Source of the DNA: Rhodospirillales bacterium
Lineage (GTDB): Bacteria; Pseudomonadota; Alphaproteobacteria; Rhodospirillales; Magnetospirillaceae
Assembly (NCBI GenBank): GCA_019455065.1
Contig: JACFNC010000001.1
Span: forward strand, 372,001 to 436,000
DNA: 64,000 bases
Reading direction: 5' to 3'
Below the pieces are notes generated by a model. It was not told the DNA's origin and ran no database searches. It saw nothing but the letters and a program-made list of their open reading frames with translations. This document shows positions 1-64,000 of this stretch, in pieces. How positions within the stretch are numbered: position 1 is the first letter of the stretch; every line of letters begins with the position of its first letter. The position numbers and the translations under genes are program-made.

Positions 1-1018
1 CGAGGACGTTCATGTTGAGCGAGACGCGCACCTCGAGATCGGTCTGGCGGAATAGTTGTTCCATCAGCAACTCTGGCTCGACAGTCCGGTTTCTCGGCTC
101 CAACACCAGCCTGACCTCGGTCGTCGATTCGTCGCGAATGTCGGCCAGCAGGGGAAGTTTTCGCGCTTCCATGAGCTCGGCGACCTTCTCGATCAGCTTG
201 CTCTTCTGAACCTGATAGGGAATTTCATTGACCACGATCTGATAAAGCCCGTGGCTCAGCCTCTCCACCTGCCACCGCGCCCGCAGTCGGAATCCCCCCC
301 GCCCCGTGCGGTACGCCTCGGCTACCACGTCGCGGGCTTCGACGAGCACTCCACCCGTGGGAAAGTCCGGGCCCGGCATACGGGCGAGAAGGTCGTCGAC
401 CGTGCACTCGCGATGCTCAATGAGAAAACCCAGGGCATCGCAGATTTCGTCGACGTTATGCGGTGGAATGCTTGTCGCCATGCCGACGGCGATACCCGCG
501 GCGCCGTTTGCCAACAGGTTCGGGAAGGCGGCCGGCATGACTACCGGCTCGTCCTCGCTGCCGTCATAGGTCGGGCGGAAATCGACCGCGTCCTCGTCCA
601 GTCCTTCGAGAAGCGCCTGCGCAACCTGGGTCAGCCGCGCCTCGGTGTATCGCATCGCGGCGGCGTTGTCGCCGTCGATGTTGCCGAAGTTTCCCTGCCC
701 TTCCACGAGTGGATAACGAACCGCAAAGTCCTGCGCCAGTCGCACCAGCGTGTCGTAGACGGCGACATCCCCGTGGGGGTGATATTTGCCGATCACGTCA
801 CCGACGACGCGCGCGCACTTCTTGAAGCCCGAGGCGGGGTCGAGCTTGAGCTGCTGCATGGCGTAGAGTAGGCGCCGATGGACCGGCTTTAGCCCGTCCC
901 GCACGTCGGGAAGCGAGCGTGAAACGATGGTCGACATCGCATAGGCGAGATACCGCTCGCCTAGCGCGTCGACCAGTGGAGTGTCCCGGATCTCCCCGGC
1001 CACGGCGGGTTCTGTCAT
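1..1018 (-). CDS. parC: DNA topoisomerase IV subunit A, partial (N-terminal part)
   Basis: This is the ATP-dependent decatenase subunit that cleaves and rejoins DNA; it works with ParE. The reading frame is open from an ATG at 1018 to the left edge, so about 338 residues are present and the C-terminus is missing. The type IIA fold is clear: [18 protein letters not shown] near residue 15, [14 protein letters not shown] near 41, the quinolone-pocket stretch with HPHGD at 80-84, and the catalytic tyrosine in [10 protein letters not shown] (Y124). The YRTGRGGF segment and the short N-terminus favour ParC over GyrA. The position equivalent to GyrA Ser83 is Val85; the acidic position is retained as Asp89. 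It lies 36 bases downstream of recO on the same strand and probably belongs to the same operon. Confidence 0.9.
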
Positions 1019-1054
1019 AGGGTCCTCGGCAGGTGAACGACTAGATATAGTAGC

Positions 1055-1768
1055 TTAAGCCCCAAACCGGTCAACCAATCGCTGGCGAGCGGCGGGCATC
1101 AGGGCGTTCTGGGGAGCGAAAACGTGGCGTTCGAGAAAATAACCGGTGAGCGCGAGGGCATTGGAAATCTCTCCGTCGGACGCCGTTTCGCCCGTGAGTA
1201 GGAAACCTGGCAAGCCGAGCAGGCGGTCGCGATAGGGTGCGCCGGCAGCAGCCGAAACCGCGCGCCCCGAGCGCGGGGATACATAGATCAGATCTGACTG
1301 CAAGCCGGTCACCGCGCATTTTGCAAGGTCGAGTCCATAACCGAGCTCTTCCAGCAGACGTAGCTCCCAGTAGGCGTAGCGCGCCGCCCAGCCCGGCTTG
1401 GCCAGGGTCCGAAGCAGATCCCCCAGGGTCTCGTGGACACCAGGATTGGGTTCTCGTTCGGGCAGAGCGACGTCGGCAAGCGCGCAGGCCGAAGCCAAGC
1501 ATGCCAAGCGCCCGCCGTCGCCCAGGACCGCGGCGGCGTGGGCGGCCCGCAACTCGCAGCGCAGATGGCCCAGATGATCGGCCAGCCGCGCCTTCCACCA
1601 AGCCTCCACCTCGTTTCCGGGCTGTAGAACACCCCGCAATTCCCGCCCGGAGGCGCCCCGCACGAGGCCGGCCGTGCGGCCGTGATCGCGCGTCAGCAGA
1701 TGGACGATCGCCGCGCTTTCGCCATGTCGGCGCATGCTGAGGACGATGGCCTCGTCATTCCACTCCAT
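1055..1768 (-). CDS. recO: DNA repair protein RecO
   Basis: RecO is a recombination mediator that helps RecR load RecA onto SSB-coated single-stranded DNA. The 237-residue product has the usual RecO length. An N-terminal OB-fold (about residues 1-75) begins MEWNDEAIVLSMRRHGESAAI and contains HGRTAGLVRG. A helical C-terminal half contains the family segment KCAVTG near residue 150, followed by a LIYVSPRSGRAVS stretch. It starts 4 bases after the era stop and is followed by parC, the standard alphaproteobacterial order. An antisense frame over the same DNA was rejected because RecO similarity is continuous in this frame. Confidence 0.93.
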   Translation of the reverse strand: MEWNDEAIVLSMRRHGESAAIVHLLTRDHGRTAGLVRGASGRELRGVLQPGNEVEAWWKARLADHLGHLRCELRAAHAAAVLGDGGRLACLASACALADVALPEREPNPGVHETLGDLLRTLAKPGWAARYAYWELRLLEELGYGLDLAKCAVTGLQSDLIYVSPRSGRAVSAAAGAPYRDRLLGLPGFLLTGETASDGEISNALALTGYFLERHVFAPQNALMPAARQRLVDRFGA

Positions 1769-1772
1769 TGCA

Positions 1773-2687
1773 TCAAGGCTCGTAGTCCAGGCCCATCTCG
1801 CGATAGGCGGCCCGCTCCTCCAGCCAGTTCCCTCTCACCTTCACATGAATGAAAAGGTGAATGCGCCGCTCGAGAAGCTGTTCCAACTCGCTTCGCGCGG
1901 CTTCTCCGATGGCTTTGATTTGGCGACCGCCCTTGCCGAGCACGATCGGTTTTTGGCTGTCACGCTGCACGTAAACGACTTGGTCGATGCGCGCGCTGCC
2001 GTCAGGTCGTTCTTCCCACTTTTCTGTTTCCACATGGATGGAATAGGGAAGCTCCTGATGAAGGCGCAGGAAGACCTTTTCGCGCGTCACCTCTGCGGCC
2101 AGCAGCCGCAGCGGCATATCCGAAATCTGGTCCTCTGGGAAGAGCCACGGCCCGGGCGGCATCCGCTCGGCGAGATAATCCAGAACGTCGCCCACGCCGT
2201 CGCCGGAAAGGGCGCTGACCATGAAGGTGCGCGCGAAAATCCCGGTTTCGTTCATCTCGGCCGCGAGACCGAGTAGCTTCTCGCGGCGTACGAGATCCAC
2301 CTTGTTGAGGATGAGGACGGCCTCGCGCCCTGTTTCCTTCAAGCGTGCCAAGATGGCACGCGTATCGTCGTCAAAGCCGCGCGCCGCGTCGACGACGAGA
2401 GCGATGAGGTCGGCGTCGGCGGCCCCTGTCCAGGCCGCCGCCACCATCGCCCTCTCCAACCGGCGCTTGGGCGCGAAGATTCCAGGGGTATCCACCAGCA
2501 CGACCTGGGCCGCCCCGGCCATGACGATTCCCAGAACGCGCGTCCTGGTCGTCTGCACTTTCGGCGAAACGATCGTGACCTTGGTTCCCACCAGGACATT
2601 CACGAGCGTGGACTTGCCGGCGTTGGGGGCCCCGACGATCGCGATGAACCCGCACCTTCGCCCCTCGGTCGCCTCGCCCTCACTCAT
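1773..2687 (-). CDS. era: GTPase Era
   Basis: Era is an essential Ras-like GTPase that binds the 3' end of 16S rRNA and helps mature the 30S subunit. The 304-residue protein shows the G1 P-loop GAPNAGKST at residues 19-27, a KVQTTR switch I segment, G3 DTPG near residue 66 and G4 NKVD near 128. The C-terminal KH domain carries the family hallmark VLGKGGRQIKAIGEAAR. The start overlaps the rnc stop by four bases (ATGA), implying translational coupling with RNase III, another rRNA-processing enzyme. Confidence 0.97.
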   Translation of the reverse strand: MSEGEATEGRRCGFIAIVGAPNAGKSTLVNVLVGTKVTIVSPKVQTTRTRVLGIVMAGAAQVVLVDTPGIFAPKRRLERAMVAAAWTGAADADLIALVVDAARGFDDDTRAILARLKETGREAVLILNKVDLVRREKLLGLAAEMNETGIFARTFMVSALSGDGVGDVLDYLAERMPPGPWLFPEDQISDMPLRLLAAEVTREKVFLRLHQELPYSIHVETEKWEERPDGSARIDQVVYVQRDSQKPIVLGKGGRQIKAIGEAARSELEQLLERRIHLFIHVKVRGNWLEERAAYREMGLDYEP

Positions 2688-3376
2688 TGCCTTAGCGTCT
2701 CCAGAAGTGTCCGGGCGGCGGCCTGCTCCGCGGCGCGCTTGGTCGTGCCTTGCCCGACCACCGGCGCGTAGCCGTCGACGGACACCGCGACCTCGAATGT
2801 CGGATCGTGCGCCGGTCCGCTCATTCCAACCATTTCATAGGAGGGCAAGGGTTTGCCGCAACCCTGCGCCCATTCCTGAAGGGCCGTCTTCGCATCCTGG
2901 GGCGGGCGCGCGCTCTCGGCCATGAGGCCTTCCCAATGGCTCCGCACGAAGGGCGCGCAAGCCCCCAGTCCCCCATCGCAATACAGGGCGCCGATCACCG
3001 CCTCGCAGGCGTCCGCTAGCGTCGCCGGATTGCGGCGCCCCCCTCCGTCCTCCTCGCCCTTCGAGAGCACCAAATGAATGGGCAAACCGATGGTCTCTGC
3101 GACGCGCGCAAGGGCCTCCCGGCGTACCAGGGCGGCATGCCGGCGCGCCAACGCACCCTCGTTCTCGGTCGGAAACCGCTCGAGCAACATTTCGGCCACG
3201 ATCAATCCCAGGACACGATCGCCAAGAAACTCCAGCCGTTCATAGGCCGCCGCTCCCCTCCCTCGCCGATAACCGGCGCTCGGGTGAGTCAGCGCCTGAT
3301 GCAACAGGTCGGCGTTCGAGAATCGGTGCCCGAGGGCGTCGCATAGTTCAAGAATTTGTTGGCTCGCCAAACTCAC
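2684..3376 (-). CDS. rnc: Ribonuclease III
   Basis: This double-strand-specific endoribonuclease processes rRNA precursors and structured mRNAs. The 230-residue product has the RNase III signature ERLEFLGDRVL at residues 46-56, holding the metal-binding acidic residues. A C-terminal dsRNA-binding domain covers roughly residues 155-228 and ends in GTTKRAAEQAAARTLL. Both ends overlap neighbours by four bases (lepB upstream, era downstream), so lepB-rnc-era appears to be one translationally coupled block. Length and motif order are normal. Confidence 0.97.
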   Translation of the reverse strand: MSLASQQILELCDALGHRFSNADLLHQALTHPSAGYRRGRGAAAYERLEFLGDRVLGLIVAEMLLERFPTENEGALARRHAALVRREALARVAETIGLPIHLVLSKGEEDGGGRRNPATLADACEAVIGALYCDGGLGACAPFVRSHWEGLMAESARPPQDAKTALQEWAQGCGKPLPSYEMVGMSGPAHDPTFEVAVSVDGYAPVVGQGTTKRAAEQAAARTLLETLRQ

Positions 3377-4116
3377 TCAACCGCGTTGAAGAATCGGCCG
3401 AAGCGGATCGCCCACGGCCATCTCCACACCTCCCAGATAGCCGCCGATCCATCGGTCGAGAAGAACAGGAACTCCGCACGTCCAACCATGTTTTCGAACG
3501 GCACGAATCCCACGTAATCGAGATACCGGCTGTCTTGCGAGTTGTCGCGGTTGTCGCCCATCATAAAGTAGTGGCCGGGCGGCACCACGTAGATGGGGGT
3601 ATTGTCCGTGGGGGCGCTATCGCCGTCGTACTCGATGATGAGGTGGGACCGTCCGTTCGGCAACGTTTCCACGTATTGCCGGGCGCGGCGCGTGTTGCCC
3701 AGCGCGTCGCGCGTCACGTAGTCATCGATCTGCTTGCGCTCCACCGGCGCTCCGTTGATGTGCAGGACACCACCGACGACCTGGATGCGGTCGCCTGGAA
3801 GGCCGATCACCCGCTTGATGTAGTCCGTGCTGTTGTCCGACGGCAATTTGAAGACGGCGACGTCCCCCCGCTCCGGCTCGCTGGGGAATATCCGGCCCTC
3901 GAAAAGGGGAAGGCCGAAGGGCAACGAATACCGGCTATAGCCGTAGGAATATTTCGATACGAAAAGGTAATCCCCGATGAGCAGGCTCGGCACCATCGAT
4001 CCCGATGGAATGTTGAAGGGCTCGAACGCCACGGTGCGGATGACCACCGCGATCAGCACCGCATAGACGATCGTTTTCACCGTCTCCCAGGTGCCGCCGG
4101 TATTTTTTTTCGACAT
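3373..4116 (-). CDS. lepB: Signal peptidase I
   Basis: LepB removes signal peptides from Sec- and Tat-exported proteins on the outer face of the inner membrane. In this 247-residue protein one N-terminal membrane segment (about residues 12-30) is followed by the catalytic serine in PSGSMVPSL (S40) and the general-base lysine in YIKRVIGLPGD (K101). The GDNRDNSQDSR box is near residue 193. The single N-terminal anchor is the short alphaproteobacterial form. It sits between acpS and rnc. The 79 bases before it hold no recognisable gene. Confidence 0.96.
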   Translation of the reverse strand: MSKKNTGGTWETVKTIVYAVLIAVVIRTVAFEPFNIPSGSMVPSLLIGDYLFVSKYSYGYSRYSLPFGLPLFEGRIFPSEPERGDVAVFKLPSDNSTDYIKRVIGLPGDRIQVVGGVLHINGAPVERKQIDDYVTRDALGNTRRARQYVETLPNGRSHLIIEYDGDSAPTDNTPIYVVPPGHYFMMGDNRDNSQDSRYLDYVGFVPFENMVGRAEFLFFSTDGSAAIWEVWRWPWAIRFGRFFNAVE

Positions 4117-4195
4117 CAGTGGGACTGCCCAAAGCTGATCGGGTTGGAAGAAAGGGATTGCAGGTGGGGGATAAGGCCAGTCAAGGCGGCGACTG

Positions 4196-4618
4196 TCAAG
4201 GCGCTTGCAGGTTGTCGGGAATGGCCGAGATGACCACTATCGCCTGGGCTAGGGGGTAATCGTCGGTCATGCTCAAGCTTACCTCAGCACGCATGCCGGG
4301 AGGGGTCAGGGAACGCAAGCGTTCGGCCGCGCCACCGGTCAGCACCAGTGTCGGACGCCCGCCGGGCAGGTTGACCACCGCCATGTCCCGCCAGAAGACC
4401 CCGTCTCGGAAACCCGTTCCCAAAGCCTTGGCGCAGGCCTCCTTCGCCGCGAACCGCTTCGCATAGGTGGCGGCTCGGACGCGCGGGATGGCTCGGGACT
4501 CCGCCTTTGCGCGTTCGATCTGGGTGAATATCCGCGCCTGGAACCGTTCACCGAACCGTGCGAGGCTTCGCTCGATTCGTTTGATGTCCACTAAGTCACT
4601 GCCCACGCCCAGAATCAT
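4196..4618 (-). CDS. acpS: Holo-[acyl-carrier-protein] synthase
   Basis: AcpS transfers the 4'-phosphopantetheine arm from coenzyme A to apo-acyl carrier protein, activating fatty acid synthesis. The 140-residue length is typical. The two Mg-binding residues are visible: D8 in GVGSDLVDI and E60 in [15 protein letters not shown]. The start codon lies one base after the pdxJ stop (stop at 4620-4622, ATG at 4618), so the pair is almost certainly co-translated. The pdxJ-acpS pairing is widespread in proteobacteria. Confidence 0.95.
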
Positions 4619-4619
4619 T

Positions 4620-5375
4620 TCAGGCCGACCGTTCTCCCCCGGCCGCCGCCCGGGCTTGGTCCATGGCCGCGCGCATGCGCTTGATCGCGCTTTCCAGACC
4701 TCCGAAAATCGCTTCGCCGATGAGGAAGTGCCCGATGTTCAGCTCGACGATGGTCGGAACGGCGGCCACTGCGGCCACGGTTTCGTAACTCAGGCCATGA
4801 CCGGCATGGCATTCCAGGCCGATCGCCTCGGCGTGAGCCGCCGCGGCACGAATGCGTCCCAGCTCGGCCAGCCGGCGCGGACCCTGGGCGTCGCAATAGG
4901 CGCCCGTATGCAGTTCGACGACGGGCGCCCCGATGCCAAGCGCCGCATCCAGTTGCCGGGGGTCGGGTTCGACGAAGAGCGAAACCCGAATTCCCGCCTC
5001 ACCCAGGGCCGTAACGATGGGACGCAGGTGCTCCCGGTTGCCGGCCACGTCCAAACCACCCTCGGTGGTCCGCTCCTCACGCCGCTCCGGCACGATGCAG
5101 GTGGCGTGCGGGCGATGGCGCAAGGCGATGTCCCGCATTTCCTGTGTGGCGGCCATTTCCAGATTGAGTGGAAGATCGATCTCGTCCGACAGGCGGCGGA
5201 TATCCTCGTCCGAGATATGCCGGCGATCCTCGCGAAGATGGGCAGTAATGCCATCGGCACCCGACTGCGCCGCCAGTCGCGCCGCCCGAACGGGGTCGGG
5301 ATGCCACCCGCCGCGCGCGTTCCGGATCGTCGCCACATGGTCGATGTTGACCCCCAACCGCAAGTAGCGCTTCAT
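4620..5375 (-). CDS. pdxJ: Pyridoxine 5'-phosphate synthase
   Basis: PdxJ condenses 3-amino-2-oxopropyl phosphate with deoxyxylulose 5-phosphate in the last ring-forming step of vitamin B6 synthesis. The 251-residue TIM barrel starts [20 protein letters not shown], with the N-terminal His13 and Arg region used by the family, and has [12 protein letters not shown] near residue 42. The frame could extend 18 codons further upstream, but ATG 5375 is preferred because GGAGG lies about nine bases before it and family members begin here. It is followed directly by acpS. Confidence 0.95.
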
Positions 5376-5454
5376 CGTCTGGCCTCCAGGCCGCTCCCTC
5401 TTGCGGACACAGAAAAGCAGATTGCGCACGGGAAAACACCTACCCGCCCGCTAC

Positions 5455-7593
5455 TCAATTGCGGGCACGCTCGACCGAATTGATCGCCGGCGTCGCGCGT
5501 AGCGCCGCGATGATGTTGGTCAGGTGTTTGACGTCCCGGACCTCCACGTCGATCTTCATCTCAAAGAACTCGGTCGTGCGATTCGTGATTTTGAGATTGC
5601 GGATGTTGCCCAGGTTCTTGGCGATGACGGTGGACAGATTTCCCAGACTACCCGGCTCATTGATTACGACCAGGCTGATCCGTCCGACATGAACGTCGCG
5701 ATTGTTGGTTTCGCCGCCCCAGGCGAGATCGAGCCAGCGCTCAGGATTCTCCGCGTATTGTTCGAGCATCTCGCAGTCGATCGTATGAATCGTCACGCCC
5801 TTCCCCGTGCTGACGATGCCGACGATGCGGTCGCCGGGCAGCGGATGGCAGCACCCGGCGAAATGCATTGCCATACCCGGTATCAGCCCCTTGATGGTGA
5901 CCGCGTTCTCCTGCGCCTTGTTCTTGGAGCGGGCCTTGAGCGGGACGACGTTGGTCTTGGGTTGGGTCTTGAGTTCCGGATAGACCGCCGCCACGACCTC
6001 GCGGCCCGTATGCACCCCCTCGCCCACCGAAACGATCAGGTCGTCCGCGGTCGGCGCCTTGAAGATCTTGAGTACGCCTTCAATCGCTTTTTCGGTGAAT
6101 TCATAGCCTTCCTGCTTGAAGGCGCGTTGAAGGATCGATCGGCCGAGGCCGAGATACTGGGCGCGCTGCTGAGTGCGGACGAACCGGCGGATGCGGGCGC
6201 GCGCCTTGCCGGTGACGACGAAGCGTTCCCAGGTCGGAGACGGGGTTTGCGCCTTCGAGGTTACGATCTCCACCTGGTCGCCGTTGTTGAGTTGCGTCCG
6301 AAGCGGCATTATGCGGCCGTTCACCTTGGCCCCGACGCAGGTGTCGCCCACTTCGGAATGCACCGCATAGGCGAAATCCACCGGCGTCGCGCCCCGCGGC
6401 AGCGAGATGAGGTCGCCTTTGGGCGTGAAGCAGAACACCTGATCCTGGAACATCTCCAGCTTGGTGTGTTCAAGGAATTCCTCGGGGCCCGAGGCGTGCT
6501 CCAGGATGTCCAGCAACTCACGCAGCCAGCGGTACTGGCGGCCGTCCGTGCTCTTGCCGCCCTGCTTGTACTTCCAGTGCGCGGCCACGCCCAACTCGGC
6601 GATCTCGTGCATGTCCTGGGTGCGGATCTGGACCTCGATGCGGTGCCTTTCGGGGCCGAAAACGCCGGTATGCAGCGAGCGATAGCCGTTTGGTTTGGGG
6701 GTCGAAATATAGTCCTTGAAGCGGCCGGGAACCATGGAGTAGCGGCTGTGAATGACCCCGAGGGCGCGGTAGCAATCCTCCACGCTGTCGACCAAAACAC
6801 GAAAAGCCATGATGTCGGAAAGTTGTTCGAATCCGACGTTCTTGTGCTGCATCTTGTTCCAGATCGAATACGGCGCCTTTTCGCGGCCGGAAACCTGGCA
6901 TTCCACTCCAGCGGACCGCAGGGTGTCTCGCAGCTGTTCAAGAATGCGGCTGATCAGGTCGCCACCCTGTTCCCGCAGAAAATTGAGGCGGGCGAGCAAA
7001 GAGCGCCTGATGTCCGCGTGCAGTTCGGCGAACGCGAGGTCCTCGAGCTCGGATTTCAACTCCTGCATGCCGATGCGCTCGGCCAGTGGCGAGTAAATCT
7101 CCATCGTCTCCAGCGCGATGCGCCGGCGTTTCTCGGCGTCGTCGATGTAGTGCAGCGTCCGCATGTTGTGGAGACGGTCGGCCAGCTTCACGAGGAGCAC
7201 CCGGATGTCCTCGGACATGGCCAATACGAGCTTGCGGAAATTCTCAGCTTGTTTGGTGTGATCCGACTGGAGCTCGATGCGCGTCAGCTTGGTGACACCG
7301 TCCACGAGGCGCCCCACCTCATGGCCGAACAGCTTTTCGACGTCGGCCAGCGTGGCCGGGGTGTCCTCGATCGTATCGTGGAGCAGGGCGGTGATGATCG
7401 AGGCGCTGTCGAGCTTGTAGTTGGTGAGGATTCCCGCAACCTCGAGCGGGTGCGAGAAGTAGGGGTCGCCCGACGCCCGCTTCTGCGAGCCGTGCACCTT
7501 CATGGCAAAAACGTAAGCGCGATTGAGGGCGTCCTCGTCCGCGGTGGGGTCGTAGGAGCGCACTCTTTCGACGAGTTCGAATTGCCTAATCAT
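5455..7593 (-). CDS. rsh: Bifunctional (p)ppGpp synthetase/hydrolase (Rsh family)
   Basis: This is the single RelA/SpoT-type stringent-response enzyme typical of alphaproteobacteria; it makes and degrades the alarmone (p)ppGpp. Domain order in the 712-residue protein: an HD hydrolase domain with HDTIED near residue 72, a RelA_SpoT synthetase domain with YRSLHTGVFG and EVQIRTQDMHEIAE near 320-340, a TGS domain starting near 380 with VFCFTPKGDLISLPRGA, and a C-terminal ACT domain after about 630. Both catalytic halves look intact, so it should be bifunctional. ATG 7593 is preferred over an upstream GTG at 7608 because relatives begin with M-[IM]-RQ-x-ELVERV. It lies downstream of rpoZ. Confidence 0.96.
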   Translation of the reverse strand: MIRQFELVERVRSYDPTADEDALNRAYVFAMKVHGSQKRASGDPYFSHPLEVAGILTNYKLDSASIITALLHDTIEDTPATLADVEKLFGHEVGRLVDGVTKLTRIELQSDHTKQAENFRKLVLAMSEDIRVLLVKLADRLHNMRTLHYIDDAEKRRRIALETMEIYSPLAERIGMQELKSELEDLAFAELHADIRRSLLARLNFLREQGGDLISRILEQLRDTLRSAGVECQVSGREKAPYSIWNKMQHKNVGFEQLSDIMAFRVLVDSVEDCYRALGVIHSRYSMVPGRFKDYISTPKPNGYRSLHTGVFGPERHRIEVQIRTQDMHEIAELGVAAHWKYKQGGKSTDGRQYRWLRELLDILEHASGPEEFLEHTKLEMFQDQVFCFTPKGDLISLPRGATPVDFAYAVHSEVGDTCVGAKVNGRIMPLRTQLNNGDQVEIVTSKAQTPSPTWERFVVTGKARARIRRFVRTQQRAQYLGLGRSILQRAFKQEGYEFTEKAIEGVLKIFKAPTADDLIVSVGEGVHTGREVVAAVYPELKTQPKTNVVPLKARSKNKAQENAVTIKGLIPGMAMHFAGCCHPLPGDRIVGIVSTGKGVTIHTIDCEMLEQYAENPERWLDLAWGGETNNRDVHVGRISLVVINEPGSLGNLSTVIAKNLGNIRNLKITNRTTEFFEMKIDVEVRDVKHLTNIIAALRATPAINSVERARN

Positions 7594-7667
7594 GCCGCAG
7601 CCTCGCACGGCATGGAACCATCAGGCCGGCCACCGCGATTTCGCCATGCCGGCCACATGTGCGCCCG

Positions 7668-8081
7668 TCAGTCTTCGTCGGTCGGCCCCAAATCGCCGCC
7701 GATCAACGAGTCCGAATCCAAATCACCTTCCGTCTCCTGTATCGACAAAAGATCCTCGTTGATCTCTTCATCAGCCAACGCCTCGGCAGGCTCGGCGGCA
7801 AGTTCCTGCTCCAGCGCGAAGGTGTCCATTTCGTCGGCCTCCGGCTCGTCTGCTTCGACGTGCTTTTGCAAACCTTGCACCAAGGCGTTGCGCAGATGGT
7901 CGATACTGACCGTCTCGTCCGCGACTTCGCGAAGTGCCACGACCGGATTCTTGTCGTTGTCGCGGTCGACCGTCAAAGGGGCGCCAGCGGAAATGTCCCG
8001 GGCGCGCTGCCCCGCGACCATGACCAGTTCAAAACGGTTCGGGATCTTGAGAACGCAGTCTTCAACTGTAACGCGCGCCAT
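7668..8081 (-). CDS. rpoZ: DNA-directed RNA polymerase omega subunit
   Basis: Omega assists folding and assembly of the beta' subunit and forms part of a ppGpp site in proteobacterial polymerase. The 137-residue product starts [20 protein letters not shown] and contains RARDISAG and [10 protein letters not shown], all hallmarks of omega. ATG 8081 is chosen over a start ten codons upstream because GGAGA lies about eight bases before it and the family begins MARVTVEDC. The last 60 or so residues form a strongly acidic tail, making it longer than the roughly 90-residue E. coli protein. It precedes rsh, linking omega to alarmone metabolism. Confidence 0.94.
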
Positions 8082-8182
8082 GAACACATCTCCAGATTGC
8101 CGTACCCCCAAGGGGGAAGCTTTTGAAATAGTCTATATATTTGCCGCGCCCCGGGAAAGCAAGGTTCTGGGCTCGGGTTTTC

Positions 8183-8259
8183 TGGCGCGCCCTGCTGGAT
8201 TCGAACCAGCGACCTACCGCTTAGAAGGCGGTTGCTCTATCCTGCTGAGCTAAGGGCGC
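8183..8259 (-). tRNA. tRNA-Arg (anticodon TCT)
   Basis: The reverse complement folds as a full cloverleaf. The acceptor arm pairs GCGCCCT with AGGGCGC, the D-loop region is TAGCTCAGCAGGATAGAGC, and the anticodon stem ACCGC/GCGGT encloses loop CTTCTAA with anticodon TCT (plus-strand bases 8223-8225). The T arm contains GGTTCGAATCC. The CCA tail is encoded at 8183-8185. It begins about nine bases after the stop codon of the NDUFS4-like gene and lies upstream of rpoZ on the same strand. Confidence 0.96.
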
Positions 8260-8268
8260 TAACGTTAC

Positions 8269-8565
8269 TCAGGCTATCCTGTCGTACCGAAACTTGTCGG
8301 CATAGCTCTTGGGCCGAAGAGTGGGCGCCGGAGCGGCCTCGAAGATTTGAAAGTTGTGGCCTTCCCGTTTGGCCCAGGCCACTGCCTCCTCCTTGGTCTT
8401 GAACTTCAGCTTGACCTGTCCCCGCGTATCCGGGGACCCGACCCAGCCCATGAGAGGATCGACCCGCTTGGGCGAGGCGGGTTCGAAATCAGCAATCCAG
8501 ATACCCACATTAGCCCGTCCTGACTGCATGGCGTTCTTCGCCGGGCGATAGATGCGGACCAGCAT
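8269..8565 (-). CDS. NDUFS4-like complex I accessory subunit (ETC complex I conserved region)
   Basis: This resembles the alphaproteobacterial homologue of mitochondrial NDUFS4, a peripheral subunit that stabilises the NADH-dehydrogenase arm of respiratory complex I. The 98-residue product starts MLVRIYRPAKNAMQSGRANV and has the family pattern FEPASPKRVDPLMGW, then a KTKEEAVAWAKREG stretch. The frame stays open to 8655, but the extra N-terminus is a translation of the neighbouring tRNA-Pro, so it is not coding. ATG 8565 has GAGAGG at suitable spacing; ATG 8571 is the alternative. The nuo operon itself is not in this window. Confidence 0.9.
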   Translation of the reverse strand: MLVRIYRPAKNAMQSGRANVGIWIADFEPASPKRVDPLMGWVGSPDTRGQVKLKFKTKEEAVAWAKREGHNFQIFEAAPAPTLRPKSYADKFRYDRIA

Positions 8566-8622
8566 GACCATACCCTCTCTGAGTAGCGGCGTTTTCCGCC
8601 AGCCGAAATCACCTTTTTGTCC

Positions 8623-8699
8623 TGGTCGGGGCGACTGGATTCGAACCAGCGACATCCTGCTCCCAAAGCAGGCACTCTACCAGGCTGAGCTACGCCCCG
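8623..8699 (-). tRNA. tRNA-Pro (anticodon TGG)
   Basis: The reverse complement gives a complete cloverleaf. The acceptor arm pairs CGGGGCG with CGCCCCG, the D arm is TAGCTCAGCCTGGTAGAG, and the anticodon stem CCTGC/GCAGG encloses loop TTTGGGA, anticodon TGG (plus-strand 8663-8665). The T arm has GGTTCGAATCC. CCA is encoded at 8623-8625. It lies upstream of the NDUFS4-like gene on the same strand. The first pair C1-G72 followed by discriminator A73 fits bacterial tRNA-Pro. Confidence 0.96.
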
Positions 8700-8913
8700 C
8701 GCGACGGAACCTAAGGGGTTTCGGAAGGGTTTGCAACAGCACCGGAACCTCTGCCGTCACCTGGGGGGCGACCGTTCGATCAGCTAACAGTTGTTTGCAC
8801 TTCGGTGCTAACCCTTAGCGGTGTCCCTCCTCAACGGTCGAGAACCTCGAACCCTTTCGCCACGTTGTCATTTGCACGATTTCTGGATGACCCGGTTCCG
8901 GCGAGAGGTTCCC

Positions 8914-9204
8914 ATGCTACGCACAACGATCGCTACGATCTCGATGCTTGCGGCCTGGCCTGCCGTCGCGCAGCAAATCTGCGCCGATAGGAACACGATC
9001 CTGGGCAGCCTTTCCGCCGATTTCTCGGAAAGGCCTGCGGCGCTCGGAATGGGCGACGACGGCAACATCGTCGAGTTGCTCACCTCTCGTGACGGCGGAA
9101 CATGGACAATCCTGGTTACGACTCCGCAGGGGGTCAGTTGCGTGGTCGCCACCGGCGAGGCGTGGGAAGACATCCCCAAGCAACTGGCGGGGTCCGGAAC
9201 CTGA
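8914..9204 (+). CDS. Small secreted protein of unknown function
   Basis: The 96-residue protein begins with a signal peptide, MLRTTIATISMLAAWPAVAQ, with likely cleavage after AVA. The mature part contains ADRNTILGSL, an ALGMGDDGNIVELLTS stretch and DGGTWTILVTTPQG, features seen in small uncharacterised exported proteins of alphaproteobacteria. Two cysteines remain after processing and could form a disulfide. ATG 8914 is chosen because GAGAGG lies about seven bases before it; the open frame upstream reads through non-coding DNA. Its TGA abuts the converging stop codon of the DUF192 gene. No function is assigned. Confidence 0.75.
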   Translation: MLRTTIATISMLAAWPAVAQQICADRNTILGSLSADFSERPAALGMGDDGNIVELLTSRDGGTWTILVTTPQGVSCVVATGEAWEDIPKQLAGSGT

Positions 9205-9672
9205 TCATTCTCGGTCGAACATGTCGTGGATCACCCGGTCACCAACCTTGATGCCCAGGCGGTCGACCGTTCCCCCGTTCACCTCGAGCACCCCCCGCAC
9301 CGCGCCCATCGAAGCGTGAGGCTGAAGCGATCCCGGAACCGTGCGTTCGGCCACGTTGGCGATGCGGCCGTCGCCGCGTATGAAGATCATATCGAGCGGC
9401 AGGAGCGTGTTCTTCATCCACATGCTCACCGGCCGTTCAACCCCGAAGTCGAACAACATTCCCGCATCCCCCGCCAATTGACGCCGGAACATGAGGCCTA
9501 CGGCAAGTTGCCGTTGGCTGCGGGCGACCTCGACGAGAAAGCGGTGACGGTGGCCCTCCGTTGTTTCGACCGTCAATTCCGAACGCTCGGGCGGGGGATC
9601 GCTCACCGCACCGGTGGCGCTCCAGCCGACCGCAGCGATCGCGAGACAAGTGACGGCAAGTCGCCTGATCAT
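9205..9672 (-). CDS. DUF192 family exported protein
   Basis: The 155-residue protein has an N-terminal signal peptide (MIRRLAVTCLAIAAVGWSAT) and a DUF192 domain. Recognisable segments are LTVETTEGHRHRFLVEVA, QLAVGLMFRRQLAGDAGMLFDF, the core WMKNTLLPLDMIFI near residue 90, and VLEVNGGTVDRLGIKVGD at the end. The family is widespread, small and exported or periplasmic; its biochemical role is not established. ATG 9672 gives a sensible signal peptide, so the 34-codon upstream extension was discarded. It converges on the preceding small secreted protein and diverges from the riboswitch-controlled transporter. Confidence 0.88.
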   Translation of the reverse strand: MIRRLAVTCLAIAAVGWSATGAVSDPPPERSELTVETTEGHRHRFLVEVARSQRQLAVGLMFRRQLAGDAGMLFDFGVERPVSMWMKNTLLPLDMIFIRGDGRIANVAERTVPGSLQPHASMGAVRGVLEVNGGTVDRLGIKVGDRVIHDMFDRE

Positions 9673-9775
9673 GATCGTATCACTGTGCCCGGCGTTCCCC
9701 GCGCACGCAAGCGCCGGAATGCCAGACAATTCGCCTTGCCTTGGGGCGCCGGCGAGCGCATAGTCCGCCCTCATC

Positions 9776-9866
9776 GGCGGGGGGAGCCGCGCAGGCGGCT
9801 GAGAGGTCTTTTCGGAAGACGACCCCTAGAACCTGATCCGGTTAACACCGGCGTAGGGACGCAAGG
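9776..9866 (+). promoter_or_regulatory. TPP (thiamine pyrophosphate) riboswitch
   Basis: The conserved THI-element core is present in order: GGGGAGCC near 9781, CTGAGA at 9799-9804 followed by a hairpin (GTCTTTTCGGAAGAC), GACCC at 9821-9825, GAACCTGATC at 9829-9838, a CCGGTTAACACCGG hairpin, and GCGTAGGGA at 9851-9859. The aptamer ends only about ten bases before the ATG at 9870. The likely ribosome-binding AAGG (9863-9866) directly follows the closing helix. This suggests that ligand binding hides the ribosome-binding site; a transcriptional effect cannot be excluded. Confidence 0.95.
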
Positions 9867-9869
9867 CAT

Positions 9870-10613
9870 ATGTCGTCTATCCCCTCTCCTTCGGTTCACG
9901 TCCACGCCGCGCGCTTGGCTTTTGCCGGCGTCCCGCTTTTCGATGACCTTGACTTTCAGCTTCCAGGCGGATCGTGGACATGCCTGCTCGGACCGAGCGG
10001 CGTGGGCAAGTCGACCCTATTGCGAATACTCGCCGGCCTCGAGTCCGCAGGCGACCAGGGTCAGGTGGTATGCGGCGACGGGATTCCGCTGAGCGGACGC
10101 GCGGCCTACATGGCGCAAAAGGATCTCCTGCTGCCGTGGCTCTCCGTGATCGAGAACGCGGTCGTTGGATTTCGTCTTCGGGGCCAGCGCGCCCCCAAGC
10201 ATCAGGCGCGCGAACTACTCGCCGCGGTGGGGTTGGCGGACCGTTGCTACGCTCGTCCTGACGACCTTTCGGGCGGGATGCGCCAGCGCGTCGCTCTCGT
10301 GCGCACCCTTGTCGAGGACCGGCCGGTTATCCTCATGGACGAACCCTTCTCCGCCCTGGATGCGATTACCCGATACCGTCTGCAATCTTTGGCCTCGCGA
10401 CTGCTCGCTGGTCGGACGGTCCTCCTCGTCACCCACGATCCGCTGGAGGCCCTGAGGCTCGGTCATCGCATTCATGTCCTGGCCGGACGGCCGGCGCGCC
10501 TCGGTGCGTGCATCGAGCCCCCGGGGAAACCTCCACGCGACCCGTCTGATCCCGCCGTGCTTGCCGCCCAGGCCGACCTGCTACGCCGCCTCGCCGCGGC
10601 CGCCGAGGCCTAG
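9870..10613 (+). CDS. thiZ: ABC transporter ATP-binding protein, thiamine-precursor uptake (ThiZ-like)
   Basis: This is the ATPase of a NitT/TauT-type importer, probably for the thiamine pyrimidine precursor. In 247 residues it shows Walker A GPSGVGKST (41-49), a Q-loop AYMAQKDLLLPW, the signature LSGGMRQRVAL near 132, Walker B VILMDEPFSALDA near 153 and an H-loop VTHDP. Substrate is inferred from the TPP riboswitch immediately upstream and the NMT1-type binding protein two genes downstream, not from the ATPase itself. Its stop is three bases before the permease start. Confidence 0.9.
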   Translation: MSSIPSPSVHVHAARLAFAGVPLFDDLDFQLPGGSWTCLLGPSGVGKSTLLRILAGLESAGDQGQVVCGDGIPLSGRAAYMAQKDLLLPWLSVIENAVVGFRLRGQRAPKHQARELLAAVGLADRCYARPDDLSGGMRQRVALVRTLVEDRPVILMDEPFSALDAITRYRLQSLASRLLAGRTVLLVTHDPLEALRLGHRIHVLAGRPARLGACIEPPGKPPRDPSDPAVLAAQADLLRRLAAAAEA

Positions 10614-10616
10614 CCG

Positions 10617-11366
10617 ATGTGGCGCCGCCTTGCCATTCTGCCTGGCCTCGTCGCGGTTTGGCAGTTGGCCGCCCTTGCCGCCGGGGGCCGAGCCTACATT
10701 CTGCCCGGCCCCTGGGAAGTCCTCCTCGCCGGGGTGGCTCGTTGGGACGTCATTGGGGAGCACGCCCTCGTAACCTTTGCGGAAGTGATCGCCGGCCTCG
10801 TCGTGGGCGGTGTCTGTGGGGCCGGCACAGCGCTTCTGATGGCCAGCTATCGCCCCGCCTGGCGCTGGCTCATGCCGGCCCTGGTTGTCAGCCAGGCTAT
10901 TCCAGTGTTCGCGATCGCGCCGATCCTGGTCCTTTGGTTCGGCTATGGCATGGCGTCGAAGGTCGTGATGGCCACCCTGATCATCTATTTCCCCGTAACG
11001 ACGGCGTTTTTCGATGGGCTGCGGCGTACCGACGGCGGGTGGCTCGACCTCGCGCGCACGATGGGCGGAACCCGGCAACGCATCCTTTGGCGCATCCGGG
11101 TTCCTGCGGCTCTGCCCTCCCTCGCCTCCGGATTGCGTGTCGCGGCGGCGGTGGCCCCGATCGGGGCCGTGGTCGGCGAATGGGTCGGGTCGAGCGCCGG
11201 CCTCGGCTACCTGATGCTGCATGCCAACGCGCGCATGCAGGTGCCGCTCATGTTCGCGGCGCTCGTCACCTTGGCCATGTTCGGCGTCGCCCTTTACATC
11301 GCGGTCGATTGGCTGCTTCGGCGAGCGCTGTACTGGCAGCGCGATACCCTTCCAAGCGAAGACTGA
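10617..11366 (+). CDS. thiX: ABC transporter permease, thiamine-precursor uptake (ThiX-like)
   Basis: A 249-residue inner-membrane protein with about six predicted hydrophobic helices. It has the permease EAA loop near residues 143-170 (LARTMGGTRQRILWRIRVPA), which docks onto the ATPase. It belongs to the binding-protein-dependent permease family used by NitT/TauT importers. Its start follows the ATPase stop by three bases and the binding-protein gene follows 17 bases later, so all three are expected to be under the TPP riboswitch. Confidence 0.9.
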   Translation: MWRRLAILPGLVAVWQLAALAAGGRAYILPGPWEVLLAGVARWDVIGEHALVTFAEVIAGLVVGGVCGAGTALLMASYRPAWRWLMPALVVSQAIPVFAIAPILVLWFGYGMASKVVMATLIIYFPVTTAFFDGLRRTDGGWLDLARTMGGTRQRILWRIRVPAALPSLASGLRVAAAVAPIGAVVGEWVGSSAGLGYLMLHANARMQVPLMFAALVTLAMFGVALYIAVDWLLRRALYWQRDTLPSED

Positions 11367-11383
11367 AGAGGAATTATGATAAT

Positions 11384-12334
11384 ATGAAACTCAACGTGAT
11401 CGGGCGACTCGCAGCGCTCGCCTTCGCCGTAGCGCTGGCCTCGCCCGCCGCCGCTGCGGACAAACTCACCATCGTCCTGGACTGGTTCGTCAATCCCGAT
11501 CACGGCCCGCTGGTCGTCGCGCTGGAAAACGGGTATTTCGCGGATGCCGGCCTTGATGTCGAGCTGATCGCCCCGGCCGACCCCAACGACCCACCCAAGC
11601 TGGTCGCCGCCGGCAAGGCCGATCTCGCGGTGTCCTATCAGCCGCAGCTTCACCTGCATGCCGCCGAGGGCTTGCCGCTGGTGCGGATCGGCACCCTTGT
11701 GGCGACGCCCCTCAACTCGCTCGTCGTTCTGCGGGACGGGCCGATCGAGACGATCGCCGACCTCAAGGGGCGCAAGATAGGATTCTCGGTGGGGGGCTTC
11801 GAGGATGCCCTGCTTGGCGCAATGCTGGCGCGCCACGGCCTGTCGCTGGCCGACGTGACGCTCGTGAACGTGAACTTCTCACTCTCGCCCGCCCTCATCG
11901 CCGGGCAGGTCGATGCGGTGATCGGCGCGTTTCGCAATTTCGAACTCAATCAGATGGATATCGTCAAGCATCCGGGCCGGGCGTTCTTTCCCGAGGAGGA
12001 GGGAGTGCCGGCCTATGACGAACTCATCGTGGTCGCCCATCGCGAGCGCCTGAAAGACGCGCGGCTGCGCCGGTTCCTGAATGCGGTGGAACGGGCCACG
12101 CAATTTACCGTCAACCATCCCGACGCGGCGTGGTCGCTCTTCATTCGCAACCACAAGGACCTTGACGACGAACTGAACCGGCGGGCATGGGCCGATACGC
12201 TGCGGCGGTTGGCGCTGCGCCCCGCGGCGCTGGATGCGGCGCGCTACGCCGCCTTTGCCGCCTTTCTGGAACGGCAGGGGATGCTCAAGAAGGTGCCGCC
12301 GCTCGCGACTTATGCCGTCGAGCTGCCCTATTGA
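11384..12334 (+). CDS. thiY: ABC transporter substrate-binding protein, NMT1/THI5-like (ThiY-like)
   Basis: The periplasmic binding component of the preceding importer. The 316-residue precursor starts with a signal peptide ending near residue 24 (SPAAAADK). The mature domain has the NMT1-like segments LTIVLDWFVNPDHGPLVVA, GYFADAGLDVELI and GKADLAVSYQPQ. Similar riboswitch-linked ThiY proteins bind formylaminopyrimidine, a thiamine degradation product that is salvaged; that ligand is an inference here. The start at 11384 follows GAAGAGGA; an out-of-frame ATG at 11376 opens only a three-codon frame. Confidence 0.9.
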   Translation: MKLNVIGRLAALAFAVALASPAAAADKLTIVLDWFVNPDHGPLVVALENGYFADAGLDVELIAPADPNDPPKLVAAGKADLAVSYQPQLHLHAAEGLPLVRIGTLVATPLNSLVVLRDGPIETIADLKGRKIGFSVGGFEDALLGAMLARHGLSLADVTLVNVNFSLSPALIAGQVDAVIGAFRNFELNQMDIVKHPGRAFFPEEEGVPAYDELIVVAHRERLKDARLRRFLNAVERATQFTVNHPDAAWSLFIRNHKDLDDELNRRAWADTLRRLALRPAALDAARYAAFAAFLERQGMLKKVPPLATYAVELPY

Positions 12335-12342
12335 TGTCGAGC

Positions 12343-12377
12343 AACGCCCGGTGCCGCTGGTGCCGGGCGTTTAAAAA
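12343..12377 (+). terminator. Intrinsic terminator after the thiamine-precursor transporter
   Basis: Inverted repeat AACGCCCGG (12343-12351) and CCGGGCGTT (12363-12371) forms a nine-base-pair GC-rich stem with an 11-base loop that can pair further. A short run TTT then AAAAA follows. It lies nine bases after the thiY stop, between convergent genes, and overlaps the stop codon of the minus-strand antiporter gene. It should mainly stop plus-strand transcription; the T tract is short, so efficiency is uncertain. Confidence 0.7.
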
Positions 12378-14056
12378 TAGAATACCGCGAGTGAGGCGCC
12401 GAGCAGGACCAGGGTGACCAACGCCATGTCGCCCGTCGACCATGTTCGCGCGAAGATCCCCCTGCCCCCATGCAGCCTTTCCGCCACCACCAGGACATTC
12501 CGGACGCCTAGGAACCAGGTCTTGCGGACCGTCCTGTCAACCGCAACCAACCCTCCCCCGATCAGCCGGACCAGTTGAGGGCCGAGTCGCCGGTAAATCC
12601 AGTCGGTATCGAGCGTGATCGTCAGCGTCCGCTTCATCATGGGAAGCAGCAGGAAGAACGCCAGGCCGGAGAAGCTGAGAAGTTGCAGCATCTCGAGGAC
12701 GTGGGGGACCGTGTACGGTTCGTAGGTGACCGGGAAAGGCAAGAGCCGGTAGAAGGGCTCCGGAAACACGCCGATCCCAACGCAGAGCGCAGCGAAAAGG
12801 ATCATGGCCGCGCGCATGTTCCATGGCGGATCGGCGGGCCGCAGGCCCGAATCCTTTTGAAAGAATACGAACCACGGGAACTTGATGCCGGCATGCAGGA
12901 AAACCCCGGCGGATGCCGCAGTCAGCAAGAGCCAGGCGCTCGCCAAATGCTGATCCGCCGCCGCCTGTGAGATCATGGACTTGCTGACGAAGCCGGAAGT
13001 CCACGGGAAGGATGAGATGGCAAGCGCGCCAATGATGCCGCAGATCGTCGTCACCGGCATCGACTGGAACAGGCCGCCGAGATCGGTGCATTTCCGCTTC
13101 CCGGTCATGTACAGCACCGAGCCCGCCGACATCAGCAGCAAGGCCTTGTAGATGATATGGGTGAAGGCGTGGGCGGCGGCGCCGTTGAGGGCCATCTCGG
13201 TGCCGATGCCGATCCCGGTAACCATGAATCCGACCTGGTTGACGATGCTATAGGCCAGGATGCGCCGCATGTCGTTCTCGAGCAGCGCGTAGATGATGCC
13301 GTAGAACACCATGAAGAGCCCGACGAACACCAGAATCTCCGCCCCCGGGAAGCCGCGGATCAGCACGTAGACCGCGGTCTTGGTCGTAAAGGCCGAAAGG
13401 AACACCATGCCGCTCCAGGACGCCTCGGGATAGGCGTCGGGCAACCACGCCGACACCGGCGGCGCTCCCGCGTTGATCAGGAACCCGAGGAGGATCAGCC
13501 AGGTCCCGAGCGACTCGGGCCGCATGGCGTGGAAGGACACGTCGCCCGTCGCGTTCACGTGGGCGACGATACCGACCATGAGAATGACGCCGCCCGCCAG
13601 GTGCATCATGACGTAGCGCAGCGACGCGCCGTAGGCCTGAGCGGTGCCCGCCGACCACAACACCAGCGTCGATGCCACCGCCATCAGTTCCCAGAAAACG
13701 AACACGCTGATCAGGTCGCCGGCCATGGCCACGCCGACCGCGCTGCCGCCGTAGACGAACGCGGCGGAAAGCTCGACGACCGTGCGCTGGTTGAGGGCGA
13801 AAAGCGCTCCGCCAGCGGCCATGACAAGAAAGATCGTCGCGAACAGGCGGCTGAGCGCATCGGCCTGGACGGGCACGATCCGATAATCGAGGAAACCCAC
13901 CGACAATGCCGGGCCATCCGGGAGGGTCCATACCTGGACGAGCGCAATCGCGGGCAAGAGCAGCGCCACTCCGCCCCGAGCGCGGCCACGCAGCAGCGGC
14001 AGCAGAAAGGCTCCCAGGACGAGGATGAGGCCGGGAGGCAGTGATTCAAACGTCAT
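12371..14056 (-). CDS. Mrp-type antiporter, third MrpD/NuoN-like subunit
   Basis: A polytopic proton-channel-like subunit of 561 residues (Proton_antipo_M fold) that closes the Mrp cluster. The conserved membrane glutamate is in VFVFWELMAVAS near residue 120 and a channel lysine in AFTTKTAVYVLIR near 232; the core helix has APPVSAWLPDAYPEAS. The C-terminal 100 residues form an extra membrane-associated extension with TLDTDWIYRRLG, found in some MrpD-like proteins and NuoL-like subunits. Its start overlaps the end of the 87-residue membrane protein gene by 11 bases. This is the third such subunit in the cluster, where canonical Mrp systems have two (MrpA and MrpD). Confidence 0.88.
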   Translation of the reverse strand: MTFESLPPGLILVLGAFLLPLLRGRARGGVALLLPAIALVQVWTLPDGPALSVGFLDYRIVPVQADALSRLFATIFLVMAAGGALFALNQRTVVELSAAFVYGGSAVGVAMAGDLISVFVFWELMAVASTLVLWSAGTAQAYGASLRYVMMHLAGGVILMVGIVAHVNATGDVSFHAMRPESLGTWLILLGFLINAGAPPVSAWLPDAYPEASWSGMVFLSAFTTKTAVYVLIRGFPGAEILVFVGLFMVFYGIIYALLENDMRRILAYSIVNQVGFMVTGIGIGTEMALNGAAAHAFTHIIYKALLLMSAGSVLYMTGKRKCTDLGGLFQSMPVTTICGIIGALAISSFPWTSGFVSKSMISQAAADQHLASAWLLLTAASAGVFLHAGIKFPWFVFFQKDSGLRPADPPWNMRAAMILFAALCVGIGVFPEPFYRLLPFPVTYEPYTVPHVLEMLQLLSFSGLAFFLLLPMMKRTLTITLDTDWIYRRLGPQLVRLIGGGLVAVDRTVRKTWFLGVRNVLVVAERLHGGRGIFARTWSTGDMALVTLVLLGASLAVFYF

Positions 14057-14309
14057 AATAGTCGTCCCGGCGCTTCAGAAGGATGCCCAGCCCCTTGGCG
14101 GCCACCACCATCGCGGCGCAGGTTGCGAACCCGTACCACGCATAGAAGGCGAAGCTTCCATCAACCTCGAAATAGGCGTGGCCGTGCACGAAGGCACCGG
14201 CCCCGACCAAGGCCGCGAGAAAGGCGATGCCGCCGACCCATAACCCCTTGATCGTGGACGGCCGTACCAGCCAATGCTTTTTGCCGCCGGCACCCGAAGC
14301 ATTCACCAT
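14046..14309 (-). CDS. Small two-helix membrane protein within the Mrp cluster
   Basis: An 87-residue protein with two predicted membrane helices (about residues 24-44 and 53-75) and a charged C-terminus KRRDDYYDV. The loop between the helices contains HGHAYFEVDGSFAFYAWYGF, with two histidines and acidic residues. ATG 14309 follows GGAGG and shares its A with the upstream TGA, so it is co-translated with the preceding antiporter subunit. It matches none of the canonical Mrp subunits A-G that I recognise. A role as an accessory subunit of this complex is inferred only from position. Confidence 0.8.
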   Translation of the reverse strand: MVNASGAGGKKHWLVRPSTIKGLWVGGIAFLAALVGAGAFVHGHAYFEVDGSFAFYAWYGFATCAAMVVAAKGLGILLKRRDDYYDV

Positions 14310-15775
14310 CAGGACCTCCCTATGACGGCGCCAGCAAGCTCGAGCATCGCGCCGGGAGCCAGGAACAGGATCACGGTTCCCGTAGCGGTCACGACAAGCG
14401 CCAGCACCGACGGCCAAGGCGCCTCGCCATGCTCGTGGTGATGGCCATCGGCGGTCTCCTTGCGGAAAAAGGCCGCATAGACGATCGGCAGGAAATAGCC
14501 GGCGTTGAGCAACGTGCTAATGACCACCGTCGCCACCGCGACGATCTGCCCGGCGTCAAGCGCGCCTTGCAGGATGTACCACTTGCTCACGAATCCAGCG
14601 GTCGGGGGCACTCCGATCATCGACAGCGCTCCGATGGCGAAGGCCGTCATCGTCCACGGCATGCGCCGGCCGATGCCGGCGAGTTGGCTGACCTCGGTCT
14701 TATGGCTGGCAACCATGATCGCGCCAGCCGCGAAAAACAGCGTGATCTTGCCGAACGCATGCGCCGCGATGTGCAGCGCCGCGCCCATCACCGACTGCGG
14801 GGCCAGGACCGCCGTCGCCAGGACCACATAGGAGAGTTGGCTAATGGTAGAATAGGCCAGTCGGGCCTTGAGATTGTCCTTGGTGAGCGCGACGATCGAG
14901 GCCGCGATGATCGTGAAGGCGGCCAGCCACTGCAGCCACACCGCGCCGTCGATCCCCACCAGCAGGTCCACGCCGAACACATAGACCGTGACCTTGACCA
15001 CCGTGAACACGCCGGCCTTCACCACGGCGACAGCATGGAGCAGCGCGCTGACCGGCGTCGGAGCCACCATGGCCGCCGGCAGCCAGCGGTGGAACGGCAT
15101 TATGGCGATCTTGCCAATACCGAACACATAGATGGCGAACAGCACCGCGACGACGGTATCGGAGGCCTTCCCGGCAAGGATGCCGCCATCGGCGAAGGTC
15201 AGGGTGCCGGCGATGATCCAGGTTGCGATGATCGCCAGCAACTGGAACACGATCGACGTGCCTAGGAGCAGACCCAGATAGAGGCGGCCCGCCCGCTTCG
15301 CCTGCTCGGTGCCGGCATGGGTGACCAGCGGGAAAGTGCTGATGGTCAGCGCTTCGTAGAAGATGAACAGCGTCAGCATGTTCCCGGCCAACGCGATGCC
15401 CATGGTGCTGGCGATGGCGACCGCGAAGAAGGCGTAGAAACGCGTCTGGTGCTTCTCGTGGTGTCCGCGCATGTAGCCGATGGCGTAGATCGTGGTCACG
15501 ATCCACAGGAAACTGGCGATGAGGGCGAACAGCATGCCCAGTGGTTCGACGCTGAATGCAATGGGTAGCCCGGGCAGCATCTCGCCGACCACCACCTCGG
15601 GCCGGGCCCCTTGGTCCACCAGCCGCCAGAGGGAGAACACAACAGCGAACAACAGTCCCGCGGTGATGAGCGAAAACGCCTCGCGCAGGTTTGGAAGACG
15701 GTCGGCGAGAACGATCGGCACCACCCCGATGAGCGGCACCAGAATGGCGAGCAGGACAAGCGTCGTCTCGTTCAC
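14309..15775 (-). CDS. Mrp-type antiporter subunit, NuoL/MrpA N-domain-like
   Basis: A 488-residue polytopic Proton_antipo_M protein. The conserved glutamate lies in LFIFYEALTISTFP and the channel helix reads PTPVSALLHAVAVVKAGVF; the ALLH-x6-KAG pattern is closer to NuoL and the N-terminal half of MrpA than to MrpD. The start is taken as GTG 15775, overlapping the preceding mrpD stop by four bases (GTGA); the frame is open further upstream but lies inside mrpD. It ends in TGA sharing a base with the small membrane protein gene. It may supply the MrpA antiporter domain that is otherwise missing. Confidence 0.85.
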   Translation of the reverse strand: MNETTLVLLAILVPLIGVVPIVLADRLPNLREAFSLITAGLLFAVVFSLWRLVDQGARPEVVVGEMLPGLPIAFSVEPLGMLFALIASFLWIVTTIYAIGYMRGHHEKHQTRFYAFFAVAIASTMGIALAGNMLTLFIFYEALTISTFPLVTHAGTEQAKRAGRLYLGLLLGTSIVFQLLAIIATWIIAGTLTFADGGILAGKASDTVVAVLFAIYVFGIGKIAIMPFHRWLPAAMVAPTPVSALLHAVAVVKAGVFTVVKVTVYVFGVDLLVGIDGAVWLQWLAAFTIIAASIVALTKDNLKARLAYSTISQLSYVVLATAVLAPQSVMGAALHIAAHAFGKITLFFAAGAIMVASHKTEVSQLAGIGRRMPWTMTAFAIGALSMIGVPPTAGFVSKWYILQGALDAGQIVAVATVVISTLLNAGYFLPIVYAAFFRKETADGHHHEHGEAPWPSVLALVVTATGTVILFLAPGAMLELAGAVIGRS

Positions 15776-17259
15776 GGCGCAATCCCCTGCGACAAAAAGG
15801 AAGCGGCCGTGCGGGCCACCGCCATGGTTCCCGTCGCATCCAGCCCGAACCAGACCACCGCGGCGCACAGCACCCACGTCGGCACGACGACCGTCAGCGG
15901 TGCTTCGGTCACCTTCATGGTGGCCTCGGTCGCCTTATGGAACCAAGCCACCTCGACGACCCGCCACACGTAGACAACGGCAAGCAGCGAACTCAGCAAC
16001 ACCAGCACCGCAGCCGGCCAGACCCCGGCCTCGACCGCAGCCTGGATCAAGTACCATTTGCTGACGAACCCCACCGTCAGGGGAACTCCGATCAGGCTGA
16101 GCCCGGCCACCAGAAACGCCACCATGGTGAGCGGCATCCGGCGTCCGATGCCGGCAAGCGCGTCGATACGAACCGAGCCGGTGCGCATGAAGACCGCCGT
16201 CAGCGCCAGGAAGATCGCCGTCTTCATCAGGGCATGGTTGAAAAGATGGACGATACCGGCGGCCAGCCCGGTGGTCGACAGCAGACTGACGCCGAACAGG
16301 ATGTATCCGATCTGCGCCACCGACGAATAGGCGAAGGAACGTTTGAGATCCGCCTGCCAGATCGCCACTGCGGAGCCGACGAACATCCCGATCAGGGCGA
16401 TGACCATGAGGAGGTCGGGCACCGCCGCCGCCTTCAAGAGACCGGTGCCCCCGAACATTCCAAGGACGACCCTGAGGAACACGTAGACCGAAACCTTGGT
16501 GGCCGTGCCCGCTAGAAAGGCCGTCGATATCGAGGGGGCGTAGGCGTAGGCGTTGGGCAGCCAAAGATGCAGCGGAAACGCCGCCATCTTGATGCCGATA
16601 CCGATCACCAGGAAGGCAAGGGCCGCCTGGACCGTGGTCGTATGCGCGACATCGGGCAAGCGGACGGCAAGGTCGGCCATGTTGAGGGTGCCGGTCATCA
16701 TGTAGGCCAGGCCGATACCGATGACGTAGAACGTCGCGCCGATGGTGCCGATCACCAAATAGCGGAAGGCCGCCGTGAGGGCCCGCCTATCGCGGCCGAG
16801 GCCGACGAGCACATAGGTGGACAACGACGAAATCTCGAGGAAGACGAACAGGTTGAACGCGTCGCCGGTGATCGCCATGCCGAGAAGGCCACACAGGCAC
16901 AACAGAAACATGGCGTAGAACAGATAGCGCCGCTCTTCCGGAATCTCGTGCTCGACGCTTCGCTTCGCCGCCAGTGCGACGATGGCGCCGATGGCCGCCA
17001 CGATGACGAGGACGAAGGCGTCCAGCGCATCGACTCGGTATTCAATTCCCCACGGCGCCGCCCAGCCGCCAAGCAGATAGCTGATCGGCCCCCCTTGCAT
17101 CACCAGCGCCAGCAGCCCAACCGCCATCGCCAGGCAAGACCAACTCACCAGCAGGGAGATGCCCCAAGCCGCGACGGGGCGACGCATGACGAAGCACACC
17201 GGCGCCGCCATCAACGGCACGACCACCAGAAGGGCCGGAAGATGCTCGACCAACCTCAC
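15772..17259 (-). CDS. mrpD: Mrp-type antiporter subunit D
   Basis: A 495-residue integral membrane protein homologous to MrpD/MnhD and NuoN/M. The proton-pathway glutamate is in FNLFVFLEISSLSTYVLVG near residue 138 and the lysine in AGTATKVSVYVFLR; the LHLWLPNAYAYAPS core precedes it. Located right after mrpC with a four-base overlap, the standard C-D order. It likely forms one of the antiporter modules that couple Na+ efflux to H+ influx across the inner membrane. Confidence 0.9.
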   Translation of the reverse strand: MRLVEHLPALLVVVPLMAAPVCFVMRRPVAAWGISLLVSWSCLAMAVGLLALVMQGGPISYLLGGWAAPWGIEYRVDALDAFVLVIVAAIGAIVALAAKRSVEHEIPEERRYLFYAMFLLCLCGLLGMAITGDAFNLFVFLEISSLSTYVLVGLGRDRRALTAAFRYLVIGTIGATFYVIGIGLAYMMTGTLNMADLAVRLPDVAHTTTVQAALAFLVIGIGIKMAAFPLHLWLPNAYAYAPSISTAFLAGTATKVSVYVFLRVVLGMFGGTGLLKAAAVPDLLMVIALIGMFVGSAVAIWQADLKRSFAYSSVAQIGYILFGVSLLSTTGLAAGIVHLFNHALMKTAIFLALTAVFMRTGSVRIDALAGIGRRMPLTMVAFLVAGLSLIGVPLTVGFVSKWYLIQAAVEAGVWPAAVLVLLSSLLAVVYVWRVVEVAWFHKATEATMKVTEAPLTVVVPTWVLCAAVVWFGLDATGTMAVARTAASFLSQGIAP

Positions 17260-17615
17260 GCCCCCTCCTCCGCCTCGCGCTCGGCCAACTCGTCCTCCTC
17301 GATGGTGCCGTAGGCCTCCTGAATGCGCACGACGAGGGCGAGGCCCAGGGCGGTGGTGGCGACGCCGACCACGATCGCGGTGAGAATCAGGACGTGCGGG
17401 AGGGGGTTGGAGTAGGTGCGAATGCCTTCGGCCAGGATCGGCGCGGTGCCGCCGGTGATCTTCCCCATCGTGATGTAAAGCACGAACACGGAAATCTGGA
17501 AGACGTTGAGGCCGATGATCTTCTTGACCAGGTTGCCCCTGGCGACAACCGTGTAGAGGCCGGCCATCATCAGGACGACCACTGCCCAGTAGTTTATGAG
17601 GCCGGGGATCTCCAT
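17256..17615 (-). CDS. mrpC: Mrp-type antiporter subunit C
   Basis: A 119-residue NuoK-like subunit with three predicted helices. Recognisable segments are GLYTVVARGNLVKKIIGLNVFQ and DPLPHV-like NPLPHVLILTAIVVGVATTALGLAL. The C-terminus is acidic (IEEDELAEREAEEG). It is preceded by mrpB with one spacer base and overlaps mrpD by four bases. The role is structural and proton-conducting, by analogy with NuoK. Confidence 0.92.
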   Translation of the reverse strand: MEIPGLINYWAVVVLMMAGLYTVVARGNLVKKIIGLNVFQISVFVLYITMGKITGGTAPILAEGIRTYSNPLPHVLILTAIVVGVATTALGLALVVRIQEAYGTIEEDELAEREAEEGA

Positions 17616-17616
17616 T

Positions 17617-18054
17617 TCAGCGACCGCCCTCGCCTCTTCTCACGTCGCGGCCGGCGAACACGAAAAAGATCGTCGCGACGGACGCGAAAACGTTCATTCC
17701 CACCCCAAGCTCGACGAGGAAAACGCCGAGGTGCTGGCCGCCCGTCGGAGTTTCGCCAAGAACCGAATAATCGAGATAGTTCCCACCGGCCAGCATACCG
17801 GCCACACCCACCCCCGCGTACAATAGAACCCCTCCGCCCATCAGCCATCGACGGCTTGCCGGCGGCAATGCCGCTTGGGCATTCGAGACGCCGAAAATAA
17901 GCGCGTAGAGGATGAAGCCGGCGGCGAAGATCACGCCGGCCTGAAATCCCCCGCCGGGCCCGAAGTCCCCGTGGAACTGAACATACAGCGCAAAAAGCAG
18001 GATGAAGGGTATCAGCAGCTTGGCGCTAACCCTGAGAACCGGCTTCGCCCTCAT
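17617..18054 (-). CDS. mrpB: Mrp-type antiporter subunit B
   Basis: A 145-residue membrane protein with the MnhB signature HGDFGPGGGFQAGVIFAAGFIL near residue 28 and GLFGEL-like segments later. Four helices are predicted. It overlaps the upstream DUF4040/MbhE-like gene by four bases and is followed by mrpC, so it is part of the coupled Mrp block. Na+/H+ exchange requires all subunits in characterised Mrp systems. Confidence 0.92.
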   Translation of the reverse strand: MRAKPVLRVSAKLLIPFILLFALYVQFHGDFGPGGGFQAGVIFAAGFILYALIFGVSNAQAALPPASRRWLMGGGVLLYAGVGVAGMLAGGNYLDYSVLGETPTGGQHLGVFLVELGVGMNVFASVATIFFVFAGRDVRRGEGGR

Positions 18055-18584
18055 TTACCGTCCTTTCCGCGGCTGTTCCGCCCGCGTCCGAGCAGCGCCA
18101 GCACGCCCAAGGCGGCCGTGAAGATGACGGTCGTCTCCCCTAAGGTGTCGTAACCCCGATAGCTTGCAAGTACCGAAGTCACCACGTTGGGCAATCCGAT
18201 TTCCGACGAGGAATCCTCGAGATAGCGCTGGACGACGTGATGATGAATCGGGGCGTCGGGGTCGCCGAACTCCGGCATGTCGAACGTTGCATAGACCAAC
18301 AGCGCGCCCGTCGCGACCACTACCGCCAGCCCGAGCAGCGATCGTCCGTTCGACGGCCGTTCCACATGCGGCGTGAAGGTTAGCGTGCCCAGCATCAGGA
18401 CCGTGGCCACCCCGGCCCCGACGGCGGCTTCGGTAAAGGCCACGTCGACCGCGTCGAGGACGACGTAGAGTGCCGCCGCGGCTAGGCTGTAGGCCCCCGA
18501 GAGCATCGCCGCCGCGAACAGGTTGCGCAGCCAGAGCACGGCAAGGGCCGATACGACCATCATGCCGAGCAGGCCGATATCCAT
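18051..18584 (-). CDS. MrpA C-terminal-like subunit (DUF4040/MbhD plus MbhE-like)
   Basis: A 177-residue membrane protein. The first half resembles DUF4040/MbhD, with MVVSALAVLWLRNLFAAAML and VDVAFTEAAVGAGVATVL (a conserved membrane glutamate). The second half resembles MbhE, with SSSEIGLPNVVTSVLASYRG and YDTLGETTVIFTAALGVLALL. In classical Mrp operons these segments are the C-terminal part of the large MrpA; here they form a separate gene, as in archaeal Mbh/Mrp modules. ATG 18584 is chosen five bases after the mrpG stop; the frame is open upstream inside mrpG. Confidence 0.87.
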   Translation of the reverse strand: MDIGLLGMMVVSALAVLWLRNLFAAAMLSGAYSLAAAALYVVLDAVDVAFTEAAVGAGVATVLMLGTLTFTPHVERPSNGRSLLGLAVVVATGALLVYATFDMPEFGDPDAPIHHHVVQRYLEDSSSEIGLPNVVTSVLASYRGYDTLGETTVIFTAALGVLALLGRGRNSRGKDGK

Positions 18585-18589
18585 CAGCT

Positions 18590-18928
18590 CTATGATGGCG
18601 GGTTCTCCTTTGATACTTCCCGGCCCGCCCGCGTCCAAGGCATCAGACCGGACTTGAGGGCCGCACGCGCCAGGGCGTGAGAGGTGGTCGGGCTGGTGAA
18701 GGCCAAAAAGGCGACGATCATCACGAGCTTGATCGCCACAAGCCAGTCCGTCGTCTGAAGGAGCATGCCGAGTACCAGCAACCCGGCCCCCAGGGTATCG
18801 GTCATGCCGGCGCCGTGCATACGCGAAAACACATCGGGAAGCCGCAACAGGCCTAGCGTGCCGATGAAGATGAACAGGGCCCCACTTAGTATCGAGGCCC
18901 AGCTCAGCAGATCGAGAACGGCGCCCAT
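18590..18928 (-). CDS. mrpG: Mrp-type antiporter subunit G
   Basis: A 112-residue protein with three predicted helices. The family segments GTLGLLRLPDVFSRMHGAGMTDTLGAGLL and a SPTTSHALARAA stretch identify MnhG. ATG 18928 is preferred because its A is shared with the mrpF stop (TGATG), the junction style used elsewhere in this operon; a GTG one codon earlier also exists. The C-terminal tail after the last helix is hydrophilic. Confidence 0.9.
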   Translation of the reverse strand: MGAVLDLLSWASILSGALFIFIGTLGLLRLPDVFSRMHGAGMTDTLGAGLLVLGMLLQTTDWLVAIKLVMIVAFLAFTSPTTSHALARAALKSGLMPWTRAGREVSKENPPS

Positions 18929-19215
18929 CACAGCTCGCCCCTGGCGTCGTCGCCGACCGGGTGGCCGAGATGGCTGTATTCGCTGTACTTCGTCACCGCC
19001 ACGGTGCCGATGAAGTTGATCAGGGCGTAAACGAGCGCAATGTCGAGGAAGTCAGGCCGCTCGGCCAGAAATCCGAGTACGGCGATCAGCAACAGTGTCT
19101 TGGTTCCGAACGCGTTCACCGCCAGGATCCGGTCATAGATGCTCGGACCGAGGAGCGCGCGCACGAGCGCCATAGCCATCGTTACGAGCAACGCGACCGC
19201 CGCCGCCGCGAACAT
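18928..19215 (-). CDS. mrpF: Mrp-type antiporter subunit F
   Basis: A 95-residue protein with three predicted helices and the MnhF signature GPSIYDRILAVNAFGTKTLLL, followed by DFLDIALVYALINFIGTVAVTKY. ATG 19215 shares a base with the mrpE stop (TGATG), which supports this start over the longer open frame. It lies in the E-F-G order found at one end of many Mrp operons. Confidence 0.92.
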   Translation of the reverse strand: MFAAAAVALLVTMAMALVRALLGPSIYDRILAVNAFGTKTLLLIAVLGFLAERPDFLDIALVYALINFIGTVAVTKYSEYSHLGHPVGDDARGEL

Positions 19216-19694
19216 CAGCTCTCCCCCATCAGGCGCGAGACCCGTCGGTCCATGTCGCCGCTCTCCACGCTCGCGCGCGAACCTTCGGTGAGGGCATGGA
19301 CCAGGAGCGTGCCATCGGGCTCCATCCCTGCCGTCACGGTTCCCGGGGTCAGGGTGATCGAATTGGCATAGATCACCCGGCCCAGTTCGTCTTTCTGGCT
19401 GGCCTTCACCCGGAACAGGCTCGGCGAAACGCCGGCCGGGGAGGCGAGAATGACCCGCGCAACATCGATGTTCGATTTCACGATCTCGACCAAGAGCCAC
19501 AGCCAATAGGCCATGCCCTTCCACGCGAGATGCAGGGGATGTCCCTCATGGTCGACCGCCTCGAGACGGCGCGCGATGACCACGACCAGCACGGCCGAGG
19601 CGCCGCCAAGTGCAACCAGCCACGCCTCGAAATGTCCCGACATCAGCAGCCAGAACCCAAACAGAACCATGAACAGGCTTAGTGCGCGCCCCAC
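19215..19694 (-). CDS. mrpE: Mrp-type antiporter subunit E
   Basis: The first gene of the antiporter cluster; 159 residues. Two or three N-terminal helices precede a soluble tail. Family segments are YWLWLLVEIVKSNIDVARVIL and YANSITLTPGTVTAGM near residue 110. GTG 19694 is chosen because GGGGAGG lies about six bases before it and family members start close to the first helix; the longer frame would run into the divergent TRAP promoter region. Transcription of the whole cluster presumably begins in the 227 bases upstream. Confidence 0.9.
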   Translation of the reverse strand: MGRALSLFMVLFGFWLLMSGHFEAWLVALGGASAVLVVVIARRLEAVDHEGHPLHLAWKGMAYWLWLLVEIVKSNIDVARVILASPAGVSPSLFRVKASQKDELGRVIYANSITLTPGTVTAGMEPDGTLLVHALTEGSRASVESGDMDRRVSRLMGES

Positions 19695-20905
<1,211 letters not shown>

Positions 20906-20927
20906 GAGCGCACCAAGGCTCGGCGCC

Positions 20928-21467
20928 ATGTTCGCCAGCATCGTCAACCGGCTGGAGGAGGGCATCATCGCCCTCCTTCTTGCCGCCATGACATTGTTGA
21001 CCTTTTCCCAGGTGGTGGCGCGCTACGTCTTCAACACCGGTGCCGTATGGGCCCTTGAGGCCACCGAATTCCTGTTCGCGTGGATGATCTTCCTGGGCAT
21101 CTCCTACGGCGTGAAGGTGGGCGGCCACATTGGCGTCGACGCCGCGGTAAAGCTGTTTCCGCGGCGTGGGCAGCAGGTGATCGGCCTGCTCGGGGCCGCC
21201 GCCTGCATCGCCTACAGCGCGATCGTCGTCTACGGGTCGTGGATCTATGTCAGCAAGCTGCACATGATCGGGGTCGAGGCGCAGGAGATTCCCATTCCGC
21301 GCTGGATTCCCCTCACGGTCTTGCCGATCGGGTTCGGCCTGCTGGGCTATCGCTTTCTCGAAGTGCTCGTCCGCATCCTGCGCGGCACACAGACGGGCAT
21401 CGGGCTCGCGGACGAGGCCAAGGAAGCGATGAAGATCGATCTCGACCATCCGGGGGCGCGGCGGTGA
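20928..21467 (+). CDS. dctQ: TRAP transporter small membrane subunit (DctQ family)
   Basis: A 179-residue protein with four predicted helices. It has ALEATEFLFAWMIFLGISYGVKVGGHIGVD, the conserved EF/W-x3-LG-x5-GxHIxVD pattern of DctQ, and ends in a charged tail. It lies between dctP and dctM; its stop overlaps the dctM start (GTGA). It bridges the large permease and the periplasmic receptor. Confidence 0.92.
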   Translation: MFASIVNRLEEGIIALLLAAMTLLTFSQVVARYVFNTGAVWALEATEFLFAWMIFLGISYGVKVGGHIGVDAAVKLFPRRGQQVIGLLGAAACIAYSAIVVYGSWIYVSKLHMIGVEAQEIPIPRWIPLTVLPIGFGLLGYRFLEVLVRILRGTQTGIGLADEAKEAMKIDLDHPGARR

Positions 21468-22753
21468 CGACGGCCTTCCTGTTCGTCAGCCTGTTCGTGC
21501 TGATGCTTGCCGGCGTGCCCATCGCCGTGTCGCTCGGGCTCTCGAGCATCCTGACCATCATGCTCTTCGCCAACGACAGCCTCGCCTCGCTGTCGCTGAA
21601 GTTGTTCGAGACCGCCGGCCATTACACCCTGCTCGCCATTCCTTTCTTCATTCTCGGCGGCTCCTTCATGACCACGGGCGGAGTCGCCCGGCGCCTGGTT
21701 CGCTTCGCAAACGACGTTGTCGGCCATTTCCGCGGCGGTCTTGCCATCGCTTCGGTGCTTGCCTGCATGCTGTTCGCCGCGGTGTCCGGATCGTCCCCCG
21801 CCACCGTGGTCGCCGTCGGCTCGATCGCCATCGGCGGCATGGTCAAGATGGGCTATCGGAAGGAGTTCGCGGCCGGCATCATCTGCAATGCCGGCACGCT
21901 CGGCATTCTCGTTCCGCCGTCCATCGTGATGGTGGTCTACGCGGCGGCGACGGACACGTCGGTCGGCCGGCTTTTTTTGGCGGGGATCGTGCCCGGCGCG
22001 CTGCTCGCCCTGATGCTGTCGGTCGCGATTTACGTTATGGCGCGCATCAAGAACCTTCCTGCGCAGCCGCGCCCACCGATCCGCGAGATAGCCGCCTCGG
22101 GCCGCGATGCGATCTGGGGCTTGCTGCTGATGGTGATCATCCTTGGCGGCATCTATGGGGGTATTTTCACCCCGACCGAGGCCGCCGCGGTTTCCGCCGT
22201 CTACGCCGCGTTCATCGCGGTGTTCATCTACCGCGACCTGGGAGTCACCGACGTACCCCGCGTTCTGGTGGACGCCGGCAAGATGACCGTGATGCTGATG
22301 TTCATCATCGCCAACGCGATGCTCTTTGCCCACGTCCTGACCACCGAGCGCATTCCCCAGATTCTAGCCGAGCAGATCGTCGGAATCGGAATGCAGCCGT
22401 GGATGTTCCTGATCGTCGTGAACATCATGCTCCTGATCGCGGGCAACTTCATGGAACCGTCGGCGATCTTGCTGATCATGGCGCCGATCCTCTTCCCCAT
22501 CGCGATGGAGCTGGGCATCGATCCCATCCACCTCGGCATCGTGATGGTCGTGAACATGGAGATCGGCATGATCACCCCGCCGGTGGGGCTCAATCTATTC
22601 GTCACCTCGGCGGTCACGGGGATGCCGCTGACGCGCGTGATCGCGGCCGCGGCGCCTTGGTTGGCTATTCTGATCAGCTTCCTCGTGATCGTCACCTATG
22701 TTCCAATCCTATCCACCTATCTCCCCGACATGGTCTTCGGCCCGCAACAGTGA
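21464..22753 (+). CDS. dctM: TRAP transporter large permease (DctM family)
   Basis: A 429-residue permease with about twelve predicted membrane segments that drives Na+-coupled import of an organic acid. Family segments include GVPIAVSLGLSSIL at the start, FILGGSFMTTGGVARRL, SGSSPATVVAVGSI near residue 110, GILVPPSIVMVVYA and ITPPVGLNLFV near the end. GTG 21464 is used because it overlaps the dctQ stop by four bases and gives the normal DctM N-terminus; the longer open frame lies inside dctQ. Confidence 0.93.
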   Translation: MTTAFLFVSLFVLMLAGVPIAVSLGLSSILTIMLFANDSLASLSLKLFETAGHYTLLAIPFFILGGSFMTTGGVARRLVRFANDVVGHFRGGLAIASVLACMLFAAVSGSSPATVVAVGSIAIGGMVKMGYRKEFAAGIICNAGTLGILVPPSIVMVVYAAATDTSVGRLFLAGIVPGALLALMLSVAIYVMARIKNLPAQPRPPIREIAASGRDAIWGLLLMVIILGGIYGGIFTPTEAAAVSAVYAAFIAVFIYRDLGVTDVPRVLVDAGKMTVMLMFIIANAMLFAHVLTTERIPQILAEQIVGIGMQPWMFLIVVNIMLLIAGNFMEPSAILLIMAPILFPIAMELGIDPIHLGIVMVVNMEIGMITPPVGLNLFVTSAVTGMPLTRVIAAAAPWLAILISFLVIVTYVPILSTYLPDMVFGPQQ

Positions 22754-22800
22754 ACCGCGACATGGTGGCAATTCCCCGGGTTCGGCGCCATCTGAACGGA

Positions 22801-23793
22801 ATGCGAGCCCTGGCCGGCCTTTGGGCCCGACTTTCCGCAACCTTTCTGATACTTGCTGCGACCGCCTGTGCGCAGGCCGAGGGTGTGGCGCCGCGCGCCG
22901 ACTGGCACACCCAGCTCAACCGGGACCATCCGCTCGTCGGCCGGATCTGGTCGCCCGCCGCGTCGGTCTATCTTCAGCCAGACGAACTGCTGCGCAGAAT
23001 TGCCGCCGCGGATTTCGTGATTCTTGGTGAAAAACACGACAATCCCGATCACCACGCAATTCAGGCCAGGGTCGTGGAACGGCTGCTCGCCTCGGGCCGC
23101 CGTCCCGCTTTGGCGTTCGAGATGATCGCGGCGGATCAGGCGCCGCGGCTGGAGGCATACCAGTCCGACCACCCGGGGACGTCGAGCGGACTGGGTGACG
23201 CCCTCGGATGGGACAAGACCGGATGGCCGGAATGGAGCCTGTACGAGCCGATTGCCGCCGCCATCGTGGGCGCCGGGCTGCCAATTCTGGCCGCCAACCT
23301 TTCCCAGGAGGACGCGATGGGGCTGGCGCGGGGCAATGCCCCCTCCGACAACCAACTGCGCGTCTGGCGCTTGGACCAATCCCCAGCCCCCGAAGTCGCG
23401 CGCGCTCTTGCGGATGACATTCGGGAAAGCCACTGCGGGCACCTGCCCGAGGACCGGATCCCGGGAATGGTGCTTGCCCAGCGTGCCCGGGATGCGGTGA
23501 TGGCGAGAGCGATGATCGCCGGCGCCGGACGCCCCGAAACCGATGGCACCGTGTTGATCGCGGGCACGGGCCATGCGCGGAGCGACCGAGGCGTCCCAAT
23601 GCATCTGCGGCAACTCGAACCTGGGTCCACGGTCTTCAGCCTGGCGATCGTGGAGGTCTCACCCGACCTCCCCGAGCCCGCCAGCTACGCCGACAATGGC
23701 GGCCTGCCTTTCGATGCGCTTTGGTTCACCCCCCGGCTTGACGACAAAGACCACTGCGCACTTCTTCTGCAACACTTCAAGAAGAAGCGATAA
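22801..23793 (+). CDS. ChaN-like (DUF399/Tiki-fold) exported protein
   Basis: The 330-residue precursor starts with a signal sequence (hydrophobic LSATFLILAATACAQAEG) that fits signal peptidase I, or weakly a lipobox ending at Cys22. The mature domain has VILGEKHDNPDHHAIQARVV near residue 80, the GExH-type motif of ChaN, and AGTGHARSDRGVP near residue 250. ChaN proteins are haem-binding lipoproteins in some pathogens; function in this organism is not known. Starts at GTG 22750 (overlapping the dctM stop) and ATG 22762 are also possible; 22801 gives the best signal peptide. Confidence 0.82.
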   Translation: MRALAGLWARLSATFLILAATACAQAEGVAPRADWHTQLNRDHPLVGRIWSPAASVYLQPDELLRRIAAADFVILGEKHDNPDHHAIQARVVERLLASGRRPALAFEMIAADQAPRLEAYQSDHPGTSSGLGDALGWDKTGWPEWSLYEPIAAAIVGAGLPILAANLSQEDAMGLARGNAPSDNQLRVWRLDQSPAPEVARALADDIRESHCGHLPEDRIPGMVLAQRARDAVMARAMIAGAGRPETDGTVLIAGTGHARSDRGVPMHLRQLEPGSTVFSLAIVEVSPDLPEPASYADNGGLPFDALWFTPRLDDKDHCALLLQHFKKKR

Positions 23794-23794
23794 C

Positions 23795-24349
23795 TCACTC
23801 CTTCTCTACTGTTTTCGTTGGCGGTATCCACTTCCGTACCGCCACCGGCCGGCCGGTGTGGGATTGCAGCATGCGCGACCGCAGAACCTGTTCGACCGGC
23901 GGCGCCGCCCGCTCGGGGGGGTGCGGCGCGCGACCGTAGAACGCCATCATGGACTGAAGCGTGATTTCCGCCCGATCGCCTCGGCGCAAAGCCTCGACGT
24001 ATGGACTGTGGAGCTTGAGTTGCCGGGTGAGATAGTCGGCCGAGTGGGAACCGAAGCGGCGCCAGATGCCGTCAAGGAAAAGGACGACCTTTTCGGGAAG
24101 CGGGCGCGCCTCGATGTATGGGCGGCCGGTGGCCAGGGCGTGATACACCGACGGCTCGGTTGGGCCCATCTCGGCGGCCACGAACACGGCTGGCATGAGT
24201 TTGCGCCCGGGATTGGCCACGGCGTAATAGGCCTGCGCAAGGTACAGCAGGCGTTGCAGCTTTTGCGGCTGCAGGTATTCCTGTTCGCCCAGGGCCCGAT
24301 CGAGAAACCAGAGGGCCACGTCGAAGTTGGACTCGATTTCCGCCGGCAT
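23795..24349 (-). CDS. Panacea (DUF4065)-like protein, function unknown
   Basis: A 184-residue soluble protein. The N-terminal half (FDVALWFLDRALGE, then LQPQKLQRLLYLAQAYYAVAN and FVAAEMGPTEPSVY) follows the pattern of the Panacea/SocA-like domain: a helix, KLQKLLY-x-AQ, then a GP-x2-P-x-VY box. That domain is found in antitoxin and phage-linked proteins, but no toxin gene is adjacent here. The C-terminal 50 residues are proline- and arginine-rich. ATG 24349 has GGAAGGAA before it. It converges on the ChaN-like gene with one base between the stops and diverges from the CoxS-like gene. The domain call is by pattern only. Confidence 0.7.
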   Translation of the reverse strand: MPAEIESNFDVALWFLDRALGEQEYLQPQKLQRLLYLAQAYYAVANPGRKLMPAVFVAAEMGPTEPSVYHALATGRPYIEARPLPEKVVLFLDGIWRRFGSHSADYLTRQLKLHSPYVEALRRGDRAEITLQSMMAFYGRAPHPPERAAPPVEQVLRSRMLQSHTGRPVAVRKWIPPTKTVEKE

Positions 24350-24477
24350 TTTCCTTCCTCTCCTGGAATGAAGCATAGCCAACCCTCCCTCGCGGGCAAA
24401 GGGGACGAACGGCTTTGTTCTTGACCGGGCGAGGTTGCCGGCTCACCTTTCTTGGCAAAGATCGGCCTGCAAGACCT

Positions 24478-24963
24478 ATGTCGCACACCCTATCCATGGT
24501 CGTGAACGGTTCGGCGGTTATCACCGAGGTCGACGACCACACCCTCCTCGTGGATTTCCTGCGCGATCGCCTCCGCCTGACTGGTGCGCACGTGGGGTGC
24601 GATACCAGCCAATGCGGTGCCTGCGTCGTCCAGGTAGATGGCCGTACGGTGAAATCCTGCACCATGCTGGCCCTCCAGGCCGACGGGGCGGTGGTTACGA
24701 CGATCGAGGGGCTGGCACCCGGCGACGCTCTCCATCCCATGCAGCAGGCCTTCCGCGACCTCCACGGCCTGCAATGCGGCTTCTGCACCCCAGGCATGGT
24801 GATGAGTGCGATCGAATTCGCCGAAACCCGTCCCGATGCCGACGAGGCCACCATAAGACAGGGGCTGGAGGGAAATCTCTGCCGGTGCACCGGCTACCAT
24901 AATATCGTGCGGGCCGTGATGGCCGGAATGCGCGCCATGAAGACTCGCCCAAACGCGGGATGA
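24478..24963 (+). CDS. [2Fe-2S] small subunit of a molybdenum hydroxylase (CoxS/XdhA-like)
   Basis: A 161-residue electron-transfer subunit with two [2Fe-2S] sites. The plant-type cluster has Cys41, Cys46, Cys49 and Cys61 (GCDTSQCGACVVQVDG region); the second has Cys100, Cys103, Cys135 and Cys137 (CGFCTPG and LCRCTGYHNIV). Such subunits pass electrons from a Mo-cofactor large subunit to FAD or a quinone. The matching large (CoxL) and FAD (CoxM) genes are absent nearby, although Mo-enzyme maturation genes follow 3 kb downstream. The stop overlaps the ydbH-like start by four bases. Confidence 0.93.
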   Translation: MSHTLSMVVNGSAVITEVDDHTLLVDFLRDRLRLTGAHVGCDTSQCGACVVQVDGRTVKSCTMLALQADGAVVTTIEGLAPGDALHPMQQAFRDLHGLQCGFCTPGMVMSAIEFAETRPDADEATIRQGLEGNLCRCTGYHNIVRAVMAGMRAMKTRPNAG

Positions 24964-27464
24964 ACGGAATGCGCCGGCGCTGGCCTCTTTTGCTGGCGCT
25001 GTGCGTAATTCTTCTCGTTCTGGCTTCGCCCTACCTCCTGGTTCAGGCGTTCACAATGGCGGCGGTCCGCATGCTCCCAGGCGGCGGGCGGATCGAGGCG
25101 GTGGATTTTTCCCTGGATCGGATCGTCCTGCGCAACGTCAGTACCGGGAACGGCACCCTCTCGCTCGAGCAAGCGGTCATCGAGTTTCGCCTGGCCGAGT
25201 TACTCCGTGGCCGGGTTCAACAGGTTCATTTGAATGGCCTGCGCATTGACCTGCCTATTGCGGGCAATGGCGGCGCTTCCCCGCCGACGCCCGCAATCCC
25301 GGGCCTCCCCCCGCTGCTGACCGTTGCCGAAGCAAGCCTGGCGGACGCGGCGCTCCACGTCGCCGTCGGCGAAGACGTCATCGCCCTTCCCTTCCACGGC
25401 TCGATCGCACTCAGCGAGGGCCGCGCGCGGGGGCGTCTCGTTTTCGAAGGACCTGTGTTCAACGCCGATACGCTGGTGGAAATCGGCCCGGGATTGGCTC
25501 GGCTGCGGTCGGAGCGGGGTGCCAAGGTGGTTCTGGATACCCTCCCGCCTATCGTCGCGCGAATGGTTCCGACGCCCTTTCACAATCCGCTAAAGAACCC
25601 CCTATCGCTCGATCTGGACGGGATGGCCGGTGAGCCGTTGGAGTTATTCCTCCGGCAAAGCAGCGGGGCTCTGCTCCTTGGCGGCCGCTTCGTGGCCGTG
25701 CTCTCCTCGGGCTCTGGCCTCCGCGCCTCCCTTTCCGCGGACGGCGAGGTCACGCTTTCCGGAGGCGATGCCCCGCCCCTACTGAATAAGCCGCTGAGCC
25801 TCGAGTTTGCCGGTCTACGAATGCCGGTGGCCGTCGTTGACGGCCGCCTGGAGATCGGGCAGTTCGCGACGTCCGACGAAATGTGGGAAGCCGAGGCCAA
25901 TTTGCGACTGGCGGCGCGCGACCTTCAAGCCGCCCCGATCGCCGCCTCGGCGATCCTTCTTGATTGCAATGGATTGCTTCGCCTGAACGGCAACCATCTC
26001 GCCTTCGTGCCGCAGGCGCCTGGCCGCCTGCGGGCGGAGGAACTGGTCGGGCCGCATTTCGCTTTGAATACGCTCGATGCCGGTATTCGCGCCTCCGCCG
26101 AGCCACTCTTCGCGATCGCCGAGATGGATGGCGAAGCTGCGCTCCGAATGAATGCCGTTCTCGGCGACCTGAATGCGGTTGCGGAGCTCCGCTTGGACAG
26201 TGGACCGCGTCAAATGGCCATCGGCGCGAAGCAACTCTCCTTCGCCGGGCCGCTGGATTTGAATGAGAAGCGGAAGGCGTTGACGTTCGAGGTGCTTGGA
26301 GGATCTGTGACGCTTACGGACGTGCCGGGGCGCCTGCTCGACATGCATGCCCGCATGCGAATTTCCGATGGCGTCGAGGCCAAACTCGTGTCTGCCCGAC
26401 TTCACCTGCCGGGCATCGTGCCGTTGTCGTTGGATGCCTATGCGCGCCCGACGGGTGAAGCCTCGTGGCGGCTGGGGGCGAACCTGCGCGACGCGAAGCG
26501 GCGACTGGAAATCGAGGCTTCGGGCCGGCACGTTGGGAAGACGGGCACAGGGACGCTAAACCTGACTGTCAAACCGATCGCATTTTCCGAGGACGGTCTG
26601 CAGCCGGCCGACTTGATCCCGGCCCTGGCGGACACCTTGACCCGCGTCGCCGGGCGACTCGCCGCCACGGGAACCCTTCGCTGGTCGGAACATGGTCTTT
26701 CGCCGGAAATAGACCTGCTCATCCAGGATGGGGCCGCTGCACTTGGCGGGCTTTCGATGTCGCGTATCAACACGGTCATCCGGTTGGACGGCTTGGCGCC
26801 ACTCTCCACCCCGCCCGATCAGGTCGCGGCGGTGGGCTTGGTCGAGGCGGGCCTTCCCCTGACCGACGGCAGGATGACGTTTCAGATATCGGGCAGCCGC
26901 CTAACCGTTGCGGCGGCCGACATCAGCCTCGCCGGGGGGCGCATGTCACTCGCCAATGCCGTTGTCGATCACGCAGCGAAGGAACAGCGGCTCGAATTCC
27001 GGGTCGAGGGCGTGAATCTCGCCGAAATCGTTCGGCAGATCGATCTCGAAGGGCTGGAGGCGTCGGGGGCCCTCAGTGGCAGGATACCGGCCGTGGTGTC
27101 CGAGGGACGCGTCTTCATAAATGACGCACGGCTCGCAGCAACCGCGCCCGGCCTGTTGCGGTATCGGCCGGCCACCCGGCCAGCCGCACTCGAGGGTGGA
27201 GGCCAGCCGGTCGAGATGATGCTCAAGGCGCTGGACGATTTCCGCTACCGCACGCTCGTTTTGACGCTTGATGGAGAAGCCGGCGGGGATGTCGAGGCCC
27301 TGCTACACATCCAAGGCAGCAATCCGGCCCTTTACGACGGCTATCCGCTCGAATTCAACCTGACCCTTCAAGGAAAACTCGATACGGTGCTGCAAGAGAC
27401 GCTGGCGGGTTATCAAATTCCGGATAAAATCCGCCAAAGGATGCTGAATTTCGGGGTGCCTTAG
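24960..27464 (+). CDS. ydbH: YdbH-family envelope protein (AsmA-like)
   Basis: An 834-residue protein with one N-terminal membrane anchor (about residues 8-30) and a long periplasmic region rich in alternating beta strands, typical of AsmA/TamB-like lipid-transfer proteins. The C-terminal part carries the YdbH domain, with LEASGALSGRIPAVVSEGRVFI near residue 705 and a YRTLVLTLDGEAGGDVEALLHIQG stretch. In E. coli, YdbH acts redundantly with TamB and YhdP in moving phospholipids to the outer membrane and works with YnbE, whose homologue follows here. The ATG overlaps the CoxS-like stop (ATGA). Confidence 0.88.
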   Translation: MNGMRRRWPLLLALCVILLVLASPYLLVQAFTMAAVRMLPGGGRIEAVDFSLDRIVLRNVSTGNGTLSLEQAVIEFRLAELLRGRVQQVHLNGLRIDLPIAGNGGASPPTPAIPGLPPLLTVAEASLADAALHVAVGEDVIALPFHGSIALSEGRARGRLVFEGPVFNADTLVEIGPGLARLRSERGAKVVLDTLPPIVARMVPTPFHNPLKNPLSLDLDGMAGEPLELFLRQSSGALLLGGRFVAVLSSGSGLRASLSADGEVTLSGGDAPPLLNKPLSLEFAGLRMPVAVVDGRLEIGQFATSDEMWEAEANLRLAARDLQAAPIAASAILLDCNGLLRLNGNHLAFVPQAPGRLRAEELVGPHFALNTLDAGIRASAEPLFAIAEMDGEAALRMNAVLGDLNAVAELRLDSGPRQMAIGAKQLSFAGPLDLNEKRKALTFEVLGGSVTLTDVPGRLLDMHARMRISDGVEAKLVSARLHLPGIVPLSLDAYARPTGEASWRLGANLRDAKRRLEIEASGRHVGKTGTGTLNLTVKPIAFSEDGLQPADLIPALADTLTRVAGRLAATGTLRWSEHGLSPEIDLLIQDGAAALGGLSMSRINTVIRLDGLAPLSTPPDQVAAVGLVEAGLPLTDGRMTFQISGSRLTVAAADISLAGGRMSLANAVVDHAAKEQRLEFRVEGVNLAEIVRQIDLEGLEASGALSGRIPAVVSEGRVFINDARLAATAPGLLRYRPATRPAALEGGGQPVEMMLKALDDFRYRTLVLTLDGEAGGDVEALLHIQGSNPALYDGYPLEFNLTLQGKLDTVLQETLAGYQIPDKIRQRMLNFGVP

Positions 27465-27469
27465 GGAAG

Positions 27470-27676
27470 ATGAGGTCGGTGGCGAAACGAACGGTTCGGG
27501 CATACGTCATGGGCGTGGCACTCCTGATGCCCGCGGCATGTCAGCCAACCGTGAAGATTGAACCTCCCGACAAACCGATCGTGATCAATCTCAACATCAA
27601 GATCGAGCAGGAAGTCCGTATAAAGGTTGAGAAAGACGTTGAGGACTTGCTGAAGCAAAATCCGGAGTTGTTCTGA
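27470..27676 (+). CDS. ynbE: YnbE-family lipoprotein
   Basis: A 68-residue lipoprotein precursor with lipobox PAAC at residues 21-24 and a mature part PTVKIEPPDKPIVINLNIKI followed by the KVEKDVEDLLKQNPELF tail. E. coli YnbE has the same layout (P-I-x-I-N-x-N-V-K-I-E and a DVEELL tail). It is thought to cap YdbH at the outer membrane. It starts five bases after the ydbH stop; the start codon sits very close to GGGAAG, so a slightly later start is possible. Confidence 0.88.
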   Translation: MRSVAKRTVRAYVMGVALLMPAACQPTVKIEPPDKPIVINLNIKIEQEVRIKVEKDVEDLLKQNPELF

Positions 27677-27677
27677 A

Positions 27678-28037
27678 GTGACGAAGGAAAATTCACGACC
27701 GCCGATGCTTCGCTGGCTCCTGCTCGGTTTGGCGCTGGTGGTGTTGCCGGTGACCGGCGAGGCCGTCGCCCAGGGAGGCCTGGAGGCAGCCAAGTCCGCC
27801 GGGCTCGTCGGGGAGCGGCCGGACGGAATGCTCGGCCTCGTCTCGTCCGCGTCTTCCGAGGTAAAAAGGCTGGTCGACGACATCAACGCGCGCAGGCTCG
27901 CCCAGTATCAGCAAATCGCTGCGCGAAACGGGACCAGCGTCGAGGCGGTGCAGGCGATTGCCGGAAGGAAACTCGTTTCCGAGGCGCCCCCCGGTACGTA
28001 TGTGATGGATGGTTCGGGACGATGGCGCAAGAAATGA
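27678..28037 (+). CDS. ydbL: YdbL-family (DUF1318) periplasmic protein
   Basis: A 119-residue exported protein. The signal region is MLRWLLLGLALVVLPVTGEAVAQ from residue 10, and the mature part has AKSAGLVGERPDGMLG, VDDINARRLAQYQQIAARNG and PPGTYVMDGSGRWRKK, all typical of DUF1318. It completes the ydbH-ynbE-ydbL set. GTG 27678 is used (GGAG about ten bases before it); ATG 27705 would give 110 residues, closer to the 108 of E. coli YdbL. The stop overlaps the xdhC-like start by four bases. Confidence 0.88.
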   Translation: MTKENSRPPMLRWLLLGLALVVLPVTGEAVAQGGLEAAKSAGLVGERPDGMLGLVSSASSEVKRLVDDINARRLAQYQQIAARNGTSVEAVQAIAGRKLVSEAPPGTYVMDGSGRWRKK

Positions 28038-28372
28038 CTGGTCCGACGACCACTCTGCCCGACAATCAGATCCTGGACCGCGCGCTGGCGTGGCGCGACG
28101 AGGGGCGCGGAGTTGCTCTGGCCACCGTCGTCACCACCTGGGGCTCGGCTCCGCGGCCGGTGGGCAGCCATCTCGCAATCGACGAAACAGGGGCTTTTCT
28201 CGGGTCTGTCTCCGGCGGATGCGTCGAAGGCGCGGTCATCGAGGAGGCCCTGGAAGTCATCCGGGATGGCAAACCGCGCCTGCTGTCGTTTGGAGTCAGC
28301 AATGAGCAGGCCTGGGAGGTCGGGTTGGCCTGCGGAGGGCAGATCGATATCTACGTCGAAGCCGTTGAATAG
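28034..28372 (+). CDS. XdhC/CoxI-family protein, N-terminal domain (stand-alone)
   Basis: A 112-residue protein equal to the first domain of XdhC, the factor that receives and inserts sulfurated molybdenum cofactor into xanthine dehydrogenase-type enzymes. Family segments are GVALATVVTTWGSAPRPVGSH and GSVSGGCVEGAVIEEA, with the conserved cysteine in SGGCVEG. ATG 28034 overlaps the ydbL stop (ATGA); another in-frame ATG at 28022 exists. The second XdhC domain is encoded separately by the next gene, which begins immediately after the stop. Confidence 0.92.
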   Translation: MTGPTTTLPDNQILDRALAWRDEGRGVALATVVTTWGSAPRPVGSHLAIDETGAFLGSVSGGCVEGAVIEEALEVIRDGKPRLLSFGVSNEQAWEVGLACGGQIDIYVEAVE

Positions 28373-29071
28373 ATGAAACCTGACATTCGAGAGCGGTTGA
28401 AGGCGGCCCGCGCGGCGCGGAATACGGTCGCGCTGGTCACCGACCTGGAAAGCGGCGCGCAGGCCGTGATCGACGAGGCGACACGGTCCGGAACCCTGAC
28501 TCTGGAAGGGCCCGCACTCGAAGCCGCCCTCGCCGCCCTGCGTGCCGAGAGCACCGGCCCGTTACCCGTGACGGGACGGCGACTTTTCGTGCGGGTGTAC
28601 GGCCTGCCCTGGCGGATGGTCGTGATCGGAGCCGTGCACGTCACCCAGGCCCTTGCCCCCATGGCCGCCATGACCGGATACGGTGTCACCATCGTCGATC
28701 CCCGCCAGGCTTTCGCGACGGCGGAACGCTTTCCCGATCAACGCCTCGTGCATCTCTGGCCGGACGAGTTCCTGGCCGAGGAGCCACCGGACGCGCATAC
28801 CGCAATCGTGACCCTGACCCATGATCCGAAGATCGACGATCCGGCTCTCGAGGTGGCGCTGCGTTCGCCCGCCTTCTACGTGGGGGCGCTTGGCAGCCGG
28901 AAGACGCATTCGCTTCGCGTCGCGCGGCTGCGCGAAAGGGGCTACACAGAGGCCGAGATCGCCCGCATTCATGCTCCCATCGGCCTCGATCTCGGCGGCC
29001 GGTCTCCGCCGGAAATCGCCGTGGCGGTGCTGGCGCAGGTGGTGAAGGCCCGCTACATGCCTGAAACATGA
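28373..29071 (+). CDS. XdhC-family protein, C-terminal Rossmann domain (stand-alone)
   Basis: A 232-residue protein. The N-terminal 70 residues form a variable region; the rest is the XdhC Rossmann domain, with VVIGAVHVTQALAPMAAMTGY near residue 82, VTLTHDPKIDDPAL and YVGALGSRKTHSLR, ending in the conserved IGLDLGGRSPPEIAVAVLAQV. The start abuts the preceding stop with no spacer, and the stop overlaps the next ATG by four bases. Splitting XdhC into two adjacent genes is common in alphaproteobacterial Mo-hydroxylase operons. Confidence 0.92.
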   Translation: MKPDIRERLKAARAARNTVALVTDLESGAQAVIDEATRSGTLTLEGPALEAALAALRAESTGPLPVTGRRLFVRVYGLPWRMVVIGAVHVTQALAPMAAMTGYGVTIVDPRQAFATAERFPDQRLVHLWPDEFLAEEPPDAHTAIVTLTHDPKIDDPALEVALRSPAFYVGALGSRKTHSLRVARLRERGYTEAEIARIHAPIGLDLGGRSPPEIAVAVLAQVVKARYMPET

Positions 29072-30702
29072 TCTTTGACCGCTTTCCCCTCGATCAGGCG
29101 GTCGGCGTCATCCTGGCGCATTCGCAGCGACTGCGCGACCGCACCATCAAGAAGGGCAGGACGCTCGATGAGAGCGATATCGCGGCCCTGGCCGCTGCCG
29201 GAATATCCGAGATCGCCGGCGCGCGGCTCGAAGCCGGCGACATGGGCGAGGACGATGCCGCCGGTCGCGTCGCCGGCCTTGTTGCCGGCCCCGGCACCGT
29301 GTGCACTGCGGCCTTTACCGGAAGGTGCAACGTGATCGCTATGCATCGCGGACTGGCCGATGTCGACCAAGCCTTGATCGACCGTCTCAATCGCATCGAC
29401 GAGGCGATCACCATCGCGACCGTTCCGCCCGGCGAGGTCGTCGAAGAGCGTCAGATCCTGGCCACCGTCAAGGTCATACCGTTCGCGATCCCCGGTTCGC
29501 TTCTCAGCCATTATGGCTCCCTGGCGGCCGCCGCCACCGCGCTGCGGGTCCGGAGGTTCCGAAGCCGGCGCACAGGGCTGATTCTCACGACGCTGCCCGG
29601 AATGAAACCGAGCGTTCTCGACCAGACCTCTTCGGTGGTGCGTGACCGCCTCGACGCCCTCGCAGGTGAACTCGTGTCGGAGCGACGTTGCGAACATGAC
29701 GAGGCAGCCGTTGCTGCCGCCGTCGAGGCCACCCTGCGCGAGGGGTGCGAGATGGTCCTGCTGTCGGGCGCCTCGGTGACGGTCGATCGGCGGGATGTCA
29801 TCCCGGCGGGGATCGTCCGCGCCGGAGGAACGATCGAGCATTTCGGCATGCCCGTCGATCCAGGCAACCTCTTGCTCTTGGCCCGCCACGGAGAGGTTCC
29901 GGTCGTCGGCCTGCCGGGATGTGGTCGGTCGCCGAAGCTGAATGGGCTCGACTGGGTCCTGCGCCGGTTGGCCGCCGACCAGCCGGTTCGGCCTGCCGAC
30001 ATCATGGGAATGGGCGTCGGCGGTTTGTTGAAGGACATTGCGGCGCCGGCCCGCCCCTTGCCCCGCGAGCGCGCCGTCAAACGCGCTCCGACCCCGACTC
30101 CGCGAGGCGCCGCGAAGGTCGCCCTCGTCGTCTTGGCCGCAGGCCAATCGCGACGGATGGGGGCCAACAAGCTGCTTGCCGACCTTCGGGGAAGACCGCT
30201 CGTATCGTGGGCTGTTGATGCCGCGCTTGCCTCACGCGCGTCACCAGTCATCGTCGTCACCGGCCACCAGGCCGAGGCGGTGCGCTCCGCGCTTGCCGAC
30301 CGGGCCGTTCAATTCGTCCACAATCAGGACTACGCCGAGGGGATGGCGGGTTCCTTGCGCAGAGGTATCGAAGCCCTACCGGCGGACGTCGACGCCGTCG
30401 TCGTTCTGCTGGGCGACATGCCCCGCATCACCGGTGCGCACATCGACAGATTGATCGATGCCTATTCTCCCGCCGGGGGGCGCATCGTCTGCGTCCCGGC
30501 GAGCGAGGGGCGGCGAGGCAACCCGGTCTTGATCGGCCGCCCCCTCTTCGGAGGGCTGAAGGCGCTACGAGGCGACGTCGGCGCCCGGCATGTCATCGCC
30601 GGCAACCCCGATGTGGTGCATGAGGTGGAATGGGACGATGATTCGATTTTTGCGGACGTCGATACCGCGCCCGAGTTGGAAAGGGCGAGAATGACTCAAT
30701 AG
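29068..30702 (+). CDS. Fusion of molybdopterin-binding domain and MobA/MocA-like nucleotidyltransferase
   Basis: A 544-residue two-domain protein. Residues 1-335 resemble a MoeA/MogA-type molybdopterin-binding protein, with KKGRTLDESDIAALAAAGI, LLSGASVTVDRRDVIPAGIV and VVGLPGCGRSPKLNGLDWVL. After a proline/arginine linker, residues 350-540 form an NTP-transferase domain of the MobA/MocA family, with VVLAAGQSRRMGANKLL near 352 and LLGDMPRI near 450. MocA-type enzymes make the cytosine dinucleotide form of Mo cofactor used by CoxL/XdhB enzymes, so this is presumably the cofactor-finishing enzyme of the operon. The start overlaps the XdhC-like gene by four bases. Confidence 0.9.
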   Translation: MIFDRFPLDQAVGVILAHSQRLRDRTIKKGRTLDESDIAALAAAGISEIAGARLEAGDMGEDDAAGRVAGLVAGPGTVCTAAFTGRCNVIAMHRGLADVDQALIDRLNRIDEAITIATVPPGEVVEERQILATVKVIPFAIPGSLLSHYGSLAAAATALRVRRFRSRRTGLILTTLPGMKPSVLDQTSSVVRDRLDALAGELVSERRCEHDEAAVAAAVEATLREGCEMVLLSGASVTVDRRDVIPAGIVRAGGTIEHFGMPVDPGNLLLLARHGEVPVVGLPGCGRSPKLNGLDWVLRRLAADQPVRPADIMGMGVGGLLKDIAAPARPLPRERAVKRAPTPTPRGAAKVALVVLAAGQSRRMGANKLLADLRGRPLVSWAVDAALASRASPVIVVTGHQAEAVRSALADRAVQFVHNQDYAEGMAGSLRRGIEALPADVDAVVVLLGDMPRITGAHIDRLIDAYSPAGGRIVCVPASEGRRGNPVLIGRPLFGGLKALRGDVGARHVIAGNPDVVHEVEWDDDSIFADVDTAPELERARMTQ

Positions 30703-31091
30703 GCGATGTCGACGCGCGTCCCGTTGCGCGCCGGACCGCCGTTGATCACCCGCATATTGGCCTCGTAGACACCTGCTCCGCCAAGTATCCCACGCCCCTT
30801 CTGGTCGCCCGCGTCGGTTTCGGTGGGCGTCTCGTTTGCCTGGTAGCCCGCCGCCAGCCGTGCCAGCAGCGGGGAAGGAAAGCGGCCCTGCTCTGGCGGA
30901 ACCTCCTTTTGCTTCGTTCCGCTGCGGCCCGCCCCCACGGGCAGCCATTCGCTCTCGAAGCCAACCCATGTCGGGTTCGCCTCTTCGATCTGGGGAGACA
31001 TGGTCGGACGCCCACGCAACCCCAGGCGATTCGCTCCCTGAACGAAGGAAGGACCCTGCGCGGCTTGGTTGAGTTTAGGTGTGGCGGCCAT
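30696..31091 (-). CDS. Hypothetical protein, no recognised family
   Basis: A 131-residue open frame whose TGA overlaps the end of the preceding convergent gene by seven bases. The product is hydrophilic and looks partly disordered, with no signal peptide or membrane helix. The C-terminal third (a QGRFPSPLLARLAAGYQAN segment, then GAGVYEANMRVINGG) looks the most ordered. Third codon positions are GC-rich, in favour of coding. Against it, no ribosome-binding site is visible before ATG 31091, and internal starts such as M31 are possible. Confidence 0.45.
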   Translation of the reverse strand: MAATPKLNQAAQGPSFVQGANRLGLRGRPTMSPQIEEANPTWVGFESEWLPVGAGRSGTKQKEVPPEQGRFPSPLLARLAAGYQANETPTETDAGDQKGRGILGGAGVYEANMRVINGGPARNGTRVDIAY

Positions 31092-31223
31092 CGTGGCAAA
31101 ATTTGTCTATCGAACTGGTCATATTAACTGTTCTTTTCGATCAAGCGCAACCCGCTGGGCCAAGATTTTCCCAAGGGACAATGCCTTGCGCTATCATGCG
31201 ACCTCCACCGGGAGGCGCCGCCC

Positions 31224-31757
31224 ATGAACACGTTTCTCGTATCCATCTCTTGTTCCGATCGAACCGGACTGATCGCTCAGATTGCCGGCAGGCTGTTCGA
31301 CCTTGGCGTCAACCTTGGCGATACGGCCTTCGCGGCGCTCGCGGGCGACGCCGAGTTCAGCACCGTCTGCGACGTGCCGCAGACGGTGCCGGTCACGAAA
31401 CTCGAGGCCGAGCTGTCCGGTCTCCCTCTTCTGGTTGGGGCGACGGTGAAGGTGGTTCCGTTCCGACCGCACGATCCGCAGGCCCCCTCCAACCGCGTGA
31501 CCCATCGCATCGTGGTGTCGGGCGGGGACCGGCCCGGCCTCATCGCCCGACTGTCGGAAGCCCTCGTCCAGTACGGGGCCAACATTGTCCGACTCGACGC
31601 TCATCGCTTTCCCGAACACGGCGGCCACCGTTACGTCACCAGGATCGATGCAGCGGTTCCGAAGCGTAGCGCGGATGCGTGCCTTGCGACCATCGGCAAC
31701 ACCGCCGGTGAACTCGCGCTCGACTGCCATTGGGAGGCGGTTGAAGACGGCGGTTGA
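31224..31757 (+). CDS. Double ACT-domain protein (GcvR-like)
   Basis: A 177-residue cytoplasmic protein made of two ACT domains: residues 1-75 (FLVSISCSDRTGLIAQIAGRL) and about 92-170 (HRIVVSGGDRPGLIARLSEAL, with YGANIVRLDAHRF). The D-R-x-G-L-I-A pattern appears in both. This layout matches GcvR-type regulators, which in E. coli modulate glycine cleavage gene control, but no gcv genes are near, so the role is only a guess. ATG 31224 has GGGAGG about eight bases upstream. It stands alone on the plus strand. Confidence 0.85.
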   Translation: MNTFLVSISCSDRTGLIAQIAGRLFDLGVNLGDTAFAALAGDAEFSTVCDVPQTVPVTKLEAELSGLPLLVGATVKVVPFRPHDPQAPSNRVTHRIVVSGGDRPGLIARLSEALVQYGANIVRLDAHRFPEHGGHRYVTRIDAAVPKRSADACLATIGNTAGELALDCHWEAVEDGG

Positions 31758-31760
31758 AGC

Positions 31761-32615
31761 TCAACTGCCGACCAGTTCACCGCCATTGGGGTGAAGGACC
31801 TGCCCGGTCATGTAAGAGGAGTCTGCCGAAGCCAGAAATACATAACTGGGCGCCACTTCGTCTGGCTGGCCAGGGCGCCCGAGCGGTTTGCTGCTGCCGA
31901 ACTTCTCGACATGCTCTTCCGAAAACGAGGCCGGAATGAGCGGCGTCCAGATGGGGCCCGGGGCAACGGCATTCACGCGGATATTCTTTTCCGCCAGCGC
32001 ACTCGAGAGTGAACGCGTGAAGGCGACGATGGCTCCCTTGGTGGCCGAATAGTCGAGAAGGACGGGGTTGCCCCGAAATGCCGTAACCGATGTGGTGTTG
32101 ACGATGGTCGCGCCTTCGCCCAGGTGCGGCATCGCGGCCTTGGTCAGGAAAAACATACCGAACACGTTCGTGCGAAAGGTCCGTTCGAGTTGCTCGGCGG
32201 AGATTTCTTCGAGGCTTTCCGCGACGTGCTGTTCGCCCGCGTTGTTGACCAGGACATCGAGGCGCCCCAACGTCTCGACCGTCTTTGCCACCGCATCGCG
32301 ACAGAATTGCTCGTTGCCGATGTCGCCGGCGAGGGTAACGCAACGCCGCCCCTGGGCCTCGACTTGCTGCTTGGTGTCGGCGGCGTCCTCATGTTCGTTC
32401 AGATAGAGAATGACGACGTCCGCCCCCTCCTTGGCGAAGGCGATCGCCACCGCCCGTCCTATCCCGCTGTCGCCACCCGAGATAAGGGCCACCTTTCCCA
32501 TCAGCTTGCCGCTGCCGCGGTAATCGGCGGCATCGGACCGGGGAAGTGGGCGCATCTCCCGGCGCCGACCGGGTTGGACGTCCTGATGCTGGGAAGGAAG
32601 AGTGTTCTTGGCCAT
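31761..32615 (-). CDS. SDR-family oxidoreductase (YghA/general stress protein type)
   Basis: A 284-residue NAD(P)-dependent short-chain dehydrogenase. A roughly 38-residue hydrophilic N-terminal extension precedes the Rossmann motif SGGDSGIG near residue 45. The remaining elements are NNAG (VLVNNAGEQH), the catalytic serine in NTTSVTAF, the YxxxK pair in DYSATKGAIVAF and the C-terminal YMTGQVLHPNGGELVG. The extended N-terminus and overall pattern match the stress-associated YghA/YhdF subgroup; the substrate is unknown. ATG 32615 has GGGAG at good spacing. Its stop lies four bases from the converging ACT gene. Confidence 0.92.
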   Translation of the reverse strand: MAKNTLPSQHQDVQPGRRREMRPLPRSDAADYRGSGKLMGKVALISGGDSGIGRAVAIAFAKEGADVVILYLNEHEDAADTKQQVEAQGRRCVTLAGDIGNEQFCRDAVAKTVETLGRLDVLVNNAGEQHVAESLEEISAEQLERTFRTNVFGMFFLTKAAMPHLGEGATIVNTTSVTAFRGNPVLLDYSATKGAIVAFTRSLSSALAEKNIRVNAVAPGPIWTPLIPASFSEEHVEKFGSSKPLGRPGQPDEVAPSYVFLASADSSYMTGQVLHPNGGELVGS

Positions 32616-32712
32616 TGGGCGGCTCCCGTGTCGCTCTCGTCGACACTGGGGCGCGCGCGGACGGCCATCAACATGCCCCCCTCTTGTGGGGGATGGCACA
32701 AGTGGGCTCGCG

Positions 32713-34281
32713 TCAGTGGGAGCGGCTGGCGGCGCCGCTGCGCCGTTTGGCGTCTAGTATCTCATGGATCGCGGCGCGAAGGCTGGCCGGCTGAACCGGC
32801 TTGTGCAGAAGGCCGTGACCGCTTGCCCTTGCCAGCCGCAGACGCTCGGGCGCCGTGTCGCCGGTCAGAATGATCGCGGGTATCGGTTTGCGCAGCCGCA
32901 CCTGGATCCGCGCAATCGCCTGGCCACCGGTGCTCCCATGCCGCAACCGGTAATCCGCAATGATGAGATCAGGCGCAGCCCCCAGCCCCGCCAGTCTCTC
33001 CAGCGCGTCCTCGCAGTCCCCGGCGGTGACCACCTTGTATCCCCAGCTCTCGAGCAGTAAGCCCACCCCTTCGAGCACGTCCGGTTCGTCATCGATCACC
33101 AGCACAGTGGTCCGTGGCGCCACCATATCCAACTGGAGCTGCTGCGCGGGCGGCTCCGGAACGCTGGCCCAGCCAAGCGGCACCTCGACGGAGAACATCG
33201 AGCCCTGGTGGGGCCAAGAGTTGACTTCGATCCGATGGTTGAGCAGAACCGCGAGGCGTTCGACGATCGCCAGCCCCAATCCCAGACCCTGCCGCCGGTC
33301 ACGGCTGGGATTTCCGAGTTGGTGAAACTCTCTGAAAATCAAAGGTAGTTGGTTTTTCGGAATCCCCACGCCGGTGTCCCAAACCTGGATGCACAAACGT
33401 CCGGCCCGGCTCCGGCACCCGAAAAGAACAGTTCCGGTCCGAGTATAACGGATGGCGTTGTTGAGCAGGTTGCGCAGGATACGCTCGAGCAGCGCAGGAT
33501 CGCTTCTGACCGTCGCGCTCGAGGAGACCGCGCGCAACTCAAGGCCCGCCGCCGCGGCGAGCGGCTCGAACTCCGCCTGGAGCCGTTGCATCAGGGGCGC
33601 GATGGAAAAATCGAGGATGGAAGGCACAACCAAACCGGCCTCGAGCTTGGAGACGTCGAGAAGGCTGTTCAGAAGACCTTCGACCGCGGCCAGGGAATCG
33701 TGGATGCGTTCGATGATTACCCGATTGGCGGGTGGATGCTCTCGATTCGCGAGCACGGCGACGAACATCGAAAGCGCCTGAAGGGGTTGGCGGAGGTCGT
33801 GGCTTGCGGCTGCGAGGAAGCGCGTTTTGGCCCGATTTGCCTGCTCTGCCGACTCCTTGGCCCGATGCAGTTCGTTTTCCTCCGCCTTCTGGCGGGTGTA
33901 GTCGTGCATGAAACCAAAATAAAGCTTGCGATGGCCAATGCAGTCCTGGGCCACACCGAATCTCTGCCACATAGGAAAAACCCGGCCTTCGGCATCCTTG
34001 GCGTCCAGCACCCCTTCCCAACTCTCGCCGCGGCGAAGCGCTCCGATGACCTCGCGCTCAAAAACGGCCAATGAAGGGTCCGTATAGTAGTCGCGGTAGG
34101 TGACCCGAGGACGATCGCGGAACGACCTGTGAAAAAGCCTGTCATGGGCTGGGTTCGCGTAGACGATGCCGCCTCCATCCGCGGAAAAGACCGCCACGGC
34201 CTCATGCGACTCCTCCACGATTGCCCTGAACACGGCAAGATCGTCTTCGGCGTCGTTATGACGAGGAGCAAGCTGGCTCAC
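32713..34281 (-). CDS. Hybrid histidine kinase (PAS-HisKA-HATPase-REC)
   Basis: A 522-residue cytoplasmic sensor kinase without membrane helices. A PAS domain (about 18-130) ends in the KLYFGFMHDYTRQKAEE linker. The phosphorylated histidine is H161 in AAASHDLRQPLQALSMF, the N box is NLLNNAIRYT near 270, and the G boxes are DTGVGIP and GLGLGLAIV. The C-terminal receiver (about 391-510) has DD at 398-399, phospho-acceptor D443 in IIADYRLRHG and K494 in LLHKPVQP. No DNA-binding response regulator lies nearby, so its output partner is unknown. The signal is presumably intracellular and sensed by PAS. Confidence 0.93.
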   Translation of the reverse strand: MSQLAPRHNDAEDDLAVFRAIVEESHEAVAVFSADGGGIVYANPAHDRLFHRSFRDRPRVTYRDYYTDPSLAVFEREVIGALRRGESWEGVLDAKDAEGRVFPMWQRFGVAQDCIGHRKLYFGFMHDYTRQKAEENELHRAKESAEQANRAKTRFLAAASHDLRQPLQALSMFVAVLANREHPPANRVIIERIHDSLAAVEGLLNSLLDVSKLEAGLVVPSILDFSIAPLMQRLQAEFEPLAAAAGLELRAVSSSATVRSDPALLERILRNLLNNAIRYTRTGTVLFGCRSRAGRLCIQVWDTGVGIPKNQLPLIFREFHQLGNPSRDRRQGLGLGLAIVERLAVLLNHRIEVNSWPHQGSMFSVEVPLGWASVPEPPAQQLQLDMVAPRTTVLVIDDEPDVLEGVGLLLESWGYKVVTAGDCEDALERLAGLGAAPDLIIADYRLRHGSTGGQAIARIQVRLRKPIPAIILTGDTAPERLRLARASGHGLLHKPVQPASLRAAIHEILDAKRRSGAASRSH

Positions 34282-34509
34282 GGACGGAACGTCCCCGCGC
34301 AGGGGATCGCGGACCCGGGCACTGGCGAGGACCGCCGAGCGAGCGAGCGGCGAGAGACCGGATCAATGCTCCGCCGATCGGTCGAGGTCATCGGCTCATC
34401 GGTCTCCCTTCCGTTCGCGGTTCTCAAAAGGTTAGGTGAAGCCGGGCAGACTGAAAATATGGCCGGCGACTTATGCCCTTTCGGAGATCATGTACGGCAA
34501 AACAAGTAA

Positions 34510-35472
34510 TTAGGGCCGGTCCTTCATGCCGAACTGCATCAAGATGGTGCGCTGCACGAAGTTGAAATTGTCATCCGACAGCAAGAAGATGCTGACTTCG
34601 CCCCCCGTTTCAGGCCGAACCGCAATGGCCTCGAAGTTGTCCACGACCAAGGGAGGCGCGATGCGGGCGACCTCGGTCCCTGTGAGACGCGCTCGCGGAA
34701 CGATTGTGGCGGCCGGAATGCGCACGATACGGGCGGCAAAGCCCTCCAGAAAAGAAAAGGCCCGCTCGAGAACCAAGACGTCGCCAGAGGGCAGCAATGC
34801 GGCGTCGGTGGGATGGAAGTTTCCGGTGCGCCGGTAGGAAAGGGCTTCCCAGCCATCGGGTCCTCCGACCCAGGCCGGAATGTCGTCCTCCTCGCCGTCT
34901 TCGGCAATCATCAGCAATCGCCCGTCCGAAAGGCCGGCGATGGCCTCGACGCCCGAATTCCTCGCCAGCTCGCGCATCCCGTGCGGCGGCTGCACTTCGA
35001 CCGGCGTTCCGTCTAGGCTCCCCTCAAACCGCCAGATAGCATGACGCCCCTCGAAGGTGACGTAGATTCCGTCCCCTGCCCTCGTCATTCCCTCGCTGTC
35101 CCGTTGGCGACTGAGCCGGCCCCGAGGGGCCTCCAGCAACCTGCCGCCGCCGCTGGACGCGACGCCGGTCAAGCACGCTGTCTCATCCTCGATGATCGAG
35201 AGACGAAAGGATCTGCCACGGTCGGACAGGGCGACCAGCGCCTTCCCATCCGGGGACAAGTGCATAGCCGAGAACCCGCCGAACCGGGGATTAGACGACC
35301 GCAGTTCGAGCGCACCCTTGAATGTAAGTTCGCCGATCGTGGTGATTTCGGGGCGCTCGGAATCCAGCGGCAGAGGCGTCCCGATCTGGTGCTCATCATC
35401 GGCCCGGGAGCCGGTCGAACAGCCTGCGAGCAGCGCGCCTAGGAGCGCAAGAACCGGAAGCGGATATGGCAT
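34510..35472 (-). CDS. Phytase-like/esterase-like lipoprotein (PF13449-type)
   Basis: A 320-residue predicted lipoprotein with lipobox LLAGC (Cys18). The mature part is a beta-propeller-like domain with GGFSAMHLSPDGKALVALSDRGRSF, then DSEGMTRAGDGIYVTFE, GVEAIAGLSDGRLLMIAEDG and DNFEAIAVRPETGGEVSIFLLSDDNFN. This is the 'esterase-like activity of phytase' family; real activity of family members is poorly defined. It is transcribed away from the DUF2892 gene, with which it shares a 113-base divergent spacer containing an inverted repeat. Confidence 0.87.
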   Translation of the reverse strand: MPYPLPVLALLGALLAGCSTGSRADDEHQIGTPLPLDSERPEITTIGELTFKGALELRSSNPRFGGFSAMHLSPDGKALVALSDRGRSFRLSIIEDETACLTGVASSGGGRLLEAPRGRLSRQRDSEGMTRAGDGIYVTFEGRHAIWRFEGSLDGTPVEVQPPHGMRELARNSGVEAIAGLSDGRLLMIAEDGEEDDIPAWVGGPDGWEALSYRRTGNFHPTDAALLPSGDVLVLERAFSFLEGFAARIVRIPAATIVPRARLTGTEVARIAPPLVVDNFEAIAVRPETGGEVSIFLLSDDNFNFVQRTILMQFGMKDRP

Positions 35473-35526
35473 GAGCCTTAATAAACGGATCGGCGCCCCA
35501 CGCGGAAGAACCTAGACGGTCATCAT

Positions 35527-35550
35527 TTGGAAAAGGTAAACCTTTCCCAA
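35527..35550. promoter_or_regulatory. Near-perfect 24-bp inverted repeat, candidate operator
   Basis: Half-site TTGGAAAAGGT (35527-35537) is followed by AA and ACCTTTCCCAA (35540-35550), 11-base arms with one mismatch. It lies in the divergent spacer between the phytase-like lipoprotein (start 35472) and the DUF2892 gene (start 35586), 35 bases before the latter. The size and symmetry fit a dimeric regulator site; no regulator is identified and a terminator role is unlikely because no T run follows. Confidence 0.45.
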
Positions 35551-35585
35551 GCTTGAATCGCTTGGTCTTAACCTGGAGAGAACGA

Positions 35586-35777
35586 ATGCCGCACAACATG
35601 GGCCCCGTCGATAGTGCCATTCGCGCGGTGATCGGCCTGCTGCTTATTTCATTGGTGTTCGTCGGGCCGCGCACCTCGTTCGGATGGATAGGCCTCCTTC
35701 CCCTCTTGTCCGCCTTCTTCGGCTGGTGCCCGCCCTACTCGCTGCTGCGAATCAACACCTGCCGCAAACCCCGCTGA
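35586..35777 (+). CDS. DUF2892 (YgaP-like) small membrane protein
   Basis: A 63-residue protein. It begins MPHNMGPVDSAIRAVIGLLL and has two hydrophobic segments (about 15-30 and 33-48), the FFGWCPPYSLLRINTC motif and a short basic tail. This is the DUF2892 domain, which in E. coli YgaP is the membrane part of a rhodanese; here it stands alone. ATG 35586 has GGAGAG directly upstream. The two cysteines near the C-terminus are conserved in the family. Confidence 0.88.
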   Translation: MPHNMGPVDSAIRAVIGLLLISLVFVGPRTSFGWIGLLPLLSAFFGWCPPYSLLRINTCRKPR

Positions 35778-35784
35778 CGACGGA

Positions 35785-38700
35785 TCAGCGCTCGCCGAGC
35801 GACAGTAGGGAGGCGTTGCCGCCGGCCGCCGTCGTGTTGACGGTGACCACGCGCTCGGTGGCGAAACGCGGCAGGTAGTGGGGGCCGCCGGCTTTCGGCC
35901 CGGTGCCGGACAGACCCTCGCCTCCGAAGGGCTGCGTTCCGACAACGGCGCCGATCATGCTTCGATTGACGTAGATATTGCCGACCCTCGCGCGCCGGGT
36001 GATGCTTTCAATCGTGCGTTCGATGCGGCTGTGAATTCCCATCGTAAGCCCGTAGCCCGTGTTTGCCACGCCGTTTAGCAGCGTATCGAGACCATCCGGT
36101 CGAAAGCGAACCACGTGAAGCACGGGGCCAAAGACCTCGCGGGCGACAAGGCCCAAGTCGTCGATCAGGAATGCCTGCGGCGACAGGAAGGTTCCGTTCT
36201 CGGTGCCGGGCGGCAGGGCCACCCGGCAGATGAGTTTCCCGCATTCCTCCATTCGGGCGACATGCGCCTCCAGCCCGGCCAGCGCTTCGGCGTCTATGAC
36301 CGGCCCCACGTCGGTACTCAGGAGCCATGGGTCTCCTATGTCGAGTTCGGCCATCGCTCCGGCCAGCATTTCCAGTATCCGGTCGGCGCAATCCTCTTGC
36401 AGGCATAGGACGCGTAGCGCCGAACAGCGCTGCCCGGCACTCTGAAACGATGACGTCATCACATCGGCGACCACTTGTTCGGCAAGCGCCGAGGAATCGA
36501 CGATCATTACATTTTGCCCGCCGGTTTCGGCGATCAGGGGGATGATCGGCCCGGTGCGTGCGGCCAGGCCGCGATTGATCGCCTGCGCGGTTTCGGTGGA
36601 CCCTGTGAAGGCTACCCCGGCCACCCGCTCGTCGGCGACCAACCGCCCGCCCACGAGGGGCCCCGAACCCGGAAGCAGATGAAGCGCGTCGACCGGCACG
36701 CCTGCGGCATGCAAGAGCGCCACCGCGCGCGCCGCGATCAGCGGCGTCTGCTCGGCGGGCTTGGCGACCACCGCATTCCCCGCCGCGAGGGCCGCCGTCA
36801 CCTGCCCAGTGAAGATCGCCAGCGGAAAGTTCCAGGGGCTGATGCAGGCGAAAACGCCCCGGCCGTGCAGGGCCAGCCGGTTGCTTTCGCCCGTCGGCCC
36901 CGGCAGTTCCAGCGGTCGGGCGAAATCCGCCCGTGCGCGTTCCGCGTAATACCGGCAATAGTCAACCGCCTCGCGAACCTCGGCGACCGCATCGGGCACC
37001 GTCTTGCCCGCCTCGCGAACGCAAAGCGCCATCAGTTCGGGCATGGCCTCGGTGAAAAGGTCTGCCGCACGCTCGAGCACGCTGGCGCGTTGGTCGGCCG
37101 AAGATTCATCCCATCCGGGCGCCGCCGCCCATGCCGCCGCCAGCGCCGCCTCGATATCCGCCTCGTCGGCGTCATGCGAAATGCCCACGGCGCGGCTTCG
37201 ATTCGACGGGTCCGCTATCGCCACCGGTGCGCCCGTCGACCGTATGATGCCGCCGATCACAGGACCCGCCTGCCAGCCGCGTTCGGCCGCCGCCGCCATC
37301 GCCTCTGCCAGGGGGGCAAGCATGGTCGGGCTGGAGAAGTCGACCCCGGCGGAATTGCGGCGGTGCCAATAAAGGTTGGCGGGAACCGGAATACGCGGAT
37401 GGGGAACGATTTCCAGCCGGTCGACGAGGGCTACGGGGTCCTCGACCAAGTCGTCTATGGACGCGCGCGCGTCCGCAATCCGATTGACGAATGACGTGTT
37501 GGCACCGTTCTCCAGCAGTCGCCGGACCAGATACGGCAACAGATCCTCGTGGCTGCCCACGGGGGCATACACGCGGCAGGAATACCCGTCTGCAATGACC
37601 TGATCGTACAGGGCCTCCCCCATGCCATGGAGGCGCTGGAACTCGAAATCCCGCCGTTCCCCGGCCAGTTCCATTACCGCTGCGACGGTATGGGCATTAT
37701 GGGTGGCAAACTGTGGGAAGAACGCGTTCGACGCGCCAAGCAGACGGCGCGCGCTTGCCAGGAAGGAAACATCGGTCGCCGGCTTGCGCGTGAACACCGG
37801 ATAGGAGGGAAGACCCCGCTCCTGCCCCCTCTTGATCTCGGCATCCCAATAGGCCCCCTTCACGAGGCGAACGGGAATTCGCCGGCGGCAGCGCCGTGCC
37901 TGGTCCGCCAGCCAGTCAATCACCGGCAGAGCCCGTTTCTGGTATGCCTGGACGGCCATTCCCAGGCCCTCCCACCCAACGAGCTGCGGATCGGCAAAGA
38001 CCGCACCCATCACGTCGAGGGAGATATCCAGGCGATCGGCCTCCTCGGCATCGACGCACAACGGCAGGTCGGCACGCGCGGCGAGAAGGGCGAGGTTGAC
38101 GACGCGCGGCACCAACTCATGCATCACGGCCTCGCGCTTGGCGAACTCGTAGCGCGGATGCAGGGCCGAGAGTTTGACGGAAATTCCGGGTCCGCCTACG
38201 GGGCCACGTCCCGCCGCCTTGTGCCCTATCGCCACGATCGCCTCCGCGTACGCGGCCAGATAGCGTTCGGCGTCCGCGGCCGTGTGAGCGGCCTCACCCA
38301 GCATGTCGAACGAGTGTCGATAGCCTTTGCGCTCGTCAGGCTCGGCGTTCTCCAGCGCTTCGCCGATTGTGCGCCCCATGACGAACTGGCGCCCCAGAAT
38401 CCGCACGGCCTGGGTCAGTGCCTGGCGGATGACCGGCTCGCCGCTGCCGGCGACGAGGCGGGGCAGAACGCCCGCGGCAGCCTCGAGCCGGGTCACCCTG
38501 CCGGTCAACATCAACGCCCAGGTCGCCGCATTCACGAACAGCGAATCGCTCTGGCCCAGATGCCTGCTCCAGTCCGCCGACCCGATCTTGTCCCGGATCA
38601 GGCGGTCCCGCGTCTCCGCGTCGGGAATGCGCAACAAGGCCTCGGCCAAACACATGAGCACCACGCCTTCCTCGGTCGAAAGGCCGTACTCCTTCAGGAA

Positions 38701-38898
38701 GGCATCCAACCCCACCGCCCGGCGCCGGCGGACACCGTCGACGAGTTTGCGCGCGGCCCGGGCGACGCGGGCGCCCGTTTCATCCGGCAGACGAGCCGCA
38801 TCGGCCAGGAATCGAACGATCTCCGTTTCGTCGGCAAAGTGCGCCGCGCGGACGGCCTGGCGCAAAGGATCGGAATCGACGGGAAACCTGGGAAGCAT
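35785..38898 (-). CDS. putA: Bifunctional proline dehydrogenase / glutamate semialdehyde dehydrogenase PutA
   Basis: PutA oxidises proline to glutamate in two steps at the inner membrane. The 1037-residue protein is the short (type A) form without the N-terminal ribbon-helix-helix DNA-binding domain, so it should not repress its own gene. The FAD-dependent barrel has KLSALHPRYEFAKREAVM near residue 240 and RLVKGAYWDAEIKRGQ near 340. The aldehyde dehydrogenase domain has NFPLAIFTGQ, ETGGQN with the general-base Glu near 790 and the catalytic Cys in FQSAGQRCSALR near 825. ATG 38898 is chosen because CTGGAG precedes it and the upstream 26 residues look untranslated. Confidence 0.96.
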   Translation of the reverse strand: MLPRFPVDSDPLRQAVRAAHFADETEIVRFLADAARLPDETGARVARAARKLVDGVRRRRAVGLDAFLKEYGLSTEEGVVLMCLAEALLRIPDAETRDRLIRDKIGSADWSRHLGQSDSLFVNAATWALMLTGRVTRLEAAAGVLPRLVAGSGEPVIRQALTQAVRILGRQFVMGRTIGEALENAEPDERKGYRHSFDMLGEAAHTAADAERYLAAYAEAIVAIGHKAAGRGPVGGPGISVKLSALHPRYEFAKREAVMHELVPRVVNLALLAARADLPLCVDAEEADRLDISLDVMGAVFADPQLVGWEGLGMAVQAYQKRALPVIDWLADQARRCRRRIPVRLVKGAYWDAEIKRGQERGLPSYPVFTRKPATDVSFLASARRLLGASNAFFPQFATHNAHTVAAVMELAGERRDFEFQRLHGMGEALYDQVIADGYSCRVYAPVGSHEDLLPYLVRRLLENGANTSFVNRIADARASIDDLVEDPVALVDRLEIVPHPRIPVPANLYWHRRNSAGVDFSSPTMLAPLAEAMAAAAERGWQAGPVIGGIIRSTGAPVAIADPSNRSRAVGISHDADEADIEAALAAAWAAAPGWDESSADQRASVLERAADLFTEAMPELMALCVREAGKTVPDAVAEVREAVDYCRYYAERARADFARPLELPGPTGESNRLALHGRGVFACISPWNFPLAIFTGQVTAALAAGNAVVAKPAEQTPLIAARAVALLHAAGVPVDALHLLPGSGPLVGGRLVADERVAGVAFTGSTETAQAINRGLAARTGPIIPLIAETGGQNVMIVDSSALAEQVVADVMTSSFQSAGQRCSALRVLCLQEDCADRILEMLAGAMAELDIGDPWLLSTDVGPVIDAEALAGLEAHVARMEECGKLICRVALPPGTENGTFLSPQAFLIDDLGLVAREVFGPVLHVVRFRPDGLDTLLNGVANTGYGLTMGIHSRIERTIESITRRARVGNIYVNRSMIGAVVGTQPFGGEGLSGTGPKAGGPHYLPRFATERVVTVNTTAAGGNASLLSLGER

Positions 38899-38910
38899 GA
38901 AGTTCTCCAG

Positions 38911-38939
38911 GCGGCCGCACCCCCCGTTGCAACGGCCGC
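38911..38939 (-). other. Hairpin in the putA leader / rpoH trailer
   Basis: GCGGCCG (38911-38917) and CGGCCGC (38933-38939) form a perfect 7-bp stem with a 15-base loop, immediately upstream of the putA ribosome-binding site on the minus strand. It is 84 bases after the rpoH stop. It might be a weak terminator for rpoH (no T run) or simply a leader structure; nothing links it to proline control. Confidence 0.35.
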
Positions 38940-39022
38940 ATGGAGGAAATGTGAAATCCTCGGCACATTCGCGCAAGGCGCGGCGCGGAAGAAACCATTC
39001 CCCGCGCCCTGCGTACCCGTCT

Positions 39023-39892
39023 TCACATCGCCGGGTTGGCGGACAACACGGCCTGTTGCAACTTGTTGAACGCCGCCACCTCGATCTGGCGAATGCGCTC
39101 GCGGCTCACGCCATAGCGGCGGCCCAGTTCCTCGAGCGTTGCCGGAGAGTCGCGTAGCCGACGTTCGGTTACGATGTCACGTTCGCGGGGATTGAGGGTT
39201 TCCATGGCGTCGCTGAGGAGCCGGCGGCGAAGCTTGCCCTCTTGATGCGCGGCCAACAGGGTTTCCTGGTCGGTCGCATCGTCAACCAACAGATCCTGCA
39301 ACTCGGCGCCCTGGTCCTCGACCACCGGGGCGTTCAGCGAGGCATCGCGCGCCAGCAGCCTCCGGTTCATCTCGACGACTTCGCGTTCCGGCACCTCCAA
39401 ATCCTTCGCAATCCGTGCAACGGTATCGCGGTCGAGATCGCCTGACTCGAGGACGCCCAGGCCGGCCTTGAGGCGGCGGAGGCTGAAGAACAGTTTCTTC
39501 TGCGCAGCCTGCGAACCGACCTTGACCAACGACCACGACGCGAGGATGTATTCCTGTAGCGCGGCTCGTATCCACCACATTGCATAGGTGGCCAAGCGCA
39601 CGCCGACCTCCGGGTCAAACTTCTTCACGGCGCGCATCAAGCCGACGTTTCCCTCGGAAATCAGGTCGGCAAGCGGCAGCCCGTAATGGCGATACCCCAT
39701 CGCCATCTTTGCGACCAAGCGCAAGTGGCTGGTGACAAGCTTATGCGCCGCATCGACGTTCTGATCGTCGCGCCAGCGCCGCGCCAACATGTATTCCTCC
39801 TCCGGTTCCAGAAGGGGAAACTGGCGAATCTGATGCAGGTACTGAGCGAGGCTGCCGTCATTCGAGACGACAGGCAGGGAACGAGCCGACAT
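39023..39892 (-). CDS. rpoH: RNA polymerase sigma factor RpoH (heat-shock sigma-32)
   Basis: A 289-residue group-3-type sigma factor. Region 2 has LPLADLISEGNVGLMRAVKKFDP and RLATYAMWWIRAALQEYI. The RpoH box QKKLFFSLRRLK follows near residue 135, with FSL in place of the more common FNL. Region 4.2 has LEELGRRYGVSRERIRQIEV. The RpoH box is diagnostic against RpoD and RpoS. ATG 39892 has GGAGGG five bases upstream. In alphaproteobacteria RpoH is often present in more than one copy; whether this is the main heat-shock one cannot be told. Confidence 0.95.
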   Translation of the reverse strand: MSARSLPVVSNDGSLAQYLHQIRQFPLLEPEEEYMLARRWRDDQNVDAAHKLVTSHLRLVAKMAMGYRHYGLPLADLISEGNVGLMRAVKKFDPEVGVRLATYAMWWIRAALQEYILASWSLVKVGSQAAQKKLFFSLRRLKAGLGVLESGDLDRDTVARIAKDLEVPEREVVEMNRRLLARDASLNAPVVEDQGAELQDLLVDDATDQETLLAAHQEGKLRRRLLSDAMETLNPRERDIVTERRLRDSPATLEELGRRYGVSRERIRQIEVAAFNKLQQAVLSANPAM

Positions 39893-40224
39893 GACGCCCT
39901 CCAATCAAAAACGATCCGGTCTTTCGAGATGACTCGGTCGCTGGGCTAGGTCGGGCGAAGAAACAGGCAACGCATGGTCACATCCTCCATCGAGCAACAT
40001 GACGACTGGCCCGCCACCACTGGCCGGACCGTTGTACGTGGAACCCTTACAGGCATCCCACGGTCGAATTATCGTTTATTAGCGACATGAAATCAAGCAA
40101 AACCGGGGCATGACGGGAACCAAAAGTGAACATGAATTTGTTCCAACCCCCTTAAGGCCGATTGTCGGCGGCTTTTCCCCCGACCACGTCTTTTCGTCGC
40201 TTAGGCTTCGGAAAGGCACGCCAA
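39893..40224. other. 332-base divergent intergenic region (rpoH / glycosyltransferase)
   Basis: The longest gene-free stretch in the window. It is less GC-rich near 40065-40145. It contains an inverted repeat GGAAC (40116-40120) and GTTCC (40140-40144) separated by 19 bases. Another GGAACC sits at 40040-40045. These resemble the -35 half of general-stress ECF promoters, but the spacing to a CGTT-like -10 is not right, so no promoter is called. No ORF or RNA gene is supported here. Confidence 0.4.
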
Positions 40225-41292
40225 ATGAGGATCGCCCAGGTATCGCCCCTCGTCGAGGCGGTTCCTCCCCACCGGTATGGTGGGACGGAAAGGGTTGTTT
40301 CCTATCTCACCGAGGAACTGGTCTCTCTCGGCCATGACGTGACCCTCTTTGCAAGCGGCGATTCCGTCACCGCCGCCGAACTGGTTCCGGCATGCGAGCG
40401 GGCGCTCCGCCTCGGCCAGCCGAGAGCCGACCATTTCCCGGCGCATCTGCTGATGCTCGAGAAAGTCATCCAGCGGCGGTCTTGTTTCGACGTCATACAC
40501 TTCCACATCGACTACATACATTACCCCTGGGCGCGGCGTGCCCCCGCGGCAACTCTCACCACACTGCACGGGAGGCTCGACCTGCCCGAACTGGAGCCCC
40601 TCTATCGGGAATTCGACGACCTGCCCATGGTTTCGATTTCCAATGCGCAGCGCATTCCTCTGCCCTCGCAGAACTGGCTGGGCACCGTGTACCACGGGCT
40701 TCCCGAGACCCTACTTCCCTTCACCCCGGCGCCCGGGACGTATCTGGCGTTCCTCGGGCGCCTATCGCCCGAGAAGCGGGCCGATCGCGCCATCGAGATC
40801 GCCCGACGCACCGGCATACCGCTGAAGATCGCGGGCAAGGTGGACCGGGCGGATCGGGAATATTTCGAGGACGTCGTCGCGCCCCTCCTCCGGGAGAATC
40901 CCATGGTCGAGTACGTCGGCGAGATCAATCAAACGCAGAAAGCGGGATTCTTGGGCGGCGCGCTCGCGTTATTGTTCCCCATTGATTGGCCGGAGCCGTT
41001 CGGCCTGGTGCTCATCGAGTCACTGGCATGCGGAACTCCGGTCGTAGCGTTCTCTCACGGGTCGGTGCCCGAGATCATAGACGACGGACTTACCGGCTTT
41101 CTGGTTGACGACGTGGCTTCCGCGGTGAAAGCGGTCGAGCGTATCACCCTGATAGACCGGGAATCCTGCCGACGGGTCTTCGAGAAGAGGTTCTCGGCCC
41201 GCCGCATGGCCAACGCGTATCTCGCCCTATACGGTGCCCTTCCCCGGTCCCGGTCGGCCGAGTCCCGCCCGTCCCTCGACCCAGTCACCTGA
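40225..41292 (+). CDS. Glycosyltransferase family 4 protein
   Basis: A 355-residue GT-B fold enzyme. The N-terminal domain starts MRIAQVSPLVEAVPPHRYGG (acceptor-side GG) followed by TERVVSYLTEELVSLGHDVTLFASG. The C-terminal nucleotide-sugar domain has YLAFLGRLSPEKRADRAIEIA near 173 and the E-x7-E motif in PFGLVLIESLACGTPVVAF near 260. The sugar substrate is not evident from sequence. ATG 40225 has GGAAAGG upstream. One base separates its stop from the debranching enzyme start, so the two likely act in the same alpha-glucan or trehalose-type pathway (inferred). Confidence 0.92.
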   Translation: MRIAQVSPLVEAVPPHRYGGTERVVSYLTEELVSLGHDVTLFASGDSVTAAELVPACERALRLGQPRADHFPAHLLMLEKVIQRRSCFDVIHFHIDYIHYPWARRAPAATLTTLHGRLDLPELEPLYREFDDLPMVSISNAQRIPLPSQNWLGTVYHGLPETLLPFTPAPGTYLAFLGRLSPEKRADRAIEIARRTGIPLKIAGKVDRADREYFEDVVAPLLRENPMVEYVGEINQTQKAGFLGGALALLFPIDWPEPFGLVLIESLACGTPVVAFSHGSVPEIIDDGLTGFLVDDVASAVKAVERITLIDRESCRRVFEKRFSARRMANAYLALYGALPRSRSAESRPSLDPVT

Positions 41293-41293
41293 T

Positions 41294-43453
41294 ATGCCCG
41301 ACGTAATATCCTACAAAGGGCACTCGTACATCCTGGCGACGTCGCCGCGGGTCGTCACTCGAACCCTTACGCTGAAACACGGGGACACGTTCGCGGTGTT
41401 CGATCAATTCGGCGACGCGAGCCCCCTTGGCCCGGGCGAGCATGGGGTGTTCCACAGGGGAATGCGGTCCCTGTCGCAATACGAGTTCCGCCTTGGCGGA
41501 CAGCGCCCGCTCCTACTCAGTTCCACCGTTCACGAGCGAAACGCCTTCGTTGCCGTGGATTTCACCAATCTCGACGCCAGCCTCCCGGAGGGGCGACTTC
41601 TCAAGCGGGGTACCATTCACGTGTTCCGCTCGCAGTTTCTTTGGTGTGGAGCGCTTTACTGCCGAACGCGGTTGCAGAATTTCGGACGCGAGCCCCTCGA
41701 TACCGACGTTTCCTTCCTGTTCGACGCCGATTTCGCGGACGTGTTCGAGGTTCGCGGTACACCGAGGAAGAGAAGGGGAAGGATACGGACCGACAAGGGC
41801 AAGCGCACGATCACGATTGCCTACGACGGGCTTGACGGAGTGACCCGTTGGTCGCGCATCGAGTTCGCGCGGGTCCCAGACGAACTGACAACCAATTCCG
41901 CCCGGTTCGCCCTGCGGCTGCTCCCCAAGCATCCGATCGACCTGTTCCACTCCGTTGGTTTTGAGGAAAAACCCATCGAAACGCCCTCGACCTCGTCTTT
42001 CAGCCGGAATCGGGACGAGTTGATTGCCAGCCAGCGTCTGGAAGGGGCCTCGCTGATTTACACCGCGAACGAACAGTTCAATCACTGGGTGAACCGCTCT
42101 TCCGCCGACCTGCAGATGCTCATGACCGAGACGAGCCACGGCCCATATCCCTATGCCGGGGTGCCCTGGTTCAGCACCACCTTCGGCCGCGACGGCATCA
42201 TCACCGCACTTCAGTATCTTTGGGTCGACGCCTCGATGGCGCGCGGCGTGTTGGCCAGCCTTGCCGCGTTGCAGGCGGAGAACGAGGTTCCCGAACAGGA
42301 CGCCGAGCCGGGAAAGATACTGCATGAGAGCCGCGACGGCGAGATGGCCGCCCTCGGCGAAGTGCCCTACCGGTGCTATTACGGCAGCGCCGACTCAACC
42401 CCCCTGTTCCTCATGCTGGCCCATGCCTATTACAGGCGGACCGGGGACCTCGGATTCATCGAAGGCATCTGGGGAAACGTTGAACGCGCCCTCCATTGGA
42501 TCGACGCCTATGGCGATCTCGATGGCGACGGTTTCGTGGAATACGCGCGCCACCGGCCCGATGGGCTGGTCAATCAAGGTTGGAAGGATTCGGAGGATTC
42601 GATTTCCCATTCCGATGGGCGGTTGGCCGATGGGCCGATCGCCTTGTGCGAAGTGCAGTCGTACGTTTTTGCGGCCAAGCTCCGGTCCGCCGAACTCGCC
42701 CGACGGCTCGGGAAATCCTCACTTGCGGATGATCTGGCGCGGCAAGCCGATGAAATGCGGCGCCGTTTCGAAGAAGCGTTCTGGCTGGAGGATATGGGGA
42801 CCTACGCCTTGGCTCTCGATGGCGACAAGCGCCCCTGTCAGGTGTATGCCTCGAACATCGGCCATCTGTTGTACTGCGGCATTTGCCGTCCCGACAGGGC
42901 GCATCGCCTGGCCGATCTTCTGCTCTCGCCCGCGATGTTCTCCGGCTGGGGCGTTCGCACGCTGGCGGCGACCGAGCGTCGCTACAACCCGATGTCCTAC
43001 CACAACGGCTCGGTATGGCCGCATGACAGCGCGATCATTGCCGCTGGCCTTTCGCACTACGGATTCACCCGCCATGCGGAGCAGGTGCTGACCGGGTTGT
43101 TCGACGCCGCCCTCTTCGTGGACCTCAATCGGCTGCCGGAACTATTCTGCGGATTCCCGCGGCAGCACGGCCAGGGGCCCACCCTGTATCCCGTGGCCTG
43201 CACCCCGCAGGCGTGGGCGAGTGGAAGCGTGTTCATGATGTTGCAGGCCTGCCTTGGGTTGGGCATCGACGCCGAACCGGCCCGGATCACCTTCAACCGG
43301 CCGTCGCTTCCCCCCTTCCTGCCAACGGTGGAACTTCGCAACCTACGAGTAGGGGAGGCTTCGGTCGACCTGCTTTTGGTCCGCAATCCGCAAAGCGTCG
43401 GCGTCAATGTCCTCCGCCGACGGGGCGACGTCGATATCCGTGTGACCATTTAG
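41294..43453 (+). CDS. Amylo-alpha-1,6-glucosidase / glycogen debranching-type protein
   Basis: A 719-residue two-domain protein. Residues 1-225 form the N-terminal beta-rich glycogen-debranching domain (HGDTFAVFDQFGDASPLG, then GEHGVFHRGMRSLSQYEF). Residues 270-700 form an (alpha/alpha)6 glucosidase-like domain with PWFSTTFGRDGIITALQYLWVD near 308, WKDSEDSISHSDG and YHNGSVWPHDSAIIAAG. Catalytic acids probably include the Asp in GRDG and the Asp/Glu in KDSED. Such proteins remove branch glucoses or act on related alpha-glucans; substrate is unproven. It is co-transcribed with the glycosyltransferase. Confidence 0.92.
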   Translation: MPDVISYKGHSYILATSPRVVTRTLTLKHGDTFAVFDQFGDASPLGPGEHGVFHRGMRSLSQYEFRLGGQRPLLLSSTVHERNAFVAVDFTNLDASLPEGRLLKRGTIHVFRSQFLWCGALYCRTRLQNFGREPLDTDVSFLFDADFADVFEVRGTPRKRRGRIRTDKGKRTITIAYDGLDGVTRWSRIEFARVPDELTTNSARFALRLLPKHPIDLFHSVGFEEKPIETPSTSSFSRNRDELIASQRLEGASLIYTANEQFNHWVNRSSADLQMLMTETSHGPYPYAGVPWFSTTFGRDGIITALQYLWVDASMARGVLASLAALQAENEVPEQDAEPGKILHESRDGEMAALGEVPYRCYYGSADSTPLFLMLAHAYYRRTGDLGFIEGIWGNVERALHWIDAYGDLDGDGFVEYARHRPDGLVNQGWKDSEDSISHSDGRLADGPIALCEVQSYVFAAKLRSAELARRLGKSSLADDLARQADEMRRRFEEAFWLEDMGTYALALDGDKRPCQVYASNIGHLLYCGICRPDRAHRLADLLLSPAMFSGWGVRTLAATERRYNPMSYHNGSVWPHDSAIIAAGLSHYGFTRHAEQVLTGLFDAALFVDLNRLPELFCGFPRQHGQGPTLYPVACTPQAWASGSVFMMLQACLGLGIDAEPARITFNRPSLPPFLPTVELRNLRVGEASVDLLLVRNPQSVGVNVLRRRGDVDIRVTI

Positions 43454-43518
43454 CATGGAACAACTCCCGTCTGCCCCGTGTTCAAAGGGAAGTTTGGCTT
43501 CACCGATAGGAGGATGGG

Positions 43519-43764
43519 ATGAGAGGTCTCGGACCCATGATCGCACTGGCGGCCGTGTTCGCCGTGGGCGCCTGCGGAACGACGACCCAGGAACGTGCCC
43601 TGAGCGGTGCCGGCATCGGTGCGGCGGCGGGCGGCGCGGCGAGCGCCGCTTCCGGCGGCAACGTTCTTGGCGGCGCGCTGCTGGGCGGCGCGGCGGGCGG
43701 CGCCGCCGGGGCGCTGACCAAGGAAGAGGACATCAACTTGGGCGAACCGATCTGGAAGCGTTGA
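43519..43764 (+). CDS. Glycine-zipper lipoprotein
   Basis: An 81-residue lipoprotein precursor with lipobox VGAC (Cys19). The mature part is a GA-rich zipper (GAGIGAAAGGAASAASGG, then GGALLGGAAGGAAGAL) ending in KEEDINLGEPIWKR. Glycine-zipper segments of this type insert in or span the outer membrane; no specific function is known. ATG 43519 is preceded by AGGAGG. It is probably a monocistronic gene. Confidence 0.82.
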   Translation: MRGLGPMIALAAVFAVGACGTTTQERALSGAGIGAAAGGAASAASGGNVLGGALLGGAAGGAAGALTKEEDINLGEPIWKR

Positions 43765-43977
43765 TCTCAGCGGGGGCGAAGGCGACGCTTGCCTCGCCCC
43801 GCGTCCCCGCAATCGAGGCATGCGCGCGGAGCGGGTGGCGATCGGCGAAAGCGCGATTGGGAGGAAAGGTCCGCCGATGTATCATCAGGGCGGACGCCGG
43901 GCCTTCACAACGACCGTTGGCGGCCTTATGTTCAAGCCATCTTTAGAGTATTTCCACATACCCAAAGAGGTCTCAGA

Positions 43978-44571
43978 ATGGCATTGGAACTCCCGCCCCT
44001 CCCCTACGATGCGAAGGCCCTGGAACCCTACATGTCGGCCAATACCCTTGGCTTCCATCATGGAAAGCACCATGCGGCCTACGTGACCAACTACAACAAC
44101 CTGGTCAAGGACACTCCCTTCGCGGACCGGCCGCTCGAGGCGGTGATCAGGGAGATCGCGGGCGACAGCTCCAAACAGGCCCTCTTCAACAACGGCGCCC
44201 AGGTCTGGAATCACACCTTCTTCTGGAATTGCATGAAGCCGAATGGCGGAGGTCGCCCCGGCGGAGACTTGGCGCGCAGGATCGACTCCGATCTGGGCGG
44301 CTTCGAGAAGTTTGCCGAGGCTTTCAAGAACGCAGCCGTCACCCAATTCGGTAGCGGTTGGGCATGGCTGGTGCTGGACGGCGGCAAGCTCGCCATCACC
44401 AAGACGGCGAATGCCGACAACCCGCTGCCCCGCAACCAGAAACCGCTGCTTACCTGCGACGTCTGGGAGCACGCCTACTATCTCGATTACCAGAATCGGC
44501 GTCCCGATTTCGTCCAGGCTTTCCTGGATCATCTCGTGAACTGGGATTTCGTTGAGAAAAACCTGGGCTAG
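43978..44571 (+). CDS. sodB: Superoxide dismutase [Fe]
   Basis: A 197-residue cytoplasmic enzyme that dismutates superoxide. Metal ligands are visible: His27, His79 (QVWNHTFFWNCM), Asp161 and His165 (DVWEHAYYLDY). The AQVWNHTFFW and FGSGWAWLV patterns fit the iron-dependent subgroup. ATG 43978 has AAGAGG upstream; the open frame before it is not part of the family. It is followed by a strong hairpin. Confidence 0.95.
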   Translation: MALELPPLPYDAKALEPYMSANTLGFHHGKHHAAYVTNYNNLVKDTPFADRPLEAVIREIAGDSSKQALFNNGAQVWNHTFFWNCMKPNGGGRPGGDLARRIDSDLGGFEKFAEAFKNAAVTQFGSGWAWLVLDGGKLAITKTANADNPLPRNQKPLLTCDVWEHAYYLDYQNRRPDFVQAFLDHLVNWDFVEKNLG

Positions 44572-44589
44572 ACCTGATCGAGCGTATGA

Positions 44590-44612
44590 GGCCCCCACCA
44601 ACGGTGGGGGCC
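44590..44612. terminator. Bidirectional hairpin between convergent sodB and Mth938-like gene
   Basis: A perfect 10-bp inverted repeat, GGCCCCCACC (44590-44599) and GGTGGGGGCC (44603-44612), with a three-base AAC loop. It lies 18 bases after the sodB stop and five bases after the end of the opposite gene, where a shared terminator is expected. No T run follows in either direction, so Rho independence is not certain. Confidence 0.65.
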
Positions 44613-44617
44613 GTGCT

Positions 44618-44995
44618 CTAGTCGACGGCGATGAGCGCGGCCGCGACTTGCCGGCCCTCTGAAAGCAGCACGTTATAGGTTCGGCATGCCGCGCCCGTAT
44701 CCATGATCTCGGTGACGATCCCGCGCTCGCGCAAGCGTTTTCGCACGTCCGGGGCGATCATTTCGGCGCGCGCCCCGCACCCGACGAGCAGCAGTTCCAC
44801 CATGCCCTCCGGTCCGCCGATGGCCTCCAACGACGCGAATGTCAACTCGTTGACCGCCCCGATCGGCCAATGCAGCGTCCTGGAGGGAAGAACGAGAACC
44901 GATCCTTCGTGGCGCGTGCCACTGATCCGGAAGCCGCCGTCTCCGTAGGCTTCGATCACCTGCCGGCCGGCCGGAATGATCGGGGTGATGTCCAT
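44618..44995 (-). CDS. Mth938-like domain protein (NDUFAF3-related)
   Basis: A 125-residue protein. It contains YGDGGFRISGTRHEGSVLVLP, VELLLVGCGARAEMIAPDVRK and MDTGAACRTYNVLLSEGRQVAAALI, the Mth938/DUF498 core. The mitochondrial relative NDUFAF3 (C3orf60) is a complex I assembly factor; the bacterial role is not established. A GTG two codons upstream (45001) is an alternative start. It follows secF on the same strand with a 43-base gap, a pairing also common in alphaproteobacteria. Confidence 0.88.
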   Translation of the reverse strand: MDITPIIPAGRQVIEAYGDGGFRISGTRHEGSVLVLPSRTLHWPIGAVNELTFASLEAIGGPEGMVELLLVGCGARAEMIAPDVRKRLRERGIVTEIMDTGAACRTYNVLLSEGRQVAAALIAVD

Positions 44996-45038
44996 GGTCA
45001 CGATCTAGGGATCGACGCGCGCCGATACCACGCCCCCG

Positions 45039-45965
45039 TCAGCCCTGCGTCTGCTTCTCCCCCGATTCGGGCTTGCCTTCCAGTGCGCGGAGGTTGAAGT
45101 AAAAAAGAATCGGCATGGCGACGTAGACGGACGAATAGGTGCCGATGATCACGCCGAAGATCATCGCGAAACTGAAGCCCGCCAGTACCTCGCCGCCAAA
45201 GAAGTAGAGCGCCGCGACCGCCGCCAAAGTCGTACCGCCGGTCAGAATTGTGCGCGGCAAAGTCTCGTTGACGCTCAAATTGAGCAAGTCCAAGAGCGGC
45301 ATGGCCTTGTACTTGCGCAGGTTCTCGCGGACACGGTCGTACTCGACAACGGTGTCGTTGATTGAATATCCCGCGATGGTCAGGATGGCCGCCACCGTGG
45401 TGAGGTTGAACTCCATCCCGAGCAGGGAGAATATACCAAACGTCGCCAGCACATCGTGGAGCGTCGACACCAGCGCCCCAATGGCGAACGGCCACTCGAA
45501 TCTGAACCAGATGTAGGCCGCGATCGCCAACATTGCCAAGCCGACCGCCCACACGGCGTCCTCGAGCAGTTGCGCACCGACCTTGGGCCCAACGAATTCG
45601 GTCCGTCTGTACTCGTATTCGGTGCCAAGGGCGTTCTTGACCACGTTGAGCGCCGCCAACTGCTCGCGCTCTCCCCCTTCCTGGCGTTGAACGCGCACCA
45701 GCACCTCGTCCGGCGCACCGAACGTCTGCAGGGCGACCTCGCCCAAACCGAGCCCCGACAGGGTCGAGCGCATTGTCGCGAGATCCGCCGCCCCGGGGGT
45801 CTTGACCTCGATGAGAATGCCGCCCGCGAAATCCACCCCCAGATTGAGGCCGCGGGTCGCCAGCGATCCGATCGACACCAGGATGATCGCCGCGGTGATC
45901 GCGAAGGCAATCAAACGCTTTCCGATGAAGTCGATCTTGGTGCCGTAAGGCAGACGAATGAGCAT
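45039..45965 (-). CDS. secF: Protein translocase subunit SecF
   Basis: SecF works with SecD to pull exported proteins across the inner membrane using the proton gradient. The 308-residue protein has six predicted helices. The N-terminal motif LNLGVDFAGGILIEVKTPG near residue 40 and TVVEYDRVRENLRKYK near 200 identify the family, with TTLAAVAALYFFGGEVLAGF after it. It follows secD by 12 bases. Confidence 0.96.
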   Translation of the reverse strand: MLIRLPYGTKIDFIGKRLIAFAITAAIILVSIGSLATRGLNLGVDFAGGILIEVKTPGAADLATMRSTLSGLGLGEVALQTFGAPDEVLVRVQRQEGGEREQLAALNVVKNALGTEYEYRRTEFVGPKVGAQLLEDAVWAVGLAMLAIAAYIWFRFEWPFAIGALVSTLHDVLATFGIFSLLGMEFNLTTVAAILTIAGYSINDTVVEYDRVRENLRKYKAMPLLDLLNLSVNETLPRTILTGGTTLAAVAALYFFGGEVLAGFSFAMIFGVIIGTYSSVYVAMPILFYFNLRALEGKPESGEKQTQG

Positions 45966-45977
45966 CTGTTGCCTTCC

Positions 45978-47540
45978 TCAGATGGGCAGGGCCTTGGGCC
46001 GGGCCCGCGCGAGCCACAGGCTGATGATCAACCGGGTGAGCCAGACGGCGGTGAACATCGACGTGATGAGCCCCAGGGTGAGGGTTACCGCAAACCCCCG
46101 AATAGGACCGGAACCGAACTGGAAGAGCAGCAGCGCGGCGATCAGCGTGGTGAGCTGCGAGTCCAGAATGGTGACGATGGCGCGGTCGAACCCCGCCTGG
46201 AGCGCATTGATCACCGATCGTCCCACTCGGGCTTCCTCGCGCATGCGCTCGTAAATCAACACATTCGCATCGACGGCCATGCCCATGGTGAGAACGATGC
46301 CTGCGATACCGGGCAGGGTCAGCGTGGCGCCGAGCGCCGATAGGCCGCCGAGCAGGAGTACGAGGTTGATCGCCAGCGCCAGATTCGCGAAAACGCCGAA
46401 CAGACCGTAGGTCAACACCATGAAGATGATCACCAGCACAAGGCCGATCACGCAGGCGATCGCCCCGGCGCGGATCGAATCGGCACCGAGATCGGGACCT
46501 ACCGTTCGCTCCTCGAGTATCACGAGCGGCGCCGGGAGGGCGCCGGCGCGAAGCAGCAGGGCCAGATCGTTCGCGGATTGGACGGTGAAATTGCCGGAGA
46601 TGATCCCGCTTCCGCCCAGGATCGGCTCTCTGATCACCGGCGCGCTGATCACCCGATCGTCAAGCAGGATGGCCAACTGGCGCCCGACGTTTTCCTTGGT
46701 CGCGTCGCCGAAACGCTTGGCGCCGGCGGAATCGAACCGGAACGAGACGACCGGCTCGTTGTTCTGGAAGCTCGGCTGGGCGTCCACCAAGGAGTCGCCG
46801 CCGACCGTAACCCGCCTGCGTACGACATAAGTGGCCGCCTCGCCCGCCTGCGGGTCCGCCGCCTCGATCAGGACGGAGCCAGGAGGCACGCGACCGCGCT
46901 GGGCATCGATAACCGACGCCGAGTCGTCGACCATGTGGAAGGTCAGCTTTGCGGTCTTGCCGAGTAGGGTCTTGATGCGTTCGGGGTCGTCGACCCCCGG
47001 CAACTGGACCAGAATGCGATCCTCGCCTTGGCGCTGGATGGTCGGTTCCCTGGTCCCGAGTTCATCGACCCGCCTGCGCACGATCTCGATGCTTTGATCG
47101 ATCGCCGCGTTGCGTTGCTGGGTCAGCGCGGCCTGGGTATAGGTGACCACCATCAGGCCGTCGGCCCGTTCGTCGATCTCGGTATCGCGATCGAGACCGC
47201 GCAGGAGGTCACGAGCTTTCGCGCGGTCGCCGGACTCGATTATCCGTACGGTCATGGCGTTTCCGTCGACTCCCAGGTCGACGTAACGAATCCGCTCCTT
47301 GCGCAGTTCGATCCGCGCCGAATCCACCAGGCTGGTCAGACGCTCCTTGAGCACGGTGCCGACCTCGACCTCGAGCAGGAGATGCGAGCCGCCCTGAAGA
47401 TCAAGACCAAGGTTTACAGGTTGCAGCCAGCCCGGAAGGTTCTCTGCCTGTTGACGGCTCAACAAATTCGGAGTCGCGAAAACCGCGCCTGCAATGCACA
47501 CGGCGAGGATGACAAGGACCTTCCACCGCTCGAAGTGCAT
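45978..47540 (-). CDS. secD: Protein translocase subunit SecD
   Basis: The 520-residue RND-like partner of SecF. Helix 1 is near the start (VLVILAVCIAGAVFATP), followed by the D1 motif NLGLDLQGGSHLLLEVE near residue 43. The long periplasmic P1 domain follows, and the C-terminal helices hold GIVLTMGMAVDANVLIYERMREE with the conserved Asp needed for proton use. It lies between yajC and secF, two bases after the yajC stop. Confidence 0.96.
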   Translation of the reverse strand: MHFERWKVLVILAVCIAGAVFATPNLLSRQQAENLPGWLQPVNLGLDLQGGSHLLLEVEVGTVLKERLTSLVDSARIELRKERIRYVDLGVDGNAMTVRIIESGDRAKARDLLRGLDRDTEIDERADGLMVVTYTQAALTQQRNAAIDQSIEIVRRRVDELGTREPTIQRQGEDRILVQLPGVDDPERIKTLLGKTAKLTFHMVDDSASVIDAQRGRVPPGSVLIEAADPQAGEAATYVVRRRVTVGGDSLVDAQPSFQNNEPVVSFRFDSAGAKRFGDATKENVGRQLAILLDDRVISAPVIREPILGGSGIISGNFTVQSANDLALLLRAGALPAPLVILEERTVGPDLGADSIRAGAIACVIGLVLVIIFMVLTYGLFGVFANLALAINLVLLLGGLSALGATLTLPGIAGIVLTMGMAVDANVLIYERMREEARVGRSVINALQAGFDRAIVTILDSQLTTLIAALLLFQFGSGPIRGFAVTLTLGLITSMFTAVWLTRLIISLWLARARPKALPI

Positions 47541-47542
47541 AT

Positions 47543-47974
47543 TTACTTGCCCTTGCCGCCGCCCAGAAGGCGTCCAAGGGTCGAGCCCTTGTTCTCGCTC
47601 GGTGGAGTGGCGGGCTTCTCGCCCTCGTCGTCCTCGTCCTTTGCTTTGCTTCCGCTCACCGGCTCGGTGCGCGCCAAGATGTCCGAGATGCTCGACCGCA
47701 GGACCTTCACGCGCACGTTTTCCGCGATTTCGACGACAACCTCGCTATCACTCGAAATCTTGGTGATCTGACCGATAATCCCGCCACCCGTGACAACCCT
47801 GTCGCCGCGCCTCAGGGCGGCGAGCATGTCGCGGTGCTGCTTCATCTTCTTCTGCTGCGGCCGAATGAGGAGGAAGTAGAATACGACGAAGATCAGGATG
47901 AGAGGGATGAACGCCTCGAACCCGCTGGCCGTGCCGCCGCCGGCGGCCTGGGCAAAAGCTGGGGTGATAAACAT
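47543..47974 (-). CDS. yajC: Preprotein translocase subunit YajC
   Basis: A 143-residue single-span membrane protein of the SecDF-YajC complex. The helix is IPLILIFVVFYFLLIRPQQKKMKQH near residues 24-40, followed by RRGDRVVTGGGIIGQI. The C-terminus has a longer charged, low-complexity tail (EDDEGEKPATPPSE...GRLLGGGKGK) than E. coli YajC. ATG 47974 has GAGGAGTT; the open frame upstream was discarded. Confidence 0.94.
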   Translation of the reverse strand: MFITPAFAQAAGGGTASGFEAFIPLILIFVVFYFLLIRPQQKKMKQHRDMLAALRRGDRVVTGGGIIGQITKISSDSEVVVEIAENVRVKVLRSSISDILARTEPVSGSKAKDEDDEGEKPATPPSENKGSTLGRLLGGGKGK

Positions 47975-48133
47975 CGATAACTCCTCGGTCGATCGGCAAA
48001 GCCAGCGGGAATATACCGGCCTTCGCCCTTCTTGCAAATGCTAACCACCGGTGGCGATGGAGAAACTCCGCGTGATAATTGACGCCGGTTCATGATGTGA
48101 ATACCGTCCCCACGCGCAATCCGAGGTGTAGAG

Positions 48134-48991
48134 ATGAATGAAACGGACATCGCCGCGTTGCTGGCCCGTATCGCCGACGCCCTGGAGCGGCTGGCGCCGG
48201 CAACCGCGGCCAGCCCAGACATCTTTGCCGCCGACGCTTTCGTGTGGAATGCGCAACTGGAGGCCCTCGAGCCGGTGCACTCGGTCAACAGGGTTGAAAT
48301 AGCCTTGTTGCAGGGGATCGACCGCCAGCGCGAAACCCTGCTCGACAACACCCGGCGGTTCGCGTCCGGCCTGCCGGCCAACAACGCCCTCTTGTGGGGC
48401 GCGCGTGGCACCGGGAAGAGTTCCCTGGTCAAGGCCGTACACGCGGCCGTCAATTCGGAACATCCACGTTCCCTTGCCTTGGTCGAGATACACCGCGACG
48501 ACGTCCCGACATTGCCGCGGCTATTGACGCTGCTGCGCGCGACCTCACGTCGATGCGTGCTGTTCTGCGACGACCTGTCCTTTGACGCCCGGGATGATTC
48601 TTACAAGTCGCTCAAGGCCGTTCTGGAGGGAGGGATCGAGGGCCGGCCCGAGAACGTCGTCTTCTACGCGACCTCCAATCGCCGCCACCTCATGGCGCGC
48701 GACATGTCGGAGAACGAGCGATCGAGCGCCCTGATCCCCGGCGAGGAGGTCGAGGAGAAAATCTCGCTGTCCGACCGCTTCGGCATCTGGCTCGGCTTTC
48801 ACAATGTCGACCAGACGACCTACCTCGCCATCGTCGAGGGCTATGCGCGGGCGTTTGCGCTCGATATCGAACGCGAGCGGCTGCAGGCCGAGGCGATCCA
48901 ATGGTCGATGGGACGCGGCTCACGCTCGGGCCGCGTCGCATGGCAGTTCATCCAGGACTTGGCGGGGCGCCTCGGGCGGCGGCTGGCCTAA
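48134..48991 (+). CDS. DUF815 family ATP-binding protein (AAA-like)
   Basis: A 285-residue P-loop ATPase with Walker A GARGTGKSS near residue 89, Walker B LFCDDLSF near 136 and a sensor-like VVFYATSNRRHLM stretch near 172. The downstream SDRFGIWLGFHNVDQTTYLAIV and C-terminal SGRVAWQFIQDLAG segments are hallmarks of DUF815. No cellular role is established. It diverges from yajC, and its last 44 bases overlap the 3' end of the opposite NlpD-like gene. Confidence 0.9.
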   Translation: MNETDIAALLARIADALERLAPATAASPDIFAADAFVWNAQLEALEPVHSVNRVEIALLQGIDRQRETLLDNTRRFASGLPANNALLWGARGTGKSSLVKAVHAAVNSEHPRSLALVEIHRDDVPTLPRLLTLLRATSRRCVLFCDDLSFDARDDSYKSLKAVLEGGIEGRPENVVFYATSNRRHLMARDMSENERSSALIPGEEVEEKISLSDRFGIWLGFHNVDQTTYLAIVEGYARAFALDIERERLQAEAIQWSMGRGSRSGRVAWQFIQDLAGRLGRRLA

Positions 48992-50045
48992 GAAGAACGG
49001 CGTCATCGCGGAGATGTCGCAAGGGGTCGACGGCCCGGGTGCGACGGCGGACCTCGAAATGCAACTGCGGCTCGACCACGTTCCCCGTGTTTCCGGCCCG
49101 CGCCACCACCTGGCCCCGTTCGACAACGTCACCCCTTGCCACGAGCAGGGCTTCGTTGTGGGCATAGGCGGTCATCCACCCGTCGGCATGCTTGATCAGC
49201 AGCATATTGCCGAAACCGCGCAACTCACTGCCGGCATAAACCACCACACCGCCCTCGGAGGCGCGCACCGGCGCGCCTCTCGGCACGGCGATGTTTATCC
49301 CGTCATTGTGTTGCCCCTTGCCGATGGCCCCGAAATGACCTATCACCTCGCCCCTTACCGGCCAAAGGAAACCCGCAGCGTGAAGCGGCGGTGGATTGGC
49401 ATCGGGCTGATCAGCTTTGGGGACCAACCTCGCCGCTGGCGGCGCTGCTGGAGCCGGGGTCGATACCGTGGCATGCTCGACCGCCCGGGAGGCGGCTTTT
49501 GGCGCGCCCTGCGGCGACTGCCCGGTTCGGGTATTGAGAGGCGACACGATGACGATCTTCTCGTCCCGCGGTGCCGTGGGCGCCACTGCCGGGCCGGCGG
49601 GCGAATCTGCGCGCATGGCCGCCATGACGGCGGGAAGACGCAACCTTTGGCCGGGAAAGATCGTGTAGGGCGGCGCGACGCCGTTGAGGCGCACCAGAGC
49701 GCTCACGTCCACCCCATAGCGGCGGGCGATGGCGGTGAGATTGTCCCCCTTTGCGACCACATGCTCGGCGGTGACCGGCAGGCTCAGAGCCTGGCCCGGA
49801 AAGAGCCGGTACGGCGGCGCCAGCCGGTTGGCATCAATCAGGGCGCGGAGCGACACGTTGTAGCGGCGCGAGATGCTGTAGAGGGTGTCGCCCCGGGCGA
49901 CCGTTACGTTGCCGACCGCTCCACTCGACAGCAGATCGGGCGCGGGCATCCGGTCGATGAGCGGAGCCGGCGGCCCGCCCCCCTGGCACGCCGCGAGGAA
50001 TGCAAGGCAGACGCCGATCGGAAAAAGACGCGAGCACTCCCTCAT
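48948..50045 (-). CDS. nlpD: NlpD-like LysM/LytM lipoprotein (amidase activator type)
   Basis: A 365-residue lipoprotein with lipobox LAAC near residue 20. Two LysM domains follow (about 48-92, VARGDTLYSISRRYNVS, and 97-140, VAKGDNLTAIARRYGVD), then a proline/alanine-rich linker and a C-terminal LytM domain. The LytM metal site is degenerate: HNDGINIA replaces HxxxxD-type ligands and QLHFEVR lacks the first His of HxH, as in E. coli NlpD, which activates AmiC rather than cutting peptidoglycan. It follows pcm, the common surE-pcm-nlpD order. ATG 50045 gives the best lipoprotein signal. Its 3' end overlaps the DUF815 gene. Confidence 0.88.
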   Translation of the reverse strand: MRECSRLFPIGVCLAFLAACQGGGPPAPLIDRMPAPDLLSSGAVGNVTVARGDTLYSISRRYNVSLRALIDANRLAPPYRLFPGQALSLPVTAEHVVAKGDNLTAIARRYGVDVSALVRLNGVAPPYTIFPGQRLRLPAVMAAMRADSPAGPAVAPTAPRDEKIVIVSPLNTRTGQSPQGAPKAASRAVEHATVSTPAPAAPPAARLVPKADQPDANPPPLHAAGFLWPVRGEVIGHFGAIGKGQHNDGINIAVPRGAPVRASEGGVVVYAGSELRGFGNMLLIKHADGWMTAYAHNEALLVARGDVVERGQVVARAGNTGNVVEPQLHFEVRRRTRAVDPLRHLRDDAVLLRPAAARGAPPSPG

Positions 50046-50100
50046 GGCCCGGACTATACGACCGGCCCCTACCCCCTTCAATGACTACCGCTCGCCGAAA

Positions 50101-50742
50101 TCAGCCGGGCAGTCCCGCCACCAAGGGAACGAAGCGTACAGGAAAGAGGTTTTCGGGGATCAGGCCGTCGTCGGTCTTGGTCAAACGGACGACCTGCTGG
50201 TCTGGTCGGCCGCTCTTGCCCACCGGGAGCACCATGATCCCGCCAACGGCCAGTTGGTCGACCAATGTCGACGGCACGTCCTCGGCGGCGGCGGTCACGA
50301 TGATGCGGTCGAACGGGGCTTGGTCAGGCCAGCCGCGCATGCCGTCGCCGACGATCGCCGTGACGTTGTGGATGCGCAATTGATGAAAGCGGGCCTCGGC
50401 CTCGCGCAGTAGCGGCCGATGCCGCTCGATGGTGTAGACGCGACGGCACAGCCGCGCCAGCACGCAGGTCTGGTAGCCCGACCCGGTACCGATCTCCAGC
50501 ACCTTCATCTTGTCCTTGACGGCCAGCGCCTGGGTCATCAGGGCAACGATCATCGGTTGGCTCACCGTCTGCCCGTGCCCGATCGGCAGAGCCGTGTTGT
50601 CGTATGCCCGATCGAGAAATGGTTGGGGAACGAAGAACTCGCGCGGCACCCGCTCGACGGCGGAGAGGACGCGGGTGTCGATGACCCCGTTCCGACGCAA
50701 CTCCATGAGCAGCCGGATCTTCCGCGCCTCGCTCCCGCTCAT
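50101..50742 (-). CDS. pcm: Protein-L-isoaspartate O-methyltransferase
   Basis: Pcm repairs isoaspartyl damage in aged proteins using S-adenosylmethionine. The 213-residue product has HGQTVSQPMIVALMTQAL near residue 56, the SAM-binding motif I VLEIGTGSGYQTCVLA near 80 and the post-I IERHRPLL. ATG 50742 is used because its ATGA overlaps the surE stop; the longer open frame lies within surE. The surE-pcm pair is classic. Confidence 0.93.
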   Translation of the reverse strand: MSGSEARKIRLLMELRRNGVIDTRVLSAVERVPREFFVPQPFLDRAYDNTALPIGHGQTVSQPMIVALMTQALAVKDKMKVLEIGTGSGYQTCVLARLCRRVYTIERHRPLLREAEARFHQLRIHNVTAIVGDGMRGWPDQAPFDRIIVTAAAEDVPSTLVDQLAVGGIMVLPVGKSGRPDQQVVRLTKTDDGLIPENLFPVRFVPLVAGLPG

Positions 50743-51521
50743 GCGAAGACCGGCGCCAAACGCTGCATCGCCGCGGCATCGGTGAGATCGATGCGCAGGG
50801 GAACGACCGCGACCGCCCCTTGGCTGACCGCCTCGAGGTCGGTGCCGGGCAGAGATCTGTCCTCGAGCCGTTGGGCCCCGATCCATAGATAGGGTTCGCC
50901 TCTCGGATCGAGGCCTTCCGTTAGAGCGTCGCCCAGCTTGCGCTTGCCTTGCCGCCTGATCTCGATCCCGCTCACCTGAGCTTGGGGAAGGTCAGGAAAA
51001 TTGACGTTGAGAAGCACGTCGCGTGCCCAGCCCACCGCCATCGCCCGACGGATGATATCGGGCGCGAAATGCTCGGCCGTCGCCCATTTCACGGGATGGC
51101 CGGGGGTGTATTGCAGGCTGAAGGCGATGGACGGCACCCCCAGCAGGGCACCTTCGACGGCGGCCGCAACGGTGCCGGAGTAGTGGACATCCTCGCCAAG
51201 ATTGGCGCCGCGATTGATTCCCGACAGAACGAGATTCGGCGGACGATCCTTCAGGATGTGACGGATCCCTAGAAGCACGCTGTCGGTCGGAGTCCCGTCG
51301 ACGGCGAAGCGTCGGCGGGACAGTTGCCTGATGCGCAGCGGCTGACGCAAGGTCAGCGAATGGGCGACGGCGCTTTGCTCGGTTTCCGGCGCCACCACCC
51401 AGACATCCTTCGACAGCGACCTCGCCACGCGCTCGAGAACCTTTATGCCCGGTGCGTGGATGCCGTCATCGTTGGAAACGAGGATGCGCACCGAAGACAG
51501 GTCCGCAACGGGCCTATGCAT
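50739..51521 (-). CDS. surE: 5'/3'-nucleotidase SurE
   Basis: A 260-residue nucleotidase with the SurE metal site [11 protein letters not shown] near residue 15 (Asp-Asp), plus [25 protein letters not shown] near 97 and APDIIRRAM. It hydrolyses nucleoside 5'- and 3'-monophosphates and is linked to stationary-phase survival. The start at 51521 overlaps the serS end by eight bases; the first ten residues could be a non-conserved extension. Confidence 0.94.
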
Positions 51522-52791
51522 CAGGACGGATCACAGCCAAGTTGCCCATATAGGGCCGAAGAGCCTCGGGCACGACAACCGAGCCGTCGGCCTGCTGGTA
51601 GTTCTCCAGAACCGCGATGAGCGTCCGCCCAACCGCCAGGCCCGAACCGTTCAAGGTATGCACCAACCGCGTGTTCTTCTCGCCCTGAGGCCGGAAGCGG
51701 GCCTTCATCCGCCGCGCCTGGAAGTCCCCGCAGTTGGAGCAGGAGGAGATTTCGCGGAACTGCCCCTGGCCCGGAAGCCAGACTTCGATGTCATAGGTCT
51801 TGGTTGCCGAGAAGCCCATGTCGCCGGCGCACAGGACGACGACACGATAGGGCAGGCCCAGGCGCTTCAGCACCTCCTCGGCACACGACGTCATGCGCTC
51901 GTGCTCCTCGGCCGAACGATCGGGGTGAGCAATGCTGACCAGTTCCACTTTGTAGAACTGGTGCTGACGGATCATGCCCCGCGTGTCCTTTCCGGCCGCC
52001 CCGGCCTCAGACCGGAAGCAGGCGGTCAAGGCCGCCCGGCGGATCGGGAGAGCCGCTTCGTCCAGGATCTCGTCGGCCACGATATTGGTCAGCGGCACCT
52101 CGGCCGTGGGGATGAGCCAGTGCCCCTGGACGGTGCGGAACAGGTCGTCACCGAATTTTGGCAATTGCCCCGTGCCGAAAAGAGCTGTGTCCCGCACTAG
52201 CATCGGCGGATTCGTCTCGATGTAGCCGTGTTCACGGGTCTGCAGGTCGAGCATGAAGCTGGCCAGCGCCCGCTCCAACCGCGCCAGAGCGCCGGTGAGG
52301 ATGACGAAACGGGCGCCCGACAACTTGGCGGCCCGCTCGAAATCCATCATCCCGAGTTCGGCACCGATCTCGTCATGCTGGCGGGGCGTGAAATCGAACG
52401 TCCGAACCTCGCCGACTCGACGCAACTCGACGTTGTCCCTCTCGTCCCGGCCATCCGGCACATCCGCGGCAGGAAGGTTGGGGATCGCCGCCAGCATAGC
52501 TTCCAACCCGGCCGCCAATTCCCTCTCGCGGCTCTCGATGGCGGCCATACGGTCCTTGATGGCGGCAACCTCCTCCATCAGGCCGCTCGCGTCGCGTCCG
52601 GCCTTTCTTGCCCCGCCGATCTCGCGAGAAGCGTCGTTGCGCCTGGATTGAAGCTGCTGCAGCTCGGTCAGCAACGAACGCCGGCCCGAGTCCAACTCGA
52701 GCAGATGAACTGACTGCGCTGCAAGTCCCCTCCGGCGCAGACCTTGGTCGAAGGCTTCTGGGTTCTCACGAATGGATCGGATGTCGAACAT
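51514..52791 (-). CDS. serS: Seryl-tRNA synthetase
   Basis: A 425-residue class II aminoacyl-tRNA synthetase. The N-terminal tRNA-binding coiled coil covers about residues 27-100. Motif 2 is [18 protein letters not shown] near 258 and motif 3 [18 protein letters not shown] near 380; [20 protein letters not shown] marks the family. Located between tatC and surE, 81 bases after the tatC stop, a conserved alphaproteobacterial order. Confidence 0.96.
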
Positions 52792-52872
52792 GCGTTTCCG
52801 ACGGTCGAGGGTCGTTATTCGAGGGGCGTTTATAGAACGGGAAGCGTCCGCCGTAAAGCGAGGGGCACGCGC

Positions 52873-53700
52873 CTATCCGGCGTTGAAATCGGTCTCTTCC
52901 ACGGCTTCAGAGAACTCGTCCTCGCCTTCCTCGGCCAGCCGCTTCTTTTCGACCATGCGGCAGGCGATGATCGAAAGCTCGTAGAGAAGCACCATCGGAA
53001 TCGCCAAGCCCAGTTGGCTGATCACATCGGGAGGGGTGAGTATAGCCGCCGCAATGAACACGCCGACGATGGCGTAGCGGCGCTTTTCGGCCAGCCCACG
53101 CGCCGTGACAAGACCCACGCGCGCCATAAGAGTGAGCGCCACAGGCAACTGAAAGGCAATTCCGAAAGCGAAAATGAGCGTCATCACCAGCGACAGGTAC
53201 TCGCTCACCTTCGCCTCGAGTTGGATGGGAAGTCCAATGGCGGGCGTCGCAGGGGTTTCGAACGAAAGAAAGAAACCCCAGGCCATCGGCATGACGACGT
53301 AATAAACCAGGGCCCCACCGATCACGAACAGAATGGGCGTGGCCACCAGGAAGGGCCAAAAGGCCCGCCTTTCGTGCTTGTAGAGACCCGGCGCGATGAA
53401 GGCCCAAAGCTGTCCTGCGACGATCGGAAAGGAGATGAAAGCCGCCGCGAAGGCCGCCACCTTCATTTCGGTGAAGAACGCCTCGGTCAGGGCGGTATAG
53501 ATCATCCGCCGGTCGCCGGTACCCTTCTCTGCCAGGATGTCCGCCAGCGGCTGCACGAGGAAGCCGTAGATCGGCTTCGCGAAATAGAAGCAAACGACGA
53601 AAGCCACCACAAACGCGACGGCCGAGTAAAACAAGCGTTGGCGCAGCTCGATCAGGTGATCGAGCAACGGCATCGTCTTCTCGTCAACGTCCCTGGTCAC
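52873..53700 (-). CDS. tatC: Sec-independent protein translocase TatC
   Basis: The twin-arginine signal receptor, 275 residues with six predicted helices. Conserved segments are MPLLDHLIELRQRLFYS at the N-terminus, PLADILAEKG, FVIGGALVYYVVMPMAWGFF and AILTPPDVISQLGLAIPMVLLYE. The start is GTG 53700, overlapping the tatB stop by four bases. The C-terminus after the last helix is acidic. Confidence 0.95.
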   Translation of the reverse strand: MTRDVDEKTMPLLDHLIELRQRLFYSAVAFVVAFVVCFYFAKPIYGFLVQPLADILAEKGTGDRRMIYTALTEAFFTEMKVAAFAAAFISFPIVAGQLWAFIAPGLYKHERRAFWPFLVATPILFVIGGALVYYVVMPMAWGFFLSFETPATPAIGLPIQLEAKVSEYLSLVMTLIFAFGIAFQLPVALTLMARVGLVTARGLAEKRRYAIVGVFIAAAILTPPDVISQLGLAIPMVLLYELSIIACRMVEKKRLAEEGEDEFSEAVEETDFNAG

Positions 53701-54062
53701 GCTTTTTCGACCCGTTCAGGGGCCCCTTCGGATGGGCGTTCTTCAACCGGAGCGGCCGACCGCTCGACCGCCGGTTCCTCGAGGCGCAACTCTTTTTCGA
53801 TCTCGCCCGTCGGATCGATGACTTGCTCGGCCTCGCGCTGGATATCCATCCGCCCGATACGTTCGACCTGCTGCTTGACGTCGTCGAGTTCTGCCTCGCG
53901 CACCATGTCATCGATGTTACGCTGAAACTCGCCCGCCAGATTGCGCATCTTGCGCACCCAGATTCCGATGGTCCGCAGCACGCGCGGCAAATCCTTCGGG
54001 CCGATGACGATCAACGCCACCGCCGCAACCAGCGCCATCTCTGTCCAGGCTATGTCAAACAT
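53697..54062 (-). CDS. tatB: Sec-independent protein translocase TatB
   Basis: A 121-residue protein with one N-terminal helix (MFDIAWTEMALVAAVALIVIGPKDLPRVLR), where Glu8 and the GPKDLP hinge are typical of TatB, then an amphipathic helix and an acidic, proline-rich C-terminus. TatB escorts folded Tat substrates from TatC to TatA. It lies between tatA (49 bases upstream) and tatC (overlapping). Confidence 0.92.
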   Translation of the reverse strand: MFDIAWTEMALVAAVALIVIGPKDLPRVLRTIGIWVRKMRNLAGEFQRNIDDMVREAELDDVKQQVERIGRMDIQREAEQVIDPTGEIEKELRLEEPAVERSAAPVEERPSEGAPERVEKA

Positions 54063-54111
54063 GCGGCCTACTCAGCGCAGAGGGACTCTCGCCGCCCACC
54101 GGCGCCGCTGG

Positions 54112-54339
54112 TTAGCGTTTCGCGGCCTCGTCCTTTTCGCCCACCGTCGCCTGAGCGGTCTCGGCCTTGATGGCCTTGCGTTCGCCATCCGCCTCGGATT
54201 CCTCCTCCTTGAGGCCGGACTTGAACGCCTTTACGCCCTTGGCGAGATCGCCCATCAGCCGCGGGATCTTTCCGGCACCGAACAACAGCAGAACGATGAC
54301 CAGAACGATGACCCAATGCCAGATGCTCGTGAAACCCAT
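54112..54339 (-). CDS. tatA: Sec-independent protein translocase TatA
   Basis: A 75-residue pore-forming subunit. The N-terminal helix [31 protein letters not shown] has the F-G-x-x-KIP hinge, followed by the amphipathic [13 protein letters not shown] and a charged tail. The helix start with His8 rather than Glu8 and the FGAGKIP motif distinguish TatA from TatB. It opens the tatA-tatB-tatC-serS-surE-pcm-nlpD run. Confidence 0.93.
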
Positions 54340-54430
54340 GTGGTGTCGTCTCCCGCCCTTTTCCTACAAGAACTTGGCGCGGATCATCGCAAAATGCAGG
54401 AGGCCCCGCAATGGCGGTGATCGCCGGTCA

Positions 54431-55558
54431 CTAATTAGTGCCTTCCGAGGGGAAGACAAAGACCTGGCTGCGGTCGAGCACGACCTCCATGATTTCGCCC
54501 TCGCTTGGCAGGAATCGGCCAGGCATCCGCGAGTGCAGATGAACATGGTGGCTGGCGACGTCGCCGACGCAAAGATGCACGAGACTGGTCCGGCCAAGCA
54601 TGCGCGAGGTGACGACCTGGGCGGCGAACCGGGCATCTTCGTCGCTTGGCCGAAGGTGTAGCGCCTCGGGTCGAATGAGGATTTCCACCGCCGAACCGTC
54701 GGGCAGATTGCGTGCATCGAGCCGCCCAAACGGCGTCTCCACCCCGCCCTCGCTTACCATTCCCTCCAGGCGATTAACGTAGCCGAAGAAACTGGTGACG
54801 AAAGCGTCGACCGGATGGCAGTAGAGATCGACCGGCCGACCGACCTGCACGATCCGTCCATTCCTCATCACGGCGATCCGGTCCGCCATGAACATCGCCT
54901 CTTCCGGGTCGTGGGTAACCATCAGCGTGGCCACCCCGCTCCCCTTCAGGACGTGGAGCGTCTGGTCCCGCACCTGATCGCGCAGGCGGGTATCCAAGCC
55001 CGAGAACGGTTCGTCGAGAAGCATCAGCCGGGGCTTGGGTGCCAAGGCGCGCGCCAGTGCCACGCGTTGCTGCTGCCCCCCCGAGAGCATGTGCGGATAG
55101 CTGTGCGCATAGGGCTTCATGCCGACCTGCTCCAACACTTCGGCGACCCGGGCGCCACGCTCCGCAGCCGGCCAACCGGCCAGCCCGAACGCCACGTTGT
55201 CGGCGACCGTCAGGTGCGGGAAAAGGGCGTAATCCTGGAACAGGAACCCCAGCCGCCGCCGCTCCGGCGGGATATTGGTGGAACGGTCCGCCACGACGGC
55301 GCCCCCGACCGAAACGCGGCCGGCGGTCGGATGTTCCAAGCCGGCAGCGATCCTGAGCGTGGTGGTCTTGCCGCAACCGGAGGGGCCGAGTAGACACATC
55401 ACCTCACCCGACGCCACGGTGAGATGGACGTCATCCACGACTTTGAATGCGCCGAAGAGATGGCTGACTCCCTCGAGCACCAAGCCGGGCGTCGGAGCCA
55501 TGGCATCCCCGGTCTCGTCTTTCCATTCCCCTCTCATCGCGCCGGAAATCTCCCTCAT
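54431..55558 (-). CDS. fbpC: Iron(III)-type ABC transporter ATP-binding protein (FbpC-like)
   Basis: A 375-residue ATPase: Walker A GPSGCGKTTT near 60, signature LSGGQQQRVALARAL near 155 and Walker B LMLLDEPFSGLDTRLR near 178. A C-terminal regulatory TOBE-like domain follows after about 250 (EILIRPEALHLRPS). CysA/PotA-type ATPases with an FbpB-type permease usually import ferric iron, sometimes thiamine; iron is inferred from the partner. ATG 55558 overlaps the permease stop (ATGA); later in-frame starts at 55537 and 55501 are possible. Confidence 0.88.
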   Translation of the reverse strand: MREISGAMRGEWKDETGDAMAPTPGLVLEGVSHLFGAFKVVDDVHLTVASGEVMCLLGPSGCGKTTTLRIAAGLEHPTAGRVSVGGAVVADRSTNIPPERRRLGFLFQDYALFPHLTVADNVAFGLAGWPAAERGARVAEVLEQVGMKPYAHSYPHMLSGGQQQRVALARALAPKPRLMLLDEPFSGLDTRLRDQVRDQTLHVLKGSGVATLMVTHDPEEAMFMADRIAVMRNGRIVQVGRPVDLYCHPVDAFVTSFFGYVNRLEGMVSEGGVETPFGRLDARNLPDGSAVEILIRPEALHLRPSDEDARFAAQVVTSRMLGRTSLVHLCVGDVASHHVHLHSRMPGRFLPSEGEIMEVVLDRSQVFVFPSEGTN

Positions 55559-57261
55559 GGCTCTTCCCCCGGACGGGACCGGGCGATGGCCTTGCTCAAG
55601 AGTACCACCGGCAACACCCCGACCAACACGATCGTCAAGGCCGGCAGGGCGGCGTCCGCCAAGCGCTCGTCGGAGGCCATCTCGAACGCGCGTATCGCCA
55701 ACGTGTCGAAATTGAACGGCCGCATGATCAGGGTCGCCGGAAGTTCCTTCATCACGTCGACGAAGACCAGGAGCGCCGCGGTCAGAATACTGCCGCGCAT
55801 GATCGGGATGTGCACCCGCCGCAGAGTGGAGAACGTTCCGTGGCCGAGAGTGCGCGCCGCTCCCTCCATGCCCGCCGTGATCTTGCTCAGGCTGGCCTCG
55901 ACCGTGTTCAACGAGATGGCAAGGAACCGCACCAGGTAGGCGTAGACCAGGGCGACAAGACTGCCAGTAAGCAAAAGTCCGGTGGCGACGCCAAAAACGT
56001 CGCGCATGACGCTGTCCACGGTGTTGTCGAGCCATGCCAAAGGAACAAGGGTGCCGACCGCGATCACCGATCCCGGAACCGCGTAGCCCAGGCTGGCGAT
56101 CCTCACCGCCGCCGCGTTGGCACGCGTGGCGTTCAGCCGCTGCCCGTATGCCAGCATCAAGGCGACGGCCACCGCCACGACCGCCGCCGTGGTCGCAAGC
56201 GTGAAGCTGTTGGCCATCAGTTGCCAGAACCGGGTATCCGCCGACGTTTGGGCCGATTCGAACGCCCATTTTCCCAGCACCGCTGCCGGCAGCAAGAACC
56301 CGCACGTCAACGGCGCGAGACAGGCCAGGACGGCCAGCGTGGCCCGCATCCCCGAAAGCCGGAAGCGCGGCAGGCGACGATAGCGGCTCGTGGTGTGATG
56401 GACCCTTCCCCGTCCCCGCGACCACCGTTCAAGGGTCACCAGGGCGAGGATGAAAAGCATCAGCACGGCCCCCAACTGGGCGGCGACGCCCGGCTCGTTG
56501 AGTCCGAGCCAAGTTCGGTAGATGCCCGTGGTGAAGGTGTCGACGGCGAAGAAATGGACCGTGCCGAAATCGTTCAGGGTTTCCATCAAGGCCAGCGCCA
56601 AACCCGCGGCGATCGCCGGCCGGGCCAGCGGCATCGCCACCGACCGGAAACTTTTCCAGGGCCCGCATCCCAGCGTCCGGCTGGCCTCAAGGACGCAAAC
56701 CGACTGTTCGAGAAAGGCCGCCCGCGAGAGCATGTAGACGTAAGGGTAAAGGGTGAGCGTGAACATCGTCACCGCACCGCCCAGGGATCGGGTTTCCGGA
56801 AACCAATAGTCGCGTGCCGAAGCCCAACCGAAAAATTCGCGCAGGAAGCTCTGAACCGGTCCTGAATAGTCGAGAAGACCAGTATACGTGTAGGCGATCA
56901 CATAGGCAGGAACCGCCAACGGCAGCAGCAGCGCCCATTCGAAAAGTCGGTCGCCCGGAAACCGGCACATCGTTACCAGCCACGCCGTTCCCACCCCGAT
57001 CACCAGGGTGCCCGCCCCCACGCCAAGCATCAACCACAAGGAATTGGCCACGTAGCGCGGCAGCACGGTGGCCGCGAGATGGGCCCACACCTCGCCCGCC
57101 GGCATGAACATGTGCGCCGCGACGACCAAAACCGGGGTCGCGACGAACGCGGCCACCACGACGATCGGGATGGTCCATCCCGCCATTCCGGCACGGAATC
57201 GGGACATTGCGCGTGCAGGCTGAAATGGCCGCACTTGGGAGGTGAGGTCGATTTCCGACAT
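55555..57261 (-). CDS. fbpB: Iron(III)-type ABC transporter permease (FbpB-like)
   Basis: A 568-residue double permease with two BPD_transp_1 halves, each with its EAA-type loop: EASRTLGCGPWKSFRSVAMPLARPA near 212 and EGAARTLGHGTFSTLRRVHIPIMRG near 485, and about twelve helices. The internal duplication is the FbpB pattern. No gene for a periplasmic iron-binding protein (FbpA) is next to it in this window, so the receptor is encoded elsewhere. ATG 57261 is the natural start; its Shine-Dalgarno match is weak. Confidence 0.88.
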   Translation of the reverse strand: MSEIDLTSQVRPFQPARAMSRFRAGMAGWTIPIVVVAAFVATPVLVVAAHMFMPAGEVWAHLAATVLPRYVANSLWLMLGVGAGTLVIGVGTAWLVTMCRFPGDRLFEWALLLPLAVPAYVIAYTYTGLLDYSGPVQSFLREFFGWASARDYWFPETRSLGGAVTMFTLTLYPYVYMLSRAAFLEQSVCVLEASRTLGCGPWKSFRSVAMPLARPAIAAGLALALMETLNDFGTVHFFAVDTFTTGIYRTWLGLNEPGVAAQLGAVLMLFILALVTLERWSRGRGRVHHTTSRYRRLPRFRLSGMRATLAVLACLAPLTCGFLLPAAVLGKWAFESAQTSADTRFWQLMANSFTLATTAAVVAVAVALMLAYGQRLNATRANAAAVRIASLGYAVPGSVIAVGTLVPLAWLDNTVDSVMRDVFGVATGLLLTGSLVALVYAYLVRFLAISLNTVEASLSKITAGMEGAARTLGHGTFSTLRRVHIPIMRGSILTAALLVFVDVMKELPATLIMRPFNFDTLAIRAFEMASDERLADAALPALTIVLVGVLPVVLLSKAIARSRPGEEP

Positions 57262-57351
57262 GAGGATACGAAAGGCCGTCTCTTGGGTTCTACGGCCTGC
57301 GGCGCGGCATTGCAACTGACTTTCAGTGCCGCCCGACGCGCCGGTGCGGCC

Positions 57352-57768
57352 TCAGGCCCTCATCAGGTTCGCTGGATCGACTCCCAATTTCATCAGGTAT
57401 TGCATGCACGACAGGTCCGCATAGACGCAGTTCAGAAACCTGTACAAGACCTCGTTCAGGATCACCCGGCATTCGCCCGGCCTCTTCCTGTCCAGCGCCG
57501 TTCCAAACTCCGCCAAGATGCCCATCGCCGCGCGGTGCTCGAAGCCCACCCCCTTCGCATCGGGATATCCATAGCGAACGAGAACGTCCTCCTCACGCCG
57601 GAAATGCTCGTCGAGCCGTTCGGTCAGGGTGGCGTGAAGGTCGCGGGCCGTGCGGAAGTCGGGAACCTCTAGGGCGTCATGCAGGAGGGTGAACAAAGCC
57701 GCGATTCGCCGATGTTCGACGTCGATTGACTCGACGCCCGTGTCAACGGGATCGATGGATGCCAACAC
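57352..57768 (-). CDS. Bacteriohemerythrin-like protein with incomplete metal site
   Basis: A roughly 138-residue four-helix protein of the hemerythrin family. The expected first ligand is in DVEHRRIAALF, and HxxxE is intact in LDEHFRREEDVLVRYGYP. The HxxxH pair reads EHRAAM (second His replaced by Met), and the final HxxxxD reads NCVYAD (His replaced by Asn). With two of the usual seven iron ligands gone, oxygen binding is doubtful. The start codon is uncertain: GTG 57768 is used, TTG 57777 or 57765 are options, with GGGGGA just upstream. The iron transporter lies downstream on the same strand. Confidence 0.75.
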   Translation of the reverse strand: MLASIDPVDTGVESIDVEHRRIAALFTLLHDALEVPDFRTARDLHATLTERLDEHFRREEDVLVRYGYPDAKGVGFEHRAAMGILAEFGTALDRKRPGECRVILNEVLYRFLNCVYADLSCMQYLMKLGVDPANLMRA

Positions 57769-57862
57769 TTCCCCCAACCAAATTCGTTTTCGTTGTACCC
57801 TAGGTAAATTATCGTGATGTGTATTTCAATTGTAAACGGATATACCTAAGGTCGATCTATCC

Positions 57863-58480
57863 TTAGTCCCTCTCAATGAGAGAGAGTTCATCCGACAAGT
57901 CGTCCGGCGCGTCGTCCAGCGCGCCGCGTGCGCTGTAGGCGGCCACTGCCGGCCGCGTGTCGAGCAGCCCGGCGGCCTTTAATTCCTCCACCCCCGGCAG
58001 TTCGTCGAGACTTTCCAGGCCGAAATGATCCAAGAACGCTTCGGTGGTCACCCAGGTGACGGGGCGGCCAGGCGTGCGCCTCCTCCCTTTCGGGCGAATC
58101 CAACCCGCCTCGAAAAGAATGTCGAGCGTGCCCTTGCTGAGCGCGACCCCTCGGACCTCTTCGACCTCGGCGCGGGTAACGGGTTGGTGATAGGCGATGA
58201 TGGCGAGCGTTTCCACGGCGGCACGCGACAGCCGCCGGGTGGCCGTGGTCTCGATTCGAAGGTCCGCCGCCAGATCGGGCGCCGTGCGGAACGCCCACGC
58301 CCGGCCGGTCTCGACCAGATTGACCCCCCTGCCCGCGTACTCGGCGCGCAATGTTTGGAGAAGGGCCCGAGCGTCCGCACCCGCCGGCAGACGGGCGGCC
58401 AGGGTCTCCTGGTCCAAGGGTTCGGCCGAGGCGAACAATATGGCTTCAAGCAGGCGGAGCGTTCGCGCTTCGTCCGTCAT
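57863..58480 (-). CDS. scpB: Segregation and condensation protein B
   Basis: A 205-residue winged-helix protein of the SMC-ScpAB condensin. Family segments are LRLLEAILFASAEPLDQETLA at the start, LAIIAYHQPVTRAEVEEVRGV near 93 and GRPVTWVTTEAFLDHFGLESLDELP near 145. The start overlaps the scpA stop by four bases. The acidic C-terminus (APDDLSDELSLIERD) is variable. Confidence 0.94.
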   Translation of the reverse strand: MTDEARTLRLLEAILFASAEPLDQETLAARLPAGADARALLQTLRAEYAGRGVNLVETGRAWAFRTAPDLAADLRIETTATRRLSRAAVETLAIIAYHQPVTRAEVEEVRGVALSKGTLDILFEAGWIRPKGRRRTPGRPVTWVTTEAFLDHFGLESLDELPGVEELKAAGLLDTRPAVAAYSARGALDDAPDDLSDELSLIERD

Positions 58481-59253
58481 GCGGGCTTCACGTAGATTGG
58501 CGAGAACACCTCATGCTGGCGCAGCACGATGCGCCCCTGGCGGGCCAGCTCCAGCGCAGCCACGAACGTGGCGCTGACGGCCGAGCGGCGCAGCAGACCG
58601 CTAAGCCCATCGGGAATGAAACGGGCCAGCGCCGACCAGTCGGGCATCTTGCCCAACATGCCTTCCAGGCGTCGTATGGCATCCTCTACCGAGTAGAGAT
58701 CGGGGGCTTCGACATGAAGTGTTTTGACCGAGGTCCGCCGCTTGAAGTCGCCATAGGCCTTCAGCAATTCGTAGAGGCGCACGTCGTAGAACGCCCGGCT
58801 CGCCACTTCAACGCCCTCCGGCGCCCCCCGCGGGAACACCTCTCGGCCGAGAAGAGGTCGCGCCATGAGCCGTGCGCCGGCTTGCTGCATGGCTTCGAGA
58901 CGCTGGAGTTGGAACGTCAGCGCGGCTGCCATGTCGGCGGCGCTGGGTTCCTCGGCCGGCTGAGGCTCGGGTAGCAGCAGCCGCGATTTCAGAAAGGCGA
59001 GCCACGCCGCCATCACCAGATAATCCGCGGCAAGTTCGAGGTTGCGCCGAAGGACCGATTCCACGAAGGCGAGATATTGGTCGGCGAGCGCCAGGATCGA
59101 GATATGGGTCAGATCGACTTTCTGCTCGCGGGCCAGCGACAGCAATACGTCGATCGGCCCCTCGAAACCGTCGAGATCCACCACCAGGCGCGAGGCTTCG
59201 ACGTCGCTTCTTGCGTCGCCGAAGGCCTCGAACAGATCAGCCCCTTCGGGCAC
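58477..59253 (-). CDS. scpA: Segregation and condensation protein A
   Basis: A 258-residue kleisin that bridges the SMC heads. It has the N-terminal DGFEGPIDVLLSLAREQKVDL (about 28-48), the AADYLVMAAWLAFLKSRLLLP region and the C-terminal winged helix SATFVAALELARQGRIVLRQ. The start is GTG 59253, directly after the protease gene. It sits in the conserved nagZ-protease-scpA-scpB order. Confidence 0.94.
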   Translation of the reverse strand: MPEGADLFEAFGDARSDVEASRLVVDLDGFEGPIDVLLSLAREQKVDLTHISILALADQYLAFVESVLRRNLELAADYLVMAAWLAFLKSRLLLPEPQPAEEPSAADMAAALTFQLQRLEAMQQAGARLMARPLLGREVFPRGAPEGVEVASRAFYDVRLYELLKAYGDFKRRTSVKTLHVEAPDLYSVEDAIRRLEGMLGKMPDWSALARFIPDGLSGLLRRSAVSATFVAALELARQGRIVLRQHEVFSPIYVKPA

Positions 59254-59254
59254 C

Positions 59255-59938
59255 TCAGGTAAGCCCGGTCAGGGTGTATATCGCCCCCGCGAGATACTCC
59301 ACCGGCCCCCCTACCAGCCAGACGAACACGTTCAGATCGATCCCGATGCGATCCCCTATGAGCGGTAGGATGAACAGCGCGCCGAGGATAATCAAGATGC
59401 CGAAATTCTCGAGACGGGCCAGCGGCCGCGCGAGGCTCCGCGGCAGAATGCCCACCGCCACCCGCCCGCCGTCCAGCGGCGGCAGCGGCAGCATGTTGAA
59501 TACGGCGAGCACCAGATTGATGGTTATCGAGTTGAGCAGGTTCTGGCCCAGCCATACCTGGAGCATGGGCGGCAGCATCACCGCAACGTGGATCAGCAGC
59601 GCCGAGAGCGTTGCCAGCGTGAGGTTCGTGGCCGGGCCGGCCGCCGCCACCACGATCATGCCCAGGCGCTGGGGCCGCAGTCGATTGAAGTTCACCGGCA
59701 CCGGCTTCGCCCAGCCGAACAGGAACCGGGCGCCGCTCAACAGCAGCAGTCCGGGCAGGATCAGCGTCCCGAACGGGTCGATGTGGCGCAAAGGATTGGC
59801 CGTCACGCGCCCCAGGCGCAGGGCCGTGTCGTCGCCCAGGCGGGCGGCCATGTAACCGTGCGCGGCCTCGTGCAAGGTGACCGCCAGAATCAGGGGGATG
59901 ACCCAGGTGGTCGCCGCGACGATCCAGTCGGCCATCAT
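59255..59938 (-). CDS. Site-2 protease family (M50-type) membrane zinc protease
   Basis: A 227-residue polytopic protein with the zinc motif TLHEAAHGYMAARLGD (HExxH-type, His23, Glu24, His27) and the third-ligand motif FNMLPLPPLDGGRV (LDG). The compact form lacking a PDZ domain is common in alphaproteobacteria beside scpA, where its substrate is unknown. Two start codons in a row occur (ATGATG at 59938 and 59935), the second shared with the nagZ stop. Confidence 0.9.
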   Translation of the reverse strand: MMADWIVAATTWVIPLILAVTLHEAAHGYMAARLGDDTALRLGRVTANPLRHIDPFGTLILPGLLLLSGARFLFGWAKPVPVNFNRLRPQRLGMIVVAAAGPATNLTLATLSALLIHVAVMLPPMLQVWLGQNLLNSITINLVLAVFNMLPLPPLDGGRVAVGILPRSLARPLARLENFGILIILGALFILPLIGDRIGIDLNVFVWLVGGPVEYLAGAIYTLTGLT

Positions 59939-60963
59939 GCCGCCGTTCCGATCAGGGCGGTCAACTCGGAAAGTGTCACGGCGACGTCAATCGCCGCCGC
60001 CACTTCGGCGCGACGCGACGTCGCCCGGTTCAGCCGCTCCAGGGCGGCGTCGGCGAGCGGATGCGTCGCCGCCGCCACCGCCTCCATTTCCGCCATGTCC
60101 CCATTGCAGTGGAGCACCACGTCGCATCCGGCCGCGAGGGCCGCGCGGGCACGGTCATCGAGGTTGCCGCTCAATGCCTTCATGGAGAGATCGTCCGAGA
60201 CCAGGACTCCACCAAATCCGATTTCACCACGAATGATCGTTTCGATGACCTTCTTGGATATGGTTGCCGGGGCCGCGGCATCCAGGGCGGTGTAGACGAC
60301 ATGCGCGGTCATCGCCCAGGGCGCGTCGCGCAACTCGCCAAAGGGTCGGAAATCCGTGGCACGGAGGACGGCGAGGTCCGCATCCACGACCGGCAGCCGG
60401 TGATGACTGTCGACGCACGCTCGGCCGTGACCGGGGATGTGCTTGACGACCGGGATGACTCCCCCCGCCAGCAGCCCATCGCACACCGCTCGCCCGAGGG
60501 ACGCCACCACCTCCGCGTCGCCGGAGAACGCGCGGTCGCCGATGACGTCGTGGGCTCCGGCCACCGGCAGGTCGAGGACCGGCGCGCAATCCACGTCGAT
60601 TCCGAGGGCGCCCAGTTCGGCGGCGATCAGCGATGCATTCAATCGTGCGGCGCGCGATGCCCGCAGCAGGTCGTCGAGCTCGCCAAAGCGCGCCATGGGC
60701 GGCGCTTGGCGCCAATGGGGCGGACGAAGCCGCTGCACGCGTCCCCCCTCCTGGTCGATTAGCACCGGAGCATCGGCGCGACCGACGCAGGACCGCAATT
60801 CTCCCACCAGGCTGCGCACTTGGCCGGGATCCCTCACATTTCGCGCGAAGAGGATGAACCCCAGCGGGTTGGTCTTTGCGAAAAACGACTTCTCCCGGTC
60901 GCTGAGGGCCAGTCCCTCGCAGCCGAAGATCGCCGCTGTGGGCGGCTGGCTACTTGCGGACAA
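59935..60963 (-). CDS. nagZ: Beta-N-acetylhexosaminidase NagZ
   Basis: A 342-residue glycoside hydrolase family 3 enzyme that trims GlcNAc from recycled muropeptides. It has FARNVRDPGQV near 33, VLIDQEGGRVQRLRPP, VKHIPGHGRACVDSHHRLP near 173 (flexible loop with the catalytic Asp-His) and the nucleophile region VLVSDDLSMKAL near 248. No ATG fits; TTG 60963 is used because relatives begin near SxxxxPxAAIFGC, and it overlaps the SPOR gene end by 14 bases. Confidence 0.9.
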   Translation of the reverse strand: MSASSQPPTAAIFGCEGLALSDREKSFFAKTNPLGFILFARNVRDPGQVRSLVGELRSCVGRADAPVLIDQEGGRVQRLRPPHWRQAPPMARFGELDDLLRASRAARLNASLIAAELGALGIDVDCAPVLDLPVAGAHDVIGDRAFSGDAEVVASLGRAVCDGLLAGGVIPVVKHIPGHGRACVDSHHRLPVVDADLAVLRATDFRPFGELRDAPWAMTAHVVYTALDAAAPATISKKVIETIIRGEIGFGGVLVSDDLSMKALSGNLDDRARAALAAGCDVVLHCNGDMAEMEAVAAATHPLADAALERLNRATSRRAEVAAAIDVAVTLSELTALIGTAA

Positions 60964-61753
60964 CCATGCACCCCGTATTGCGTTTGGCGAGTTGGGCGCA
61001 CAGCGCCCGCGCGGCGAGTTCATCCATCGCTCCGGCGCGCAGGCGATAGAACGTACCGCGAGCACCGAGGTCGACCTTCAGAATGTCACTGCTCAGATTG
61101 CCCAACAGATCGGGATTGTCCTTCTTCAGGCGCACCCATGCCTTCTCGGCGGCGTCCAGGGTTCCCATCGCGGCCAGTTGAAGCATGAAGTCGCCCCGGG
61201 GCGTCGTGGCCTTCGCCGTCTCCGCCGCTGCGGGAGGCAAGGTCTCGACCGAGGGCCGGGGTGCCTCGGGTTTGGCCGGTGAAGGTGCGCGCAGCGATGG
61301 CGCCACATCAGGCACGATGATCTCGGGCGACACGGCGCCCGGGTTGGGCTCGCTGGGCGGCAAGGCCGCCGTCACCGGCGGCGGCTTGGGCTGCTCCGGC
61401 GGTGGCAACAGCCGTTCCACCTTCGGCTCGTGATCCCCTCGCCCCAGGTTCTCGTACACCAGTTTGTCCTGGTTCGGAACGATCAGCCCGCCGGGTTCTT
61501 CGGGGCGAGCCTTGATCGGCCTGCTGTCGGCGCGAATCAACGGAAGTTCGGAATGCGGGCTCGGCGAAAGCTCGGATGAGGCGGTGAAGATGTACCACCC
61601 GGCGACGGCGGCGACCACGGCCGCGCCGCCGAGCAGCAGGGTCGGCACCAGCCGCAGGCGCGCGCCGAAGCGTCTCCTGCGGTTGCCGGGCAGTTCGCCA
61701 AAGGGCTCTGGAATGATGTCGAGTATCTCCCGATCGACCTCCTGCGGACTCAT
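60950..61753 (-). CDS. SPOR-domain protein
   Basis: A 267-residue inner-membrane protein with one helix (about residues 34-57, LVPTLLLGGAAVVAAVAGWYI) and a long proline-rich periplasmic linker. The C-terminal SPOR domain spans about 190-267 (FMLQLAAMGTLDAAEKAWVRLK, ending TGCMVVRK). SPOR domains bind denuded septal glycans, so a division-site role is likely. It lies two bases after argS and before nagZ, a conserved alphaproteobacterial grouping. Confidence 0.92.
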   Translation of the reverse strand: MSPQEVDREILDIIPEPFGELPGNRRRRFGARLRLVPTLLLGGAAVVAAVAGWYIFTASSELSPSPHSELPLIRADSRPIKARPEEPGGLIVPNQDKLVYENLGRGDHEPKVERLLPPPEQPKPPPVTAALPPSEPNPGAVSPEIIVPDVAPSLRAPSPAKPEAPRPSVETLPPAAAETAKATTPRGDFMLQLAAMGTLDAAEKAWVRLKKDNPDLLGNLSSDILKVDLGARGTFYRLRAGAMDELAARALCAQLAKRNTGCMVVRK

Positions 61754-61754
61754 C

Positions 61755-63509
61755 TCACCGCATCTCCTCGACGGGTTGAACCCCGATCACCGTCAAACCA
61801 CTGGCCACGACGCTGGCCACCCCCTGCACGAGGGCGAGCCGCGCCAGCGACAGTTCCACGTCGTCGCCGACCAGGAAGCGAAGTTGAGCGTCGTCCTTTC
61901 CCTTGTTCCACAGCGCGTGGAAGGCCGACGCGAGATCGTAGAGGTAATACGCGACGCGATGCGGCTCATGCGCCTCGGCAGCGCCCTCGACCAGCCGCGG
62001 CCAGCCCGCCATCATCTTGATCAGCGCAAGTTCCGCGGGATCGCTCAGCCGGGCAAGGCCGGCCGCCGCCAGGGCGGAGGGAGAGAGATCCGCGGCCGGC
62101 ATCATATCCGCTGCATGCCGCAACACCGACCGGGCCCGGGCGTGGGCGTACTGGACGTAGAACACCGGGTTGTCGCGCGACTGCTCGAGCACCTTCGCCA
62201 GGTCGAAGTCGAGATGCGCGTCGTTCTTGCGGGTCAGCATGATGAAGCGCACGACGTCCTTGCCGACCTCCTCCACCACCTCCCGCAGGGTGACGAAGGT
62301 TCCGGCACGCTTCGACATTCGGACCGGTTCGCCGTTCTTCAGCAGGTTGACCATTTGGCACAGCTTGACGTCGAGTTCCCCCTCGCCCGCGGTCACGGCC
62401 TTGACCGCCGCCTGCATGCGTTTCACGTAACCGCCGTGATCGGCCCCCCAGACGTCGATCATGCTGCCAAAGCCGCGACGATATTTGTCCAGGTGATAGG
62501 CGATGTCCGAGGCGAAATAGGTCCAGGAGCCGTCCGACTTCCGCAGCGGGCGGTCGACGTCGTCGCCAAAGTCGGTGGCCCGGAAGAGGGTCTGTGGACG
62601 TGGCTCCCAGTCGTCGGGAAGCTTGCCCTTGGGCGGCTCCAGAACGCCCTCGTAGATGAGCCCCCTCTCCTGGAGGAATCGCAGAGCTTCGTCCACGCCG
62701 CCAGCCTCGACCAGCGCGCGTTCGGAGACGAAGGTGTCGTGGGTAACCCCCAAGGCCCTCAGGTCGTCCCGGATCAGGTCCATCATGGACGCCACCGCGA
62801 AACTGCGAAACGGTGCCAGCCACTCGCGTTCAGGTGCGTTGCGCCATCGCGCACCCTCCCGCGCCGCCAGCGCCGCGCCCACCGCCTTCAGATAGTCGCC
62901 GGGATACAGGCCCTCAGGTATCTCGCCGATGTCCTCGCCCAGGGCTTCGCGATAACGCAGATGCGCAGAGCGGGCCAGAATGTCGACCTGTGCGCCAGCG
63001 TCGTTGACGTAGTATTCGCGCGATACCGCAAAGCCCGCCTTGGCGAGCAGCGAGGCCAGCGCGTCGCCCACGACAGCCCCGCGTCCGTGGCCGACATGCA
63101 TCGGTCCCGTAGGGTTGGCCGAGACGTACTCGACGTTGACGCGTCGTCCGGCACCCACGTCGGAGTCGCCATAGGCCGCCCCCGCGATCAGCACCTCGCG
63201 CAGCCTCTCGCGCCAGAAGTCGTCGGACAGCCGAAGGTTGATGAAGCCCGGTCCGGCCACCTCGACGCCGGCGACCTCGGGATGGCGGCGCAGCCGAGCG
63301 GCGATCCTGTCGGCGAGGTCCCTCGGCTTCTGCCCGGCCGCCTTGGCCAATACCATGGCCGCGTTCGTCGTGACGTCGCCGTGGGCCGCCTCGCGCGGCG
63401 GCTCGGCCGTCATCTTGTCCGCGTCCAATCCGGCCGGCATCTCCCCAGCCGCGGCCAACTCATCGAGCGCCTTGGCAATCTCGCCGCGAAAGTACTTGAA
63501 TACGTTCAT
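61755..63509 (-). CDS. argS: Arginyl-tRNA synthetase
   Basis: A 584-residue class I synthetase. The N-terminal Add-1 domain covers about 1-110. The HIGH box appears as [12 protein letters not shown] near 120 and the KMSKS equivalent as [13 protein letters not shown] near 395, the short form common in ArgS. The C-terminal anticodon-binding DALR-type domain starts near 460. The start overlaps the dgt stop (ATGA). Confidence 0.96.
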
Positions 63510-64000
63510 AGTCTCTCATGCATATCGAATAAACGGCGATGCTCGTCGAGGGCGAAGCGATCGGTCATCCCCGCGATGTAATCGCCGACCACGCGGGCCG
63601 TTCCGTGACTGCCGGCCATGTCGCATTGCGCCTTCCATTCGGACGGCAGGCATTCCGGCTCGGCGAGAAGAAGGTCGAAGAGATCCCTGACCACCCGCCG
63701 CGCCTTGCTCGTCATTCGGTTGACCTTGTAGTGGCGATACATGTGGGTGAACAAGAACTTCTTGAGGGCCCGATCGTTGAGCCGCATCTCGTCCGAGAAG
63801 GCGATCAGGGGATGGTCCAGGCCGCGCACTTCGGCCGGCGACCGGGGCGAGACGGCCGTGATGCGCCGATGGCTCTCCGCGACGGCATCGTCGACCATCA
63901 CGTTGATGAGCCGGCGAACCGCCTCGTGGATGTGGCGCGACCGCTCGATGCGAGGATAGCGCTTGGCAACGTCGCCGAACACCGGTCCCACGAGGGGGAC
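63506..64000 (-). CDS. dgt: Deoxyguanosinetriphosphate triphosphohydrolase-like protein, partial (C-terminal part)
   Basis: The frame runs from the right edge to the stop at 63506, giving about 164 C-terminal residues of a dGTPase-type HD phosphohydrolase. It contains [45 protein letters not shown] and the end [20 protein letters not shown], all in the alphaproteobacterial Dgt family. The catalytic HD residues lie upstream of the window. The dgt-argS-SPOR-nagZ-scpAB order is conserved in this class. Confidence 0.9.

Follow-up and report, generated by a model that had tools for sequence, protein, structure and literature searches.

Three-subunit molybdenum hydroxylases are usually sought as operons. 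Among enzymes like the molybdenum-containing CO dehydrogenase (Mo-CODH), the motif AYRGAGR in the large subunit CoxL, together with the gene order coxSLM, is described as the mark of Form II (PMC7645674; PMC13203968), and the activity of Form II on CO is described as unsettled (PMC7645674; PMC13203968; PMC13240472). A survey of Form I filters its genes by the coxMSL structure (PMC13203968), and another survey reads partial operons as incomplete genomes (PMC13240472). Sets of coxS and coxM lacking coxL have already been noticed, in photic-zone SAR202 (PMC11245477) and among sponge symbionts, from which many coxL per genome are known and which include Poribacteria that have coxM and coxS and no CO-type coxL (PMC8941161); the absence is read there as loss or as another enzyme. 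In Acuticoccus, 31 Form II CODH genes and four coxL are reported (PMC5747140). As for maturation, MoeA- and MobA/MocA-type enzymes finish the cofactor, and XdhC keeps it bound for sulfuration before inserting it into the large subunit; in Rhodobacter capsulatus, XdhC takes part in sulfuration and insertion of the molybdenum cofactor with NifS4 (PMC2997495).

How does the present locus compare with these systems? The window is a stretch of 64,000 nucleotides from a Rhodospirillales bacterium, and the genes concerned are collected in Table 1. The earlier note had listed coxS, ydbH-ynbE-ydbL, a split xdhC and a MoeA/MobA fusion with neither coxM nor coxL, and Pfam agrees with this gene set and its positions, while tblastn with the five CoxM and five CoxL of the same genome (E up to 1e-4) found no coxM and no coxL in the window. 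YdbH, YnbE and YdbL families occur together at one locus, all three Pfam matches being over the cut-off, in the same order as in the ydbH-ynbE-ydbL locus for outer-membrane lipid homeostasis in E. coli (PMC8593681). Unlike in E. coli, the set is preceded by coxS and followed by xdhC and the MoeA/MobA-like fusion, which stays under the cut-offs of PF00994 (23.9 bits, cut-off 26.6) and TIGR03310 (156.9 bits, cut-off 186.45). Past the Panacea-like gene lie a ChaN-like gene and TRAP transporter genes. Gene names of neighbors used below were covered by family search for Inositol_P (cysQ-like), GntR-aminotransferase (MocR-type), NifS-type, NifU-type, DctP and DctM, and the names srpbcc/CoxG, chaN neighbors and SDR are backed by such a search in some cases.

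Table 1. Genes at the coxS-ydbH-xdhC locus (positions counted from the first letter of the window).
Feature	Position	Strand	Evidence and remarks
Panacea-like (SocA-like) gene, divergent from coxS	23795..24382	-	PF13274 25.4 bits, just under 25.7 cut-off
coxS-like [2Fe-2S] subunit, 161 aa, orphan small subunit	24478..24963	+	PF01799 3.8e-32, PF00111
ydbH-like intermembrane phospholipid transport protein, 834 aa	24960..27464	+	PF11739 1.6e-64; ATGA overlap with coxS
ynbE-like lipoprotein, 68 aa	27470..27676	+	PF13617 1.2e-17
ydbL-like, DUF1318, 119 aa	27678..28037	+	PF07027 2.7e-29; start 27705 also possible by codon scoring
xdhC N-terminal half	28022..28372	+	PF02625 3.3e-28; start 28022 or 28034
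xdhC C-terminal Rossmann half	28373..29071	+	PF13478 2.6e-44
MoeA-like/MobA(MocA)-like fusion, 544 aa, probable molybdenum cofactor nucleotide transferase	29068..30702	+	PF12804 5.7e-40

The small subunit of the window has eight Cys (41, 46, 49, 61, 100, 103, 135 and 137), which are invariant in 14 aligned orthologs. Overlaps of 4 bases had been claimed on both sides of the ydbH set; that of coxS and ydbH is so (24960-24963), and that of ydbL and xdhC is 4 bases only if xdhC begins at ATG 28034 and otherwise, from ATG 28022, 16 bases. Judging from spacing only, the genes from coxS to the fusion would belong to one transcript; a scan of the locus for promoter and terminator consensus gave no clear excess over shuffles. 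The XdhC_CoxI and XdhC_C domains are both over the cut-off, yet they are in two frames, and neither half reached the NCBIfam full-length models. Because two adjacent xdhC frames are also present in several of 80 named loci collected with the S profile (e.g., L165, L166, L168, L195, L224 and L227), the two-piece XdhC is not odd in itself. Like the R. capsulatus system, the XdhC domains here adjoin a cofactor nucleotide transferase, and some relatives add genes for a class-V aminotransferase (NifS-type) and a NifU-like protein; unlike that system, XdhC is in two frames and its client enzyme does not adjoin.

Where, then, is the client? The genome (3.96 Mb in 40 contigs, 96% complete, 2.5% contamination) has five CoxL (PF02738), five CoxS and five CoxM (PF00941), and a search with Fer2_2 (PF01799) for fused or extra CoxS gave the same five and no more. 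By gene calling there are four complete cox operons, two on contig C9 and two on C16, each with its own S. The leftovers lie at three places: CoxS on C8 (the window), a lone CoxM on C26 from 68885, and a lone CoxL on C16 from 252164, which has neither S nor M adjoining and is flanked by a GntR-aminotransferase regulator gene and an inositol-monophosphatase-family (cysQ-like) gene. The search that the earlier note had proposed, namely for coxL or coxM without an adjacent coxS in the rest of the genome, has therefore turned up one orphan of each, of matching type, and its suggestion that CoxS serves a molybdenum enzyme elsewhere is most likely right. Its other suggestion, loss of coxL and coxM, was rejected, both having orphans in this genome. 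SAR202 and Poribacteria are earlier cases of coxS and coxM with no CO-type coxL (PMC11245477; PMC8941161), but the present genome has a matching lone coxL elsewhere.

Do the three orphans belong together? CoxM of C26 is 51-64% identical to coxM of the same type in relatives, and the M of this type in relatives show 25-45% to the other CoxM of the genome (best three listed); for the orphan L, same-family matches are 59-68% identical among the matches listed. When the S of a relative is closest to the window S, its adjoining L, if any, is closest to the lone L with few exceptions among the loci examined. The motifs of the trio are kept, with the eight Cys in S, FAD motifs in M, and AYRGAGR plus a conserved Glu near the C-terminus in L, a residue which we take to be catalytic; all Pfam domains of the orphan M and L are over the cut-off, and the trio looks intact as far as sequence can tell. 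The best solved-structure matches of S, M and L are chains of CO dehydrogenase. By their sequences, all three orphans are Form II CO-dehydrogenase-type subunits; they are not filed as a Form II operon because S, L and M sit on three contigs (C8, C16 and C26), and the coxSLM gene order, a trait of Form II operons, is absent for the trio.

We consider it probable that the window S, the C26 M and the C16 L make up one Form II-type molybdenum hydroxylase assembled in trans, and that the ydbH set is a group of passengers. CoxS would be the iron-sulfur subunit of this CO-dehydrogenase-like enzyme, with S, M and L coming from three loci to join in trans, while the two-piece XdhC and the MoeA/MobA-like fusion would ready the molybdenum cofactor and load it into CoxL. 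In known enzymes of this kind, electrons pass from the molybdenum site through two [2Fe-2S] clusters to FAD; here they would go from the molybdenum site of CoxL via the two clusters of CoxS to the FAD of CoxM. The ydbH-ynbE-ydbL genes, old neighbors of xdhC-moeA/mobA, would be carried along in the operon with no part needed in the enzyme. Trans assembly and this electron path, like the single transcript and the direction of rearrangement discussed below, are what we infer from the genes. A point against it is that the lone L might in principle work with any of the four other S-M pairs of the genome. In the reverse sense, one of the four complete operons might draw on the window CoxS as a spare or a substitute small subunit, their CoxS being homologous to it (46-48% identical); but each of these operons has its own S, the window S is closer to the S adjoining C26-type M in relatives (58-69% identical, among the matches listed), and at most of the 80 named loci retrieved with the S profile, L and M are of the orphan types, which makes the spare subunit very improbable.

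Relatives tell more about the trio. In a set of 61 genomes (this one and 60 others) searched with YdbH, CoxS, the C-half of XdhC, the lone CoxL and the lone CoxM, S, M and L of orphan type co-occur in 21 and neither M nor L of orphan type is found in 38, among the matches listed and as raw genome counts that ignore kinship. For counting, L under about 43% identity was taken as another type (e.g., G055 C27, G036 C54, G033, G034 and G015 C1), and two genomes were left out of the linkage count, G054, where S is complete but M and L are fragmented, and G056, with a fragment of L only. Within the family of the window genome, the trio is present in 12 of 37 genomes with one L of the type each, and in all 12 the L is more than 10 kb from S and M (among the matches listed). 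If G045 of another family is added, 13 genomes have one of each, and coxL is unlinked in 13 of 13; S and M are adjacent in 12 (11 of the family and G045), the window genome being the sole exception. In G018, which is a single contig, coxL is 0.75 Mb from the S-M pair. A cysQ-like gene lies within 116 bases of the lone L in the window genome and in 11 of the 12 relatives examined, G001 being the exception. Thus, coxL had not been displaced by ydbH here, since in each of the 11 other same-family trio genomes it is likewise separate from coxS-coxM; going by these gene positions, it seems that coxM alone left in the window lineage and that coxL is apart family-wide.

These genomes bear on two further explanations. 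One is that CoxS is a leftover of a broken enzyme, still made but idle after coxM and coxL left, as one might think from the partner genes not adjoining and from an unrelated gene being joined to it. Against this, its frame is whole and the eight cluster Cys are kept, the genome contains intact relatives of both its partners, and S, M and L co-occur across genomes even with L unlinked; we regard such a leftover as unlikely. The other is an artefact of binning, in which C8, C16 and C26 would come from different organisms and the orphans would never meet in one cell. GC content of the window stretch is 0.64 versus 0.68 and 0.69 near the orphan L and M, which might speak for it, but other parts of C8 reach 0.66 and so overlap stretches of C16 (0.66-0.69) and C26 (0.67-0.71), contamination of this nearly complete bin is low, no contig end is closer than 24 kb to any of the three genes, and 12 more genomes with one of each also have L away from S-M, one of them the single contig mentioned above. 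An artefact is therefore extremely unlikely, and assembly in trans from three loci of one genome stays our preferred reading.

Two gene arrangements recur in the relatives. The lone coxL is directly followed by a cysQ-like gene at L027 (8165-11205), at L308-L319 except L312, and at L334. Clusters of coxS-coxM-mobA or coxM-mobA are followed by genes for a class-V aminotransferase (cysteine-desulfurase-like) and a NifU-like protein at L098, L099, L104, L106, L107 and L121, the two families having been checked on the L098 pair; it is as if cofactor sulfuration were built into coxM-mobA clusters.

Separation of coxL is also seen in named genomes. In at least 11 of the 80 named loci, the gap between coxS and coxM is 13-189 bases, leaving no room for coxL between them, and no coxL was found in the rest of the fetched stretch, two of these loci being on contigs about 3 kb long. 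Both L and M served as queries in four of these genomes. Rhodospirillaceae MAG RH-23may17-603 has a single M and a single L of the type, which are on separate contigs with a cysQ-like gene after L, Kangsaoukella pontilimi likewise has one of each on separate contigs, Xanthobacteraceae 501b has one of each about 22 kb apart, and Bradyrhizobium sp. dw_411 has five L at 46% identity or more and two M at 54% or more, one M being beside an L.

Trees of the subunits place the lone L among Form II-like proteins. The L tree was made from 108 rows by a quick method, and biochemically studied reference proteins are not among the rows. The L of the 13 one-of-each genomes, 12 of which carry AYRGAGR (as CoxL of C16 does) and one SYRGAGR, form one clade (SH-aLRT 92; 99 for the same-family part) within a clade of 39 rows (100), in which S or M is nearby in nine and was found near none of the other 30, some of those on short contigs. 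A neighboring clade of 42 rows (97) consists mostly of L from S-L-M loci, and the lone L falls together with L of such loci in a fork of 82 rows (99). The Form I motif AYRCSFR occurs in six rows, which make up a separate clade (100) at a distance from the lone L. In comparison with Form II (BMS-type) coxSLM operons, therefore, the orphan S, M and L are alike in being homologous, in the AYRGAGR of L and in the place of L beside L mostly from S-L-M loci; they are unlike in that the genes are at three places and L belongs to a clade largely devoid of nearby S or M. In the M tree, the orphan type is one clade of 72 rows (100/100), in which the 13 dispersed M do not all group together: ten form a clade, that of the window genome and that of G015 are in an unresolved fork, and that of G045 is with G055 and G048 (among the rows listed). 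For eight members of the family, the branching of the M tree is compatible with that of the L tree; the S tree has poor resolution (both among the rows listed).

Then, how did coxS come to be next to ydbH? The ydbH gene is patchy, present in 13 of the 61 genomes and, in a sample of 199 genomes from the order, in 61, which makes 62 genomes in all. We annotated 53 of these 62 loci, leaving out G070, G088, G100, G120, G132, G146, G152, G164 and G216; some contigs in the set are short. Near ydbH, ynbE was found in 44 of the 53, ydbL in 42 and moeA/mobA in nine, and xdhC lies downstream in 11, which belong to four families (f1, f4, f9 and f31). The coxS gene is near ydbH in one locus, that of the window, coxM in none and coxL in one (G055), and the other ten ydbH-xdhC loci have no coxS within 5 kb. 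A stable grouping of coxS-ydbH-ynbE-ydbL-xdhC was thus rejected: the earlier note had allowed that relatives might always carry it with complete cox operons elsewhere, and complete operons do exist elsewhere, but none of the 52 other loci has coxS. Intrusion of the ydbH set into a cox operon, as "interrupted" in the note implied, was likewise rejected, given the ydbH-xdhC order without coxS in four families.

A Panacea-like gene lies within 3.5 kb of ydbH in 24 of the 53 loci, in many families, and it also adjoins coxS-coxM in several relatives; we know of no function linking a Panacea/SocA-like gene and ydbH. Genome G015, of the same family, has chaN, Panacea-like, ydbH, ynbE, ydbL, split xdhC, moeA/mobA, NifU-like and ACT genes, nearly the order of the window; its coxS is absent from this locus and is paired with coxM on a different contig. 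In G002 and G055, the genes are Panacea-like, coxS, coxM, xdhC and moeA/mobA, without ydbH there. Therefore, the same flanks take either the S-M pair or the ydbH set, and the window has S plus the ydbH set. The ydbH-to-xdhC order is, from these comparisons, old and independent of the coxS link, being the older of the two links because it occurs in 11 of 53 loci of four families, ten of them without coxS. Since this order is old and coxS is at the window locus only, no cox operon appears to have been interrupted, and the locus is, on the gene orders compared, a composite. As to its history, a locus filled in relatives by coxS-coxM or by ydbH-ynbE-ydbL would have come to hold coxS and ydbH-ynbE-ydbL in the window lineage, with coxM elsewhere, and two routes both fit the layout: loss of coxM at an old S-M junction, or insertion of coxS upstream of ydbH. 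The coxS-ydbH junction comes from one draft genome only, and no second species of the genus turned up. At L118 in G055 (3876-8680), a lone Form II-type coxL stands 1.3 kb upstream of ydbH-ynbE-ydbL, in an arrangement other than that of the window.

Might the lipid-transport genes instead be tied functionally to the molybdenum enzyme, for example by bringing the enzyme or its substrate to the envelope? The recurrence of xdhC after ydbH-ynbE-ydbL in four families and the coxL upstream of ydbH in G055 could be taken that way. Against it, xdhC is not near in 42 of the 53 ydbH loci and coxS not near in 52, some contigs being short, and no ydbH match was found in ten of the 12 same-family trio genomes. 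Moreover, the ydbH-xdhC link can be explained by shared descent, because ten of the 11 loci share the Panacea-like flank. We give little credence to a functional tie, and continue to regard the ydbH set as passengers of an enzyme assembled in trans.

If L is so regularly apart, does each L need an S-M pair of its own? Among the matches listed, the 21 genomes hold 46 L of the type, and 38 of them lack any S or M of that type in the surrounding 10 kb, at least eight of these 38 beginning less than 2 kb from a contig start, so that some may only look lone. G055 has a single matching S-M pair and 13 L of the type, all of them lacking such an S or M within 10 kb (among the matches listed; for three of the 13, C1, C24 and C11:775, lone status is read from the match lists). 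With one S and one M each, G058 and G051 have four L, G038 has three, and G047, G053 and G043 have two, both L of G043 being linked, and in G048 three L go with two S and two M of the type (again among the matches listed). Lone-looking L in such numbers, together with 13 L per S-M pair in G055, suggest interchangeable catalytic subunits on a shared electron-transfer module. We tentatively propose, with slightly more doubt than confidence, that a clade of Form II-type CoxL has moved out of its operons and joins, in trans, an S-M pair encoded elsewhere, one pair serving many interchangeable L; the window would be the extreme of this dispersed layout, in which even S and M are parted. It is to be noted that G055 has further matches of other types, at least nine CoxS and at least five CoxM, some of them next to an L of their own, and these subunits could act as partners too. 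The active-site loop, AYRGAGR in most CoxL of Form II type, varies in most copies of its lone L, with PYRGAGR, PYRSAGR, PFRGAGR and others among ten aligned rows (loci L118 and L322-L326), and the conserved Glu is kept in nine of these ten, the tenth row ending at the end of the stretch. A varied loop and a kept Glu in these sequences hint at different substrates. In the open-licence literature searched, we found no proposal of one S-M pair shared by several L. If it is true, one S-M pair and many L would be a set of combinatorial molybdenum hydroxylases, a cheap way to multiply oxidation reactions. And if whole families keep L apart, such enzymes may go unnoticed or be recorded as incomplete, and a lone coxL blamed on assembly gaps may be real.

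Two other features of the window lie outside this locus. At 61342-61438, ARAGORN calls a tRNA-Gly of 97 bases with the anticodon acc, which is not in Rfam at the cut-off and is probably not a real tRNA. At 9770-9876, there is a TPP riboswitch (Rfam RF00059, 75 bits).
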